A DNA stretch of 54,842 bases from Magnetococcales bacterium. Its GTDB lineage: Bacteria > Pseudomonadota > Magnetococcia > Magnetococcales > UBA8363. The notes under the pieces are model-generated. The model was not told the origin of the DNA. It ran no database searches and saw only the letters and a list, made by a program, of their open reading frames with translations. Position numbers and translations under genes: made by a program. Shown in pieces: positions 1 through 54,842 of the stretch (position 1 is its first letter; every line of letters begins with the position of its first letter). The stretch is from the NCBI GenBank assembly GCA_015232645.1, contig JADFZF010000003.1, positions 1 through 54,842 of the forward strand, in the 5' to 3' direction.

Positions 1-207
1 TCGGCTGCAAGGGGGGGGAAGATTTCCTCCTTTGCGCCGGACAACGTTGCGCTCCCCTGCATGCGGCTGTTTGGGCGGCCCCCCCCCCCCCGGGATCCAC
101 ACCAGCCAACCGCTCCGATCGAATTTCGTAGTCATTGGACGATCCCATAACCTGCCTCCCCACTTTCATTATATTTCTTCTGCGACAGAAACGGCCAACG
201 CGGATCC

Positions 208-237
208 GTTACATAAACGATCAATGCGTGTTATAAT
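208..237 (+). promoter_or_regulatory. Candidate sigma-70 promoter of the OmpA-family gene
   Basis: A perfect TATAAT lies at 232-237, with GTTACA (four of six matches to the -35 consensus) at 208-213, 18 bases upstream. It points at the OmpA-family gene, whose start is about 120 bases downstream. Seen in sequence; function inferred. Confidence 0.5.
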
Positions 238-359
238 GACTCATGCTGAGGTGCATGCAAGCTTTTATCGATCGTCCCAGGACGAGACACGATGACCATC
301 CGCCATCAGGGATAGGACCTTGCGTCACCATCCATCAAGAAAAAAGCGAGGAGGTCGCA

Positions 360-1022
360 ATGCATACCAAAATGAAATTTCCATGGCTACTAATCGCTTT
401 GTGGGGCTTGTTGCTGATACCTGCCGCCCCTGTCCAGGCTGAAGAGATCACAACCCCTTGGATGGCGGCGGGATGGTGGCAATGGCATCCACAACAAGGG
501 TCTTATATTCTGGGACGGATTGGCACCCAACTCTATTTCGCCCCCCCCGATCAGGTGGTCTCCCCTCCCTCGACCCGGGAGGCCCCTTTGCCCCTGCAAC
601 AATCCAATACCATTCATAATCCCGTCCCGACCGAAAGCAATCTCTGCTCCAATCCTCCTCCCGGTGCGCTGGTCAATGACCGGGGATGTTGGATCATCGG
701 CAAGGTCCTGTTTGGCTTCGATCGGTCCAACGTCAGAAAAAAATACGGAACCGTCCTGAAGAAAGTCGTCGAGGTCATGCATAAGTATCCGGGAATGCGC
801 GTAGAGATCCAAGGTCACACCGATAGTATCGGTACCGAATCGTACAACGAAAAGTTATCCCTGCGTCGGGCGGAATCGGTCAAGCAATCGCTGATACACC
901 TGGGGATCGCTTCGCAACGATTGGCGGTTGTGGGATTCGGCGAGGGGCATCCCCTCAACGGCAACAAAACACCCAAGCAACGGGCCGCCAACCGGCGAGT
1001 GGAAATCATCCCCCAGGATTGA
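360..1022 (+). CDS. OmpA-family C-terminal domain protein, secreted
   Basis: This is a 220-residue exported protein. The ATG at 360 follows a strong AGGAGG and begins a signal peptide: basic start, hydrophobic core at about residues 9-20, likely cleavage after PVQA at residue 27. An unconserved linker follows. The last 105 residues or so are an OmpA/MotB peptidoglycan-binding domain, with the diagnostic GHTDSIGTESYN segment, LSLRRAESV, and the terminal NRRVEI motif. Family members bind meso-diaminopimelate in peptidoglycan and tie the envelope to the wall. No lipobox cysteine or beta-barrel is visible, so it is probably a periplasmic or loosely outer-membrane-associated wall anchor. The frame is open upstream to 243, but only the 360 start gives a signal peptide with a ribosome site. 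A run of eight C at 541-548 is read through intact. Confidence 0.9.
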   Translation: MHTKMKFPWLLIALWGLLLIPAAPVQAEEITTPWMAAGWWQWHPQQGSYILGRIGTQLYFAPPDQVVSPPSTREAPLPLQQSNTIHNPVPTESNLCSNPPPGALVNDRGCWIIGKVLFGFDRSNVRKKYGTVLKKVVEVMHKYPGMRVEIQGHTDSIGTESYNEKLSLRRAESVKQSLIHLGIASQRLAVVGFGEGHPLNGNKTPKQRAANRRVEIIPQD

Positions 1023-1060
1023 CGTTTCGCCGAAAACAGTCGTGAGGGGTCAAGGCGACG

Positions 1061-1091
1061 GGTCCGGGAAGGGGTTGCCCCATCCCGGACC
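1061..1091 (+). terminator. Hairpin after the OmpA-family gene
   Basis: A nine-base stem (1061-1069 with 1083-1091) is extended inside by GGGG/CCCC (1071-1074 with 1078-1081) around a TTG loop. It lies 38 bases after the stop codon. No immediate T-run follows (a T5 tract comes about 10 bases later), so it is a terminator-like hairpin, not a textbook one. Confidence 0.5.
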
Positions 1092-1290
1092 TGCCACAAC
1101 ATTTTTCACGACTGGACGATCGACCGGCAGTTTTTGTTAACTTTTACAACGATTATCTTCCAGGAGGCAGGCCTGGCACCCGCTGGGTCACCGGAGCCAA
1201 ACCACGAAGATGGCAGTCAGTACTTCTTCACCACAGACGAACACTTCCCCCCCCCATTCTCAAAAGAATGATACCCAGGGAGGTGTTGGC

Positions 1291-2577
1291 ATGGATCTCT
1301 TCACCTTAAAAATCGAGCGATGGGTCACTGGAGGTCGAGGTCTAGGCCACAAGGATGGTTTGGCCGTGTTTGTCCCCGGCTCCGTCCCCGGAGATCTGTT
1401 GCAAGTCCGCCTCACCAGCCGCCGCCGCAACCATGCTTCAGCCGCCATAGCCGCCATTGTGCAACCAGGACCGGGTCGGATCGTACCCCATTGTCCGCAT
1501 TTTGGCATCTGCGGCGGATGTCAACTACAACACATGGACGACACCCATCAGCTTCGCTTCAAAAAGGACGTCGTAACCGATACCCTCACCCGTATCGGTC
1601 GTTTCGGATCGGGTCTACCTGTGGCGGATGTCGGTCAGGTTTCGCCACGCTGGAACTATCGTCGCAAGGCTTCGTTCAAAGTCCGGGTGGTCCAGGATCG
1701 CACCTTACTGGGCTTTCACCAAACCGGATCGCATCGCGTGGTGGATATCGCTCATTGTCCCATTCTGCGGCCCGAATTGGCAGCCTTGATGGCCCCTTTA
1801 CGTTCTTTAATTACTAAACTTGCCATCCGCTCCCAAATTCCGCAATTGGATGTCATGATGGGGGACGCCGGCATCGGTTTGCTTATGCATGTCCTTGGTC
1901 CCTTGGCCGGAGCCGACCGCGAACGGTGCTTGGAGTTCGCCCAGGATCATCATCTGTCCCGGTTGGATCTTCAGCAGGGACGGAAAGATCGGCTGACTTC
2001 TCTGGTCCAGATGGGCCCGTTGGAATACCATCTGGAAGGGATGATCTGCAAATTTTTGCCAGCCGATTTTATTCAGGTGAATGGGGAAGGTAACGTCAAT
2101 CTGGTAGCCTTGGCCATGGCCTCGGTGGACCCGGGCGGAATGGCCTGGGACCTTTTTTCCGGCATTGGTAACTTTACCCTCCCCTTGGCGCGACGACACC
2201 GTAACGTCTTGGCTGTGGAGGGGCATCGGTCCTCCCTAGAACGGCTACGCCTCAACAGTCGCAGAGCCGGAATCGAATCCATCCACACCTTGCATGCCGA
2301 TTTGTTTTCGGAAGCGGGGGTGGAAGCGTTGGCCAAGCAATCAACCCCGGAATTGATCCTCATGGATCCACCCCGGGAGGGCGCTGCGGTCGTGTGCAGA
2401 AATATCGAACGTTACCAGCCACGGCGGCTAATCTACATTTCCTGTGATCCGGCGACATTCAGCCGAGACGCCGCCATTCTCCGCCATCTGGGTGGTCAAT
2501 TACGCCACGTCGCCCCTGTGGACCTGTTTCCGCAAACCTTTCATGTCGAACTCGTGGCCCAATTCGATTGGCAATAA
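1291..2577 (+). CDS. rlmD: 23S rRNA (uracil-5-)-methyltransferase RlmD/RumA type
   Basis: This SAM-dependent enzyme makes 5-methyluridine in RNA (U1939 of 23S rRNA for E. coli RlmD). An N-terminal TRAM-like region (residues 1-60) precedes an iron-sulfur site with C68, C74 and C77 (CPHFGICGGC) and a fourth cysteine in AHCPIL. The C-terminal Rossmann domain has the SAM loop DLFSGIGNFTLPLA, the DPPREGA motif, and the catalytic-cysteine motif YISCDPATFSRD. The ATG at 1291 is preferred (428 residues) because GGGAGG sits eight bases before it. The frame is open to an ATG at 1210 that would add 27 low-complexity residues. The RlmCD/TrmA relatives share these motifs, so the exact target base is inferred from the cluster cysteines and length. 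Confidence 0.88.
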   Translation: MDLFTLKIERWVTGGRGLGHKDGLAVFVPGSVPGDLLQVRLTSRRRNHASAAIAAIVQPGPGRIVPHCPHFGICGGCQLQHMDDTHQLRFKKDVVTDTLTRIGRFGSGLPVADVGQVSPRWNYRRKASFKVRVVQDRTLLGFHQTGSHRVVDIAHCPILRPELAALMAPLRSLITKLAIRSQIPQLDVMMGDAGIGLLMHVLGPLAGADRERCLEFAQDHHLSRLDLQQGRKDRLTSLVQMGPLEYHLEGMICKFLPADFIQVNGEGNVNLVALAMASVDPGGMAWDLFSGIGNFTLPLARRHRNVLAVEGHRSSLERLRLNSRRAGIESIHTLHADLFSEAGVEALAKQSTPELILMDPPREGAAVVCRNIERYQPRRLIYISCDPATFSRDAAILRHLGGQLRHVAPVDLFPQTFHVELVAQFDWQ

Positions 2578-2714
2578 TTTTAGGCCTGATTTTTGCGACC
2601 ATTTCTTCCAGATAGCATAAAATGCAAAGAATGCCGATGCGATTACAGATGCTCAGCTCGGCATCTCGTGTTGGATCCAAAGGACTCTCTTCCGATTGCG
2701 GACCTCACGTCACT

Positions 2715-2921
2715 ATGAAGGAAATTCGCGTGCGCATTGTTGAACCAATTGGGCCACAGCTTCCCGTACCACCCTCCGGCAAGACGACCGATGGACCGAT
2801 TCAGCCCCAGCACAAAGGTGAAAACCTCTTTATTACCATTTTTCAAGAGGTGTCCAGCCGTTGGAACCGCAAGCCCGCCGTCCGGAGACCTTTCATCGGC
2901 CGCATAATTCGCAAGGGTTGA
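2715..2921 (+). CDS. Possible small basic protein, unknown
   Basis: This is an open frame of 68 codons in the 507-base gap between rlmD and the fucosyltransferase-like gene. The product would be basic, with a proline-rich first half and an Arg/Lys-rich tail ending FIGRIIRKG. Codon choice looks like that of neighbouring genes, but no convincing ribosome site precedes the ATG. The frame is open upstream to 2622. I do not recognise a family. The rest of the gap shows no other supportable gene. Confidence 0.3.
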   Translation: MKEIRVRIVEPIGPQLPVPPSGKTTDGPIQPQHKGENLFITIFQEVSSRWNRKPAVRRPFIGRIIRKG

Positions 2922-3022
2922 TGCCTTCCCAATGGTTCCCCGCCTCCCTGCCGTCAGCTCGAATCGGTGCTCAAGTTTCGCCGCCGCTGTCGATTTCCCC
3001 CCCTACCGAAAGCCCGAAAGAC

Positions 3023-3031
3023 TGGTATAAT
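3023..3031 (+). promoter_or_regulatory. Extended -10 promoter candidate
   Basis: TGGTATAAT is a full extended -10 element (TG-N-TATAAT). No clear -35 is visible upstream, as is usual for extended -10 promoters. Transcription would start near 3038, about 47 bases before the TTG start of the fucosyltransferase-like gene. Confidence 0.45.
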
Positions 3032-3084
3032 GTCAGGTTGTAACCCGATCTTGATCCGGTGCATGCAGTCTATCGGAACCGATA

Positions 3085-4032
3085 TTGAAAAAACGCGTCT
3101 ACAGCACCCTTTTCGCCGGCTTGTGCAACCGTCTGGAGGCCCTGCCCCTCTGTTTTGCCTTTCATGAATATTTCGGCCACGAGGTCATGCTCGATTGGCC
3201 GGAAGCCCATGACTTGCACATTGCTGGTGCCAGGTTTTGTTCCCTCAGACCCTGGATGAAACTGGGAGCGGTGCGATTTACTTCTCTGGATCCCGATGAG
3301 TTTGCCCGTTTGGGAAAATACCGCCTCCTGATGCAAAAAGGGCTGTTTGGCGGCATTCCCCATATCAACCGACGGCTTTACTTGGAAACAGGCCGACGTC
3401 TGCGCCTCAACCCCGGATTGATGGTCGCCTTGATGAAACAATTTGCCTCCGTGGCCGATGACGCCCTGATTGTCGGCGTTCACATCCGCAGAGGAGATTA
3501 TCGCCTCGGGTCCGATGCCGATATCTATGATCTCAGCAATCATATTCATTCCCTGGTGCCTCTCTGGTGGTATGAATACGCCATGGCCGTTGTGATGCAG
3601 CGCTACGGCAAGGTGATGTTCTACCTGTCGCATAACGGACTGACCGTGGACGAGGAAACCCGTCTGTGTCAAACCTTTCCCGTCATGCAGGCCCCCCGCG
3701 ACAACCCCTATCGACCCAAACGCCGGGGGCATCAGGCGGAGGCCAATCCGGTTCGGGATCTGTTTTCGCTCGCCTGTTGTCCCATCATTATCGGTTCTCC
3801 CATGTCCACCTTCACCCACTATCCCGCTCATGCCCTGGGACGTCCCACTTTGGTCATTCAGCCTCTGGCACGGACTCTCCGGATCGACCCTCGAATGGGG
3901 TACAGCCAATTATTCGGACAAAACATCCATGCCTGGATGGATACTCTATACAAAGGGACCCAGTTCCATGAGGTGACGACCCTCTCCGACCTCCCCGATG
4001 TCGATTACCTCCAGGCATTGGATTGGCTGTAA
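3085..4032 (+). CDS. Alpha-1,2-fucosyltransferase-like (GT11-type) protein
   Basis: This is a 315-residue soluble protein. GVHIRRGDY near residue 130 matches the HxRRxDY motif that binds GDP-sugar in alpha-1,2/1,6-fucosyltransferases. The late segment IIGSPMSTFTHYPAHAL resembles the conserved C-terminal nucleotide-sugar region. No membrane segment is present. Translation appears to start at TTG (3085) with a weak ribosome site. The gene ends 19 bases before the SGNH hydrolase start, suggesting co-transcription and a shared role in decorating a surface glycan. The acceptor and even the sugar are not determined by the sequence; fucosyl transfer is inferred from the motif. Confidence 0.7.
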   Translation: MKKRVYSTLFAGLCNRLEALPLCFAFHEYFGHEVMLDWPEAHDLHIAGARFCSLRPWMKLGAVRFTSLDPDEFARLGKYRLLMQKGLFGGIPHINRRLYLETGRRLRLNPGLMVALMKQFASVADDALIVGVHIRRGDYRLGSDADIYDLSNHIHSLVPLWWYEYAMAVVMQRYGKVMFYLSHNGLTVDEETRLCQTFPVMQAPRDNPYRPKRRGHQAEANPVRDLFSLACCPIIIGSPMSTFTHYPAHALGRPTLVIQPLARTLRIDPRMGYSQLFGQNIHAWMDTLYKGTQFHEVTTLSDLPDVDYLQALDWL

Positions 4033-4051
4033 CCTCTGGCATGGGAGAGCC

Positions 4052-5323
4052 ATGATGCATGCCTCAACGCCCCTGGGGAACCGATTTGATCGGCCACTAT
4101 GGAAATACGGGTTGACCATCGGCATGTTGGTCGCCACCGTGACCGCCTCCCTCTATCTGGCCAATGGTATCGCCTCTCTGTGGACACCGCCGTTTCCCGT
4201 ACTCGGGCTACATGGGGTCAAACCCGAGTTGGGGCTGCGGGGTTGGGGGCGGGTGTTATTGCTCGGCGAGGGACAAGGCTTTAATGATTGGGGCCAGAGG
4301 GATCGACCAAGGACACGTCGCCCCCCATCCCATACCCGACGCTTGGCTTTTGTAGGCGATTCTTTTGTCGAAGAATCGGCCCCCATCCCCGTCCCCATGG
4401 CTGTGGAGCGCCTGATGGGCCGCAAGGATGTGGAGGTGATCAACTTTGGTGTTTCCGCCACCGGAACCACCGACTATTACTATCGTATAAAAAATATCGT
4501 CATCCCGTTGGGGGCCAGTGATATTTATATGTTTTTCTATGAAGGTAACGATTTTGTTCCCGATAAGCATTCCACGCGTCTGGCCATCTTCACCACTTAT
4601 CCCAAGGATTCCCTCGCCTCGCGCCTGGGCTTACTTTCCTTGAATCATCTGGTCACCAATCGCCATCGCAATGTTTTACGCGTCTGGCAAGTGGATCAGG
4701 AAGAGTCTTTGAATGATCACGAACAGCGGATGATGCAGCGTCTTCAAACCATGGATGACGATGCCGCCCGTCATTTTTTACTCGACCTTTCAACATTCGC
4801 CGGTAGCAAACGGCAACTTCTGGCCGCCCTTCTCCAAAGGCCTGAAGCCTCCTCCCTGCTTGCCTCCTTGAGGCATCCGGACGGGGGGCTGTTTCGCAGT
4901 TACATGTTTGACGATCTATTTCGTCTGGCGGCAGGAGATGCCCTGAAAATCGACGCCTCGTCCCCGGAACAGATGTTGGCGCGGATCTATCCTGATATTC
5001 TTGCGATGAAACAGGTATGCGCTGCGGCCCAAGCCAGTTTTTCCGTGGTACTGGTGCCCATGGCCTTGCATGTGGATCCTCGATATATCGAGACATGGTC
5101 GTTGTTTGGTGATTTGGACCGCCTGGGAGGACGGCAGTACCAAGCGACAGAGCTTCTCAAAGCGTCATTGGCACGAGATGGAATTTTATTTCACGATCTG
5201 CGCCCCCTTTTGCACGGGGTGCGCGGCGCCTACCTGAACGTGGATGGTCATTGGTCACAACAAGGGGTAGACCTGGTGGCCGCGGACCTCACTCGGTTCA
5301 TCGCCACCACTCTGCCCCCATGA
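4052..5323 (+). CDS. Membrane-anchored SGNH/GDSL hydrolase-like protein
   Basis: The product is 423 residues. An N-terminal signal anchor (about residues 17-40) is followed by a catalytic-like domain. Block I is AFVGDSFVE with the nucleophile Ser104; block III-like FGVSATGTTDYYY and FYEGND follow; a late DGHWSQQG supplies the Asp-x-x-His pair. Families with this layout remove or add acyl (often acetyl) groups on polysaccharides outside the cytoplasm. ATG 4052 has GGGAGAG upstream; an in-frame ATG at 3998 lies inside the preceding gene and lacks one. Its position behind a glycosyltransferase supports a role in modifying a surface glycan, but the substrate is unknown. Confidence 0.72.
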   Translation: MMHASTPLGNRFDRPLWKYGLTIGMLVATVTASLYLANGIASLWTPPFPVLGLHGVKPELGLRGWGRVLLLGEGQGFNDWGQRDRPRTRRPPSHTRRLAFVGDSFVEESAPIPVPMAVERLMGRKDVEVINFGVSATGTTDYYYRIKNIVIPLGASDIYMFFYEGNDFVPDKHSTRLAIFTTYPKDSLASRLGLLSLNHLVTNRHRNVLRVWQVDQEESLNDHEQRMMQRLQTMDDDAARHFLLDLSTFAGSKRQLLAALLQRPEASSLLASLRHPDGGLFRSYMFDDLFRLAAGDALKIDASSPEQMLARIYPDILAMKQVCAAAQASFSVVLVPMALHVDPRYIETWSLFGDLDRLGGRQYQATELLKASLARDGILFHDLRPLLHGVRGAYLNVDGHWSQQGVDLVAADLTRFIATTLPP

Positions 5324-5762
5324 GCTACCACCTCATTGCAGCGTTGAAGTTTCAAGGCACTTTGATTAATGTAATTTGTTCGCGTATCTTCACATTATGG
5401 CCCGCAATAGAGTGACTATTTATGTAGAACGCGGCTGATATGAACAAACATGCCTTGATCATCGTTTTAGCCTCATGATCGGCTCCAACCTTTCAGGACA
5501 TGGAGTCCCAACGGCTTCAGCACATCAGAGTCCGTTCCTTATGAATATTTTTAACCCAAATGGCCGAAGCGATGATCAGGCTGCGGCAGGACGAACCGAA
5601 TCATAGGTGGACGATACATGAGCTTCCGAGCAACCAAACGCCACAAACATTAAATACTTTATATTTTTTTAAGTCAACTATGGCAATGCTGCCCAAAATG
5701 AGGGGAAACGAAATCTTCCCTCTCCCTGTTCGCAATATTTACTTCTTGGAGTTGATGCTTAA
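5324..5762 (+). other. AT-richer intergenic region, no supportable gene
   Basis: These 439 bases separate the SGNH hydrolase from the GT4 gene. They become AT-rich toward the right (about 5640-5760), like the gene that follows. A 76-codon open frame from 5560 runs into the GT4 gene and has no recognisable family. I see no RNA gene or terminator. Confidence 0.5.
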
Positions 5763-6935
5763 ATGCGCATTTATTTCTATCACCCCATAGAATTCAACTT
5801 CCATTCTGGAATTACTCTAGGTGTCATTCGTGATTATACCTCTTTAGCGAAAAACAATCACGAAATATATCTTTATGGAACTTATTCCGATGATAATGGC
5901 TTTGCTGAGATCGTTGACTTTATCGGCGATGCTCCGGTACGCCTGATGGTACGCAGGGGTAGTCTCAAACAGTGGCGTAGTTTGTTGAAACTTTTTTTCC
6001 TTTGGAAAGTCCTCACTGACCGCCAACCAGGAAAGGTATTCGTAACCAGGCACCTGAATAAGGCTTGCGATCTGCTCTGGTTGCGCCCATTTCTAGGACG
6101 TAACTGCATCACGGTCTATGAAGCTCACGAAGACGCTTTTCCTCATATGACTTCAGACAAACCAATCACTATAATTAACAGAATTAAAAATAAAACTGAA
6201 AAAGTATTTAAAGTCCTTGACGGGATTATCTTGAATAACAAATCGCAGGATGTCGCCTTGAAAAATGAATTCACATCCTATCCAAATACCATCATTATTC
6301 CAAGCGGGGTGGAGATAGAGCGCTTTGCCCGAGCCATTTCTATACCCTATCACACGGATGGCCCATTCATCATTACCTACACAGGGCAATTTACCGCATG
6401 GAAAAATGTGGAGATGCTCTTTGCTGCGGTCGGACAGTTAGACCAACGTTACCGACTGCGTATCGCCGGTGGCAAGAGCGGTCTGAGCGGTTATACCGAA
6501 ACCTTGGAGTATCTCAAAAGAATGGAGGACATGTATGGTTTGCAGGGCAGAATCGACTTTCGTGGCTTTGTTCAGCCTACACGATTGGTGGATGAGGTGC
6601 TTCATGGTTCCTCGGTGTTGGCGATACCTTTAGGCGACAACCTACGATCCCGCTACTTGACATCGCCGCTCAAGCTTTTTGAAGCGATGGCTACCTCGAT
6701 ACCTGTTGTGGCCGTGGATTTTCCAAGTATCAACTTAATCACTGGCCGGAATACTGTTTTCCTGTGCCAACCCAATGCGGAGGATTTTGCGCGCGCTATC
6801 CAAGAGGCGGTCCATACCCCAGACCGACTGGAACGTTGCCGCAGAATGAATGAAATAGTGCTCCAGTATTCACACATCGCTCGTGCTGAACATTATCACC
6901 GGTGGTTGACCAAAACTTTGAACAAACAAGAGTAA
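5763..6935 (+). CDS. Glycosyltransferase family 4 (GT-B fold)
   Basis: This is a 390-residue cytoplasmic or peripheral glycosyltransferase. The N-terminal half is variable and binds the acceptor. The C-terminal half carries the GT4 nucleotide-sugar signature, TGQFTAWKN near residue 210 and SPLKLFEAMATSIPVVA near residue 300, with the conserved Glu of the EX7E-type motif. GGAG lies 11 bases before ATG 5763. The coding sequence is visibly more AT-rich than its neighbours and uses more A/T-ending codons, which suggests acquisition by transfer. It probably extends a surface polysaccharide or O-antigen chain together with the two genes upstream; donor and acceptor cannot be read from sequence. Confidence 0.85.
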   Translation: MRIYFYHPIEFNFHSGITLGVIRDYTSLAKNNHEIYLYGTYSDDNGFAEIVDFIGDAPVRLMVRRGSLKQWRSLLKLFFLWKVLTDRQPGKVFVTRHLNKACDLLWLRPFLGRNCITVYEAHEDAFPHMTSDKPITIINRIKNKTEKVFKVLDGIILNNKSQDVALKNEFTSYPNTIIIPSGVEIERFARAISIPYHTDGPFIITYTGQFTAWKNVEMLFAAVGQLDQRYRLRIAGGKSGLSGYTETLEYLKRMEDMYGLQGRIDFRGFVQPTRLVDEVLHGSSVLAIPLGDNLRSRYLTSPLKLFEAMATSIPVVAVDFPSINLITGRNTVFLCQPNAEDFARAIQEAVHTPDRLERCRRMNEIVLQYSHIARAEHYHRWLTKTLNKQE

Positions 6936-7253
6936 TTATTTAATCTGGACGGTACCGAGATTGCGCCGATGAAGACACAAGCAGCTTGAGACCGCGCCAA
7001 ACCCCGTATGCTGGTTCAGCGTGAATGCAGACAAACGATTCTTGAAAACAAACTACTCTCTGGTCAACCTTCGGCAACGCTGCAGGCCTCAGGCAGTGTT
7101 TGATCAGGCATCTTGGCTCGATTGTCCGTTGCGGGATGACGGGGAGGTTTTCACCTGTTGCATCAATCACCGCCTCAATGAGCCCAGCCAAGGTTGTTCT
7201 GCCCCCCCTTCAGGCCCCATACCGCGCACCGGGCAGATTCCATCCGTCCAGAA
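6936..7253. other. Gap between GT4 and prmA, no supportable gene
   Basis: This 318-base gap lies between convergent genes. Open frames exist on both strands (7021-7335 plus, 6940-7191 minus), but neither has a ribosome site or a recognisable family, and the plus frame runs into prmA antisense. It may hold degraded DNA. No clear terminator hairpin with a T-run was found. Confidence 0.4.
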
Positions 7254-8123
7254 TCAGGATGATCGTCCCATAATTAGGGTGACCCACGGCGCTTTAAGTA
7301 TTATTTTTTCACTCAACATACCGCGTTGCGCGTAGACCGATTCGACTTCCCGTTGTTGATGGTCCAAGAGTCCAGAGAGAATCAGGTGCCCCCCGTAAGA
7401 GAGTTGTTTGACTAATTCGCCGGCATTCTCCAACAGTACCCCTGCCAGAATGTTGGCAACGATGGTGGCGAATGGCCCTTGCGGCACTTCATGGGATAAT
7501 ACCGTTTCTATACCATCGATTCGGTTGAATCGACAGTTGTCCTGGCAGGTGGCTATGGCTTGTGGATCCAGATCGCAGGCTGTAATCGGGGCAGCCTTGA
7601 GCAACGCCGCTCCCATGGCCAAAATCCCCGAACCGCAGCCCATGTCAAGGAAGGCCCCCAACGGGCCCCTGGCATGGATCCACTCCATGGCTTCCAGACA
7701 TCCCGAAGTCGTCTCGTGGGAACCCGATCCAAACGCCAACCCCGGATCAATACTCAAAACCTTGCGGGTCGTAACTTCGTTGGGCCACCATGACGGACGA
7801 ATCAAAAAACTCTGCCCAACCTCGATCGGTTTCCAATCTTTTTTCCAGGCCTCCGCCCAATCCTGATCGGGAAGACGGTGCCAACGTATCCCTTCGGTGG
7901 TCACGGTCAATCGATGGGCGGCTAACCGAACGATGAGGTTCGACTGCACCATGTCGCATGGAGTATCATCGGGAAAATATCCCTTGACCCAAATCCGCGT
8001 CTGATTTTCTGGAAGCCATTCCATGGCGTATCCCAGAGAACCAGCTTCATTCAAAACCTCTCCATAGGTTTCCTCGCTCCCCTCGGGGGCCAACAATTGC
8101 ACTTCCCAAACCATGACAATCAT
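7254..8123 (-). CDS. prmA: Ribosomal protein L11 methyltransferase
   Basis: This SAM-dependent methyltransferase of 289 residues modifies lysines and the N-terminus of ribosomal protein L11. The order of motifs is that of PrmA: DWAEAWKKDWKP, the family signature DPGLAFGSGSHETT, the SAM loop FLDMGCGSGILAMGA, and VANILAGVLLE with the NxxA signature. Length equals that of E. coli PrmA (about 293). AAAGGA lies close upstream of the start at 8123; an in-frame ATG at 8114 is an alternative. The gene is transcribed away from the tRNA-Phe gene. Confidence 0.93.
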   Translation of the reverse strand: MIVMVWEVQLLAPEGSEETYGEVLNEAGSLGYAMEWLPENQTRIWVKGYFPDDTPCDMVQSNLIVRLAAHRLTVTTEGIRWHRLPDQDWAEAWKKDWKPIEVGQSFLIRPSWWPNEVTTRKVLSIDPGLAFGSGSHETTSGCLEAMEWIHARGPLGAFLDMGCGSGILAMGAALLKAAPITACDLDPQAIATCQDNCRFNRIDGIETVLSHEVPQGPFATIVANILAGVLLENAGELVKQLSYGGHLILSGLLDHQQREVESVYAQRGMLSEKIILKAPWVTLIMGRSS

Positions 8124-8322
8124 TTATCCTTTCGACGGTGGTAATGGTTTCCGGCCTGCGTGAGGAGGTTGTCATTCCGGATGGGGGGAATAATAATCTT
8201 GAAAAATGAAACATAAGTCCCAAACCTCTCACCCATCTGAACGCTACCTGAAATCACATTTCCTTCCTGCAATCAAATATCGCATCCACGGCAAGAGACG
8301 TCACTTTTTCGCGTCATAAACA

Positions 8323-8351
8323 TTGACAACCGCATCCGGTATCAGTACAAG
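8323..8351 (+). promoter_or_regulatory. Promoter of the tRNA-Phe gene
   Basis: A perfect TTGACA at 8323-8328 is followed, after exactly 17 bases, by TACAAG (four of six matches to TATAAT) at 8346-8351. Transcription would start about 30 bases before the tRNA. This is the best sigma-70 candidate in the window. Confidence 0.65.
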
Positions 8352-8388
8352 GTAACCACTGAGTTGGCTGTTTCTCCTCGCGTCAAAT

Positions 8389-8464
<76 letters not shown>

Positions 8465-8684
8465 CATGATCCTTGCGTAACGACACCAAACAATCCTCAG
8501 AAGATTCTGCAAACGCAACGCCACATCTCCCCTCGTTGGTCCAATCACATTCGAAAAAATTCTCGACTTTCTTGAAAACAAACTCAAACAGCACCAAATG
8601 ATATTGAAAGAAACGCGGGAACTCGAAAGCGACTCCCTCTCCGAAGCACTCTGACACAACAGCGGTCATCGTGACCATTGCGGT

Positions 8685-8969
8685 TCAGTGCTTCATTTTG
8701 TTTACCGGTTCTCTTGAAGGAGGACGTTCCAAATTGTCTGGAGGCTGTTGAACGGTGGTCAGGCGGTAGAAACTGATGCTGGCAAATGTCAACACCAGGA
8801 CGATCAGGAAAACTCGCCCGTTCCAGGTTTGCAGCCAAGGGACGGGAGCAGAATCACGCACGATTTTTGTGGGTGGAAAAAAGTTTCGCCATAACAGGCG
8901 GATGCCAATAACAAAGGCGGAGATTACCACGGCCGCAAAAAGGGAAGTTAAAAACAATCTCACGAGCAA
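8685..8969 (-). CDS. Small two-TM membrane protein, DUF6111-like
   Basis: This is a 94-residue protein with two hydrophobic segments (about residues 4-26 and 51-69) and a basic, proline-rich tail. TTG 8969 is preceded by GGGGAG. The start lies inside the last codons of the NUDIX gene (10-base overlap), so the two are translationally coupled. In many Alphaproteobacteria a small DUF6111 membrane protein follows a NUDIX hydrolase in just this way. The family name is my inference from context and topology; function is unknown. Confidence 0.6.
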   Translation of the reverse strand: MLVRLFLTSLFAAVVISAFVIGIRLLWRNFFPPTKIVRDSAPVPWLQTWNGRVFLIVLVLTFASISFYRLTTVQQPPDNLERPPSREPVNKMKH

Positions 8970-9547
8970 CTGTCTCCCCGGAGGAAAAGCATGAACCGAT
9001 TAAGAATCCGTGCCGTCGCCCCCCAAATGATGTGTGGTCCAAAGTGATAGCTGTCCGGGTTGCCCGGTTGGCGTAAAAAGAAATCCAGAGGGACAGTGAT
9101 CACCCCGGCGACCTCGCGCGGCTCTGGCTGAACATGAATGGCTTCCGGCATCAAGCCGACAAAGGGGTGAATGATAAACCCAGTGGCATTGGTCTGAACA
9201 CTTGGCAGGGCACCCAAAATTTGCAGAGGGCGCGCTTGTGGTCCCAACTCTTCCGTTGTTTCCCGCAGAGCGGTCTGCAGCAGGGTCGCATCGTCATGAT
9301 CCCAACGACCGCCCGGAAAGGCGATTTGACCCTTATGATGACGCACGGTTTCGGAACGACGAATGAAGAGGATATGTCCGTTATCGCGGTATTCACTTTC
9401 CTTCGCTACGGTCACCACTGGGAAAATAAGGGGAACCAACACCGCTGCTACAATACAGCCAGATTCAATCGGACCGGTTGGCCGATCCAGAGGAGGGAGT
9501 GGGAGAATGCGTTGAGAAACAATGTCGGGGGTGACCATGGAATCCAA
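8960..9547 (-). CDS. NUDIX hydrolase, CoA pyrophosphatase type
   Basis: This is a NUDIX hydrolase of 195 residues. The segment RRSETVRHHKGQIAFPGG is the signature of the CoA/acyl-CoA diphosphatase subfamily (UPF0035 motif followed by the Nudix box). The Nudix box continues GGRWDHDD...ALRETTEELG, with the metal-binding REXXEE core intact but Asp where the first Glu of GX5E is usual. Predicted activity splits CoA into 3',5'-ADP and 4'-phosphopantetheine. The start at 9547 is TTG; ATG 9538, three codons in, is equally possible. It overlaps the small membrane-protein gene downstream. Confidence 0.85.
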   Translation of the reverse strand: MDSMVTPDIVSQRILPLPPLDRPTGPIESGCIVAAVLVPLIFPVVTVAKESEYRDNGHILFIRRSETVRHHKGQIAFPGGRWDHDDATLLQTALRETTEELGPQARPLQILGALPSVQTNATGFIIHPFVGLMPEAIHVQPEPREVAGVITVPLDFFLRQPGNPDSYHFGPHIIWGATARILNRFMLFLRGDSCS

Positions 9548-9617
9548 TCTTGATGAACGCCTTCATTCTTCTTAGATTATCATCCCCTTGCGTCCATGAC
9601 CTAGCTTGCAGATGAAC

Positions 9618-10502
9618 TTAGTTGTAAATTAGGCGTAGTATTGGAACTTCAGTTATTTCATTTGCCTCATTAGTATCAGCACTGCTGTTGCCAGCGTCGC
9701 GGTCCATAACCTCGACACTGACCGTCTGCCTGGAGGCCAAGTAGGAGGAGCGATGGAGGAAGCCGTAAACCTCTGGGCCGCGCATGCCAGCGGTGGAGCT
9801 GGCCAGTTTGGTTTCTACAACAGGATCTTTACGCTCCAGGACGACCTGAGTTTTGACGACAATGGGAGCACGACGTCGGGCCGTGTGTTGGGGCAGGGCC
9901 TTTCTGGGGGGGATGGATTTGGCATACTTGGCCATGACCCGGCGAACGTAACTTTTGGTTTCCGGGAAAGGGGGAATACCGCCAAATTTATCGACATTGC
10001 CTGGACCGGCGTTGTAGGCCGCCAATGCCAGGGAAAGGTTGGGGTACATGGCAATCAACCGTTTGATATAGCGGGCACCACCGCGCAAACATTGTTCAGC
10101 ATCGAAACGATTAGTGACGCCCAGGGCTCGGGCAGTAGCCGGCATAAGCTGCATCAATCCAACCGCCCCTTTTTCGGAGATCAGGCCGGCATTATTGGCC
10201 GACTCAACGGCGACGATAGCCCGGAGAAGGCCTGCATCAACCTTTTCCTCGCCGGCGACCCGGTAGATCAGACGAGGGAGATCGCCGGAGGTGGCGTCGG
10301 CGTCGTCGAAGGGAACAAGCAGTCCGAGCAGTGCGGAGATGCCAAACAGGATGACCGCCCTGTGGGATCGTGACAAACGCCTGCAGACGTCATACCAGGA
10401 CAATCCCCCCCATTTGCCTGCCGCAGGAGGTTTCGCCTTTTCTAGTGGATCGACGGTGACTGAAAAAAAGCTCCTCGTTCTGGAAAGTGCACATTCCGAC
10501 AT
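9618..10502 (-). CDS. Membrane-anchored lytic transglycosylase (SLT family)
   Basis: This is a 294-residue peptidoglycan-cleaving enzyme. After a 47-residue cytoplasmic leader comes one hydrophobic anchor or late signal (about residues 48-65). The SLT domain carries catalytic Glu100 in AIVAVES, then GAVGLMQLMPATA, and the ALAAYNAGPGNV motif. A Lys/Arg-rich, weakly conserved tail follows. It would cleave between MurNAc and GlcNAc with 1,6-anhydro product formation in the periplasm. ATG 10502 lies inside pgeF in another frame, yet is preceded by a strong GGGAGG at ideal spacing, so the 113-base overlap looks genuine. Coupling to pgeF makes a peptidoglycan-maintenance pair. Confidence 0.88.
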   Translation of the reverse strand: MSECALSRTRSFFSVTVDPLEKAKPPAAGKWGGLSWYDVCRRLSRSHRAVILFGISALLGLLVPFDDADATSGDLPRLIYRVAGEEKVDAGLLRAIVAVESANNAGLISEKGAVGLMQLMPATARALGVTNRFDAEQCLRGGARYIKRLIAMYPNLSLALAAYNAGPGNVDKFGGIPPFPETKSYVRRVMAKYAKSIPPRKALPQHTARRRAPIVVKTQVVLERKDPVVETKLASSTAGMRGPEVYGFLHRSSYLASRQTVSVEVMDRDAGNSSADTNEANEITEVPILRLIYN

Positions 10503-11190
10503 CGGTTATCCCTCCCTGGGGAACCCCCCGCTCACATAATCGCGCTTTAATATAGTTAGGGAGATTAAACTGAAACCGCCCGCGGGTTGCAAGGGATAAA
10601 AAGAATTTTTCAACAATAATTCCTTGTTCTGAATTGTGATAATTAATAAATTGGTCGTAAAAGGTTTGGTCCACTTCATAATAAGGTGGACGGATGGTTG
10701 GCCCGATAATGGCTTTCATGTGGAGACTATTGGCCCCCATAGTTTCCATAAGGTCGATACAGGATTCGATAATACCACTCAAGGCCCCGCGCCAACCGGC
10801 ATGAGCCGCACCGATGATTTTTCGGACCGGATCATACAACAGCACTGGGGCACAATCGGCGGTCATGATGGCGATGGCAACACCGGGCTCATCAGTGACC
10901 AAGGCATCGGCTTCAGGCGGCCTTTGCCCCGGGGACGCCACCACGGTCCTGACGCCATGGACCTGGTTGACTAGGCACAGGGCGTGGACCTGAGATGGCA
11001 AGGACCGCTGCAGGAGAGCACGGTTATTTTGTACCAGATCCAGATCATCGTTCACATGGAGAGCCAAATTCCACCCTGCGTGTCCTCCGCGGCTGACTCC
11101 GCCACGACGGGTCGTAAAAAATGGCCAGATGCCGACAGGGGCGATAGTTCCCGGGAGAGATAAAAATACGGGTGAGTCTTGACTCTGCAT
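10390..11190 (-). CDS. pgeF: Peptidoglycan editing factor PgeF (YfiH, laccase-domain family)
   Basis: This is a 266-residue cytosolic enzyme. Family hallmarks are NQVHG, ADALVTDEPG, the metal cysteine motif TADCAPVLL, GAAHAGWRGA, and the C-terminal CTFQNEELFFSHRR...GRQ block. PgeF removes mis-incorporated L-serine from UDP-MurNAc precursors; older annotations call the family multicopper polyphenol oxidase. The C-terminal conserved block shows that the end of the frame is correct even though it overlaps the lytic transglycosylase start. The gene is divergent from rpsF across a 91-base gap that must hold both promoters. Confidence 0.9.
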   Translation of the reverse strand: MQSQDSPVFLSLPGTIAPVGIWPFFTTRRGGVSRGGHAGWNLALHVNDDLDLVQNNRALLQRSLPSQVHALCLVNQVHGVRTVVASPGQRPPEADALVTDEPGVAIAIMTADCAPVLLYDPVRKIIGAAHAGWRGALSGIIESCIDLMETMGANSLHMKAIIGPTIRPPYYEVDQTFYDQFINYHNSEQGIIVEKFFLSLATRGRFQFNLPNYIKARLCERGVPQGGITDVGMCTFQNEELFFSHRRSTRKGETSCGRQMGGIVLV

Positions 11191-11281
11191 ACCATCATCC
11201 GTTATAGTAGTAGTTTAACGTTTTAATTATCCTTGCTCCTTTTCAATTACCAAAAGGGGCGGACCACCGAAAGGAGAGGCC

Positions 11282-11713
11282 GTGGCCTTCTACGAATCCA
11301 TCTACATCGTTCGACCTGATCTTACCACCGAACAACTCGAGCAAGTCAACAAACGCATTGCCGCCCTCATCGCCGATAATGGTGGTGAAATACTGCAGAC
11401 AGAAATCTGGGGACGCCGGCAACTCGCCTACCCGGTCAAAAAAAACACCAAGGGGTACTATGTCTTCAACCTTCTGCAAGGTGGCGGACTCCTGATTTCC
11501 AACCTGGAATCACGATTGAAAATTGACGAGGACATCCTCAAATTTTTAAATGTCCGGGTAGAAAAAGCGGATCGCACCCCAACCCCCCTGGCCGGTGGCG
11601 ATGACCGCGGCGGTCGACCCGGGGTCGTTGCCGCAGGGAGCGGAATGGATGATCCAGACCTGGATGCCCCCGAGGATGATGGTGACGACCTGGATGGCAA
11701 TGGTCGGCTCTGA
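11282..11713 (+). CDS. rpsF: 30S ribosomal protein S6
   Basis: This is small-subunit ribosomal protein S6, 143 residues. It begins with GTG (11282) five bases after AAGGAG. The N-terminal YESIYIVRPDL, the central WGRRQLAYPVKKNTKGYYV and the NVRVEKA segment define the family and its S18-contact face. The C-terminal 40 residues are a Gly/Asp-rich acidic tail, longer than the core fold needs and comparable to the glutamylated tails of some S6 proteins. It heads the rpsF-priB-rpsR cluster. Confidence 0.97.
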   Translation: MAFYESIYIVRPDLTTEQLEQVNKRIAALIADNGGEILQTEIWGRRQLAYPVKKNTKGYYVFNLLQGGGLLISNLESRLKIDEDILKFLNVRVEKADRTPTPLAGGDDRGGRPGVVAAGSGMDDPDLDAPEDDGDDLDGNGRL

Positions 11714-11752
11714 TGAAGCCTCGCGGAATCACCCTGAACCTCTGCTGCCCCA

Positions 11753-12118
11753 ATGGAACATGAGGCGCTGAACCCGCTCACCAACAGTATCCAACTCGAA
11801 GGGACCCTGACAGGAATCCGCAAAATCAGCTACACACCTGGCGGAATTCCGGTAGCAACCTTGGAGTTGGAACACCTTTCCAGCCATGCCGATATCATCC
11901 CCCTTCGGCGCTTGGAACTGAAAATGGTGGTGGTGGTGTTCGATTCCCTGGCCGACCTCACGGCACAATTTTCGGCGGGTACCCGCGTCAGAATCCATGG
12001 AAGGCTGAACCAAAAACGCTGGATTCGCGAAAACAAGGTCCGCTGGGGACCGGTTGAGGTCATTGCCACTGCAGTAGACAGGCTTTATTCCGAAGAAAAT
12101 CCGGTCGCCCAGGCATAA
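11753..12118 (+). CDS. priB: Primosomal replication protein N (PriB)
   Basis: This is a 121-residue OB-fold single-stranded-DNA-binding protein. SIQLEGTLTGIRKISYTPGGIPVATLELEH matches the PriB/SSB beta-1 to beta-3 region in its arrangement (shown here only as a description of residues 12-41), and VRIHGRL closes the fold. PriB bridges PriA and DnaT during replication restart. Its place between rpsF and rpsR is the classic operon position in beta/gammaproteobacteria; most Alphaproteobacteria lack it, which helps place this genome. The start ATG 11753 lies 39 bases after rpsF. Confidence 0.88.
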   Translation: MEHEALNPLTNSIQLEGTLTGIRKISYTPGGIPVATLELEHLSSHADIIPLRRLELKMVVVVFDSLADLTAQFSAGTRVRIHGRLNQKRWIRENKVRWGPVEVIATAVDRLYSEENPVAQA

Positions 12119-12199
12119 AAGCGGCCAGCAGTTACAACCAGGTGGACCTCCACCTGACCTGAATACAACCAGACCTTCCAACGAGAGGTGGATGACACC

Positions 12200-12496
12200 A
12201 TGTCCGAGCACGAAAATAATGCCTTTGATCAGGGTGATGGACACAAACCCAAATCGGCACGCCCAGTCGGATTCAGGCGTCCGTTTTTCAGAAGGCGTAA
12301 AGTTTGTATGTTTTGCGCCGACAAAGCAGTCAAAATCGATTACAAGGATCCCAAATTGCTGCTTCGGTTTATCACCGAACGCGGTAAAATGGTCCCCAGC
12401 CGCATCACCGGAGTGTGTGCTCCGCATCAGCGTCACCTGAGCAAAGCGATCAAACGGGCCAGAAACATTGCCCTGTTGCCGAATCTGGTCAAGTAG
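12200..12496 (+). CDS. rpsR: 30S ribosomal protein S18
   Basis: This is small-subunit ribosomal protein S18, 98 residues. The core [29 protein letters not shown] and [29 protein letters not shown] is unmistakable. The two CxxC-like cysteines plus the later Cys and His suggest the zinc-binding (C+) form. A 25-residue charged N-terminal extension precedes the core. ATG 12200 is chosen, with AGAGG upstream; an in-frame GTG at 12188 would add four residues. Confidence 0.97.
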
Positions 12497-13279
12497 ACCC
12501 GGGACCTGGCGTCAGCGTCACGGGAACGGTTCCAGTGCTTACCACCGTAACGCAGCAGGAAATCGGTGTCGTCGATCGCGAATCGCTCCAGAACACATGG
12601 TCCCCAAGGCCCGGCTGACCTGGGGAGCGATCCAGGTTCGGGGGGGGGCACCGGGCAGGTTCAGGAAAAATTCGCTCACCCCCCGGGAGGGAGGGTTGTA
12701 GCAATAGGCACTCTAGACGGGCTGGTTCAAAACGACTCTTGGTCGCCCCAAGACCCTAGCTCGTGGTTTGAATAACGGCAAAGCAATATCCTAATTCAAA
12801 CTTTCAGGACTTGGCTTTCAGTCATGACGGCAAAATGGGACCACTCCATTTCCAAATCCTTCCCGCTCTTTTAAAAAATGGTACCATTCATCGCGACCCT
12901 TCTTGGAAATCGCCTTGGAAGGGTTGGTGGGCGGGACGAATGAATAGAGTCGATCTATACAGGGAAGGCAAAGGGGGCTTGGCACGCCATGGGATTCCAG
13001 CGCGGCCCGCAGGACAAATTTTTTATATTCGGATGAGCTGTAAATAAACAACGAAATCAAAACCGCTGAGCTAGGCTCCACCCCCTACCCGGAAAGGGGT
13101 CAGCCCGCATTGAGACCCATCCGCCTATTAACAGGGTGATCATGGTTCCTGACTTCTTGACCATAATCGACAATAACTTTCCAAATCGTTGACACACATT
13201 CATTCCATTCGGGCCTCGTCCAACCTGATCCCTGGCAGTCTGGTTGAACCGCCCGGTCTTGCGCAAGGGGAACACCGGC
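12497..13279 (+). other. 780-base gap inside the ribosomal cluster
   Basis: The stretch between rpsR and the DUF2232 gene is unusually long for this operon. It contains a G9 run near 12640, a perfect six-base hairpin (12737-12742 with 12748-12753) without a T-run, and only weak open frames (12811-13047 plus; 12818-13081 minus) that match no family I know. It may contain a promoter for the DUF2232-rplI-FmdB part or the remains of a lost gene. Confidence 0.5.
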
Positions 13280-14290
13280 TTGCTGTTTAAAGTGATCAGG
13301 CTGATTTCCGAACATCCGATAGCGGCTGGTGGGTGGGCCATCCTTTTTCTGACCCTCCCTTCCCTTATTACCATGCTTATGCCAGCCAGTCAGGTAAGCG
13401 GCCTGCTCATGTTATTGGTCCTGCCATTACAGGCCCTCGCCCCACTTCCCATTTTTCTGGTCAGCCTGAGACGTGGACTCAAAGAGGGCGTGTTCGCAAC
13501 GCTTTTGTTGGTGGCAGGCTCCATCCTTCTTTCTCAAGAGATCAAGTTTCCCCTTCTCGTCCTGCTGCTGATCGCCACCTATCCTTTGCTGGCTGCCTGG
13601 ATGTTGCATAAAGGTTGGAATTTTTCCCAAAGTGCCGTTGCCGGCTTTCTCCTTGGACTACTGATCCTGAGCCTGTTGCTGTTGATGTCCACCTACGCCC
13701 CACTGGACATGGAAAAAAGCCTACTCGCCTCCTTCAACGCCATGCGCGACCGACTAGTCGTGATGGCGCAAAATCAGGGGGCGGGGGCCGCGGCGATCCA
13801 TGAACACCAACGCTCCTTGGAGCAACTATTCAACATCCTAGTGTTCCTGTTTCCCTCGCTGTTGGTCTCGGGATGGTTCCTGCTGCAGCTGATCAACTTA
13901 GTCATAACCCGGCATCTGTTTGCCAAATGGTTCGGCTACCCCTTGCCGGAAGAAAATTTTGCCCGCTTCAGGGTCCCTTTTTTTATGGTCTGGCCTGTTA
14001 TAGCATTTGGCCTTATCATGATGCTCCTCAATGGACCATGGTATCGCTTCAGTGCCAACATGTGCATGTTTTTGGCCATCCCCTACTTTTTTCAAGGATT
14101 GGCTGTCATTCAGGCCATGTTTCAGCATCTGAAGGTACCGGTTTTTTGGCAAAATGTTTTTTATGTTTTTATTTTTTGGTCATCCAAGACCGCACTGGTC
14201 ATCATCGTCTTGGGTTTTTTTGACACATGGTTGAATGTTCGCATCCGTCTTGAAAAAACTGGGGAAGGTGGAACTCCTTCCGGGAGATAA
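13280..14290 (+). CDS. DUF2232 polytopic membrane protein
   Basis: This is an integral membrane protein of about 336 residues with some eight or nine hydrophobic segments, resembling YybS/DUF2232. In Alphaproteobacteria a DUF2232 gene stands between rpsR and rplI, as here, which supports the call. No biochemical role is established. No ATG is available near the beginning; TTG 13280 has AAGGGG nine bases upstream and is preferred over TTG 13244. The stop lies three bases before rplI, so the two are co-transcribed. Confidence 0.75.
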   Translation: MLFKVIRLISEHPIAAGGWAILFLTLPSLITMLMPASQVSGLLMLLVLPLQALAPLPIFLVSLRRGLKEGVFATLLLVAGSILLSQEIKFPLLVLLLIATYPLLAAWMLHKGWNFSQSAVAGFLLGLLILSLLLLMSTYAPLDMEKSLLASFNAMRDRLVVMAQNQGAGAAAIHEHQRSLEQLFNILVFLFPSLLVSGWFLLQLINLVITRHLFAKWFGYPLPEENFARFRVPFFMVWPVIAFGLIMMLLNGPWYRFSANMCMFLAIPYFFQGLAVIQAMFQHLKVPVFWQNVFYVFIFWSSKTALVIIVLGFFDTWLNVRIRLEKTGEGGTPSGR

Positions 14291-14293
14291 CTC

Positions 14294-14746
14294 ATGGAAG
14301 TCATACTTCTTGAAAAGATCAGCCGCATCGGCAACCTGGGCGAAAGGGTCAAAGTACGCGGTGGATATGGACGCAATTATCTGATTCCACAAGGGAAGGC
14401 CTTGCCAGCCACCAGGGAGAACATGGAACGGTTCGAAAGGCAAAAGGCGGAATTCCAAAAACGGCAGGAGGAGATTCTGGCCACCGCCAAGGAACTTGCC
14501 ACACAGATCGAAGGTATTGCCGTCGTTTTAGACCGCCCGGCAGGAACTTCGGACAAATTGTTCGGGTCGGTAACCAATGCCGATATTTCAAGTTTCTACA
14601 AGGAAAAAGGCTTGGATATCCCGCGCAGCCAGATCGACGTTCCGCATCCTATCCGGGTCCTGGGAGAGCACACCATCCGCATCCGTCTGCATCCCGATGT
14701 CATCCCTGTCGTTACCGTGGTTGTGGAACGGCGTGTATCCGGTTGA
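14294..14746 (+). CDS. rplI: 50S ribosomal protein L9
   Basis: This is ribosomal protein L9, 150 residues. The N-terminal domain has MEVILLEKISRIGNLGE and VRGGYGRNYLIPQGKA, joined by a long charged helix (about residues 42-75) to the C-terminal rRNA-binding domain with LFGSVTNADI and IRVLGEH. GGGAG stands eight bases before ATG 14294. Family length is normal. Confidence 0.97.
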   Translation: MEVILLEKISRIGNLGERVKVRGGYGRNYLIPQGKALPATRENMERFERQKAEFQKRQEEILATAKELATQIEGIAVVLDRPAGTSDKLFGSVTNADISSFYKEKGLDIPRSQIDVPHPIRVLGEHTIRIRLHPDVIPVVTVVVERRVSG

Positions 14747-14772
14747 AATCTTCAACTCCCTGGGAGAGTACA

Positions 14773-15003
14773 ATGCCACTGTATGATTACAAATGCGATG
14801 CCTGCAACACCCAATTCGAACAGGATCATCCCATGTCCGCCCCACCCGTCAAAACCTGTCCACACTGTGGTCAGGATCGGGTGCGCAAGATATTGTCCAC
14901 AGGGGGAGTATTGACGGGCGGTGGATCACGCTCCTTCTCCCCACCACCTTCTTCACCATGTAGCATGGGGGGATGTGGTTCGGGAATGTGCGGGCTTTCG
15001 TGA
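14773..15003 (+). CDS. FmdB-type zinc-ribbon protein
   Basis: This is a 76-residue protein that starts MPLYDYKCDAC, the hallmark of the FmdB/CxxC_CxxC_SSSS regulatory-protein family. Four cysteines (C8, C11, C29, C32) form the zinc ribbon. The tail is Gly/Ser/Pro-rich with three more cysteines. ATG 14773 follows GGGAGAG; it lies 26 bases after rplI. Proposed roles are regulatory, but none is proven for most members. Confidence 0.88.
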   Translation: MPLYDYKCDACNTQFEQDHPMSAPPVKTCPHCGQDRVRKILSTGGVLTGGGSRSFSPPPSSPCSMGGCGSGMCGLS

Positions 15004-15080
15004 AAGTCTGTGGATGGGTCACTGGGAAGGGCCAGTCTCTTCTCAGCCCCATCCCGTCGATGGTCCCCAGGGACGATACT

Positions 15081-15608
15081 TCACTGCGGCTTTGACTGGA
15101 TCGTTTGGCGCCATGGGGTGCCATTGATCAACAATTCCTTGATGATGGCCGTGCCGGAGTCGGAGACACCGATGACGATGGCACCGAGCTTGTTACGCAC
15201 TTCACTGTCCAGAAGGCGCGCAAATTCCTCCGGGATATAATAACGCTCGATACCGGCGAAAAAATTCTGCCCGCGACAATAGCCACGAATACGCAATCGA
15301 CAAGAAGGGTCTTCAGCGTCACTCATTTGGAAGCCCAGGGGTTGGAGGCATACCTGTGCGGCCATCTCAGGAACAGGGTGAGGCGGGCTGGTTTTGTCTT
15401 CCTGGATGCAAACGGGAGTTCCATAATCGACCCGAAAGGTCAAATAGTGGCCCGATAAGAGGTGGCGAGGATCGAACCCCTCGATGGGCAGGCGAACTTC
15501 GCGGCCATGATCGAGGAGCCACTGTTTATATGCCACGATGGCGGCCAGAAGGAGGATGGGCACGAGCAAGGAAACGATGAGGCGCAGTTGTGGTCGTGAG
15601 AGGTTCAT
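15081..15608 (-). CDS. GDYXXLXY-domain membrane protein
   Basis: This is a 175-residue protein with one N-terminal membrane segment (about residues 9-28) and a periplasmic domain. The family motif appears as GHYLTFRVDY (His for the usual Asp), followed by the conserved YYIPEE. ATG 15608 overlaps the DUF2157 stop as ATGA, with AGGA upstream, so the two are translated together. GDYXXLXY and DUF2157 proteins commonly occur as such a pair; their function is unknown. Confidence 0.82.
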   Translation of the reverse strand: MNLSRPQLRLIVSLLVPILLLAAIVAYKQWLLDHGREVRLPIEGFDPRHLLSGHYLTFRVDYGTPVCIQEDKTSPPHPVPEMAAQVCLQPLGFQMSDAEDPSCRLRIRGYCRGQNFFAGIERYYIPEEFARLLDSEVRNKLGAIVIGVSDSGTAIIKELLINGTPWRQTIQSKPQ

Positions 15609-16735
15609 GATGCCAATCCTGCCATCCAGGTAAGCAGGCGTCCCTGTACCCGCGACCACATCCAGACGAACGCCAGAATGATGAACCCGGACAGGATCAA
15701 ACCGATGCCGGCGTCGATCAGTCCGCCGAAGGCGGTAAAGAACAGGATCAGGAAACGGGCTCCCAAAAGAAAAACCAAAGTATTAGCCCAGCGCAAAGAT
15801 CGTTCCTGGACCAACCAAGTTGCCGCCAGGGCGAAGATGGCCAAGGTAAACAATGCGGAGTACCAGTGGGACAGCCGCAAGCCGATGACCAGAGGGGGGA
15901 AACAGACAAACAGAATGATCATGAGTCGAAGCAACGGTTTGCCCGGTAGGGCAGGTTGTCGCGGGAAGGAGATGCCGACGATCAACATGGCAGCCAGGGT
16001 GATGCCGATCCAGGTGGTGGAAGAGAGCCACGGCCAGGAAAGTCTGAACATGCTGGCGATATCCACCGCGACGATCATGCCGATACCGCCGATCCAGGCA
16101 TAAAGTTTCAGAGGCTGGGCAAACAATTCCGTATTGGGCAAACAGCGCAGAAGGATGGCCAATAGCGCCAATGTCAGGGGTAAGCCGTAGCCGGCGAGTA
16201 GCAGACGCGAGGTTTCGGAAACGGAAAGCCATGGGGCTTCCAACAGCCGATAAGTGGCAACGGCAATCAGGCATAAGGTCCAGAGGGCCGGGAGGAAGGG
16301 ACGCTGGGCGAGGGTCGCGACAGGAAAGGTGAGCACCGCCCATAGAAGCAGGGCATGATCCAATTTCCCGGAGGCATGATAGATTTGGCCGATGAGTCCG
16401 ATGGAAGCTAGGCAGCCGAGAGCGAACAGAAGAAGCAGTAATTCCCAGACCAGGGAATTTTTTCGGCCCTGTTGTTGCCAGAGACCATAGGCAATGGCGA
16501 GCAGCGATGTTAAATCGACACCGAGCTTGACGCCATGGGGGATTTGATCCCAATTGGCGGCGATCAGGGTAATAATACCGATTCCCAGAACTCCGGCGCC
16601 AAGAGCCATGAAGCTGTACAACAAACGATTGGTTTTAGGACGATTGTCTTCGTAAGTGATGATGGCGACCGCCTGATCGGCGGAAATCAGCCCTTCCTGG
16701 GTCCATTCATGGATGCGTTGGCTCAACCTGGACAT
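15605..16735 (-). CDS. DUF2157 polytopic membrane protein
   Basis: This is a 376-residue protein. A short cytoplasmic start (IHEWTQEGLISADQAVAI, typical of DUF2157) is followed by about eleven closely packed hydrophobic segments. GGAG lies just upstream of ATG 16735. It is the first gene of a two-gene unit with the GDYXXLXY protein. The family has no established role; envelope stress or transport has been guessed but nothing here decides. Confidence 0.82.
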   Translation of the reverse strand: MSRLSQRIHEWTQEGLISADQAVAIITYEDNRPKTNRLLYSFMALGAGVLGIGIITLIAANWDQIPHGVKLGVDLTSLLAIAYGLWQQQGRKNSLVWELLLLLFALGCLASIGLIGQIYHASGKLDHALLLWAVLTFPVATLAQRPFLPALWTLCLIAVATYRLLEAPWLSVSETSRLLLAGYGLPLTLALLAILLRCLPNTELFAQPLKLYAWIGGIGMIVAVDIASMFRLSWPWLSSTTWIGITLAAMLIVGISFPRQPALPGKPLLRLMIILFVCFPPLVIGLRLSHWYSALFTLAIFALAATWLVQERSLRWANTLVFLLGARFLILFFTAFGGLIDAGIGLILSGFIILAFVWMWSRVQGRLLTWMAGLAS

Positions 16736-16780
16736 GGAACTCCAATTTTCTGCCCTCTAATGACCGTTACCTACGCAGTA

Positions 16781-16830
16781 AAAAGGATAGGGTGGTTTGG
16801 GACCGGCCTTTTTCTGGGACCCATCCTTTT
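16781..16830. terminator. Imperfect hairpin in the divergent region before the hybrid kinase
   Basis: AAAAGGAT-A-GGGT (16781-16793) pairs with ACCC-ATCCTTTT (16819-16830), leaving one bulged A. On the plus strand the right arm ends in TTTT. It lies between the DUF2157 gene (minus) and the hybrid kinase (plus), so a regulatory hairpin is as likely as a terminator. A TTGACA at 16834-16839 follows, but has only poor -10 partners. The remainder of 16736-17147 shows no gene. Confidence 0.35.
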
Positions 16831-17147
16831 GACTTGACATGGCAGCGTGTCTTGAATAACCGTGAAACTCATATCTGCTTGGCCGAGACGGTAGCCGATG
16901 ACCGCCAGCATAGCGAAAAAGCATGGCCAATGCTATCGTGATTTTTCAGAAGCAGTGACCTTGCAACGGTTTCTTATGCTACCCACTACGACGGCCTTGT
17001 TCTCATTATGCAGCGATTTAGACCATTCCATCCTGATACGGCGGAGAAGCTGGCACTCATGAGGGGTGGGTTACCCAACCGCAAGCCTATGGCTTGGATG
17101 TTCGTGAGTACGACAACATTTTGCCATCCGTGTGCTGGGAAGCCGCC

Positions 17148-20100
17148 ATGAGCATTCCGTCCCCCACCTCCTCCATGAATGCACCGAGGCCAAGCTTCAC
17201 AGACCGCCTCCGCTCCCATTCGACCGTCATAATAAGATTAATTCTATTTTGCGGATTAGTGCTTACCGGCTTGTTGGTGTACCAAACCTGGGAACGATCG
17301 CTGGATGAGTGTCACAAAGAATTGAGCAGGGACAGTCGGATCGTGTTCGATGATGCCTCCGCACACCTGGGAAGCTTGGTGGATGAGATTCAAAAGTTAT
17401 CGCGGTTGACTCAGACATTCGATGGGTTGCAACGGGAACGATTCCGAATTTTTTCCGAAAGTGTAATGGCGCGGCAGGGGATGCTGCGAGCAATCATGCA
17501 TATGCCCTTGGTCCAGGCTGACCCGATAACCGATGAAAGACAGGTGCGATTGGAAATCTCCGGGGATCAGGAGGGGGATGGCAACGCCCGATCGCAAGGC
17601 AAACACCAGCAATCCGGGAGACATCTTCCCATTCAATCGATGGAACCGACATCGGCGGCCAATAGCGCATTCATTGGCCATGATTTGTACTCCATTCCTG
17701 CGTTCAAGGCAGCACTCGAGCACTCCATGCATGTTGGGCGACCGGTGTTCATTCCCCAACCCGATTTGATTGACAAATTGAACGGATGGCTTCTGGTCGA
17801 TGCCACCTATCCGGGTCCTCGGGAATCTTTATCGATGGAGGAACGCCGTTCACAATTCAATGGGGCCACCGCATTTTTATTGTCGGTGGCCGGTATGCTG
17901 CGCCAGGACCCTTTCCCGGAACTGGAATTGAAACTCTTCATGGCAAACCTTGCCAAACCTGCGGAACCACCGAGGGATCGGATTGAACTTTTCCACCGTC
18001 AGGTGCATTCCGATCGTGAAAAAGGCCCGGTATTAAAAAAACTGACGGTGAGCAAAGCCATCTATTCCTCGCATGGGCAGACGATTGTTCTGGAAATCAA
18101 CAGGGGGGTGCATATCAGTGATATTGATTTTACAGTATTATTCATTTCACTGACCGCCGGTTTGGCGCTGACGCTGTCAGGCCTGCTGTGGGTGGGAAAA
18201 ATGAAATCTCAATTCCCTCCTCAATGCGATCAATGCGAAATTGCGCAACATGATAGGCTGTTCAAACGGGTGCTTGACGCCATTCCGGCACGGGTCTACT
18301 GGAAAGACGCCGCAGGGCGTTACCTCGGGGGCAACCAATTGTTTGCCACGGATGCAGGCCTGGGTGCGGCTCCAAATCTGTTGGGTAAAACCGATTTTGA
18401 TCTACCATGGAGAGAAAGGGCGCACCAGTACCAGGAGGATGACCAGCAGGTCATCTCCGCCGGTCAAGCCAAGTTGACATTTGAAACGGTACATAACCCC
18501 AACGACGGCAGGGAGTTGTGGCGCCGGAGACATAAGATGCCAATGCTGGGATCGGATGGAGAAAATTTTGGTATCTTATGTATCTACGAAGATATTGCCC
18601 TGCACGAAGAGATCGAAGGCAACCTGCGTAAACAGGAAATGCGCATGCGCTTGGTGTTCGACAACGCCGGCGAGGGCATCATAACCACCAGTCGTACCGG
18701 AACCATAGAATCTTTCAACCGGGCAGCGACAAAATTATTTGGATATACTGCAGATGAACTGATCGGACGCAATGTTCGCCAATTGATTCCGGAGCCATAT
18801 CAAAGTCGTCACGATGGTTACATCAACAACTATCTGGAATCGGGATATTCGCGAATCATCAACGGAGGTCGTGAAGTCAAAGGGTTGCGAAAGGATGGAA
18901 CGGTCTTCCCCATGTTCATCACTGTCAGCAGGATGGAGATCAACGGTGAACTGTTATTTACCGGCATTATTCGTGATTTGACGCGGGAAAAGGAAAAAGA
19001 GACGGAACTTCTCAAGCTTTCCAGCGTCGTCGAAGGGAACCCCAGCGCCATCATCATTACCGATATCAATGCTCGTATTGAATACGTCAATCCGCAATTC
19101 GTGGAACTGACCGGTTACAGTGCTACAGAGGTCGTCGGCCTGAATCCGAACATTCTCAAATCCAGGGATAATCCGGAAAAATATAGAAATCTGTGGAGAA
19201 CCATTCTCGCGGGCAAAGTCTGGCGTGGCGAATTCTATAACCGTAGAAAGGACGGAAGTTGTTTCTGGTCGGGATCCACCATCTCGGCCATCATCGACCA
19301 GGAAGGAAAAATCATCCGTTTTGTTGGCGTGTTACGTGACATCACCCAGATCAAGGAACAGGAAGCTCGTGCCAGGGAGGCGGAAAACCAACGGCTCAAA
19401 AGCGACATGCTGTTGATGATGTCACTGGAATCCATTCGCGATGGTTTTGCCATTTTCGACAAGGATAATCGTCTAGAAATTTGGAACAACGCCTTTCACG
19501 AATTACACGACAAGGTATCGGATCTCATCGTCGCCGGGACAACCTATGATGAAATCCTCCGTACCGCGGTGGAACGAGGACAAATCATCAAGTCCACCGG
19601 TTATCACGACCCGCTATTGTATAACCGGGGGATACCATCGGATCGGTTGACGCAGACTTTTGAAGAAGAATTCAGTGACAACCGATGGGTTCGCATATCG
19701 GAAAATCAAATGACCGACGGCAGCAGCGTGGTGGTCTATTCGGATATTACGTCGTTGAAGATAGCCAAGGCGGAAGCAGAGGCGGCAGCCCGGGCGAAAA
19801 GTGATTTCCTGGCCAATATGAGCCATGAAATACGCACCCCCATGAATGCCGTCATTGGATTAACGCACCTCTGCCTGCAAACCCAACTGACCCATCGTCA
19901 GAGAGATTATATTCAAAAAGTTTATAATTCCGCCACATCGTTATTGAGGATCATCAATGACATCCTGGATTTTTCCAAAATCGAGGCAGGCCGGATGGAT
20001 ATTGAGGCCATCGATTTCACCCTGGAGGAGGTGTTGGGCAACCTGGATGCACTGATGTCGATGAAAGCAAGCGAAAAGAAACTGGAATTTTCCTTGCTGA

Positions 20101-22043
20101 CCTCCACCGACATTCCCCCCAGTCTGGTCGGGGACCCTCTGCGGCTCGGGCAGGTGTTGCTCAACCTAGTCAACAATTCCATCAAATTTACCGAGAGGGG
20201 CAGCATCAAGGTCATAACTGATATTATCGCCAGGGAAGAGCACGCTATCCGTCTCAAATTCGTAGTCAGTGACACCGGGGTCGGGATGACGCGTGAGCAA
20301 CAAAACCGGTTGTTCAGTCCATTTACCCAGGCGGATTCATCCATTACCCGTAAACATGGGGGGACCGGCCTGGGACTGGCGATCAGTCGACGATTGGTCG
20401 AGCTGATGGGTGGCCGAATCGGTGTGGAAAGCGATCTCAATCAGGGTTCCCGATTTTTCTTTGATGTCCGTTTCGGAATCTCCAACCGGATCATGCACAA
20501 AAAATGGTTCCATGTTGATGACCTGCGGGGAATGAAGGTGTTGGTGGTAGACGACAACGAAAGCGCGCGTCAGGTCATGTCCGACTATTTGACATCGTTT
20601 ACCTTTGTGGTGTCGGCAGTCAAGAGTGGTGAGGATGCCCTGCAGCAAATCCTGCAAGCGGATCGGGAAGCTGCCCCTTATACGCTGGTGATCATGGATT
20701 ACATGATGAACAATCTTGATGGCATCAGCACGGCCTACAAGATACGTACGGAATTGCGGCTGGCGACGCCACCGACGATCATTCTAGCCACGGCCCATGG
20801 CGGTGATGACATCGTCGGCCGCGCCCTGGAGAATGCCAGCATCGATGGTGTCTTGATCAAACCAATCAACCAAACCGTCCTGTTCGACACCATCATGGAA
20901 GTTCTGGGACGCACCAAGCCAGCGACGATCCAGCCTTTGCCATCGGGGAATTACCGTGATTTCTGGGCGGTTCTTTCGGGGGCCAGGATATTGCTCGTTG
21001 AAGATAATGAAATCAATCGCCAAGTGGCGAGGGAATTGTTGGAACAAGCCAACATCACGGTATTGTCGGCCGAAAATGGACGGATGGCTTTGAACATCGT
21101 TGCCGACGAATACGTTGATGGCATTCTGATGGATGTGCAGATGCCCGTGATGGATGGGATCACAGCGACCAGGGAAATTCGGAAAGACCCCCGTCTGGAC
21201 GTCATTCCCATCATCGCCATGACAGCCAATGCCATGTCGGGTGACCGGGAGGAATGTTTGGCAGCAGGGATGCAGGAACACATATCGAAACCAGTGGACC
21301 CGGCAGAACTGTTTTCCAAATTGGCCCGCTGGGTGGTCCCGAGCCGGCCCGTACCGGTGCCATCCCCGGTAGAATTCTTTCCCAGGAAAGATCACGCAGA
21401 GACTCAACAACTCCCTGCAATCGCCGGCATCGATACTCAGGGGGGACTCCGGCGCATGGGAGGCAATGTCCAGGGATACATTCAACTTCTAGAACGGTTT
21501 TGCGGCAATCAGCGCCAGGCCTGCAACAACATCGAAACCGCTCTAGTGAACCAAGACCATGGGACCGCCTTGCGTCTCGCCCATACTCTGAAAGGGGTGG
21601 CGGCGACTATCGGGGCGACCAGGTTGAGCGAGTTAAGCAAACTTGTGGAATCAGCGCTCCAAAATGAAAAAACGGGGACCGATATCACGCCGTTGTTGGC
21701 CGATCTGGCTCAGGAAGCCTCCCATGTCATGGCCGCGATTGGATCTGCGCTACAGGATCTACGCCGTGACGATGCATTGACCGTCGTACCGGAGGAAACC
21801 CCGGAAATCATTGCCCAGCGTCGACAGCTACTTATACAAGCGGCCTGTCAGCTGGCTTCCTACGATGCCGCCGTCGAACAGACCCTGCAACTGTTGCATG
21901 AAGGTCTAATTTCGTATCCGATGCAGGAATGGATGAAAATATTGCATCACCATGTGGCCAACTACGATTTTGAAGCGGCACTGGAGGCTTTACGTCATGG
22001 CGCTCTGGCCTTAAACATATCGTTGGAGGATACCGACCCATAA
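17148..22043 (+). CDS. Large hybrid sensor histidine kinase with 4 PAS, 2 REC and HPt
   Basis: This 1631-residue phosphorelay protein has a membrane segment near 27-48, a periplasmic sensor region of about 280 residues, and a second segment near 327-350. Four PAS domains follow (about 370-490, 498-620, 623-750, 757-880). The HisKA domain has phospho-acceptor His893 (SHEIRTP), and the ATPase domain has N, G1 (DTGVGM) and G2 (GTGLGLAI) boxes. Two receivers carry Asp1184 (VIMDYMM) and Asp1329 ([12 protein letters not shown]). An HPt domain carries His1479 (AHTLKG), and about 80 residues follow it. All relay residues are present, so phosphate could travel His-Asp-His in one chain. No cognate output regulator is adjacent. 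ATG 17148 follows GGGAAG; the frame is open to 17094. Confidence 0.92.
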
Positions 22044-22200
22044 AAGGGATCGGTACGAATGGAACGAACGTCTCCACCCGCCACCAACGCCCGCTCCCGA
22101 GAACGTCGATGTCAGTTAGCAAGCGAATAATAATGTTTCCGGAGATCAATAGATTCAGGCCATTGGAGCGGAGTCACCAGATGCGAAACAATGCCTCGAT

Positions 22201-24315
22201 ATGAACGGACGAACCATATTTTGGTTCTCTTCTGGTTTTTTTTTCCTGTTCGCTGTCGTAGCCTTGACGGGAACCGCATGGTTTGCCGTCGCGGGTGGAG
22301 AAGGGATCCCAGCCTTCGATGGGGAAGAAATTCAATGGTTGCAACGGCAGGCTGCAATATTCTTGCTGGTGTTTTTTTGCCTGGCGGTCGTATTGGTTCA
22401 ACTGCTTTTTTGGTTGGACCGGATGTTGTGGCGGCCGATGGCGCAACTGGGACAGGGAATGGACATCATGGCCACTGCCAACCCCCTGCACCATCTGGAA
22501 CCGGTGGAAAACAATCTGCTGGGATCCCTGCCCAAGGCTGCACGGTCGCTGGGTGAAGCCCTGTTCCACGCCCAACGTCAGGTCAGGGAAAGCGTGATGC
22601 GGTGCGATGAAGGGATCAGGCCCTTGGAACAGGTGATCAAACAACTGCCTCTGGGGCTGATCATCATGGATATCCAAGGGCACATCATCTTGTACAACAT
22701 GGAAGCGCAGGCGATTTTTCATCGCCAGGCAGAGGCCTTGGGCCTCGGACGCACCTTGTACGAGCTGCTCTGGCGCCCTCCCGTGGAGACCGCCATCGAC
22801 ATGCTCGCCAGGATCGAACAACCTGAAAAAAAATCACTTCGTTTTTTTTGTCCCCAGGCGCACAATGAGGGGACTTTGGACTGTGTCATGCGGTCGCTGA
22901 TGGGAGAAGGCCTGGAACAGAAATATTACCTGCTCACCTTTGCCACCGCGGATCGCCGGCTGGAGTCGCTGCACCACTGGCGTCGGTGGCTGCATCACGA
23001 TTTGCCGGCATCGCAACGTCCGGCCGATGGTTGCTGCCGAACCAATGAACGGGCAGGTGCCGAATTCGATCAGGATGCCATGTCCGGACATGGCTGGCCG
23101 GAATCGGTTCGGCAAACGAAAGAATCGTCTCCCTTTGGCAGGCGGCCAATGGCAGAGGAGGCCAGAAGATTTGTGGTTGAACAGTGGCAACTGACCGATA
23201 TTTTAACCTCCGACGTCATGGCGGCACTGCGGCGCCGGATGACGGATCGTTCCGAGTGCACGGTGGAGGAGTTGGGGCAACCACTCTGGATTCGGGCCGA
23301 TGCCCCGGCCATGGTGCTGTTGTTGGAAACGTTGATCCTGGAAATAGTCCGAAAAACCGGGGTTCGGACATTGAAAATGCAAGCCTTGATGGACAATCAG
23401 CGTGGCTATCTTGATCTGATCTGGCCTGGCTTGCCCATGGAAAGCCGTGCCGTCGAGGCTTTACGCCTCCTGCCTTTGGCATCTGCTGATCAATCATCCC
23501 ACAAATTGGAGCAATTCCTGTTGCCGCACTCAAGCGAACTTTCAAGCTGCGAGCATCGACGGCAAGGGCATGCGGTATTACGAATTTCGGTGGTGGCCTC
23601 TCCGCAGCCTGCCGCCGGTCCCCCTGATCTGATCCCCGAACGTCCTGAATTTTATGATTTCTCGCTGTTGAACACCTGGACATCCCTGGGACGAGCAGTA
23701 GGCAAGGCATTATCAGGCTTGAACTATGTGGTGTTCGATACGGAAACCACCGGTTTGCAACCCTCCAAAGGCGATGAAATTATTGCCATCGCTGGTGTCC
23801 GCATCGTCAATGGGCGAATTCTCAGTGGCGAAACATTTGAACGTCTGGTCAACCCCCGCCGTCCCATCCCGCCGGAGTCCACTCGCATTCATGGTCTGAC
23901 CATGGCCGATGTCGAAGGCCAGCCGACCATCGAGGAAATCCTGCCTCAATTCAAATCGTTTGTCGGCGATTCGGTCCTGGTGGCACATAACGCCGCCTTC
24001 GACATGCGTTTTTTGCAACTCAAGGAGGAATCTTCCGGGGTTCGACTCGACCGACCCGTTTTGGACACCTTGCTGCTTTCGGTCTACTTGCATAACGAAG
24101 ACATGGACCATACCCTGGATGCCATCGCCAGGCGCGTGGGGGTGACCGTCCAGGGACGACATACCGCCCTGGGCGATACCCTGGTGACCGCCGAGGTGTT
24201 TATAAGATTGATTAAACTTCTTAATAACAAAGGAATTTCAACGCTTGGCTTGGCCATGCGGGCCTCGGAGAGCATGGTGCAGATACGACGACAGCAGGCC
24301 AAGGCCAACTATTGA
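22201..24315 (+). CDS. Membrane-anchored PAS/kinase-like protein fused to a DEDDh 3'-5' exonuclease
   Basis: This is a 704-residue fusion. Two membrane segments (about 5-29 and 49-71) are followed by a linker, a PAS domain (about 147-205, LPLGLIIMDIQGHIILYN), and a region aligned in position with a kinase ATPase domain but lacking clear N/G boxes. The last 195 residues are a DnaQ/epsilon-type exonuclease with all catalytic residues: D513 and E515 (DTETTGL), H596-D601 (HNAAFD), and H654/D659. It should degrade nucleic acid 3'-5' at the inner membrane face. It is not the replicative epsilon subunit, which lacks the membrane and PAS parts. Similar fusions are known in other Proteobacteria, role undefined. 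It lies 157 bases after the hybrid kinase, same strand. Confidence 0.85.
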   Translation: MNGRTIFWFSSGFFFLFAVVALTGTAWFAVAGGEGIPAFDGEEIQWLQRQAAIFLLVFFCLAVVLVQLLFWLDRMLWRPMAQLGQGMDIMATANPLHHLEPVENNLLGSLPKAARSLGEALFHAQRQVRESVMRCDEGIRPLEQVIKQLPLGLIIMDIQGHIILYNMEAQAIFHRQAEALGLGRTLYELLWRPPVETAIDMLARIEQPEKKSLRFFCPQAHNEGTLDCVMRSLMGEGLEQKYYLLTFATADRRLESLHHWRRWLHHDLPASQRPADGCCRTNERAGAEFDQDAMSGHGWPESVRQTKESSPFGRRPMAEEARRFVVEQWQLTDILTSDVMAALRRRMTDRSECTVEELGQPLWIRADAPAMVLLLETLILEIVRKTGVRTLKMQALMDNQRGYLDLIWPGLPMESRAVEALRLLPLASADQSSHKLEQFLLPHSSELSSCEHRRQGHAVLRISVVASPQPAAGPPDLIPERPEFYDFSLLNTWTSLGRAVGKALSGLNYVVFDTETTGLQPSKGDEIIAIAGVRIVNGRILSGETFERLVNPRRPIPPESTRIHGLTMADVEGQPTIEEILPQFKSFVGDSVLVAHNAAFDMRFLQLKEESSGVRLDRPVLDTLLLSVYLHNEDMDHTLDAIARRVGVTVQGRHTALGDTLVTAEVFIRLIKLLNNKGISTLGLAMRASESMVQIRRQQAKANY

Positions 24316-24366
24316 CAGGGTTCATCGTCGATGCCGGATCCGCCCCTCCCCGGCCCCCGATTCCAG

Positions 24367-25366
24367 TCAACTCAGACCCGCTTCATCCATCAGGGCAAGC
24401 AGCCGTTTTTTCCGTTCGTGGCGCTGGCGCAAGGTGTGGAGACGTCGGGTAAACTCCTTCTTTTTCTTTTGGTTGCTGGCTTTTCGGCGTAGTATGGTCA
24501 AACGGTCAATAGCGTCGGTATAACCGGAAACGCTTCGCAAAGCGATCGAATTCTCGATTTCTTCCCAATCCGTGCACTTCTGAGCCGGCAAGGGTTTGAC
24601 TGACGCTGGAGGGGAGGACGGCGGCATCTTCGTGTTTGAGATTTCGGTATTTCCATCCACCGTCTCGAAGCCGAACAATGCCAAGGCATCATCGACAGCA
24701 AGATGTTTTGCGGATGCCGGTCCGGTTGCCTTCTCGGGCAGGTCGATATTCACCTTGGCGATCAGGTCGTTTTGGTCGACCTGGCGCAGAAGGAATAAAA
24801 ATTCGGGTTTTTCGTCCAACCGGGCTCCCACCCCATACAGCACCGCCGCCACATGTTTGCACATATAGGCATAGTCGGGACAACTACATGAAAATTTTAT
24901 CTCCGATGGTTGTGGAAACAATCCTTTTTGCTGGCGGCAGAGTCGCTCCATGACCCCTTTGCAAAACGACCCTGCAACAGTTCCACCAAGGAATCGAGCC
25001 ACCCTGGCAGTCTTCACAAAGAGACTGCCAGAGGGGTTTGGGCAGGGGGGCAATAGCGACGGTGACCTTGTAGGTCGAAGAGCCGCTGACCAGAGCCGAT
25101 ATCTTTCCAGGATCGATCTTGAGATCAAGAACCGAACCGTTTCGGACATAAGTGCGCCCCCGAGGCAGACGGTTGGCAAAATCCTGGTAGCTCTCCAGGT
25201 TTTGGCACCACGCCTTGCCCCAAAAGGTCACGGCAATGGCCCTGCCGACAATGACGACGGGGGCCAAGGACTGACCCTTGGCACGCAATTGTTTCATTTC
25301 CTGAGCGGCTTGCAGCCGACGCTTGGCCACCGGAACATAAGGTGCCCACCGACTGAAGCGTGCCAT
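24367..25366 (-). pseudogene. SWIM zinc-finger protein, broken by two frame changes
   Basis: Partner of SNF2 helicases. ATG 25366 (MARFSRW) follows GGAGG at good spacing, just before the end of the SNF2 gene. Reading frame one runs through RTYVRNGSVLDLKI to LCEDCQGG. The family-like continuation (LDSLVELLQGRFAKG) is in a second frame. VMERLC onward, including the SWIM motif CSCPDYAYMCKHVAAVLYG, is in a third. The two breaks, near 24998-25004 and in the G4 run at 24954-24957, each behave like loss of one base, and lie under 60 bases apart. The remaining C-terminal part is Lys/Arg-rich. No single ribosome could make the full protein without two +1/-1 shifts, so it is called a pseudogene; sequencing error is the alternative. 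Confidence 0.8.
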
Positions 25367-25370
25367 GGTT

Positions 25371-28067
25371 TCAATCCTCCGAGACGGTTTGTAAATCAAG
25401 GGCAATCAGTCGCAACAATTCATCGTCCTTCATTTCGGTGACTTTGATCTCAGCCGCACCGGACAACAGGTCCTGGCTGAGAGCCTTTTTGGACTCGATC
25501 AGGGCATCAATCTTTTCTTCAAGTGTACCTCGACAGACAAATTTATGCACCAGGACATTTTTCTTTTGTCCGATGCGGAAGGCGCGGTCGGTGGCCTGAT
25601 TTTCCACGGCCGGGTTCCACCACCGGTCGAAATGCACCACATGGGAGGCGGCGGTGAGGGTCAGACCTGAACCTCCCGCCTTGAGAGACAATACGAAAAA
25701 AGGGATATTTTCGTCTTCCTGGAATGATTGTACCAGTGATTTGCGATTTTTTACCGTCGTTTCCCCATGCAGTACCAACCCCTGACGGCCAAAAATGCCG
25801 CCGAGGAAGTTTTCCAATGGGGCAGCCATTTCACGAAACTGGGTAAAAACAAGCATTTTTTCCTGACGTGCGGCCACCACTTCGGTAATTTCACGCAGAC
25901 GGGCCAACTTGCCGCTGTCTTTTTCGGCCCAGGAATGATCGTTCAACCATTGGGAGGGATGGTTGCAGATTTGATTCAAGCGCATCATGCCTGCCAGAAC
26001 CAGCCCTTTGCGTTGGATGCCATCGACTCCCTGCCGCAAGGACTTGGCGATATCCTCGACGGTCTGGCTGTAAAGTGCCGCCTGCTTGCGGCTCAGGGAG
26101 CAGTGCGCCTTGACCTCGGTTTTATCCGGCAGGTCGGTGATGACCGTCTTATCGGTTTTCATCCGCCGCAGGATGTAGGGGCTGACCAAGGCTCGCAGGG
26201 GGCCGTAGGGGTTGTGCTCGCGCTCCGCGATTTTTTTTGCATAGGAGCGAAATTGCTTCGCCGTCCCGAGCAGACCCGGATTGATGAAGTCAAAGATAGA
26301 CCATAAATCGCCCAGGTGATTTTCCACCGGCGTGCCTGTAAGGACGATACGGGCTTTGGATTTCAATTTTTTTGCCGTTTTGGTTTGCTTGGCGTTGGGA
26401 TTTTTGATCGCCTGCGCCTCATCCAGAATGACCAGATGCCAGTCCATTTCCGTAAGCACCGGCAACCGCAGGAGGGTGCCGTAGCTGGTGATGACCAGGT
26501 CGGTGTCGGAGAGTTGATCGGATTCGAGGGCTTTGAGTTGTACCGCCGGCATGGCCGAGGGATGGACGATCATTGAACTCAGGCTGGGGATGAAGCGTTC
26601 GATTTCGGCAGCCCAGTTGGCCAGCAGCGAGGTCGGGGCGACAAGAAGATTGATTTTTCTTTCCTGATGTTGGCGTTTGATGAGCAGCAGCAGGGAGAGT
26701 ACCTGAATAGTTTTTCCCAATCCCATGTCGTCGGCAAGACAGGCCCCAGCCGCAGACCGCTCAGCAATTGCATCCATTCCACTCCCGCTTGTTGATAAGG
26801 GCGCAAGGTGCCATGCAATTCGGGGCCGGAGTGGATTTCGGTCCCTTTGGGGTGGCGCAATGATTTCAAGGTGTCAGCCAGCCAGGGACCGGCGGTGACC
26901 CGAGACCATTCGGCGTCGGCCATCTGGCCGTCATCCATGACAATCGTCCTTCCCGCCAGCATGCGCATGGCTTCGATGAAGGTCAAACCGTTCCGGGAGG
27001 CCTGGGACTGGGCCTCCTGGAATTGTTGTATGGCACGTCGCATGCGCTTACGGTCCACCTCGACCCATTGGCCCCGCAGCAACACCAGATGATCGCTACC
27101 CGAAAGGAGCAGGGCGATCTCTCGATCGTCCAACGGTTCTCCTTCGAGCATGACATCCATGCGAAAGTCGAACAGCCCGTCCAGCCCCAATGCCGAAGGA
27201 GATTGGCTGCCAATCGTGGCAGTGACTTTCGGTCGCACCGGTCGGCTGGCACGCCAGCTGGACGGCATGCGGACGATGATCCCCGAGGCTTCGAGCTCAG
27301 GAACACTAGCGAGGAATCGAGCCGCCTCGTTCGGCCGCCAACGTAACGGATGAAAGATATCTCCGGCGTCCACCATGTTTTTCAACCACTCGCACCGCTC
27401 TGAAGCTTTCTGTACCGGCAGCAGTAAGGATAAAAGCTTGTCGCGGTTGGCGGCTCCGGCATACTCACGCAACGCCTGGCCGAGCGGTATATGTTGCGCC
27501 GTGGCGGCATTGGACAGACGGGAGGGATAGGTCGCCATGAATGCGAGGACATTCAGAATCCATGCGATTTTCAGCCAGGTTGAAGTTGACCCGCCCCACC
27601 AGGTTCCAAACCGAATTCAACCCTTGGAGGAAGGATTGCAGATCGGTGCCGGATTCGGCGAGGGCGGCGGTCAGAGCGGAAGCAGTTTTTGTCCATAATT
27701 CAAGAAGGATATCAACGTTAAGATATTCCATGCCGGGCATCATGGGGGCTGCCAGGGTCAGGGACGCCAACTCGGCCTCGTTCGGTGGCGGTACCACCAT
27801 GGGGCCACTTGCCGTGGAATGCTGGCAAACACTGTTGATGTATCGTGCGGCAAAATCACGCCACCAGCGGAATACCGGCGGGAGGTTCCGCCCCATTTCG
27901 CCGGCGCCCAGGCGCAACAGTCCCTGGCCGGACCCTTGCGAGAAGGATTGGATTAAGCGCCTTGCCACGCCATCTTCCAAAAGGTGGGCGTCCGCTGCCT
28001 TTTCCAGGACAAAATTTCCCTGAGGTGTCAGCCGTAGGCTGAATGTTGCCTGTTCATTCATGGTCAT
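25371..28067 (-). pseudogene. SNF2/RapA-family helicase, broken by two frame changes
   Basis: This ATP-dependent DNA translocase gene would encode about 900 residues. ATG 28067 has GGAGA upstream. Frame one ends near FNLAENRMDSECP. Frame two (from about 27545) holds the middle region to QLLSGLRLG. Frame three carries the helicase core: ADDMGLGKT (Walker A), LDEAQAIKN (Walker B/DEAH-like), LTGTPVENHLGDLWSI, and the C-terminal lobe with ATDRAFRIGQ. The first break is near 27544-27548; the second is in the G4 run at 26744-26747, where one extra G would restore LGACLADDMGLGKT. A truncated 468-residue helicase starting inside frame three would lack Q-motif sequences. Together with the SWIM gene it forms a typical SNF2-SWIM operon that has decayed. 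Confidence 0.82.
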
Positions 28068-28140
28068 CGGTCTCCGGTCAGCGCCCTGCGGTATGGTGCT
28101 CAAATGGATCTCCTGCAAGGTCAGATCCGTGAATGGCGAT

Positions 28141-30903
28141 TCAGCGCACGCCTGCCAACCGCAATACCTGATCCGCCTCCCGAGTCATACCCCGAATCAG
28201 GAGCAGTTCCACATAGTCCGCCTTGAGTTTGGCGTCCCCCGGTTGTTCGCGCATCAAGGCTCCATAACCTTTTAATGCCTCCGACCACCGACCGATACGT
28301 TCCCAGATTCGCGTCTGGGTGACCCGTATTGAAAATGGAGGATGTTGCAGCGATGCTATCTTGTCCAAGGCCTTGAGATAAAAAGGTTTAGCCTTTTCGA
28401 CCATTCCGAGGGATCGATAGACCTCGGCCAGATAAAAATAGGGCTCATGATTATCATCATGGTGTCCCAGGTAGCGACCAAGGAAGGCGACGACTTGCTC
28501 CCATTCCCCGGAATAAAAAGCCATGTATCCCAGTCGTTTCAGAGCCTTCTCGTCATCCGGGTCCAGTTTGATGATGTTTTGATAGATATTTTTTGCCACT
28601 TTATGCAAGTTGTTTTCCTCGGCGATGGTGGCCAGGGAGTGGAGTCTTGAGGTTGATGAGGGAACGGCAGCCTCGGCAACGATAAGCTCTTCGACCCTTG
28701 AGGTGGTTTTGGTCGAGGTCAGCGCCCGCAACAAGGCTTCGGTCAAAGCAGGGTGTTGTCCAGGGCCCCTGTTTCGGAGTTCGGCCAAGGCCACCGCCTG
28801 TGGCGCCGCCCCGACCCCGGACAGTATCGTCACCCAAGCCGGAAGGGAGGAGTCATCCGCCCTGCGGGCACGTTGCAGCAGCCAATCCATGGCAAACGGA
28901 TCGGGCCGCGGCCCCAGGATATACAATAATTGCGCCATCTCCGGGCTATCGACAGCGACCGTCTCGGCGGCATCCAGAAAGGCCCGGAGGCCCATATTTC
29001 TTTCCCCGACCTCCAGGGCGAGCCTACCGTATTCCCGACGCAAATCCGGGGGCAGTTGCTGTGCCGGGGGGCCGAGATGTTCTTTAAGGATGGCCAATAC
29101 TTCCTGCCGCACCGGTTGTTTATCCCGCCAAGTGGCCATGACCAACTCTTCGTAAAAATTTTTTCCATTGGCATCCAGATACCGGCGGACAGGCTGCAGC
29201 CGACGCAGCGCGGTCATTGTTTGTCCTTCGGCGCGGTTGAGCCTGGCCCACAGGATGGTTCGTTCCAAGGCTTCTCTGGTGGGCGGGGATGGGGTGGAGG
29301 TGGTTGAGAAGTCCGGAGGGAGGGGATCCAAGCGGGTCAGAACCTCCCGAGCCAAAACAAGTTGTCCCGAGTCCAACGCCCGATGAACCAAGTCATCGAG
29401 AAAAGCGTGTGCCAATTGCGATCGGGCTTGGATCCAGGCGATGCAGTCCTGCTGTCGCCCCGCCACCCCGGCCAGAAGAAGAATCCGAGCCGCGGCCAAG
29501 GCGTCGGTCTTGATTGTCTGACCGACCTGGTCAAAAAAAACAAGACCACCCTGGGTATCGTCGATCTGGATAAAATATCGGGCCAGTTCCCGAAATACCT
29601 CTGGTGGCGGGTGTTGCGGCTCCCGGGCCATGGCCATCAGGATTTCTCCCCCTTCACGCCAGCGGCCAAGCTTGAGGAAAAGCGATGCAAGACGCAAACG
29701 CCATTCCGGTTCCAACTCCCCCTTCCGGCCCAGCTCAAGCCAAGAGTTCAGTTCATCCGCCCTGACACCGGCATGAAGGAGCAATTCAGCCGCAAGCACC
29801 GGATGACCAAGCAAAAATGGCCGATCAAGAGATTCCAATACCAGGCGGGAACTGAAGGGACCAGCACTCAGCACTGCCTGTTCGCCGACGAGGCGTTGCA
29901 ACCAAACAGGTCGCTCTCCTTCAGGAAGGATGGTCATGACGCGGATGGCTTGGCCAAATCGATTCGATTTGACAGACAGTTCCGCCAAAAGGGCCACCCC
30001 GGTCGCCGACAGACGTTTTTGCCGAAGGCGGTCCGATAACAATGGCAACGCCAGTTTTTGTCTTCCGGAGATGGCGGCGATCCGACCCCATTGAATCAAG
30101 ACCCGATCGGAGGTGGGGAGTCGCCGCCGCAACTCTTCCACCCATGACCATGCCAGCTCGGCAGACTCTCCCTGCTGAAGCAATTCGCCGATCATTTCTG
30201 CCGTGGACTCATCAACCTGGCCATTGAGCCAGGAACGGGCCTCATCCAGAGCCTCTTCTTTGTGCCCAAGTTTGAGCAGAGAGTAGACCAGCATCTTCAG
30301 ACTTTTCCCATCCAATTCCCGGCGATGTCGGGATTTCATGTCCCTCAAGGTATCGACCACCTTTTGGAATTCCCCTTCGGCCATGAAAACTTTGGCAAGA
30401 TCCCGATACCCCCCCACATGATGAGGATGGCGTTGGATAATCTCCTTAAGGATTGGTATCTGTTTTTCGGAATTGCCGGAAAAATCATGTAAATTGCTCA
30501 GTTGTTGCAGCACCTCCAGGGATGGCTGCAAACGATGGATCTCCTCCAGGTTGGCCAGGTAATCGCTTTCCCTTTGGGCGTATTGATAGAGTTTTCCCAA
30601 TTCCTTGCGGCCATCCAGGTCACGGGGGTATCGGACCAGATGCTTTTCCAAAACCAGGATGGCTTGATCGACCTTGCCATTCAACTGGTACAGATTGGCC
30701 AGGATCAGGACGGACGGTGGGGACAGATCCGTATGTTCTTCCAACTGTCCTTCCATTAATTCCAATGCCCGGCCATAATCATGATCGCGCAGGTAGATCA
30801 ACGCCAAAGTATCCATTGACGGCAGAAGCAGATAACCCAAGGCTATGCCGGCCAGGCTCAGAATCAGGCCTATGAGGTAGTAACGCGCCATCACCCAATC
30901 CAC
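28141..30903 (-). CDS. Membrane-anchored TPR scaffold protein, PelB/PelE-like
   Basis: This is a 920-residue protein. One N-terminal membrane segment (about residues 8-28) is followed by almost continuous helical TPR-like repeats, clearest at 60-230 and 760-915 (for example LDPDDEKALKRLGYMAFYSGEW). No beta-barrel or catalytic domain is visible. Only 17 bases separate its start from the divergent hydrolase gene. Pseudomonas PelB has an N-terminal anchor and about 850 residues of TPR before an outer-membrane barrel, and PelE is a smaller TPR membrane protein. Beside PelA-like genes this protein could be a barrel-less equivalent. That is inference; TPR repeats alone are not diagnostic. An in-frame ATG at 30891 is another possible start. 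Confidence 0.75.
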   Translation of the reverse strand: MDWVMARYYLIGLILSLAGIALGYLLLPSMDTLALIYLRDHDYGRALELMEGQLEEHTDLSPPSVLILANLYQLNGKVDQAILVLEKHLVRYPRDLDGRKELGKLYQYAQRESDYLANLEEIHRLQPSLEVLQQLSNLHDFSGNSEKQIPILKEIIQRHPHHVGGYRDLAKVFMAEGEFQKVVDTLRDMKSRHRRELDGKSLKMLVYSLLKLGHKEEALDEARSWLNGQVDESTAEMIGELLQQGESAELAWSWVEELRRRLPTSDRVLIQWGRIAAISGRQKLALPLLSDRLRQKRLSATGVALLAELSVKSNRFGQAIRVMTILPEGERPVWLQRLVGEQAVLSAGPFSSRLVLESLDRPFLLGHPVLAAELLLHAGVRADELNSWLELGRKGELEPEWRLRLASLFLKLGRWREGGEILMAMAREPQHPPPEVFRELARYFIQIDDTQGGLVFFDQVGQTIKTDALAAARILLLAGVAGRQQDCIAWIQARSQLAHAFLDDLVHRALDSGQLVLAREVLTRLDPLPPDFSTTSTPSPPTREALERTILWARLNRAEGQTMTALRRLQPVRRYLDANGKNFYEELVMATWRDKQPVRQEVLAILKEHLGPPAQQLPPDLRREYGRLALEVGERNMGLRAFLDAAETVAVDSPEMAQLLYILGPRPDPFAMDWLLQRARRADDSSLPAWVTILSGVGAAPQAVALAELRNRGPGQHPALTEALLRALTSTKTTSRVEELIVAEAAVPSSTSRLHSLATIAEENNLHKVAKNIYQNIIKLDPDDEKALKRLGYMAFYSGEWEQVVAFLGRYLGHHDDNHEPYFYLAEVYRSLGMVEKAKPFYLKALDKIASLQHPPFSIRVTQTRIWERIGRWSEALKGYGALMREQPGDAKLKADYVELLLIRGMTREADQVLRLAGVR

Positions 30904-30920
30904 TCGGTCAAACCAAAACC

Positions 30921-31772
30921 ATGCCCCGCCACCTCTTGTTCAATCTTGTCCCGTCCATCATGTCGCTCATGCTCGCTTTTTCATGGCCAAGCCACGCCCA
31001 AGCCAATTCCTGGGTGGCCTATTACTCAGACTCTGAACCTGAAACCCGTTTCGAATCCTTTCGTCTGATCGTTTTCGACACCATGTTCCATCCGCCGCTG
31101 CAACGATTGAAAGAACGGGGAAAGACGATTTTAGGTTATTTAAGCCTGGGAGAAGTGGAAAATCATCGCCGTCATTTTGCCTGGGCCAAGGAAAAAAACC
31201 TGTTGTTGATGGAAAACAAAAACTGGCCGGGCAGCTATTTTGTTGATGTCAGAAATCCGCAATGGACCGAAATGATTCTGGAAGCCGTCATGCCGGAAAT
31301 TTTGCAACAAGGCTTTCGAGGCATTTTCGTTGATACCATGGACAATCCCGGGTACCTGGAGGATCTGGATCCAGAACGATTTCGCGGCATGCGCCAGGGA
31401 GGAATCGATCTGATCAAGGCATTGCATCGGCATTATCCCCACATTCCCATCATGATCAATCGAGGTTTCGACCTTTTGGACCATCTGCTTTTCGATATCG
31501 ATATGATTTTGGTCGAATCCATCCGCAGCCATTACGATACCACCACCCAAAAATACGTATCGACCCCCGATGCCGACTATGAGGCGCATCTGAGAAAATT
31601 ACGACGTTTCAAGGAGATCCGCTCTCGGATCGAGCTGTATTCTCTCGACTATTGGGATCCAGCCGATCCGGTGGGCATCGCCTCCATCTATCGCCAGCAA
31701 CGCAGCCACGGGTTGATACCCTACGTCGCGACCAGGGAGTTGAACCGACTTGTACCCGAGCCGCGTCCATGA
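30921..31772 (+). CDS. Secreted endo-alpha-1,4-polygalactosaminidase-like hydrolase (GH114/TM1410 type)
   Basis: This is a 283-residue exported protein with a signal peptide (about residues 1-28, ending SHAQA). The barrel fold of the GH114-like family is recognised by WVAYYSDS, GYLSLGEVE, GIFVDTMDN with its conserved Asp, MINRGFDLL, ILVESI and YSLDYWDP. Known relatives cut galactosamine-rich polysaccharide; the N-terminal domain of PelA belongs here. The stop codon overlaps the next start as ATGA, so the deacetylase is coupled to it. The two together equal the domain order of full-length PelA. No ribosome site is obvious before ATG 30921. Confidence 0.8.
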   Translation: MPRHLLFNLVPSIMSLMLAFSWPSHAQANSWVAYYSDSEPETRFESFRLIVFDTMFHPPLQRLKERGKTILGYLSLGEVENHRRHFAWAKEKNLLLMENKNWPGSYFVDVRNPQWTEMILEAVMPEILQQGFRGIFVDTMDNPGYLEDLDPERFRGMRQGGIDLIKALHRHYPHIPIMINRGFDLLDHLLFDIDMILVESIRSHYDTTTQKYVSTPDADYEAHLRKLRRFKEIRSRIELYSLDYWDPADPVGIASIYRQQRSHGLIPYVATRELNRLVPEPRP

Positions 31773-34141
31773 GACTGTTTCGGTTGATTCTATGCGCTAC
31801 TTATGCAACTTTTTTGCTATCGGCGGCAAAAGCGAATGCCGAAGCCCCCCCCGTTTCGATTCCTCGTACCATACTGGCGTTTTATGATTCCAAACTCAAT
31901 AACGGCGAGGCCTGGTTCGGCCGCACCCATAAGTTTGCGGAAATGCCACTCAATTACCTTGGTTTGCGCCTGCGCTACATCGATACTCGGCAACCGCTCC
32001 CCGAATTGTCGAGCCTGTCCGATATCCGGGGGGCGATCATTTGGAGCAGAACCAATCAGATCGAAGATCCAGAAGCTTTTCTTGAATGGGCTACCCGATT
32101 CGTGAAGTCCGGAAAACGCCTGGCCTTGATCGGTGCCCCACCCTGGTCAACCAACCTCAGGGGGATTCCGCCGTCGGGCATCCTGACCGCGACTTTCTGG
32201 CAGACCTTTGGTTTTTCCTATCGTGATCAATGGGTCTCCTTTACCCATGACATGGAAATCATTCGTCAGGATCCCGAGGTGATCGGATTCGAGCACCAAC
32301 TACCCAAACCATTGCCGAGTTATCAGGAAATCCTGCCCGACAGCCCTGATGCTCAATTACACCTTCTGGTTCGTCGGGGTGGGACGGAAAAACAAGAGCA
32401 TGTCCTGGTGGCCACCACACCTCGGGGTGGTTTTATCGCCGCAGACTATGCGATCTATATGGACCAGGATCCCTTCGAGGATCATCAGTTTGTTCAGTGG
32501 ATCATCAATCCTTTCGAGTTTTTCCGACTTGCCTTTGCCACCGACGATCTGCCCAAGGCGGATGTCAGTACCTTGTCCAATCGTCGACTCTACTACAGCC
32601 ATATCGACGGCGATGGATTGCGTAATCTGACCGAAGTCAAACCCTACAACGATAAACGAATGACTGTCGCCGAGGTCATTCTTGAAGAAATTATCAAGAA
32701 GTATCCTGATCTTCCGGTTACTTTTGCACCGGTTGTCGGCGACATCGATCCCAACTGGTACGGTTCCGACCGTCATCTCTCCATCGCCAGAGCGCTCTTG
32801 GCCCCCCCCCACGTCGAGGCAGGCAATCATACCTTGAGCCATCCTCTGGACTGGGGTTTTTTCGAAAACTTCGACCCCGTTCGCGAAATTCCTTATCTAA
32901 AAAACTATCCGGAACGGGAGGATTCTCTATTGGCGAACAATATTTTAAGTTTTTTTGGTTTCAAAAAACACCGCCCATCCCATCATTTTGATGCCGCCAT
33001 GGGGAAGGAAGGGGAAGAAGAGGATGGCCAGGAAAACAGAGACTCGACACTGAAGAAAGAACGTTACAGCGATTACAAGACTCCCCGATCCTACGCCAGC
33101 AAACCATTTAATCTGCATGAGGAAATCGAAGGATCGAACGCGACCATCAAGAAGCTGCTACCGACGAACAAGGAGATCAAACTACTGCAATGGTCGGGAA
33201 ATACCTTGCCGTTCAAAGAGGCCCTACAGATGACCCGCGGGGCGGGAATGAGAAATATCAACGGCGGTAATACTCGTTTTGATGGCAAATTTCCATCGGT
33301 GGCCTGGATTGCCCCGCTAGGCCGGAGTGTGGCGGGGGAGTGGCAGTGTTATGCCTCCTCAAGCAATGAAAACACCTATACTAATTTATGGACCGAGCAA
33401 TTTTCCGGTTTTCAATATTTGATCCATACCATCAAAAACACGGAAACTCCCAGAAGATTGATTCCATTCAATATTTATTATCACCTGTATTCCGGAGAAA
33501 AGCTGGCCAGCCTGAATGCCTTGAAAAACAATCTGAATTATGCCCGTTCGCAATCCCTGGCGCCGGTAGAAGCGAGTTATTATTCGGCGATTGCCGATGG
33601 GGCCATCCAGGCCAATTTTGTCCGATTGCCCTCCGGGGCGGTAGAGGTTCATGATCGGGGCCAGCTGCAAACCATTCGTTTTGATCGCTCCACCTTGAAG
33701 CAAATCGATCTGACCCGTTCCAGGGGGGTGACGGGTCAACGCCATTTTCAAGGCAGCCTGTACGTCGCCCTGGATCAGGAGGTCGCCGTCCCCGAGATCA
33801 TGATTGTCCCCTATCTGACCCCTGCCAAACCGCCGCCATCGCCGCTGCCTTATCTATTGGAAGGTCGTTGGCGCATTTTTGGCCTGAAACCACTGGCATC
33901 CCAAGGGTTTGAATTTTATGCCCATGGCTATGGTTGGGGCGATATGACCTGGTATGTTCCCCAATGGGGAAGTTACTCCGTGACCGTCTATGACCTTCAG
34001 GAAAAACCTCTGTTGCAACAGCGAGCGGTGAGTACGGATGATGATGGTTTGATCCGGTTGAATCTTTCGGTTTCGGCCATGGACAAGGTACGGATCGTTG
34101 TTTCATGGCAAAATGGGGTGGACGGCTATGATCGTCGGTAG
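31769..34141 (+). CDS. PelA-like polysaccharide deacetylase
   Basis: This is a 790-residue exported protein with a signal peptide (LILCATYATFLLSAAKANA). Residues 30-265 resemble the flavodoxin/reductase-like spacer of PelA. The deacetylase domain begins with YYSHIDGDG (Asp280 and Asp282), and the metal-binding pair His354/His358 stands in GNHTLSHP. These match the catalytic Asp and HxxxH motif of PelA (CE18). A charged insertion (about 410-440, rich in Glu/Lys) follows, and the C-terminal 130 residues form a beta-rich, carbohydrate-binding-like domain. It should deacetylate an N-acetylhexosamine polymer in the periplasm. The start at 31769 overlaps the hydrolase stop (ATGA). A C9 run at 32812-32820 is read through intact. 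Confidence 0.85.
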   Translation: MRLFRLILCATYATFLLSAAKANAEAPPVSIPRTILAFYDSKLNNGEAWFGRTHKFAEMPLNYLGLRLRYIDTRQPLPELSSLSDIRGAIIWSRTNQIEDPEAFLEWATRFVKSGKRLALIGAPPWSTNLRGIPPSGILTATFWQTFGFSYRDQWVSFTHDMEIIRQDPEVIGFEHQLPKPLPSYQEILPDSPDAQLHLLVRRGGTEKQEHVLVATTPRGGFIAADYAIYMDQDPFEDHQFVQWIINPFEFFRLAFATDDLPKADVSTLSNRRLYYSHIDGDGLRNLTEVKPYNDKRMTVAEVILEEIIKKYPDLPVTFAPVVGDIDPNWYGSDRHLSIARALLAPPHVEAGNHTLSHPLDWGFFENFDPVREIPYLKNYPEREDSLLANNILSFFGFKKHRPSHHFDAAMGKEGEEEDGQENRDSTLKKERYSDYKTPRSYASKPFNLHEEIEGSNATIKKLLPTNKEIKLLQWSGNTLPFKEALQMTRGAGMRNINGGNTRFDGKFPSVAWIAPLGRSVAGEWQCYASSSNENTYTNLWTEQFSGFQYLIHTIKNTETPRRLIPFNIYYHLYSGEKLASLNALKNNLNYARSQSLAPVEASYYSAIADGAIQANFVRLPSGAVEVHDRGQLQTIRFDRSTLKQIDLTRSRGVTGQRHFQGSLYVALDQEVAVPEIMIVPYLTPAKPPPSPLPYLLEGRWRIFGLKPLASQGFEFYAHGYGWGDMTWYVPQWGSYSVTVYDLQEKPLLQQRAVSTDDDGLIRLNLSVSAMDKVRIVVSWQNGVDGYDRR

Positions 34142-34300
34142 CCATTGGTTGGGATTGAAAGTCGATTGGAACCATGGGATCGGCTTCAGGCTGTCCGCCG
34201 AGTGGGGGCAGCAAAACTTATTTCCAGAAAAACAATCGGGTGTTGATTTGTCCGTCGAATTATGGCACCAAGACCGACACGGCATCCGTGAGGAGAGGGC

Positions 34301-34852
34301 ATGGGGAAGGGGTTATTCAAAATCGGTATGACGGGACTGCTTTTGACCGGGATCCCCGGCCAATGGCTATTTGCGACGCCCATCCCGGCATCCCCGTTCG
34401 TGGTGGTTCCCCCTGGAGGCCCGGACAAGTGTCTCTCGTGCCATGGATGGCGACAACCGGATCCGACCCCACGAACATTGAAAAAACCCCACGATACCAT
34501 CGTGTTGACCCATTGGCCGCAACCGGGCCCATGGTGCGGCCAATGCCATGACCTGAAGCAACCACGGCGATTGTTTTTATACAACGACCAGTCGGTGGAC
34601 TTTAGGGAAGGGTATCGGCTGTGTGGTCAGTGTCATGGGGCCAAGGTCACGGACTGGATGTTCGGGGCCCATGGCAAACGGGTGACCGATTGGCGGGGAC
34701 CGCGCAAAATTCAGGCCTGTCGCGTCTGCCACGATCCCCATCAACCCCAAACCAAACCTGTGGTTCCATCGGCCCCCCCAGCCCCTCCCGGGACCAGTCG
34801 GGAATGGAATCCGGTGGTGCCGCCAACTCATACGCTGGCCACCTCCCCATGA
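34301..34852 (+). CDS. Periplasmic tetrahaem cytochrome c
   Basis: This is a 183-residue protein with a signal peptide (about residues 1-25) and four CXXCH haem-c sites: C44-H48, C79-H83, C108-H112 and C140-H144. Additional histidines could serve as distal ligands. The tail is Pro/Thr-rich. GGAGAGG precedes ATG 34301, and the stop overlaps the ferredoxin start as ATGA. The pair resembles the cytochrome-plus-iron-sulfur halves of DsrJ/DsrO, Nrf or Qrc-type quinone-linked complexes. It would pass electrons between a periplasmic partner and the iron-sulfur protein. Exact complex unknown. Confidence 0.85.
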   Translation: MGKGLFKIGMTGLLLTGIPGQWLFATPIPASPFVVVPPGGPDKCLSCHGWRQPDPTPRTLKKPHDTIVLTHWPQPGPWCGQCHDLKQPRRLFLYNDQSVDFREGYRLCGQCHGAKVTDWMFGAHGKRVTDWRGPRKIQACRVCHDPHQPQTKPVVPSAPPAPPGTSREWNPVVPPTHTLATSP

Positions 34853-35775
34853 GTCCCGACCCTCTTTCCCCTCACGGCCACCGACGCCGTACCTTGCTCC
34901 GAGGGTTGGCAGCGGTCGCTGGTGCCGCTTCCGCTACTGCCGCCGCGGTGGAAACCGAGGGACCTTCCTCCTGGGCGGATGCCTTGGATCGCCTGTTACA
35001 ACAACATTTCGTCAGGATGTCCGCCTCCGAGGTTCAACAGGCCTTACGTCGAATCGAACGCGAAGCCCTGCGGCAACACCGAATCCACCTACAATGTGAT
35101 GCCACACAACCGCTGGATCAAGTCCGTTTTGCCCAAGCCTTGAATCTGGCGGTGTGCAAAGGGAGCCGTCGTTGTGTCGAAGCATGCGTGCGGGAAAATA
35201 ATTGTGGGCGTGGTGGTGCCCTGGAAAATATTCGCGTCCTATCCTTGATGGGAATGACAACGGAGTTGGAACAGGCCAATCCTTACTTCAATCCCCCCCT
35301 GGTCCCGGAACCGGGGCAACGATATCTGCCGATAAGTTGCCAACAGTGTGACCACCCGCCCTGTGTTCAGGCCTGTCCGGTTACCGCCACCTGGAAGGAA
35401 CCCGATGGCATCGTCGTCATCGACTACGACTGGTGCATCGGGTGTCGATACTGTAGCGTGGCCTGCCCCTATGGTGCTCGACATTTCAACTGGAGCCAGC
35501 CGCACATTCCCGCTGACGATTACCAACCCATCACCGATTACCTGGGCAATCGCCCCCGGATCGGAGGCGTGATGGAAAAATGTACCTTTTGCCTGCAACG
35601 AACCCGGAAAGGGTTGCTTCCCGCCTGCCTGGAGGCCTGCCCGACCGGGGCGCGCATCTTTGGCAATCTGCTGGACCCCAGTTCCGAAATTCGTTACGTT
35701 CTGGAACATAAATCGGTCTTCCGGCTTAAAGAAGAGTTGGGAACTTCTCCAGGTTTCTGGTATTTTACTGGGTAG
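34849..35775 (+). CDS. Tat-exported four-cluster ferredoxin subunit (DsrO/NrfC/PsrB-like)
   Basis: This is a 308-residue iron-sulfur protein. The N-terminus HRRRTLLRGLAAVAGAA looks like a Tat signal. Four cysteine groups follow: CKGSRRCVEACVRENNC, CQQCDHPPCVQACP, CIGCRYCSVACP and CTFCLQR...CLEACP, each able to bind a [4Fe-4S] cluster. In known complexes such a subunit docks on an NrfD/PsrC-type quinol membrane protein, but no membrane subunit or molybdopterin catalytic subunit is adjacent. ATG 34849 overlaps the tetrahaem cytochrome stop. The frame is open upstream, but only this start yields a Tat signal. It may serve a partner encoded elsewhere. Confidence 0.85.
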   Translation: MSPDPLSPHGHRRRTLLRGLAAVAGAASATAAAVETEGPSSWADALDRLLQQHFVRMSASEVQQALRRIEREALRQHRIHLQCDATQPLDQVRFAQALNLAVCKGSRRCVEACVRENNCGRGGALENIRVLSLMGMTTELEQANPYFNPPLVPEPGQRYLPISCQQCDHPPCVQACPVTATWKEPDGIVVIDYDWCIGCRYCSVACPYGARHFNWSQPHIPADDYQPITDYLGNRPRIGGVMEKCTFCLQRTRKGLLPACLEACPTGARIFGNLLDPSSEIRYVLEHKSVFRLKEELGTSPGFWYFTG

Positions 35776-36069
35776 CGGGGTGCGAATAAGATGGCCGATG
35801 AAATAGCCTTCTATTGATGATGGCATACATTTTTTTTTAAATGCCACGAGAATATCGCCCCCGGGGGGATGTGAGGCGCTGCATTGATACTGGAAATGAT
35901 CCGGAGGTGAACAAACGGGTTTTTACCCTCCTATTCACGACCATGCAAACTCCGACAATAAAAAGTTCTTTTGGGAAGAGTATTGACCAATCATCTCCCT
36001 GCCCATGAACCAATCCCAACCACTCCAATCCGAATGTACTGATCCTCGCTTCCGATCGGGAGTGCCAGA

Positions 36070-39003
36070 TTGAAACCCGTGTCATTGGCAACACAATTTT
36101 CCCGGTGGATGATCGGTTTTGCTGTGGTATGTTTTGTCGCCATTGCCCTGATCATGGACCATTTTCAGGACCAGGACCGTCAGACCCTGCTCCAGGAACA
36201 GGCGCAGCAGATTCTCGACCTGGTATTCCGCTACCGTTCGGCGCAGGAGATCGATGGCTACAACCCTGATGGGACCAGTCCATGGTGTCGGGTCCATCGA
36301 TATTCCAATATCACTTCCAAAGCCCATTTTCTCATTAAGAATGTCAGCACCCATCCTCTTAATCCACTCAACTATCCCTCAACCGCGGAACAAAAAATTG
36401 TTACCGATCTTGACAACGGAGAAACACCGCGATCCTCGGGGACGGCCATCCATCTCGAAGGTGGTCCATGGTACGTCCAGGCCCGGCCAATACGATATTC
36501 TCCAACGTGCCTGAGCTGTCACAACAACTCCGGAACCGTGACAAGAAAGGTGGGAAAAAACACGGGATCGGGACACGGGGCCCCGATCACCACCGCAACC
36601 CTGGTTTATATCGATCCGCTCTATTTTTCCAATTCCACCTATCTGTTTTCCAAACCGGCCCTGATGATCACGGCTGCTTTCCTGACGTTGGCTTGCACCT
36701 TCCTTTGGATCGTCCTGGTCAAAAGGACGCTCCACCCACTGGCACTGGTCGGCCAGGCCATGGAACGCTTTGTCTCGGCCCCCGAGGAACAAAATTTGCT
36801 CCCCTTGCCGCTTCCCGTCGAGGTGGACCGGTTGAATCGATCCTTTTTACAACTGGGACAGGATCTGTTGCGCTCACAGTCTTCACTGAACGCCGGTCTG
36901 AAGGAATTGGAAGAGGAAGAGAATCGCTTCCGTTCGCTGACGCACGCGGCCGTCGATGCCATCATTTCCGTTGACGAAAATGGCAACGTCAGTTCATGGA
37001 ACCGGGGAGCGGAACGAATATTCGGCTACTCTGAACAGGAAATGATGGGCAAATCCATCACCCGGTTGATTCCGGAAAAACAGATTCACAACCATCTGAG
37101 TGCCTTTGCCGCCGCTGTGGCCACCGGAAATACCCGCCATCGCGGAGAAACCATGGAAGTAAGCGGCTTGCACAAAGATGGTCGTCTCGTGGCGATCGAA
37201 ATTGTGCTTTCAACCTGGTCCCTGTCGGGACGGAGACATTTTTCCGCAATCATTCGCGATATCGGCAAAAGAAAAAGGAATGCTGAAAAAAATCATCGCG
37301 ATTTCATGTCGCGCATGGCCATCAACAGCATTCTGGAAGTGGCCTTGAAACCTCTTCCCCTTCACGAACAACTGACCCGTTCATTGCAAATCATTCTGGC
37401 GGTTCCCTGGCTGGCCTTGCAATACAAGGGGGCCATTTTCCTGGTCAATCCAAAAACCGGTAAACTGGATTTGACGGTGGAGCAGGGGCTTGGGGAAGAT
37501 ATCAAACTCCGATGCCGGGAAATACCAATGGGCTCTTGCCTGTGCGGGCAAGCGGCAGAAACCAAACAGATCGTTTTTTCTGGAACATTGGATAACCGTC
37601 ACTCGATTCGTCTTCCCGACATGTCGCCTCATGGACACTACTGCGTCCCAGTTTTGATGGATGACCGTTTACTGGGGGTGGTCAATCTGTACCTTCTGGA
37701 GGGACATGTTCGGGAAGTTGAAGAAATACGCTTTTTGGAGACCGTCGCGCAAACCCTGGCCGGGATGATCGATCACAAATTGAATGAACGCAAACTGCTC
37801 TATCTCTATCAAGCCATGGAGCAAAGTCCCGTCAGCGTGCTGATTACCGACCTGAATGGGACCATGGAATATGTCAATCCAACATGCTGCCGGGTGACCG
37901 GTTATGAAGCTGACGAGCTGCTTGGGAAAAATCCCAACATCATCCAGTCGGGACAAATGCCCGACGCCATCTACCGATCCTTATGGAGTACCATTCTGGC
38001 CGGCAATGTCTGGCATGGCGAGTTGCACAATCGCCGTAAAAATGGCGAACTGTTTTGGGAAGACGTTTCCATCAGTCCCATCCGGGACGATAATGGCCAG
38101 ACTCAATATTTTCTGGCGGTAAAGGAAGATGTGACGCAACGCAAACAGCTGGAAAATGCATTGGCCGACCTGTTGAGTTCCCTTGATGTGCGCGTCATGG
38201 AAAGGACTCAAGAGTTGAATGCGAAGGTGGCGGAACTGGAACAGACACGCAGTGAGTTGGTCAAGAGTGAGAAAATGGCCTCCCTGGGACGACTTGTGGC
38301 CGGGTTCGCTCACGAAATCAATACTCCCATCGGCGTGGCGGTGACCGGCTTTTCCTTGATCGGGGAAACACTGAATATCATGGAAGACCTGCTCGCCCAC
38401 GAAGAAGTCCAGGAAGAGGAATTTCGACAAGTCATCGCCACCATCCGTGAAGCGGCCGATCTCTCCCTGGCCAACATTACCCGCGCTGGAGAATTGGTCG
38501 CCAGTTTCAAACGGACCTCCGTGGATCAAAGTTCTGATATCAGAAGATTATTCAACGTTCGCGAAGTGGTCATGGACGTCATCCGTTCGTTGCACAGTAA
38601 ACTTAAAAAAACAGAAATTACCCTGGATGTGATTATCGATCCGGCGTTGAATATGACCGGATGGCCCGGTCTGTTGGAACAAATCTTGACTAATTTTATC
38701 ATCAACAGCCTGCTGCATGGTTATCCATCCGAACAGCCCGTGGGCCGGATCACCATTATGGCATGCATCGAAAAGGGCGAAATGTTGTTGGACTATGCCG
38801 ATGACGGCGTCGGGATGGAAGAATCGGTACGCGGTTTTGCCTTCGAACCATTTTTTACCACCAAAAGAAGTCAAGGAGGTAGTGGATTGGGTCTCTATTT
38901 GTGTTACAATATAGTTACTTCCAAACTGAACGGCACCATCACCTGCAGCAGCTCGCCTGGGCAAGGGGTCCAATTCCACATTGTTTTTCCAGTTTCAGAG
39001 TAA
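36070..39003 (+). CDS. Sensor histidine kinase with haem-c DUF3365 (Tll0287-like) input domain
   Basis: This is a 977-residue membrane kinase. The first membrane segment is about 13-30. A periplasmic DUF3365-type domain carries WCRVHRYSN and one CXXCH (C147-C150-H151), predicted to bind haem c. The second segment is about 196-218. PAS (about 290-415), GAF (about 440-600) and a second PAS (about 605-700) follow. A coiled segment leads to the HisKA-like His748 (AGFAHEINTP), then an ATPase domain with DDGVGM and GSGLGL. TTG 36070 has GGGAG seven bases upstream. Its stop is three bases before the HD-GYP regulator start, so they form a two-component pair. It probably senses redox state, oxygen or NO in the periplasm. 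Confidence 0.88.
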   Translation: MKPVSLATQFSRWMIGFAVVCFVAIALIMDHFQDQDRQTLLQEQAQQILDLVFRYRSAQEIDGYNPDGTSPWCRVHRYSNITSKAHFLIKNVSTHPLNPLNYPSTAEQKIVTDLDNGETPRSSGTAIHLEGGPWYVQARPIRYSPTCLSCHNNSGTVTRKVGKNTGSGHGAPITTATLVYIDPLYFSNSTYLFSKPALMITAAFLTLACTFLWIVLVKRTLHPLALVGQAMERFVSAPEEQNLLPLPLPVEVDRLNRSFLQLGQDLLRSQSSLNAGLKELEEEENRFRSLTHAAVDAIISVDENGNVSSWNRGAERIFGYSEQEMMGKSITRLIPEKQIHNHLSAFAAAVATGNTRHRGETMEVSGLHKDGRLVAIEIVLSTWSLSGRRHFSAIIRDIGKRKRNAEKNHRDFMSRMAINSILEVALKPLPLHEQLTRSLQIILAVPWLALQYKGAIFLVNPKTGKLDLTVEQGLGEDIKLRCREIPMGSCLCGQAAETKQIVFSGTLDNRHSIRLPDMSPHGHYCVPVLMDDRLLGVVNLYLLEGHVREVEEIRFLETVAQTLAGMIDHKLNERKLLYLYQAMEQSPVSVLITDLNGTMEYVNPTCCRVTGYEADELLGKNPNIIQSGQMPDAIYRSLWSTILAGNVWHGELHNRRKNGELFWEDVSISPIRDDNGQTQYFLAVKEDVTQRKQLENALADLLSSLDVRVMERTQELNAKVAELEQTRSELVKSEKMASLGRLVAGFAHEINTPIGVAVTGFSLIGETLNIMEDLLAHEEVQEEEFRQVIATIREAADLSLANITRAGELVASFKRTSVDQSSDIRRLFNVREVVMDVIRSLHSKLKKTEITLDVIIDPALNMTGWPGLLEQILTNFIINSLLHGYPSEQPVGRITIMACIEKGEMLLDYADDGVGMEESVRGFAFEPFFTTKRSQGGSGLGLYLCYNIVTSKLNGTITCSSSPGQGVQFHIVFPVSE

Positions 39004-39006
39004 ACA

Positions 39007-40566
39007 ATGAAGATTATCCGCAAACCGCAGCATGCCGCCGAGCATTCTGTTGCCGGGAACTGGCCTCCGGATGAGGCTGCGGCCCCCTGGCCCATCCTGG
39101 TGGTGGACGATGACCCCGATGTGTTGGCCATTACCAGAATCAGCCTCAAGGATTTCCGATTTTCCGGGAGGGGTGTCCAATTGCACTTTGCCCGCAGCTC
39201 CGAAGAGGCTTTGAAGATCTATCACAGCGTTCCGGAAATGGCACTGGCCCTGATCGATGTGGTCATGGAAACCGAAGATGCAGGTCTCCGATTGGTAGAG
39301 GTCATCCGTAAAGAAATCAAGGATCATACCATCCGGCTGATCATCCGCACCGGACAGCCCGGACACGCCCCGGAGCGTGTCATCATCGATAATTATGATA
39401 TTGATGATTATAAAGATAAGACGGAACTGACATCGAACAAATTATATACTACGGTCCGTTCCGGTCTAAAATCATATCGCGATTTAAAATTGTTGGAACA
39501 CAATCGCCAAGGTTTGGAAATGGTCCTCAGGGCCGCCCCGGAAATGTATCTCCATTCGCTGGATCAGCCGGATCAGTTCTTCCTGGAGGCCTTGGTGCAG
39601 ATCATCCGAATGTGTGAAACCGCATGCTTTCTCAGCACTTCTGGGGGGGAAAAACACGAGCGGATTGGCGGGTTCATCGCGATTTACAATCGCGATGCCC
39701 TGGAAGTGCGTGCGCGATGGAAGTGGCACCCCGTAGAAGAAAAGGCCGAGCTAATATGGTTGACTCAAGAGCTGAACAAGATGGGAATCCAGACTGGCTC
39801 GGGGATGTCCGTTCTGTCCGATGGCCGGGGGATCCTGCCGTTGACGGTGCATGGCTCCCTCATGGGAGTGGTCTATCTGGAGAATGTCGCCCATCTGGCG
39901 CAAAGCGAGAAACATCTCCTGGAGTTGTATGCCGTACAGTGTGCCGGCGCCATGGAAAACCTCCGTTTGCATAATGCCTTGGCCGAAGCCAACCACAATG
40001 CCATGCGCATGCTGGCGGTGGCTGCCGAGTTCAAGGATACCGAAACCGGCGATCACGTCAAACGCCTGGCACGCCAAACCGTGGAGACCGCTCTTGAGTT
40101 GGGTTTTTCCCAGGACGAAGCTCAGGAAATGGGACGTGCAAGCGTCATGCACGATATTGGAAAAATCGGTGTCCCCGATGCCATCCTGCTGAAACCGAAT
40201 CAATTAACCCGGGACGAATTCGAAGTGATCAAATCCCACCCCGGGATTGGCGCTTCCATTTTGGCCGAAGGCGCCAATTTTAAAATGGCACTGGATGTGG
40301 CCTTGTCCCACCACGAGCGTTGGGATGGTACCGGCTACCCCATGGGGCTCAAGGGAGAGGCTATCCCTTTGCCGGCACGCATTGTTGCGGTGGTGGATGT
40401 CTTCGACGCCTTGATCAGCGTCCGACCGTATAAAAAGGCTTGGTCTGTCCTGGAAGCACTGGGGGAAATCGAAAAATTAGCCGGGACGCACTTCGATCCC
40501 AGGGTCGTGGAGGCCTTTCTTCGAACCCATCGCAATCGCAGAGAAAAACGGGGGCAGACGGGATAA
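39007..40566 (+). CDS. Response regulator with DUF3369 and HD-GYP cyclic di-GMP phosphodiesterase
   Basis: This is a 519-residue response regulator. The receiver has ILVVDDDPD and phospho-acceptor Asp84. The segment YDIDDYKDKTELT marks the DUF3369 linker, a GAF-like domain that usually separates receiver and HD-GYP. The phosphodiesterase domain has H382-D383 (MHDIGKIG), HHERWDGTGYP with G443-Y444-P445, and IVAVVDVFDAL. All metal residues expected for hydrolysis of cyclic di-GMP are present. It is the cognate partner of the haem-containing kinase three bases upstream. Its product would lower cyclic di-GMP, a signal that activates Pel-type exopolysaccharide systems. Confidence 0.92.
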   Translation: MKIIRKPQHAAEHSVAGNWPPDEAAAPWPILVVDDDPDVLAITRISLKDFRFSGRGVQLHFARSSEEALKIYHSVPEMALALIDVVMETEDAGLRLVEVIRKEIKDHTIRLIIRTGQPGHAPERVIIDNYDIDDYKDKTELTSNKLYTTVRSGLKSYRDLKLLEHNRQGLEMVLRAAPEMYLHSLDQPDQFFLEALVQIIRMCETACFLSTSGGEKHERIGGFIAIYNRDALEVRARWKWHPVEEKAELIWLTQELNKMGIQTGSGMSVLSDGRGILPLTVHGSLMGVVYLENVAHLAQSEKHLLELYAVQCAGAMENLRLHNALAEANHNAMRMLAVAAEFKDTETGDHVKRLARQTVETALELGFSQDEAQEMGRASVMHDIGKIGVPDAILLKPNQLTRDEFEVIKSHPGIGASILAEGANFKMALDVALSHHERWDGTGYPMGLKGEAIPLPARIVAVVDVFDALISVRPYKKAWSVLEALGEIEKLAGTHFDPRVVEAFLRTHRNRREKRGQTG

Positions 40567-40798
40567 TGAGCCGCAGCGCTCCATCCCGTCATGAGGCATG
40601 GCTCGGACCCCTAAGACCGATGGACGAAACAATCTTGGCAATCCATCGAGTCTTAAACCGCACTAAAAATGCCCCCCTTCCCAACCCCATCCGCACTACC
40701 ATGCGTGAAACAACCGAAGGTCAACCATCCATAACATCCTAATCGTATTAAATAGAATCATTGATTGTTTGAACGCCCCCTGAGAGAGGAGAATCACA

Positions 40799-43084
40799 AT
40801 GAGTATGGACGAGTCAATCCGCGCTGCCGCCCTCGAATACCACCGAAACCCGACTCCAGGCAAAATCTCGGTCACTCCCACCAAGGCGTTGGCCACCCAG
40901 ACCGATCTTGCCCTGGCCTATTCACCAGGGGTGGCGGCGGCCTGTGATGAAATCGTCAAAAATCCTGTGAATGCCTACCATTATACCTCCAGAGGCAATC
41001 TGGTGGCAGTGGTTACCAATGGTACCGCCGTATTGGGATTGGGCAACATTGGCCCATTGGCTGGAAAACCGGTCATGGAAGGCAAGGGGGTGCTGTTCAA
41101 AAAATTTGCCGGAGTCGATGTGTTCGACATCGAAATCAACGAGTTGAACCCAGACAAACTGGTCGATATCATTGCCTCGCTAGAGCCGACCTTCGGCGGC
41201 ATCAATCTGGAAGACATCAAGGCGCCCGAATGCTTTTATGTCGAAAAAAAACTCAAAGAACGAATGAAAATTCCCGTTTTTCATGACGATCAGCATGGCA
41301 CGGCCATCATCGCCAGTGCCGCGGTGATCAACGGTCTGACATTGGTGAAAAAAAATATCGGCCAGGTCAAAGTAGTCTGTTCCGGCGCTGGTGCGGCAGC
41401 CATCGCCTGCCTGGATCTCATGGTGACCCTGGGGCTGGATCCAAACCATGTTTTCATCGTTGACAGCAAGGGGGTGGTTCATGTCGGCCGGGAGGGCAAT
41501 TTAGACCCCTCCAAGGCGCGTTATGCCCAAAAAACCGAGGCACGAACCCTGGGCGACGTCATGCCGGGGGCCGATATATTCCTTGGACTCTCCGCCGCGG
41601 GGGTGTTGAAGCCGGAAATGGTCAAAACCATGGCCGATCATCCGCTGATTTTGGCCATGGCCAACCCCGTCCCTGAAATTCTTCCAGAACTGGCCAAGGA
41701 GGTCCGTCCCGATGCCATCATCGGTACGGGTCGGTCGGACTATCCCAATCAGGTCAATAACGTGTTATGTTTTCCATTCATCTTCAGAGGGGCATTGGAT
41801 GTCGGGGCGACTTCGTTCACCAACGAAATGAAAGTCGCCTGTGTCCGCGCTATCGCCGAACTGGCGCACGCCGAGCCTTCCGATGTCGTCGCCTCCGCCT
41901 ATGGCAATGAAAAACTGACCTTCGGCCCAGAGTACCTGATCCCCAAACCTTTCGACCCCCGTCTGATTCTCATGATCTCCCCGGCCGTGGCCGAGGCCGC
42001 CATGCATTCGGGGGTGGCGACACGACCGATGGCCGACATGGAATCCTATCGGCAACATCTGCGTGAATACGTCTATCACTCGGGAATGGCGATGCGTCCA
42101 GTGTACGCCGCCGCAAAGAAAACCCCGGCACGCGTAATCTTTTGTGAAGGAGAAGACGATCGGGTATTGCGCGCAGTTCAGACCATCATCGATGAAGGGC
42201 TGGCCAAGCCCCTGTTGATCGGTCGCCATAATGAATTGCAACGCCGCATCGCCGATGCCGGATTACGTCTTGTGGCTGGTCGGGATTTTACCGTGATCAA
42301 CCCCGAATCGGACCCCGTCGTTCAAGATATGTATCACGATTATTACACCATCATGTCCCGCCAGGGGGTCAGCCAACATTATGCCGAAATCGAAACTCGC
42401 CGCCGAAGAACCCTGTTGGGCTCCCTTCTGGTCAAACATGGTCAGGCGGACGGCATGATTTGCGGTACCTTCGGTCGCTATACCCAGCATCTGCGCTATA
42501 TCGAAAGGGTCCTGCCCCGACAGGAGGGGATTGGCAGCCTTTATGCCTTGAACATGCTCATTCTGCCCAAACGAACCCTGTTCATCTGCGACTGTCAGGT
42601 GAATCCCGATCCCACTGCGGAGCAGGTGGCCGAAATGGCAATTCTTGCTGCCACCGAAGTCCGACGTTTCGGCATCGAACCTAAAATGGCCCTGCTGTCG
42701 CATTCCAACTTCGGAACGGGTGAAACCGCCTCGGCTGTCAAGATGCGCCAAGCCTTGGAAATTATCATCTCCAAGGCACCTCACCTGGAAGTGGAAGGGG
42801 AAATGAATGGTGATGCTGCATTGTCCGAAAAACTGCGCCATCAGATTTTTCCTGAATCGCGGCTCCATGGCGCCGCCAATCTGCTGATCATGCCGTCTTT
42901 GGACGCGGCAAGAATCGCCTTTACCTTGTTGAAAGCTTATTCGGCCGAAGATTCGGTGGTGGTCGGTCCCATGCTTCTCGGTTCTTCGCGCCCTGTCCAC
43001 ATCCTGACGCCTACCGCCACGGTTCGCCGCATCGTCAACATGACGGCCCTCATTTCGGTAGAGGTGGTGCATAAATACGCCTGA
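40799..43084 (+). CDS. maeB: NADP-dependent malic enzyme with phosphotransacetylase-like domain
   Basis: This is a 761-residue two-domain enzyme. The malic domain (about 1-420) has [24 protein letters not shown] and the dinucleotide loop [12 protein letters not shown]. It converts malate to pyruvate plus CO2 with NADP. The C-terminal part (about 430-760) resembles phosphate acetyltransferase, as in all MaeB proteins, where it is thought to be regulatory (acetyl-CoA binding). GAGGAG precedes ATG 40799. It stands alone, and convergent with the acyl-CoA synthetase gene. Confidence 0.95.
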
Positions 43085-43134
43085 GGAGGAGGGGGGGGGA
43101 TCCATCTTTGGCCATTGTGGAGAGAGGGGACCAC

Positions 43135-43228
43135 CACGACTTGGAAGGTGCAAATGCCGACCACAATGGGATGGGACGGAACACTTCCCTGGCTCGTCCC
43201 GGGAACCGACTCAACCTTCCAAGTCGTG
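43135..43228. repeat. 15-bp perfect inverted repeat in the convergent gap
   Basis: CACGACTTGGAAGGT (43135-43149) is the exact reverse complement of 43214-43228. The 64-base loop contains a smaller GGGACG/CGTCCC pair, and GAAGGTGC also pairs with GCACCTTC near 43247. It lies between the stop codons of maeB and the acyl-CoA synthetase, and may act as a bidirectional structured end or be a remnant of a small mobile repeat. Confidence 0.6.
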
Positions 43229-43286
43229 ACACCCATCAAGATAGGGTGCACCTTCGCTCAAATACAGAGCCATCGACTAACAAAAG

Positions 43287-45404
43287 TTACTCCTCCCCTT
43301 TCCGAACCAATCGACCCAATTGCTCCCAATCCAGTTTTCCAGAGGCCAGGAGCGGCATGGAATCACAGTAGACGAACCACGCCGGCAACATTAAAGGACT
43401 TAAACCGCGTTCCTTCAACACCTTGGCAAAGATCTGACGATGGATACGCCGATCTTCAGTGACCAAAACCAGGGCTTCCCCCTTCTGCGGATCATCCACC
43501 GCCACAACCCCATGCAGACTGTCGGGCCATTCTTCGGCCGCGATCGTCTCCACCGCCGCCAGAGAGACCATCTCTCCCCCGACTTTGGCAAATCGCTTCA
43601 CCCGTCCCTGGATCCAGACAAAACCATCTGCATCCATCCGGATCACATCGCCGGTATCATACCAATCCCTCTCGTCCCCAACCGCGGGCGGCTGGATCAC
43701 CCCAGGATCGGATGCCCGCAGATAACCCATCATGACATTGGGACCTCGAACCTGTAACACCCCTCCATCCACCCCCCCGGGAACCGATATCAGTCGCCAT
43801 CCGATCCCGGGCAGCATTCGGCCAACGCTTCCCTCTCGATACCCTTCCGGGGTGTTGACGGCCAATACCGGTGACGTTTCCGTGGCGCCGTAACCTTCCA
43901 GTATGCGAATGCCAAATTTTTCCATCCATAGGCGACGGGTCACCACTCTCAGTGGCTCCGCCCCGGAAAAGCAATAGCGCAACGTCTGAAAATCCCCCGG
44001 ATCCGCCATGCGACCATAGCCCCTCAAAAAGGTATCCGTCCCTGCCAGGATCGTCGCTCCGATGGTCCATGCCATTCTGGGAACCGCCCGATAATCCAAT
44101 ACCGACGGATAACAAAAAACCCGCGCCCCAGCCAAAAGGGGCGCCAGGGTCGCCACCGTCAGACCAAACGCATGAAACATCGGCAACACGTTCAGGATGC
44201 AATCGTTGTATCCCAGGTGAACGCGAAACAAGACCTGGGTCACGTTGGCCAACAGGTTTTGATGGGAAAGCACCACCCCTTTTGGAGTTCCCTCGGAACC
44301 CGAGGTAAAAAGAACCACCGCCGCATCATCGGGAGTCCATCCGTCACGTTGCGGACATCGCCAACGCCACCAAGACCGAAAGAGGATCCCCATGCTCATC
44401 TGGGACCTCCTATCCTCCAGATAGACGATTTCGATTCCTGTCAACGCCGCGGTCAACTGTTGCAGGCCCGCTTTTTGGACAAAAAGCCTGGAAGTCAAAA
44501 CCACCGAAATGCGCGCCGTCCCGCATGCGGCCAGAATGGCATTCGGACCCGCTGAAAAATTGAGCATGGCGGGAACACGTCGGCACAAATGCACGGCAAA
44601 AACGGTAACCACCGCCGCCACCGTGGTCGGCAGCAGCACCCCAATGCGGGTATCCGTACCCAACCGTGGTCGGATCAACTGGCTCAGGATGATGGATTTC
44701 ATCATCAACCTACCATAACTCAGACGCTGCCCTTGTTCGTCATCCAGGACGACACGCCCTCGGCCATGACGCTGTGCCGCCAGGACCAAAGCCCCCCATA
44801 GCGTTTTCCCCATGAACTGGGCGGCCAGTTTGGCCCGACCCAACCCCTCCTGAAGTTCCAATCCGGAGCCCTTGGTCTCCAGGGGATGCACCGAAAGGGT
44901 GATGGCAGGAAACCAGGAGCCTTTCCCACCAACGGCGACGGACATCAGCCGCCAATATTGCGTCCCCTCCAAGGCCAAAACCGAACGCGGGCACGAAACA
45001 TTGTAGGAAACCGTCACCTTGCGCAGGCATCCCGACGCCGGTGACAGCGGCTCCGGGAAATAAACCACGGTATGGCCCTCCACGACGTGGCGGACCAATG
45101 AACCTTCATCCACCTGCTCTTGGGGGACAAAATGAACCCAGCCGAATAACCGAACCACCCAACCTGGGGGACAGTCGGCAGCGGGAAGGATAATCCAGGA
45201 TCCTGGTCCGAGGAATGACGGCAGGAACAACCAATCCCATGGGGCATACCGGTTGGCAGCGATCAACCGGCCTGGAACATATTCCAGACCGAGCGGATGC
45301 AACCGGAACAGCTTGGCCAGCAACAAACTCCACAGAAAGCGCCGCCGCCTGGCACCACCCCAGGCCGGCTTGAGCGTCATGCGACTCGTCGTCGACGCAA
45401 CCAT
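43287..45404 (-). CDS. Acyl-ACP/CoA synthetase with degenerate acyltransferase half (Aas-like)
   Basis: This is a 705-residue protein with the order of bifunctional Aas. The first 200 residues or so have a PlsC-like acyltransferase fold, and the rest is an AMP-forming synthetase. In the acyltransferase part the HX4D catalytic motif is replaced by RYAPWD (Arg52 in place of His, Asp57 kept), so transfer is unlikely. The synthetase has the P-loop LFTSGSEGTPKG, EGYGATETSP, YDTGD and the late Lys in ASGKLDW, all intact. It should activate fatty acids or acyl acceptors for phospholipid remodelling. No operon partner is adjacent. Confidence 0.8.
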   Translation of the reverse strand: MVASTTSRMTLKPAWGGARRRRFLWSLLLAKLFRLHPLGLEYVPGRLIAANRYAPWDWLFLPSFLGPGSWIILPAADCPPGWVVRLFGWVHFVPQEQVDEGSLVRHVVEGHTVVYFPEPLSPASGCLRKVTVSYNVSCPRSVLALEGTQYWRLMSVAVGGKGSWFPAITLSVHPLETKGSGLELQEGLGRAKLAAQFMGKTLWGALVLAAQRHGRGRVVLDDEQGQRLSYGRLMMKSIILSQLIRPRLGTDTRIGVLLPTTVAAVVTVFAVHLCRRVPAMLNFSAGPNAILAACGTARISVVLTSRLFVQKAGLQQLTAALTGIEIVYLEDRRSQMSMGILFRSWWRWRCPQRDGWTPDDAAVVLFTSGSEGTPKGVVLSHQNLLANVTQVLFRVHLGYNDCILNVLPMFHAFGLTVATLAPLLAGARVFCYPSVLDYRAVPRMAWTIGATILAGTDTFLRGYGRMADPGDFQTLRYCFSGAEPLRVVTRRLWMEKFGIRILEGYGATETSPVLAVNTPEGYREGSVGRMLPGIGWRLISVPGGVDGGVLQVRGPNVMMGYLRASDPGVIQPPAVGDERDWYDTGDVIRMDADGFVWIQGRVKRFAKVGGEMVSLAAVETIAAEEWPDSLHGVVAVDDPQKGEALVLVTEDRRIHRQIFAKVLKERGLSPLMLPAWFVYCDSMPLLASGKLDWEQLGRLVRKGEE

Positions 45405-45502
45405 TCAGATCCCCCCTGCTTTTCGTTCTACCTTGTCATATTCATTAATTGGAATGGATGGCTGATTATTTATTGCTCTATGAAAATATCGAAAGAAAAA
45501 AT

Positions 45503-45768
45503 GGGTCTGGAGGATTGCCCCCAGGGTTTTGATTTTGTTTTTGTTTTTGACTTTTATTTTCACGCGCCCATGGATCCGAAGCCAGATTCCCGCGTGGTTT
45601 TTGCGGGAGTCTGGTGCAGGCGCGCGCCCTGGTTGTAAAACTTGACCACCGGCAAGGCGTCCAGGTCTTTTCGCAAAAACCACGCGGAATAAACGCTTCG
45701 GATAAAAGGACGCGTGAAAATCAAAATCAAAAACAAAATCAAAACCCTGGGGGCAATCCCCCAGACCC
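45503..45768. repeat. MITE-like nested inverted-repeat element
   Basis: The outer arms (45503-45566 and 45711-45768) are near-identical reverse complements of about 60 bases, differing by a six-base indel and few mismatches. Each arm itself carries a hairpin of the CTGGGGG/CCCCCAG type followed by an A/T tract of repeated TTTTG units. Inside, a perfect 15-bp pair (45591-45605 with 45672-45686) makes a second stem. No coding capacity is credible. The structure fits a miniature, non-autonomous mobile element or a dispersed structured repeat; target-site duplications were not found with confidence. Confidence 0.75.
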
Positions 45769-45860
45769 CTTTTCTCCTTCAATATTTATTATATATCAGT
45801 ACACTGTCAATGGTTTGCTCAAGTTGATGAATGTAACAAAGTAGAATTAAAAACAATCAA

Positions 45861-45901
45861 GAAAAAAAAGGTCTGGGGAATTGCCCCCAGCCCGTTTTTT
45901 T
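45861..45901. terminator. Bidirectional terminator downstream of aspS
   Basis: CTGGGG (45873-45878) pairs with CCCCAG (45885-45890) around a short loop. On the plus strand a T7 run begins at 45895. On the minus strand the A8 run at 45862-45869 becomes a T8 run, so transcription of aspS should end here. The hairpin is a copy of the end motif of the adjacent palindromic element. Confidence 0.7.
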
Positions 45902-46008
45902 ATAATCATCCTTGGGGAATTGCGGAGATAGTTTCAGAACCGGTTTCACACATGGGAATGACATCGGTCGGGAGTGGCCATTGGCCCTTCCCTGATCCAT
46001 CCCATTCA

Positions 46009-47829
46009 TCAATTCACCTCTCCCTTGGGACGTACCACACGACGCAGATACAACTCCCGCAATTGCAACTCCTCCACCTCCGAAGGGGCCTGGGTCAAAG
46101 CACAACCCGCTTTCTGGGTTTTGGGGAAGGCTATCACGTCGCGAATCGATTCCAACCCCAACATCAACGCCATCAACCGATCCATCCCCAAGGCCAGACC
46201 ACCATGGGGAGGAGCACCATACTCCAGGGCCTGCAAAAGAAATCCAAACTTGCGTCCTGCTTCCGCCTCATCGATCCGCAACAACGCTAAAATCTGCTTT
46301 TGCAAGACGGTATCGTGGATACGAATCGATCCTCCCCCCACCTCGATGCCATTCAGGACCAAATCGTAGGCCCGCGAGCGGACCTTCAGCAGGTCGTCCA
46401 TATTCTCCGATTGCAACAGCGACGAATCTTCCATGAGCGGAGCGGTAAACGGATGATGTACCGATACCGGACGCTTGGCCTCCGCATCCCAGTCCAACAG
46501 CGGAAAATCGGTCACCCAGACCAGGGAGAAAGGTTTTTCCTCCACCATGTTCAGGTCCCGACCCAAACGGACCCGCAGCCGCCCCAACGATTCGTTGACA
46601 ATTTTGTGGCTATCGGCACCAAAAAACAACAGATCCCCCTCTTCGAGCCCGGTCACCTCCTGGATGGCTGCCTTTTCGGTATCGGAGAAAAATTTGACGA
46701 TGGGGGACTGCCACCCATCCTGATGCCATGGACCATTCACTTTGATCCAGGCCAACCCCTTGGCTCCGTAGACGGAGACGAAGGCGGTATAGTCGTCTAT
46801 CTGTTTCCGACTGAGACGGTTGCCGCCACCGGGAACCCGCAATACCTTGATCATTCCTCGGGACCTGCCGCTTCCGTCCCTTCGGGCCTGCTCGGCAAAC
46901 ACCTTGAACCCGGTTTGAGCCATGATATCCGTGATATCCTTGAGCTCCATGGGGATGCGAACATCGGGTGCGTCCAAACCATAGCGACTCATGGCCTCGG
47001 CGTAGGTCATCCGCGGGATGGGACTGGGAATGTCCACCCCCAGGCATTCACGAAAAAGTCCCGACACCACCCGCTCAGTCAACTGCATGACATCATCCGC
47101 TTCAACGAATGACATCTCCAGATCCAGTTGGGTAAATTCAGGCTGACGGTCAGCACGCAAATCCTCGTCGCGAAAACAACGGACGATCTGGAAATAACGG
47201 TCGTAACCCGAAACCATCAAAAGCTGTTTGAACAACTGGGGGCTTTGTGGCAAGGCATAGAACTGGCCGGGATTGACCCGGCTCGGGACCAGATAATCGC
47301 GCGCCCCTTCAGGAGTGCTACGGGTCAGCATGGGAGTTTCGATTTCCAAAAATCCCGTTTCATCGAGAATACGGCGCACGATCTGATTGGCCCGATGACG
47401 AAACTGAAGATTCTTCTGCATCCTGGGTGTACGCAGGTCCAGATAACGATATTGCAGACGCACCGCCTCGCTGACGGTATCGTCGTCCAACTGGAAAGGA
47501 AGCGGCTTGGAAGCGCTAAAAATCTCCAGACGATCCACATTGACTTCGACCAGGCCCGTGGGCAGATTGGGGTTTTCGGTTTCCTTGGGGCGATGGGCCA
47601 CGACCCCGGAAATTTCCACGACGAACTCACTTCTCAGTTCATGGGCACGTCGATGCACCGTCGCCTCGTGCTCGGGACTGAATACCACCTGAACCATGCC
47701 GGTCCGATCCCTCAGATCGACGAAGATCACCCCGCCATGATCGCGCCGGCGGTGGACCCATCCCGTCAGAGAGACTCTTTGACCCAACAGTTGCTCACGA
47801 ACATCATTACAATAATGGGTCCTGTTCAT
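46009..47829 (-). CDS. aspS: Aspartyl-tRNA synthetase
   Basis: This is a 606-residue class II synthetase. An OB-fold anticodon domain ([19 protein letters not shown]) is followed by the catalytic core with [45 protein letters not shown] (motif 2), the bacterial GAD insert, and [13 protein letters not shown] (motif 3). The length is normal for the bacterial type. Whether it also charges tRNA-Asn (non-discriminating form) cannot be settled here; a gatCAB search of the genome would help. Its start overlaps the stop of the SEC-C gene as ATGA. Confidence 0.97.
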
Positions 47830-48827
47830 GAAGCGTGGTCCTGGGTCGAATCCCCAGTCTCCCCTGCCGAAGTTTCTTCCACGGTGTCATCCTCATCTTC
47901 CAAGGACTGGCGGTTCCGCGCTCGACTCAACGATTCGGACACCAATTCGACCATGTACATCTTTTCTTCTTCCCTGAAGCCCGCCATCAACTCTTCAGCC
48001 CGTTCATAGGAAGCCACCGCCTCGTCCCAAGATTCGACATAATGCAGCAACATCCCCTTGAGATAGTGATTGAACGGATTGTTGGCATTGCCCTCCATGG
48101 CGGTATTGACCCAAATATCGGCATTTTCGGTGTCGCCCTGGTCGATGTAGAACGCTGCCAGTTTCTGAGCCACCTGCCAGGGTTCCACTTTGCGCGGGTG
48201 ATCGAATTCATCCAGAAGAAACCTTTCACCCTCCTTCTCCCGTCCGGCTTCCACCAGCCATTCGGCGCGACGGGCAATCCAGTAGTCCCACAGGAGGAAA
48301 GGATCGTCACGATCTCCCTCCAACACCTCGCCGAGGAGACGCAACGCCACTTCAATCCGACCATGACCGTGATAGGTGGCCGCCATCTCGGTCAGAACCA
48401 TGGGACTGGCCTTTTCCCTCGGCACCGAATCCAATACATCCACGCTACACTCGTGAATCACTCGCGAAGTCGCCATGGCACGGATGACCGGAGTGGGAGA
48501 GCCCAGTTTCCAGGCCACATTGTCTTCCCGCCCCAGATGGCATTGCTTGTATTTTTTTCCCGACCCGCACGGACAGGCATCGTTGCGACCGATCTTGGGC
48601 GGTTGGGAGGTACGCCGATCGCGCACCGCGAAACCATTCTCGGGATGGGGAGCCATGTCCATCAGCCGCTCGGCAAAATGAATATACCACTTCCAGAACG
48701 GCCCTTTTTCCGCTTCAGGATCATCGGCCAGCCAATGGGCCAACACGACCGCATCGCCCGTCATGGCGGCTTGATAAAGGGCTTCGGCATACACTCCGGG
48801 ATGATTCAAATCTTTTGGCATTCCCAC
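47826..48827 (-). CDS. SEC-C zinc-motif protein with TPR-like C-terminus
   Basis: This is a 333-residue cytoplasmic protein. The SEC-C metal motif [16 protein letters not shown] lies near residues 82-97; the same motif ends SecA and YecA/UPF0149 proteins and binds zinc. The rest is helical, with TPR-like repeats (about 165-300). The acidic end is rich in Glu, Asp and Thr. GTG 48827 is preceded by AAGGAG; an ATG two codons later is possible. The stop overlaps the aspS start by four bases, indicating coupled translation. Function is unknown beyond the zinc motif. Confidence 0.78.
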
Positions 48828-49041
48828 GGCAATCTGGCTCCTTATCCTTTCCTTGGAAGAGACTTAAGACCCCAACGGATCAAAATTGTCGATCTATAAA
48901 CTCGGCTGCGGTAGGATTTTAATCCACACCCGGTCAGGAAGCCAGGATGCAAGAACATGACAGGCCGCATCCGATCATGTATCTTCTACGGAATACTGAC
49001 AGCGACTCATCGGTTTTCCATAGAAAGGTTGACAAGTTTCC

Positions 49042-50478
49042 ATGGCTCTCAGGACCCGTTTTGCCCCCTCGCCTACCGGATTTCTCCATATTGGCGGCGC
49101 CCGTACCGCTCTGTTCTGCCACTTGCACGCCCGTGCCCATGGTGGAACCACCATCCTGCGCATCGAAGACACCGACCTGCAACGATCCTCCCAGGAAGCG
49201 GTGGATGCCATCCTTGAAGGAATGCGGTGGCTGGGGCTTCAACCCGACGAGGGTCCCTTCTTCCAATCCGACAACCACCAGCGCCACCTCGCCGAGGCCC
49301 GGCGCCTCATCGACGAAGGACGGGCGTATCGATGCGTCTGTACCGTCGCCGAACTCGATGCCATGCGTGAAGAACAACGCCAGAAGGGAATCAAACCCCG
49401 CTACGATGGCCGTTGCCGCCATCGTCCTCCCGACCAAACCACCGATCTCCCTTCGGTCATCCGTTTCAAGACACCCTCCACGGGCCACGTCTCCTGGAAC
49501 GATCTGATCCAGGGAGAAATTCGTTTCGACAACAACGAACTCGACGACCTCGTTCTGGTACGCTCCGACAACTCTCCCACCTACAACCTGGCCGTGGTCG
49601 TGGACGATCACGATATGGACATCACCCTGGTGCTTCGTGGCGAGGACCATATTTCCAACACCCCGCGTCAGATTCATCTCCTCGAAGCCCTGGGCTACCG
49701 ACGCCCCGACTACGCCCACATGCCCCTGCTGCATGGTTCCGATGGCGCCAAATTGTCCAAACGCCACGGCGCCGTCAGCGTTCTGCAGTATCGCGAGGAT
49801 GGCTTCCTTGCCGTCGCGGTCAACAATTATCTCGTCCGCCTGGGATGGTCCCACGGCGACCAGGAATTCTTCACCATGACGGAACTCGAAAACCTCTTCG
49901 ACGTTACCCGTCTGGGCCGTTCCGCCACCATCTTCAATCGGGAAAAACTCCTCTGGCTCAATGGCCAACATATACGCGCCAGCCAGCCACATGAACTCAC
50001 CCACGAACTCTCCTGGCACCTCGAACGTCTCGGCTTGCCCAATCCAGGCCCGGAAACATTATCCTCCATTATCCCCCACTTCCAGGAACGCAGCAAAACC
50101 ATGGCGGAAATGGCGGAAAAGTGCCGATTTCTGCTTGTCGATGACCTCCCCTCCTACGATCAGGAAGCCATCCGCCGACATTATGCCCCCGATCTCCACC
50201 CCCCCCTGGAGGCCCTTCAACAGCGGTTGCAACAGCTCAATGACCATTCCTGGAATCCGGCTCATATCGAATCCACATTCAAATCGGTCCTGGCCGATCA
50301 CCACCTGAAAATGGGTAAACTGGCGCAACCCGTACGTATCGCCCTGACTGGAACGACCGTATCTCCAGGAATCTACGAAACCCTGCTGCTGCTTGGAAAA
50401 AACAAAACCCTGCTGCGGTTGCAACAAGGGCTCGACCATTTCTCAACCCTCGCCCGGCAGGAGACACAATCAACCTGA
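49042..50478 (+). CDS. gltX: Glutamyl-tRNA synthetase
   Basis: This is a 478-residue class I synthetase. It begins RTRFAPSPTGFLHIGGARTAL (HIGH-type signature, written here in fragments of the N-terminus) and has LRIEDTDLQRS, the tRNA acceptor region, and the KMSKS-type loop AKLSKRHGAVSV. The length and C-terminal helical anticodon domain match bacterial GluRS, not the truncated GluQ that lacks the anticodon domain. It is divergent from the SEC-C/aspS unit. The ribosome site is weak (GAAAGG about 13 bases upstream). Confidence 0.95.
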   Translation: MALRTRFAPSPTGFLHIGGARTALFCHLHARAHGGTTILRIEDTDLQRSSQEAVDAILEGMRWLGLQPDEGPFFQSDNHQRHLAEARRLIDEGRAYRCVCTVAELDAMREEQRQKGIKPRYDGRCRHRPPDQTTDLPSVIRFKTPSTGHVSWNDLIQGEIRFDNNELDDLVLVRSDNSPTYNLAVVVDDHDMDITLVLRGEDHISNTPRQIHLLEALGYRRPDYAHMPLLHGSDGAKLSKRHGAVSVLQYREDGFLAVAVNNYLVRLGWSHGDQEFFTMTELENLFDVTRLGRSATIFNREKLLWLNGQHIRASQPHELTHELSWHLERLGLPNPGPETLSSIIPHFQERSKTMAEMAEKCRFLLVDDLPSYDQEAIRRHYAPDLHPPLEALQQRLQQLNDHSWNPAHIESTFKSVLADHHLKMGKLAQPVRIALTGTTVSPGIYETLLLLGKNKTLLRLQQGLDHFSTLARQETQST

Positions 50479-50650
50479 AACCGTCCTGGACATCAAGCGG
50501 CCGGATACTTACCGTGACCAGTCCCCCTGCCCATGGCAAGGCCCGACCCGTTCCCACGACATCCCAACACCCAAGTCCGATATTGCTTGGAAAGCAACGT
50601 TAATTCACCCACCACTCTCACCCTTTTTTTGCGGAAGATGCATTTTTTGG

Positions 50651-50680
50651 TTGACAGCAACGCTTACACTCTGCGAGAAT
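50651..50680 (+). promoter_or_regulatory. Candidate promoter of the lipoprotein gene
   Basis: A perfect TTGACA at 50651-50656 is followed, after 18 bases, by GAGAAT (four of six -10 matches). A leader of about 190 bases would then precede the lipoprotein start. No riboswitch class was recognised in the leader. The rest of 50479-50873 shows no gene. Confidence 0.4.
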
Positions 50681-50873
50681 CCCGCCCACTCTCAGGGTGT
50701 ACCCAAGAAGTCCGCTCCGTAGCAATGCGGCTTCCGAGTCTCCGGCACAAATCTCTGTTTTACTACACACAGAGTGCCTCAAGTGCCGCTAGTTTTTTAT
50801 TGGATTTGTAATTATCAGCTCATACGGACTATCCCCTGCATGGGGACTTCAATCTACAAAGGAGTGATCTGCC

Positions 50874-52784
50874 ATGGATCAATGGGGAATGAATACCATG
50901 TCCAAAAAAGTTAGCATGTTAGCCTTAGCTGCCGCCTTCACCATCGGTATCGGTGCCTGCGGCGGTGGCGGTGGAAGTTCGTCTTCCTCCTCCTCGGGAA
51001 CCGTCGCAGGTGTCGCCCTGGACGGACCGGTCACCAGCGGTAACATCATCGTCTACAACGCCGATGGTACCACCTGCTCCGGCGCCGCGACTTCCACCAA
51101 CTCCAGCGCCAATTTCTCCCTGAGCATTCCCTCCACCTGCACCCTGCCGGTCTCCCTGGAACTCTCCGGTGGTACCGACATCGTGCACAGCAATCTCAGC
51201 TCCACCTATCCGCAACCCAACATGCGGTCCATCATCGCCAACACCTCGCAGACGGTGGCCAACATCTCGCCCTTCTCGACCCTTATTTTCTACTCTCTCG
51301 TCAAGGGCAACGGCAATAACCTCACTGCTGCCGGCCTGACGACCAGCAACACCGCCTCCAACATCGCGACCAGTGCCTCTTCCGTGTTGCAATCGTTCGG
51401 ATTCGGCGCCGACCTGAAAACCGATGGGACTTCGGACAACTCGTTCAACCCCATCACCGGCATCCTGGGCTCCACCAATCTCGCTACCTTCACCAACGCC
51501 AGTGAAGCCCTCTCCGAAACCATTCGCCGCGTCGCCAAAGCGGCCGGGGGTGTAACCCTAAGCAACGTCGCCATGATCTTCCAATACCTCGGACAAGACC
51601 TCTCCGACGGTACTATGGACGGCAACATGGGCTCTTCGACCATCACTTCAGGCATTTCCGGCTTCAGCATGGCCAACATCCGTGCCTACGCCCAATCCAA
51701 TGCCCTGTTCGTGTTGAACGAAATGTTCTCTACCACTGGTCTGACCATCACCGACCAATCAGGGAACCAAAAATCGGCTCTGAACGCCATCAAAACCGCG
51801 ACGAGCACGGTCAACTCCGGCGCCACTGTCAGCTTCGACAGCGTCAAACCCGGAACCAATGTGGCCTCCCAATGGTCCAATGCCAAAACGACCGCCCTGG
51901 CTCTTCTTGGTCTAAGCAGCCTTTCCGATCTGGGTATCTCTTCTGACCTGACAACCTCCACCGCCATCAGCAGCCGCGGTGCGTTGACCGTCAATTCCAC
52001 CCAGGCCAACAACGTCGCCGATCAAAGCAAGGTATCCACCTATTCGGGCAATGTCCAAAATGCCAACAATGCTTTTGTTGGAACATCCTCCTTCAACGTG
52101 AACCTCAGCTCCATCACGTTGACCGACTACCCGAACAACACTGCCACGACACTGACTCCATCCACTCCGAGCATCTCTTCTAGTGTGATGACGGTTTCCC
52201 TGCCCACCAGCAGCAGTGTCAGCGCCAGCAACCTGGGCATGTTGAACAGCACCAGTGCCGGAACCGCCTCGGCGACACCACCGGTTCTGAACTTCACCCT
52301 GAAAAACACTCCTGCTGGCACCGGTACCGCCGGAGTCACCATGACCCTCTTGGATGGCAGCAACAGCACCAGGGACTCGGGAGAACGCTACATTTCCGCG
52401 ACGTTCAACCTCCCGTGGAGCAGCAACGGCACCACCCTAACCCTGACCGACGCCTCCTCGGCTTCGGTGAGCTACTATTCCGCCACCTCCACCTCGCCTA
52501 CTTCAGCCTCTCTGTCTCAAAGTGCTTTGGGAAGCCTGATGGTCACTTCTTCGGGAAGCAGCCAAAGCGCCACCAGCAGCACTCTCAAGCTGAAGATTGC
52601 CCAGCTCTTCAATACTGCGGCAACCAGCGGCAATTCCAATCTGGCCACAGCCATGACCTCTGGCACGCCTGCAGGGTCGTATTACTACTCAGTCAGTTTC
52701 AGCGGGATCTCCCTTGCTGCCACCGACTCCAGCAGCAATACCTCGGCCTTCAGCTCGGTTCAAGGTACCTTTACTGTCAAGTAA
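50874..52784 (+). CDS. Ser/Thr/Gly-rich surface lipoprotein, unknown
   Basis: This is a 636-residue protein with a lipoprotein signal: hydrophobic core, then IGAC with the lipidated Cys29, followed by a flexible Gly5-Ser7 linker. The N-terminal 80 residues (GTVAGVALDGPVTSGNIIVYN) look like a beta-sandwich of the carboxypeptidase-regulatory type. The rest is dominated by Ser, Thr, Ala, Gly and Asn, with few charged residues, as in secreted beta-rich surface proteins. Only two other cysteines are present (TTCSGA, STCTLP), perhaps a disulfide. AAAGGAG precedes ATG 50874. It is a single-gene unit closed by a strong terminator. I do not recognise a specific family. Confidence 0.82.
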   Translation: MDQWGMNTMSKKVSMLALAAAFTIGIGACGGGGGSSSSSSSGTVAGVALDGPVTSGNIIVYNADGTTCSGAATSTNSSANFSLSIPSTCTLPVSLELSGGTDIVHSNLSSTYPQPNMRSIIANTSQTVANISPFSTLIFYSLVKGNGNNLTAAGLTTSNTASNIATSASSVLQSFGFGADLKTDGTSDNSFNPITGILGSTNLATFTNASEALSETIRRVAKAAGGVTLSNVAMIFQYLGQDLSDGTMDGNMGSSTITSGISGFSMANIRAYAQSNALFVLNEMFSTTGLTITDQSGNQKSALNAIKTATSTVNSGATVSFDSVKPGTNVASQWSNAKTTALALLGLSSLSDLGISSDLTTSTAISSRGALTVNSTQANNVADQSKVSTYSGNVQNANNAFVGTSSFNVNLSSITLTDYPNNTATTLTPSTPSISSSVMTVSLPTSSSVSASNLGMLNSTSAGTASATPPVLNFTLKNTPAGTGTAGVTMTLLDGSNSTRDSGERYISATFNLPWSSNGTTLTLTDASSASVSYYSATSTSPTSASLSQSALGSLMVTSSGSSQSATSSTLKLKIAQLFNTAATSGNSNLATAMTSGTPAGSYYYSVSFSGISLAATDSSSNTSAFSSVQGTFTVK

Positions 52785-52804
52785 AGGGCGAAAATCGCCA
52801 CCCA

Positions 52805-52836
52805 AAAGAGGCGCACTTGTGCGCCTCTTTTTTTTT
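52805..52836 (+). terminator. Strong rho-independent terminator
   Basis: An 11-base perfect stem (AAAGAGGCGCA with its complement, loop CTTG) is followed by a run of T to about 52836. It lies 20 bases after the lipoprotein stop. A small GGCGA/TCGCC hairpin precedes it at 52787-52799. Confidence 0.93.
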
Positions 52837-53039
52837 CTCAACGTCTATCCGGGTTGTTTTTTTAGGGTTTAGACGGTTTCACAGGGACCAGCTTCTGGAA
52901 TGGGCCTGGAGAGGGACCCATGCCATCCCGGAAACTGGTCCGAGCCTTCACCTTCCTATCTGGACTTTCTTCATAGGAATACATAAAAATCGTTTAGAAA
53001 CAGCCGAATGACATGTAATATCCGTGCAACATGTACCCA

Positions 53040-54842
53040 TGTAAATGTTTATTTTATCGTTGATATTGAGTGCGTACATGCGCCAACATGAGGACATGTA
53101 TATTAATCGCGTCCCCAATCGAAACTCGCCTCCTGCCGTTCTGCTGCGGGAGAGTCGCCGTGATGGCACCAGGACCATCAAGCGGACGGTAGCCAATCTG
53201 ATCGGCCTGCCCGATGAGATGATTGAGGCGTTGCGGATGTGCTGAAGGGGGGCCGGGTCATTCCCATGGAAACCGCCTTGAGCATCGAAAACTCCCTGCC
53301 TCACGGCCATGTAGCTGCCGTCGCCGGGGTGATGAAATCCCTGGGGTTGAAGGGGTTGATGAGCCGGGATGATGAAAGGAAGCGGGATCTGGTTCTGGCC
53401 ATGATTGCCCAGAGGGTGTTGGAACCCGCATCCAAGCTGGCGACGCACCGTCTGTTCAACGCGTCTACTCTTGGAACTACCTTTGGGGTGGAGGATGCCA
53501 ACAAGGAGGAGTTGTACAAGGCCTTGGACTGGCTGGCCGGACAACAGACCGAATCGAGCAACGGTTGGTCAAGGAGCACCTGAAGGATGGCTCCATGGTG
53601 TTGTTCGATCTGACCTCCAGTTATCTGGAGGGTAGGCAATGCGAACTGGCCGAATACGGTTACAGCCGGGATCACAGGCCGGACCGCCTGCAGATCGAGA
53701 TTGGCCTGTTGACCGACCGGGAAGGCCGGCCTTTGGCTGTTCGGGTTTTCCCCGGCAATACCGGTGATCCCAAGACGCTGAGCCAGCAGGTAGAGGATTT
53801 GAAAAACCGATTTGGCCTCAAGAGCATCATCGTCGTCGGCGACCGGGGCATGATCACCCAGGCCCGCATCGATACCGACCTCAAACCCAACGGTTACTCC
53901 TGGATGACCGCTCTACGTCACAACACCATACGCAAGTTGGCCCAACAGAACGCATGGCCCACTCTGTTCGATGATCGCCATTTCGCCGAGATCACTTCGC
54001 CCGATTTTCCGGAGGAGCGGCTCATGGTCTGCCGCAATCCCTTCCTGGCAGAGGATCAGGAACGTTCCCGGCGGGAATTGTTGGCGGTGGCGGAACAACG
54101 CCTGGAAGAGATCCGGCAATCGGTTGCGGAAGGTTCCCTTTGCGATTGCGGCAAGATCGGCAAACTGGCCGACCGGATTCTTCACAAACTCAAGATTGTC
54201 CGCTATTTCAAGCTGGATGTCGCTCAGGGACGTTTTTCCTGGTCGCGCCACCAGGAACTTATCGATGAAGAAACCGCCCTGGATGGAATCTATGTGCTAC
54301 GGACCAACCTGACAACTGACCAGGCCGAGTCCGCCGAAACCATCCGGCATTACAATTCCCTTTCCCAAGTGGAACGCGCTTTCCGGCATCTGAAAAGCTC
54401 CCTGGATATCAGGCCCATCTTTCACTTCCGTGAAGACCGCATCCGGGCGCATGTTTTCCTGTGCATGCTGGCCTACCGGGTGGAATGGGAGATGCGCCGC
54501 CGTCTCAAGCCGTTGTTGTTTGCTGATGAAATTTCTCAAATACCGCCTGACCCGGTACTGCCCGCAAAACCTTCTGAGCACGCAAAAACCAAGACAGGAA
54601 CCAGGAAATCCGACTCAGGCTTCCCTTTGCAGAGCTTCCGCACGCTTCTGGCGCAGCTCGCCATACTGACCAGGAATACCGTACGGGCTCAGTGGGAAGC
54701 CGCAAAGAAACATCCCTTTGAAATGCTCTCCAGCATGACTCCATTCCAGGAGGAAACTTTCCGCCTATGGATGCGAGAACGCTGGATGGGGTTGGATTGA
54801 CAACCCTGCAAAATTTTTGGATCAAGCATGCCCGGCAATGCG
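53040..54842 (+). mobile_element. IS1634-family (IS4 superfamily) insertion sequence, right end not seen
   Basis: The element is recognised only through its transposase, which ends at 54800, 42 bases before the window edge. Terminal inverted repeats and target duplications could not be identified, so both limits are approximate. Several ACATGT palindromes (53011-53016, 53029-53034, 53094-53099) lie around the presumed left end and start. Confidence 0.55.
53096..54800 (+). pseudogene. IS1634-family transposase, broken by two frame changes
   Basis: The DDE transposase gene would encode about 568 residues. It starts MYINRVPNRNSPPA, as family members do. The frame breaks at about 53234-53236: MIEALR is followed by VLKGGR in another frame, and one extra G would join them. 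It breaks again at about 53548-53550: QQT is followed by RIEQRLVKEHLKDG in another frame, and one extra C would join them. The long last frame holds LFDLTSSYLEGRQC, VFPGNTGDPKTL, VGDRGMI, ERAFRHLKSSLDIRPI and the conserved C-terminus. Both lesions look like single-base losses. The element is therefore probably inactive in cis. Confidence 0.85.

Follow-up and report, generated by a model that had tools for sequence, protein, structure and literature searches.

Separate genes for a PelA-type hydrolase, a PelA-type deacetylase and a TPR scaffold: a probable part of a scattered Pel exopolysaccharide system in Magnetococcales

The DNA analyzed here (the window, 54,842 nucleotides) is an entire contig, C333, of the source bin of a Magnetococcales bacterium (G000; 3.39 Mb in 426 contigs, 74% complete). 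It carries the following features:

28141-30903, minus strand: TPR scaffold, 920 aa, putative equivalent of the TPR part of PelB by synteny and architecture
30892-30920: divergent intergenic region, 29 bp separating the two probable start codons
30921-31772, plus strand: PelA-H, predicted separate secreted PelA-type endo-alpha-1,4-galactosaminidase domain, 283 aa, D138 and E199 present
31769-34141, plus strand: PelA-DA, predicted separate secreted PelA-type CE21 deacetylase, 790 aa, its ATG overlapping the hydrolase stop
36070-39003, plus strand: sensor histidine kinase
39007-40566, plus strand: DUF3369/HD-GYP response regulator

The overlap between the hydrolase and deacetylase genes reads ATGA at 31769-31772. 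Homologues of the TPR protein begin at a nearly invariant position, which falls at Met5 of the window ORF; the true start is probably the ATG at 30891-30889 and not the GTG at 30903, which would shorten the 920 residues of the preliminary description to about 916. The hydrolase-deacetylase-TPR trio is syntenic in sister genomes and we therefore consider its grouping to be beyond chance. The divergent intergenic region (30892-30920) measures 29 bp as against about 165-250 bp in the sister genomes, and no sigma-70-like promoter was found within it. Its shortness may be genuine, through a deletion, or may come from collapse of the assembly, and loss of a promoter is possible.

Downstream of the deacetylase (34301-35775) the window encodes a multihaem c-type cytochrome and a DsrO-like iron-sulfur protein, which have no obvious connection to Pel. 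The same pair adjoins the deacetylase in G001, G004 and G005, and G003 shows the cytochrome only, its contig ending there. The histidine kinase and HD-GYP regulator pair near the module is syntenic in two further loci (L042 and L043), and a different pair of this kind precedes the barrel-pelC-pelD-pelE-pelF cluster in L167. Control by c-di-GMP from the nearby pair is possible, the association being one of position only.

Pel has been studied mostly in Pseudomonas, in which PelA and PelB are one protein each. The window hydrolase matches the Pfam GH114 family [E=1.7e-19] and finds its best solved match in PelA of P. aeruginosa [E=2.7e-22, 5tcb]. No family in Pfam or NCBIfam matched the deacetylase; against full-length PelA [E=5.8e-57, 9cgy] the match covered its spacer-like and deacetylase regions. 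PelA being the best match for both, the earlier recognition of a PelA-like hydrolase and deacetylase on two overlapping genes is borne out, while the labels GH114 and CE18 given to PelA have been superseded by GH166 and CE21 in the current classification (PMC12054363, PMC12022489). Both catalytic residues of the hydrolase, D138 and E199, are present, as are all those of the deacetylase (H278/D280/D282, H354/H358, E534 and H572), so that the DGD and HxxxH motifs seen initially are indeed kept. The deacetylase residues are invariant in 13 homologues and correspond, in the same order, to H526, D528, D530, H600, H604, E723 and H761 of P. aeruginosa PelA, the assignment being that of PMC12022489. 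Judged by sequence, the first protein is a putative GH166 hydrolase with its catalytic Asp and Glu, and the second a putative CE21 deacetylase with its His, Asp, metal-triad and acid residues. The single-polypeptide form of Pseudomonas is replaced by two overlapping ORFs. Such a fusion is no requirement for membership among Pel systems, since that of Bacillus cereus lacks it (PMC7112168).

Two loci elsewhere depart from this conservation. In the second pel cluster of G029 the hydrolase (L055:10923-11801) has lost both catalytic residues and the adjoining deacetylase keeps its own, and the deacetylase of G006 (L048:9093-11562) is interrupted around residue 125 by a stop codon or shift of frame, which is either a real break or a sequence error.

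The TPR protein was modelled as entirely helical, with 54 helices, an N-terminal helix at residues 2-26, about 26 helical hairpins and no strands. Because the predicted structure has no strand, we regard the protein as being without a barrel, as had been proposed. Searches with its sequence, Pfam and NCBIfam included, returned no significant match to the PelB TPRs beyond generic TPRs; a profile of its family matched a full-length PelB weakly, and a fold search with the model recovered generic superhelices with no specific match to PelB. Relatives possess a separate barrel gene, the product of which, modelled from 29 homologues, is predicted to form a barrel of 16 strands plus a short helical domain. 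In the PDB it most closely matches the PelBC exporter of P. aeruginosa [E=2e-15, target TM 0.70, 9h80]. Since this adjoining barrel in the relatives models as the PelB channel, the window TPR protein is read as the other half of PelB. The equivalence is supported by position and architecture and not by sequence, which upholds the earlier comparison with the TPR half of PelB on the former two counts. A barrel profile found no match in the source bin, itself 74% complete. In the literature the contact between PelA and PelB has been mapped to the PelB TPRs and the PelA deacetylase (PMC12022489).

Family models for pelC, pelD, pelE, pelF and pelG recognized none of these genes among the window ORFs, in agreement with the absence of adjacent pelC, pelD, pelF and pelG remarked on at the outset. 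PelF, PelG and PelD were all found when the source bin was searched with profiles. PelF [NF038011, E=3.5e-132, 441 bits, cut-off 100] lies on contig C382 next to PelG [PF16933, E=8.2e-123], and upstream of it is a PelE homolog of 536 aa that is 28-38% identical to the PelE of the order's other families. PelD is encoded on contig C196 [E=1e-175, order-specific PelD profile]; it is 68-71% identical to PelD of the sister genomes, carries RNTD at the RxxD position and is the putative c-di-GMP receptor of the system. The Pfam PelD_GGDEF model was negative against the source bin, which was misleading as a sign of absence, given the match of the order-specific profile; loss of PelD from the genus, suspected from the PelE fusion described below, is ruled out by the same match on C196. 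The pel genes of the source bin thus occupy at least three contigs (the module on C333, pelE-pelF-pelG on C382, pelD on C196) and, of the two arrangements suggested in the preliminary description, the second, in which the genome holds its Pel system in dispersed pieces, is the one supported. The bin yielded no complete pel operon of the standard kind.

A second hydrolase-deacetylase pair occurs on a 3208-base contig of the source bin (C200, L012). It is 95% identical to the pairs of G001 and G005 and 67% identical to the window copy. We rejected it as an in-genome paralogue, as it groups with G001 and G005 at full support and the other source proteins compared are about 55-71% identical to theirs. 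This 3.2-kb contig is most likely mis-binned, though a recent transfer may have occurred.

Among 100 genomes of relatives examined, 17 contain the deacetylase. In other families of Magnetococcales a single cluster is found in the order hydrolase-deacetylase-TPR-barrel-pelC-pelD-pelE-pelF-pelG, the pelC product being a PelC-like lipoprotein; in some of these genomes pelG falls beyond the stretch examined. As the hydrolase, deacetylase, TPR and barrel genes are separate in this cluster, both PelA and PelB are divided in the order, and the comparison of synteny called for by the first description places the trio beside pelD-G. Within the source genus there is no linkage between the hydrolase-deacetylase pair and the barrel-pelC-pelD-pelE-pelF-pelG set, and the pair is divergent from the TPR gene in six of eight genomes. 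G002, G005, G006 and G007 display the same unlinked module together with the remaining pel genes, and G001 has the module plus pelE-pelF. The barrel-to-pelG set is on a single contig in G002 and G006; in G007 pelG is on one contig and the remainder (barrel-pelC-D-E-F) on another, and in G005 the set is spread over three contigs, or four if all pel genes are counted. In G022, a member of another family, the pair is inverted relative to the TPR gene and still adjoins it and the remaining pel genes, and this looks like an intermediate arrangement. A likely path would be inversion, then separation, then further scattering. G007 also bears a second, nearly complete pel cluster (L056, contig C205), the deacetylase of which groups with those of other families in the tree; this cluster was probably acquired from them.

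PelE of the genus has an additional feature. In all six of the genomes in which it was found, including the source copy (C382:17961-19571, L013), its C-terminus is a fused cyclic-nucleotide-binding domain [Pfam E=5.7e-22 and 5.3e-17 in the two proteins scanned]. All six fused proteins conserve a glycine-glutamate with an arginine nine residues on, the usual phosphate-binding signature of such domains, and we infer that the domain may bind a nucleotide. PelE of the order's other families stops short of it, it was absent from eight long PelE proteins from elsewhere, and a literature search on PelE with cyclic-nucleotide-binding domains found nothing relevant. Such a domain on PelE hints at an additional regulatory signal acting on Pel synthesis.

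Based upon homology, catalytic residues, synteny, the pelD, pelE, pelF and pelG genes of the source genome and the fold modelled for a relative's barrel protein, the three window genes very probably provide the periplasmic steps of a Pel exopolysaccharide system, those in which the polymer is modified and guided; the genes for its inner-membrane synthase are found on other contigs. The source genome holds a genuine member of the Pel systems, albeit a scattered one with split genes. In the mechanism we propose, polymer synthesis by PelF, PelG, PelE and PelD would be controlled by c-di-GMP and possibly also by a cyclic mononucleotide acting through the PelE-fused domain. The TPR protein, anchored in the inner membrane, would reach across the periplasm in the role of the PelB TPRs. 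Along this scaffold would pass what is presumably a GalNAc polymer, losing some of its acetyl groups to secreted PelA-DA and being trimmed by secreted PelA-H; the product expected of a Pel system is a partly deacetylated alpha-1,4-GalNAc/GalN polymer. Its way out would be a PelB-type barrel that has its own gene and is surrounded by PelC. The parts would presumably assemble in trans, and the source organism presumably possesses the barrel and pelC. Counting against this reading are the purely generic sequence matches of the TPR protein, the want of a barrel match in the source bin, the 29-bp intergenic region, expression of the window copy being only presumed, and two sister genomes which suggest that the module may not always serve Pel synthesis.

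These sisters, G003 (78% complete) and G004 (99%), carry the hydrolase-deacetylase-TPR module (L046 and L047), and no match above background to PelD, PelE, PelF, PelG or the barrel was obtained in either draft bin. Between them dN/dS is 0.18 for the deacetylase, 0.12 for the hydrolase and 0.11 for the TPR gene, which indicates that the module genes are under purifying selection; the values are similar to those of the pair G001 and G005, whose bins do carry pelE and pelF. Either both draft bins miss one genomic island or the module has been retained in some other role, and the synthase-less module in two sisters is both the most interesting and the least secure point of this analysis. We offer only tentatively, and think it rather doubtful, the combined proposal that in these two the module is a freestanding periplasmic polysaccharide processor kept by selection and that elsewhere in the genus two second messengers gate Pel synthesis, c-di-GMP through PelD and a cyclic mononucleotide through the PelE-fused domain. 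Further freestanding modules are possible in the Minwuia records and the complete Kordiimonadales chromosome IMCC3096 (L220, L233, L237 and L242), where a TPR protein of about 1614 aa comes after the deacetylase and neither a hydrolase nor pelD-G was seen within 10 kb.

Were the trio to process or guide another alpha-galactosamine-containing polymer, as a Pel-derived module separated from the Pel synthase, the purifying selection and retained catalytic residues in these sisters would be explained, as would the lack of physical linkage between module and synthase genes throughout the genus. This is unlikely all the same: synthase genes are present in the source genome and most sisters, module and synthase are clustered together in the order's other families, and the absence in G003 and G004 rests on draft bins and could be explained by a single unbinned island. 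The initial suggestion of a distinct Pel-derived module finds no support in the source genome, where pelD, pelE, pelF and pelG were found, and may hold for these two sisters.

It is more improbable still that we are observing a decaying remnant, that is, a pel system falling apart in this genus whose scattered genes are unexpressed or non-functional. The short divergent region devoid of a promoter-like site, the broken frame in G006 and the loss of synthase genes from two sisters would fit such decay, but the window ORFs are intact and full-length with all catalytic residues, and selection is strongly purifying in both sister pairs examined (G003/G004 and G001/G005). That a secreted deacetylase-hydrolase pair unrelated to Pel sits by chance beside a generic TPR protein is hardly credible, since despite the purely generic TPR matches and the want of adjacent pel genes in the window both enzymes are directly homologous to PelA, and the trio's position next to pelD-G in relatives largely refutes it.

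If the Pel reading is correct, hydrolase, deacetylase, scaffold and pore are four proteins encoded apart from the synthase, and each step could in principle be deleted separately. Such a layout allows one to ask whether the activities of PelA must be joined to one another and the scaffold to the pore, and it bears on why a modification module can outlive its synthase.

The division of PelA and PelB is not itself new, because a split PelA occurs in B. cereus, separate genes are prevalent in GTDB genomes and pelB fission has been reported. Scanning GTDB genome contigs gave 154 related loci, and 80 of them were retained for analysis; the scan favors sequences resembling the query, so the counts which follow are not frequencies for Pel at large. 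In 47 of the 80 a separate hydrolase gene is directly upstream of the deacetylase, and in 11 it has another place in the locus; one locus has the two fused, and in 21, four of these at contig edges, no hydrolase was seen. These hydrolase counts derive from a clean GH profile, an earlier one having been contaminated by fused PelA. TPR and barrel are separate in 35 of the 80, and in another category of 15 a TPR protein of over 1150 aa, probably a fused PelB, occurs with no separate barrel. In B. cereus the pelA(H) and pelA(DA) genes work although they are separate (PMC7112168), and a Gram-negative survey reports pelB fission in thermophiles, and relocation or rearrangement of pelA (PMC7112194). 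The divided PelA is therefore not the exception that it had first been taken for. Scattering, and relatives which seemingly keep only the periplasmic half, are what is unusual; specific to the genus are the unlinking of the module from the synthase and exporter genes, the PelE fusion and the synthase-less module of two sisters. A literature search on PelA in Magnetococcales returned nothing relevant.

With pelABCDEFG of P. aeruginosa the Magnetococcales system shares both PelA active sites, a TPR scaffold with an N-terminal membrane helix, PelD, PelE, PelF and PelG in the source genome, and a barrel and PelC in relatives; it differs in that PelA and PelB are two proteins each and the genes occupy several contigs. 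The pelDEA(DA)FG operon of B. cereus likewise has hydrolase and deacetylase on separate genes, but this organism is Gram-positive with no outer membrane, and its pelA(H) is upstream of the operon and does not overlap pelA(DA) (PMC7112168). The fission of pelB and relocation of pelA are common to the Gram-negative survey, whose examples come from thermophiles, Nitrosospira and Leptospirillum; the portion available describes no Magnetococcales, PelE nucleotide-binding fusion or synthase-less module (PMC7112194). Azospirillum, other Alphaproteobacteria, Gammaproteobacteria, Acidobacteria and Nitrospinota, unlike the source genome, keep the module in one cluster with pelD-G, and in them too overlapping or adjacent hydrolase and deacetylase genes are followed by the TPR gene, often with a separate barrel.
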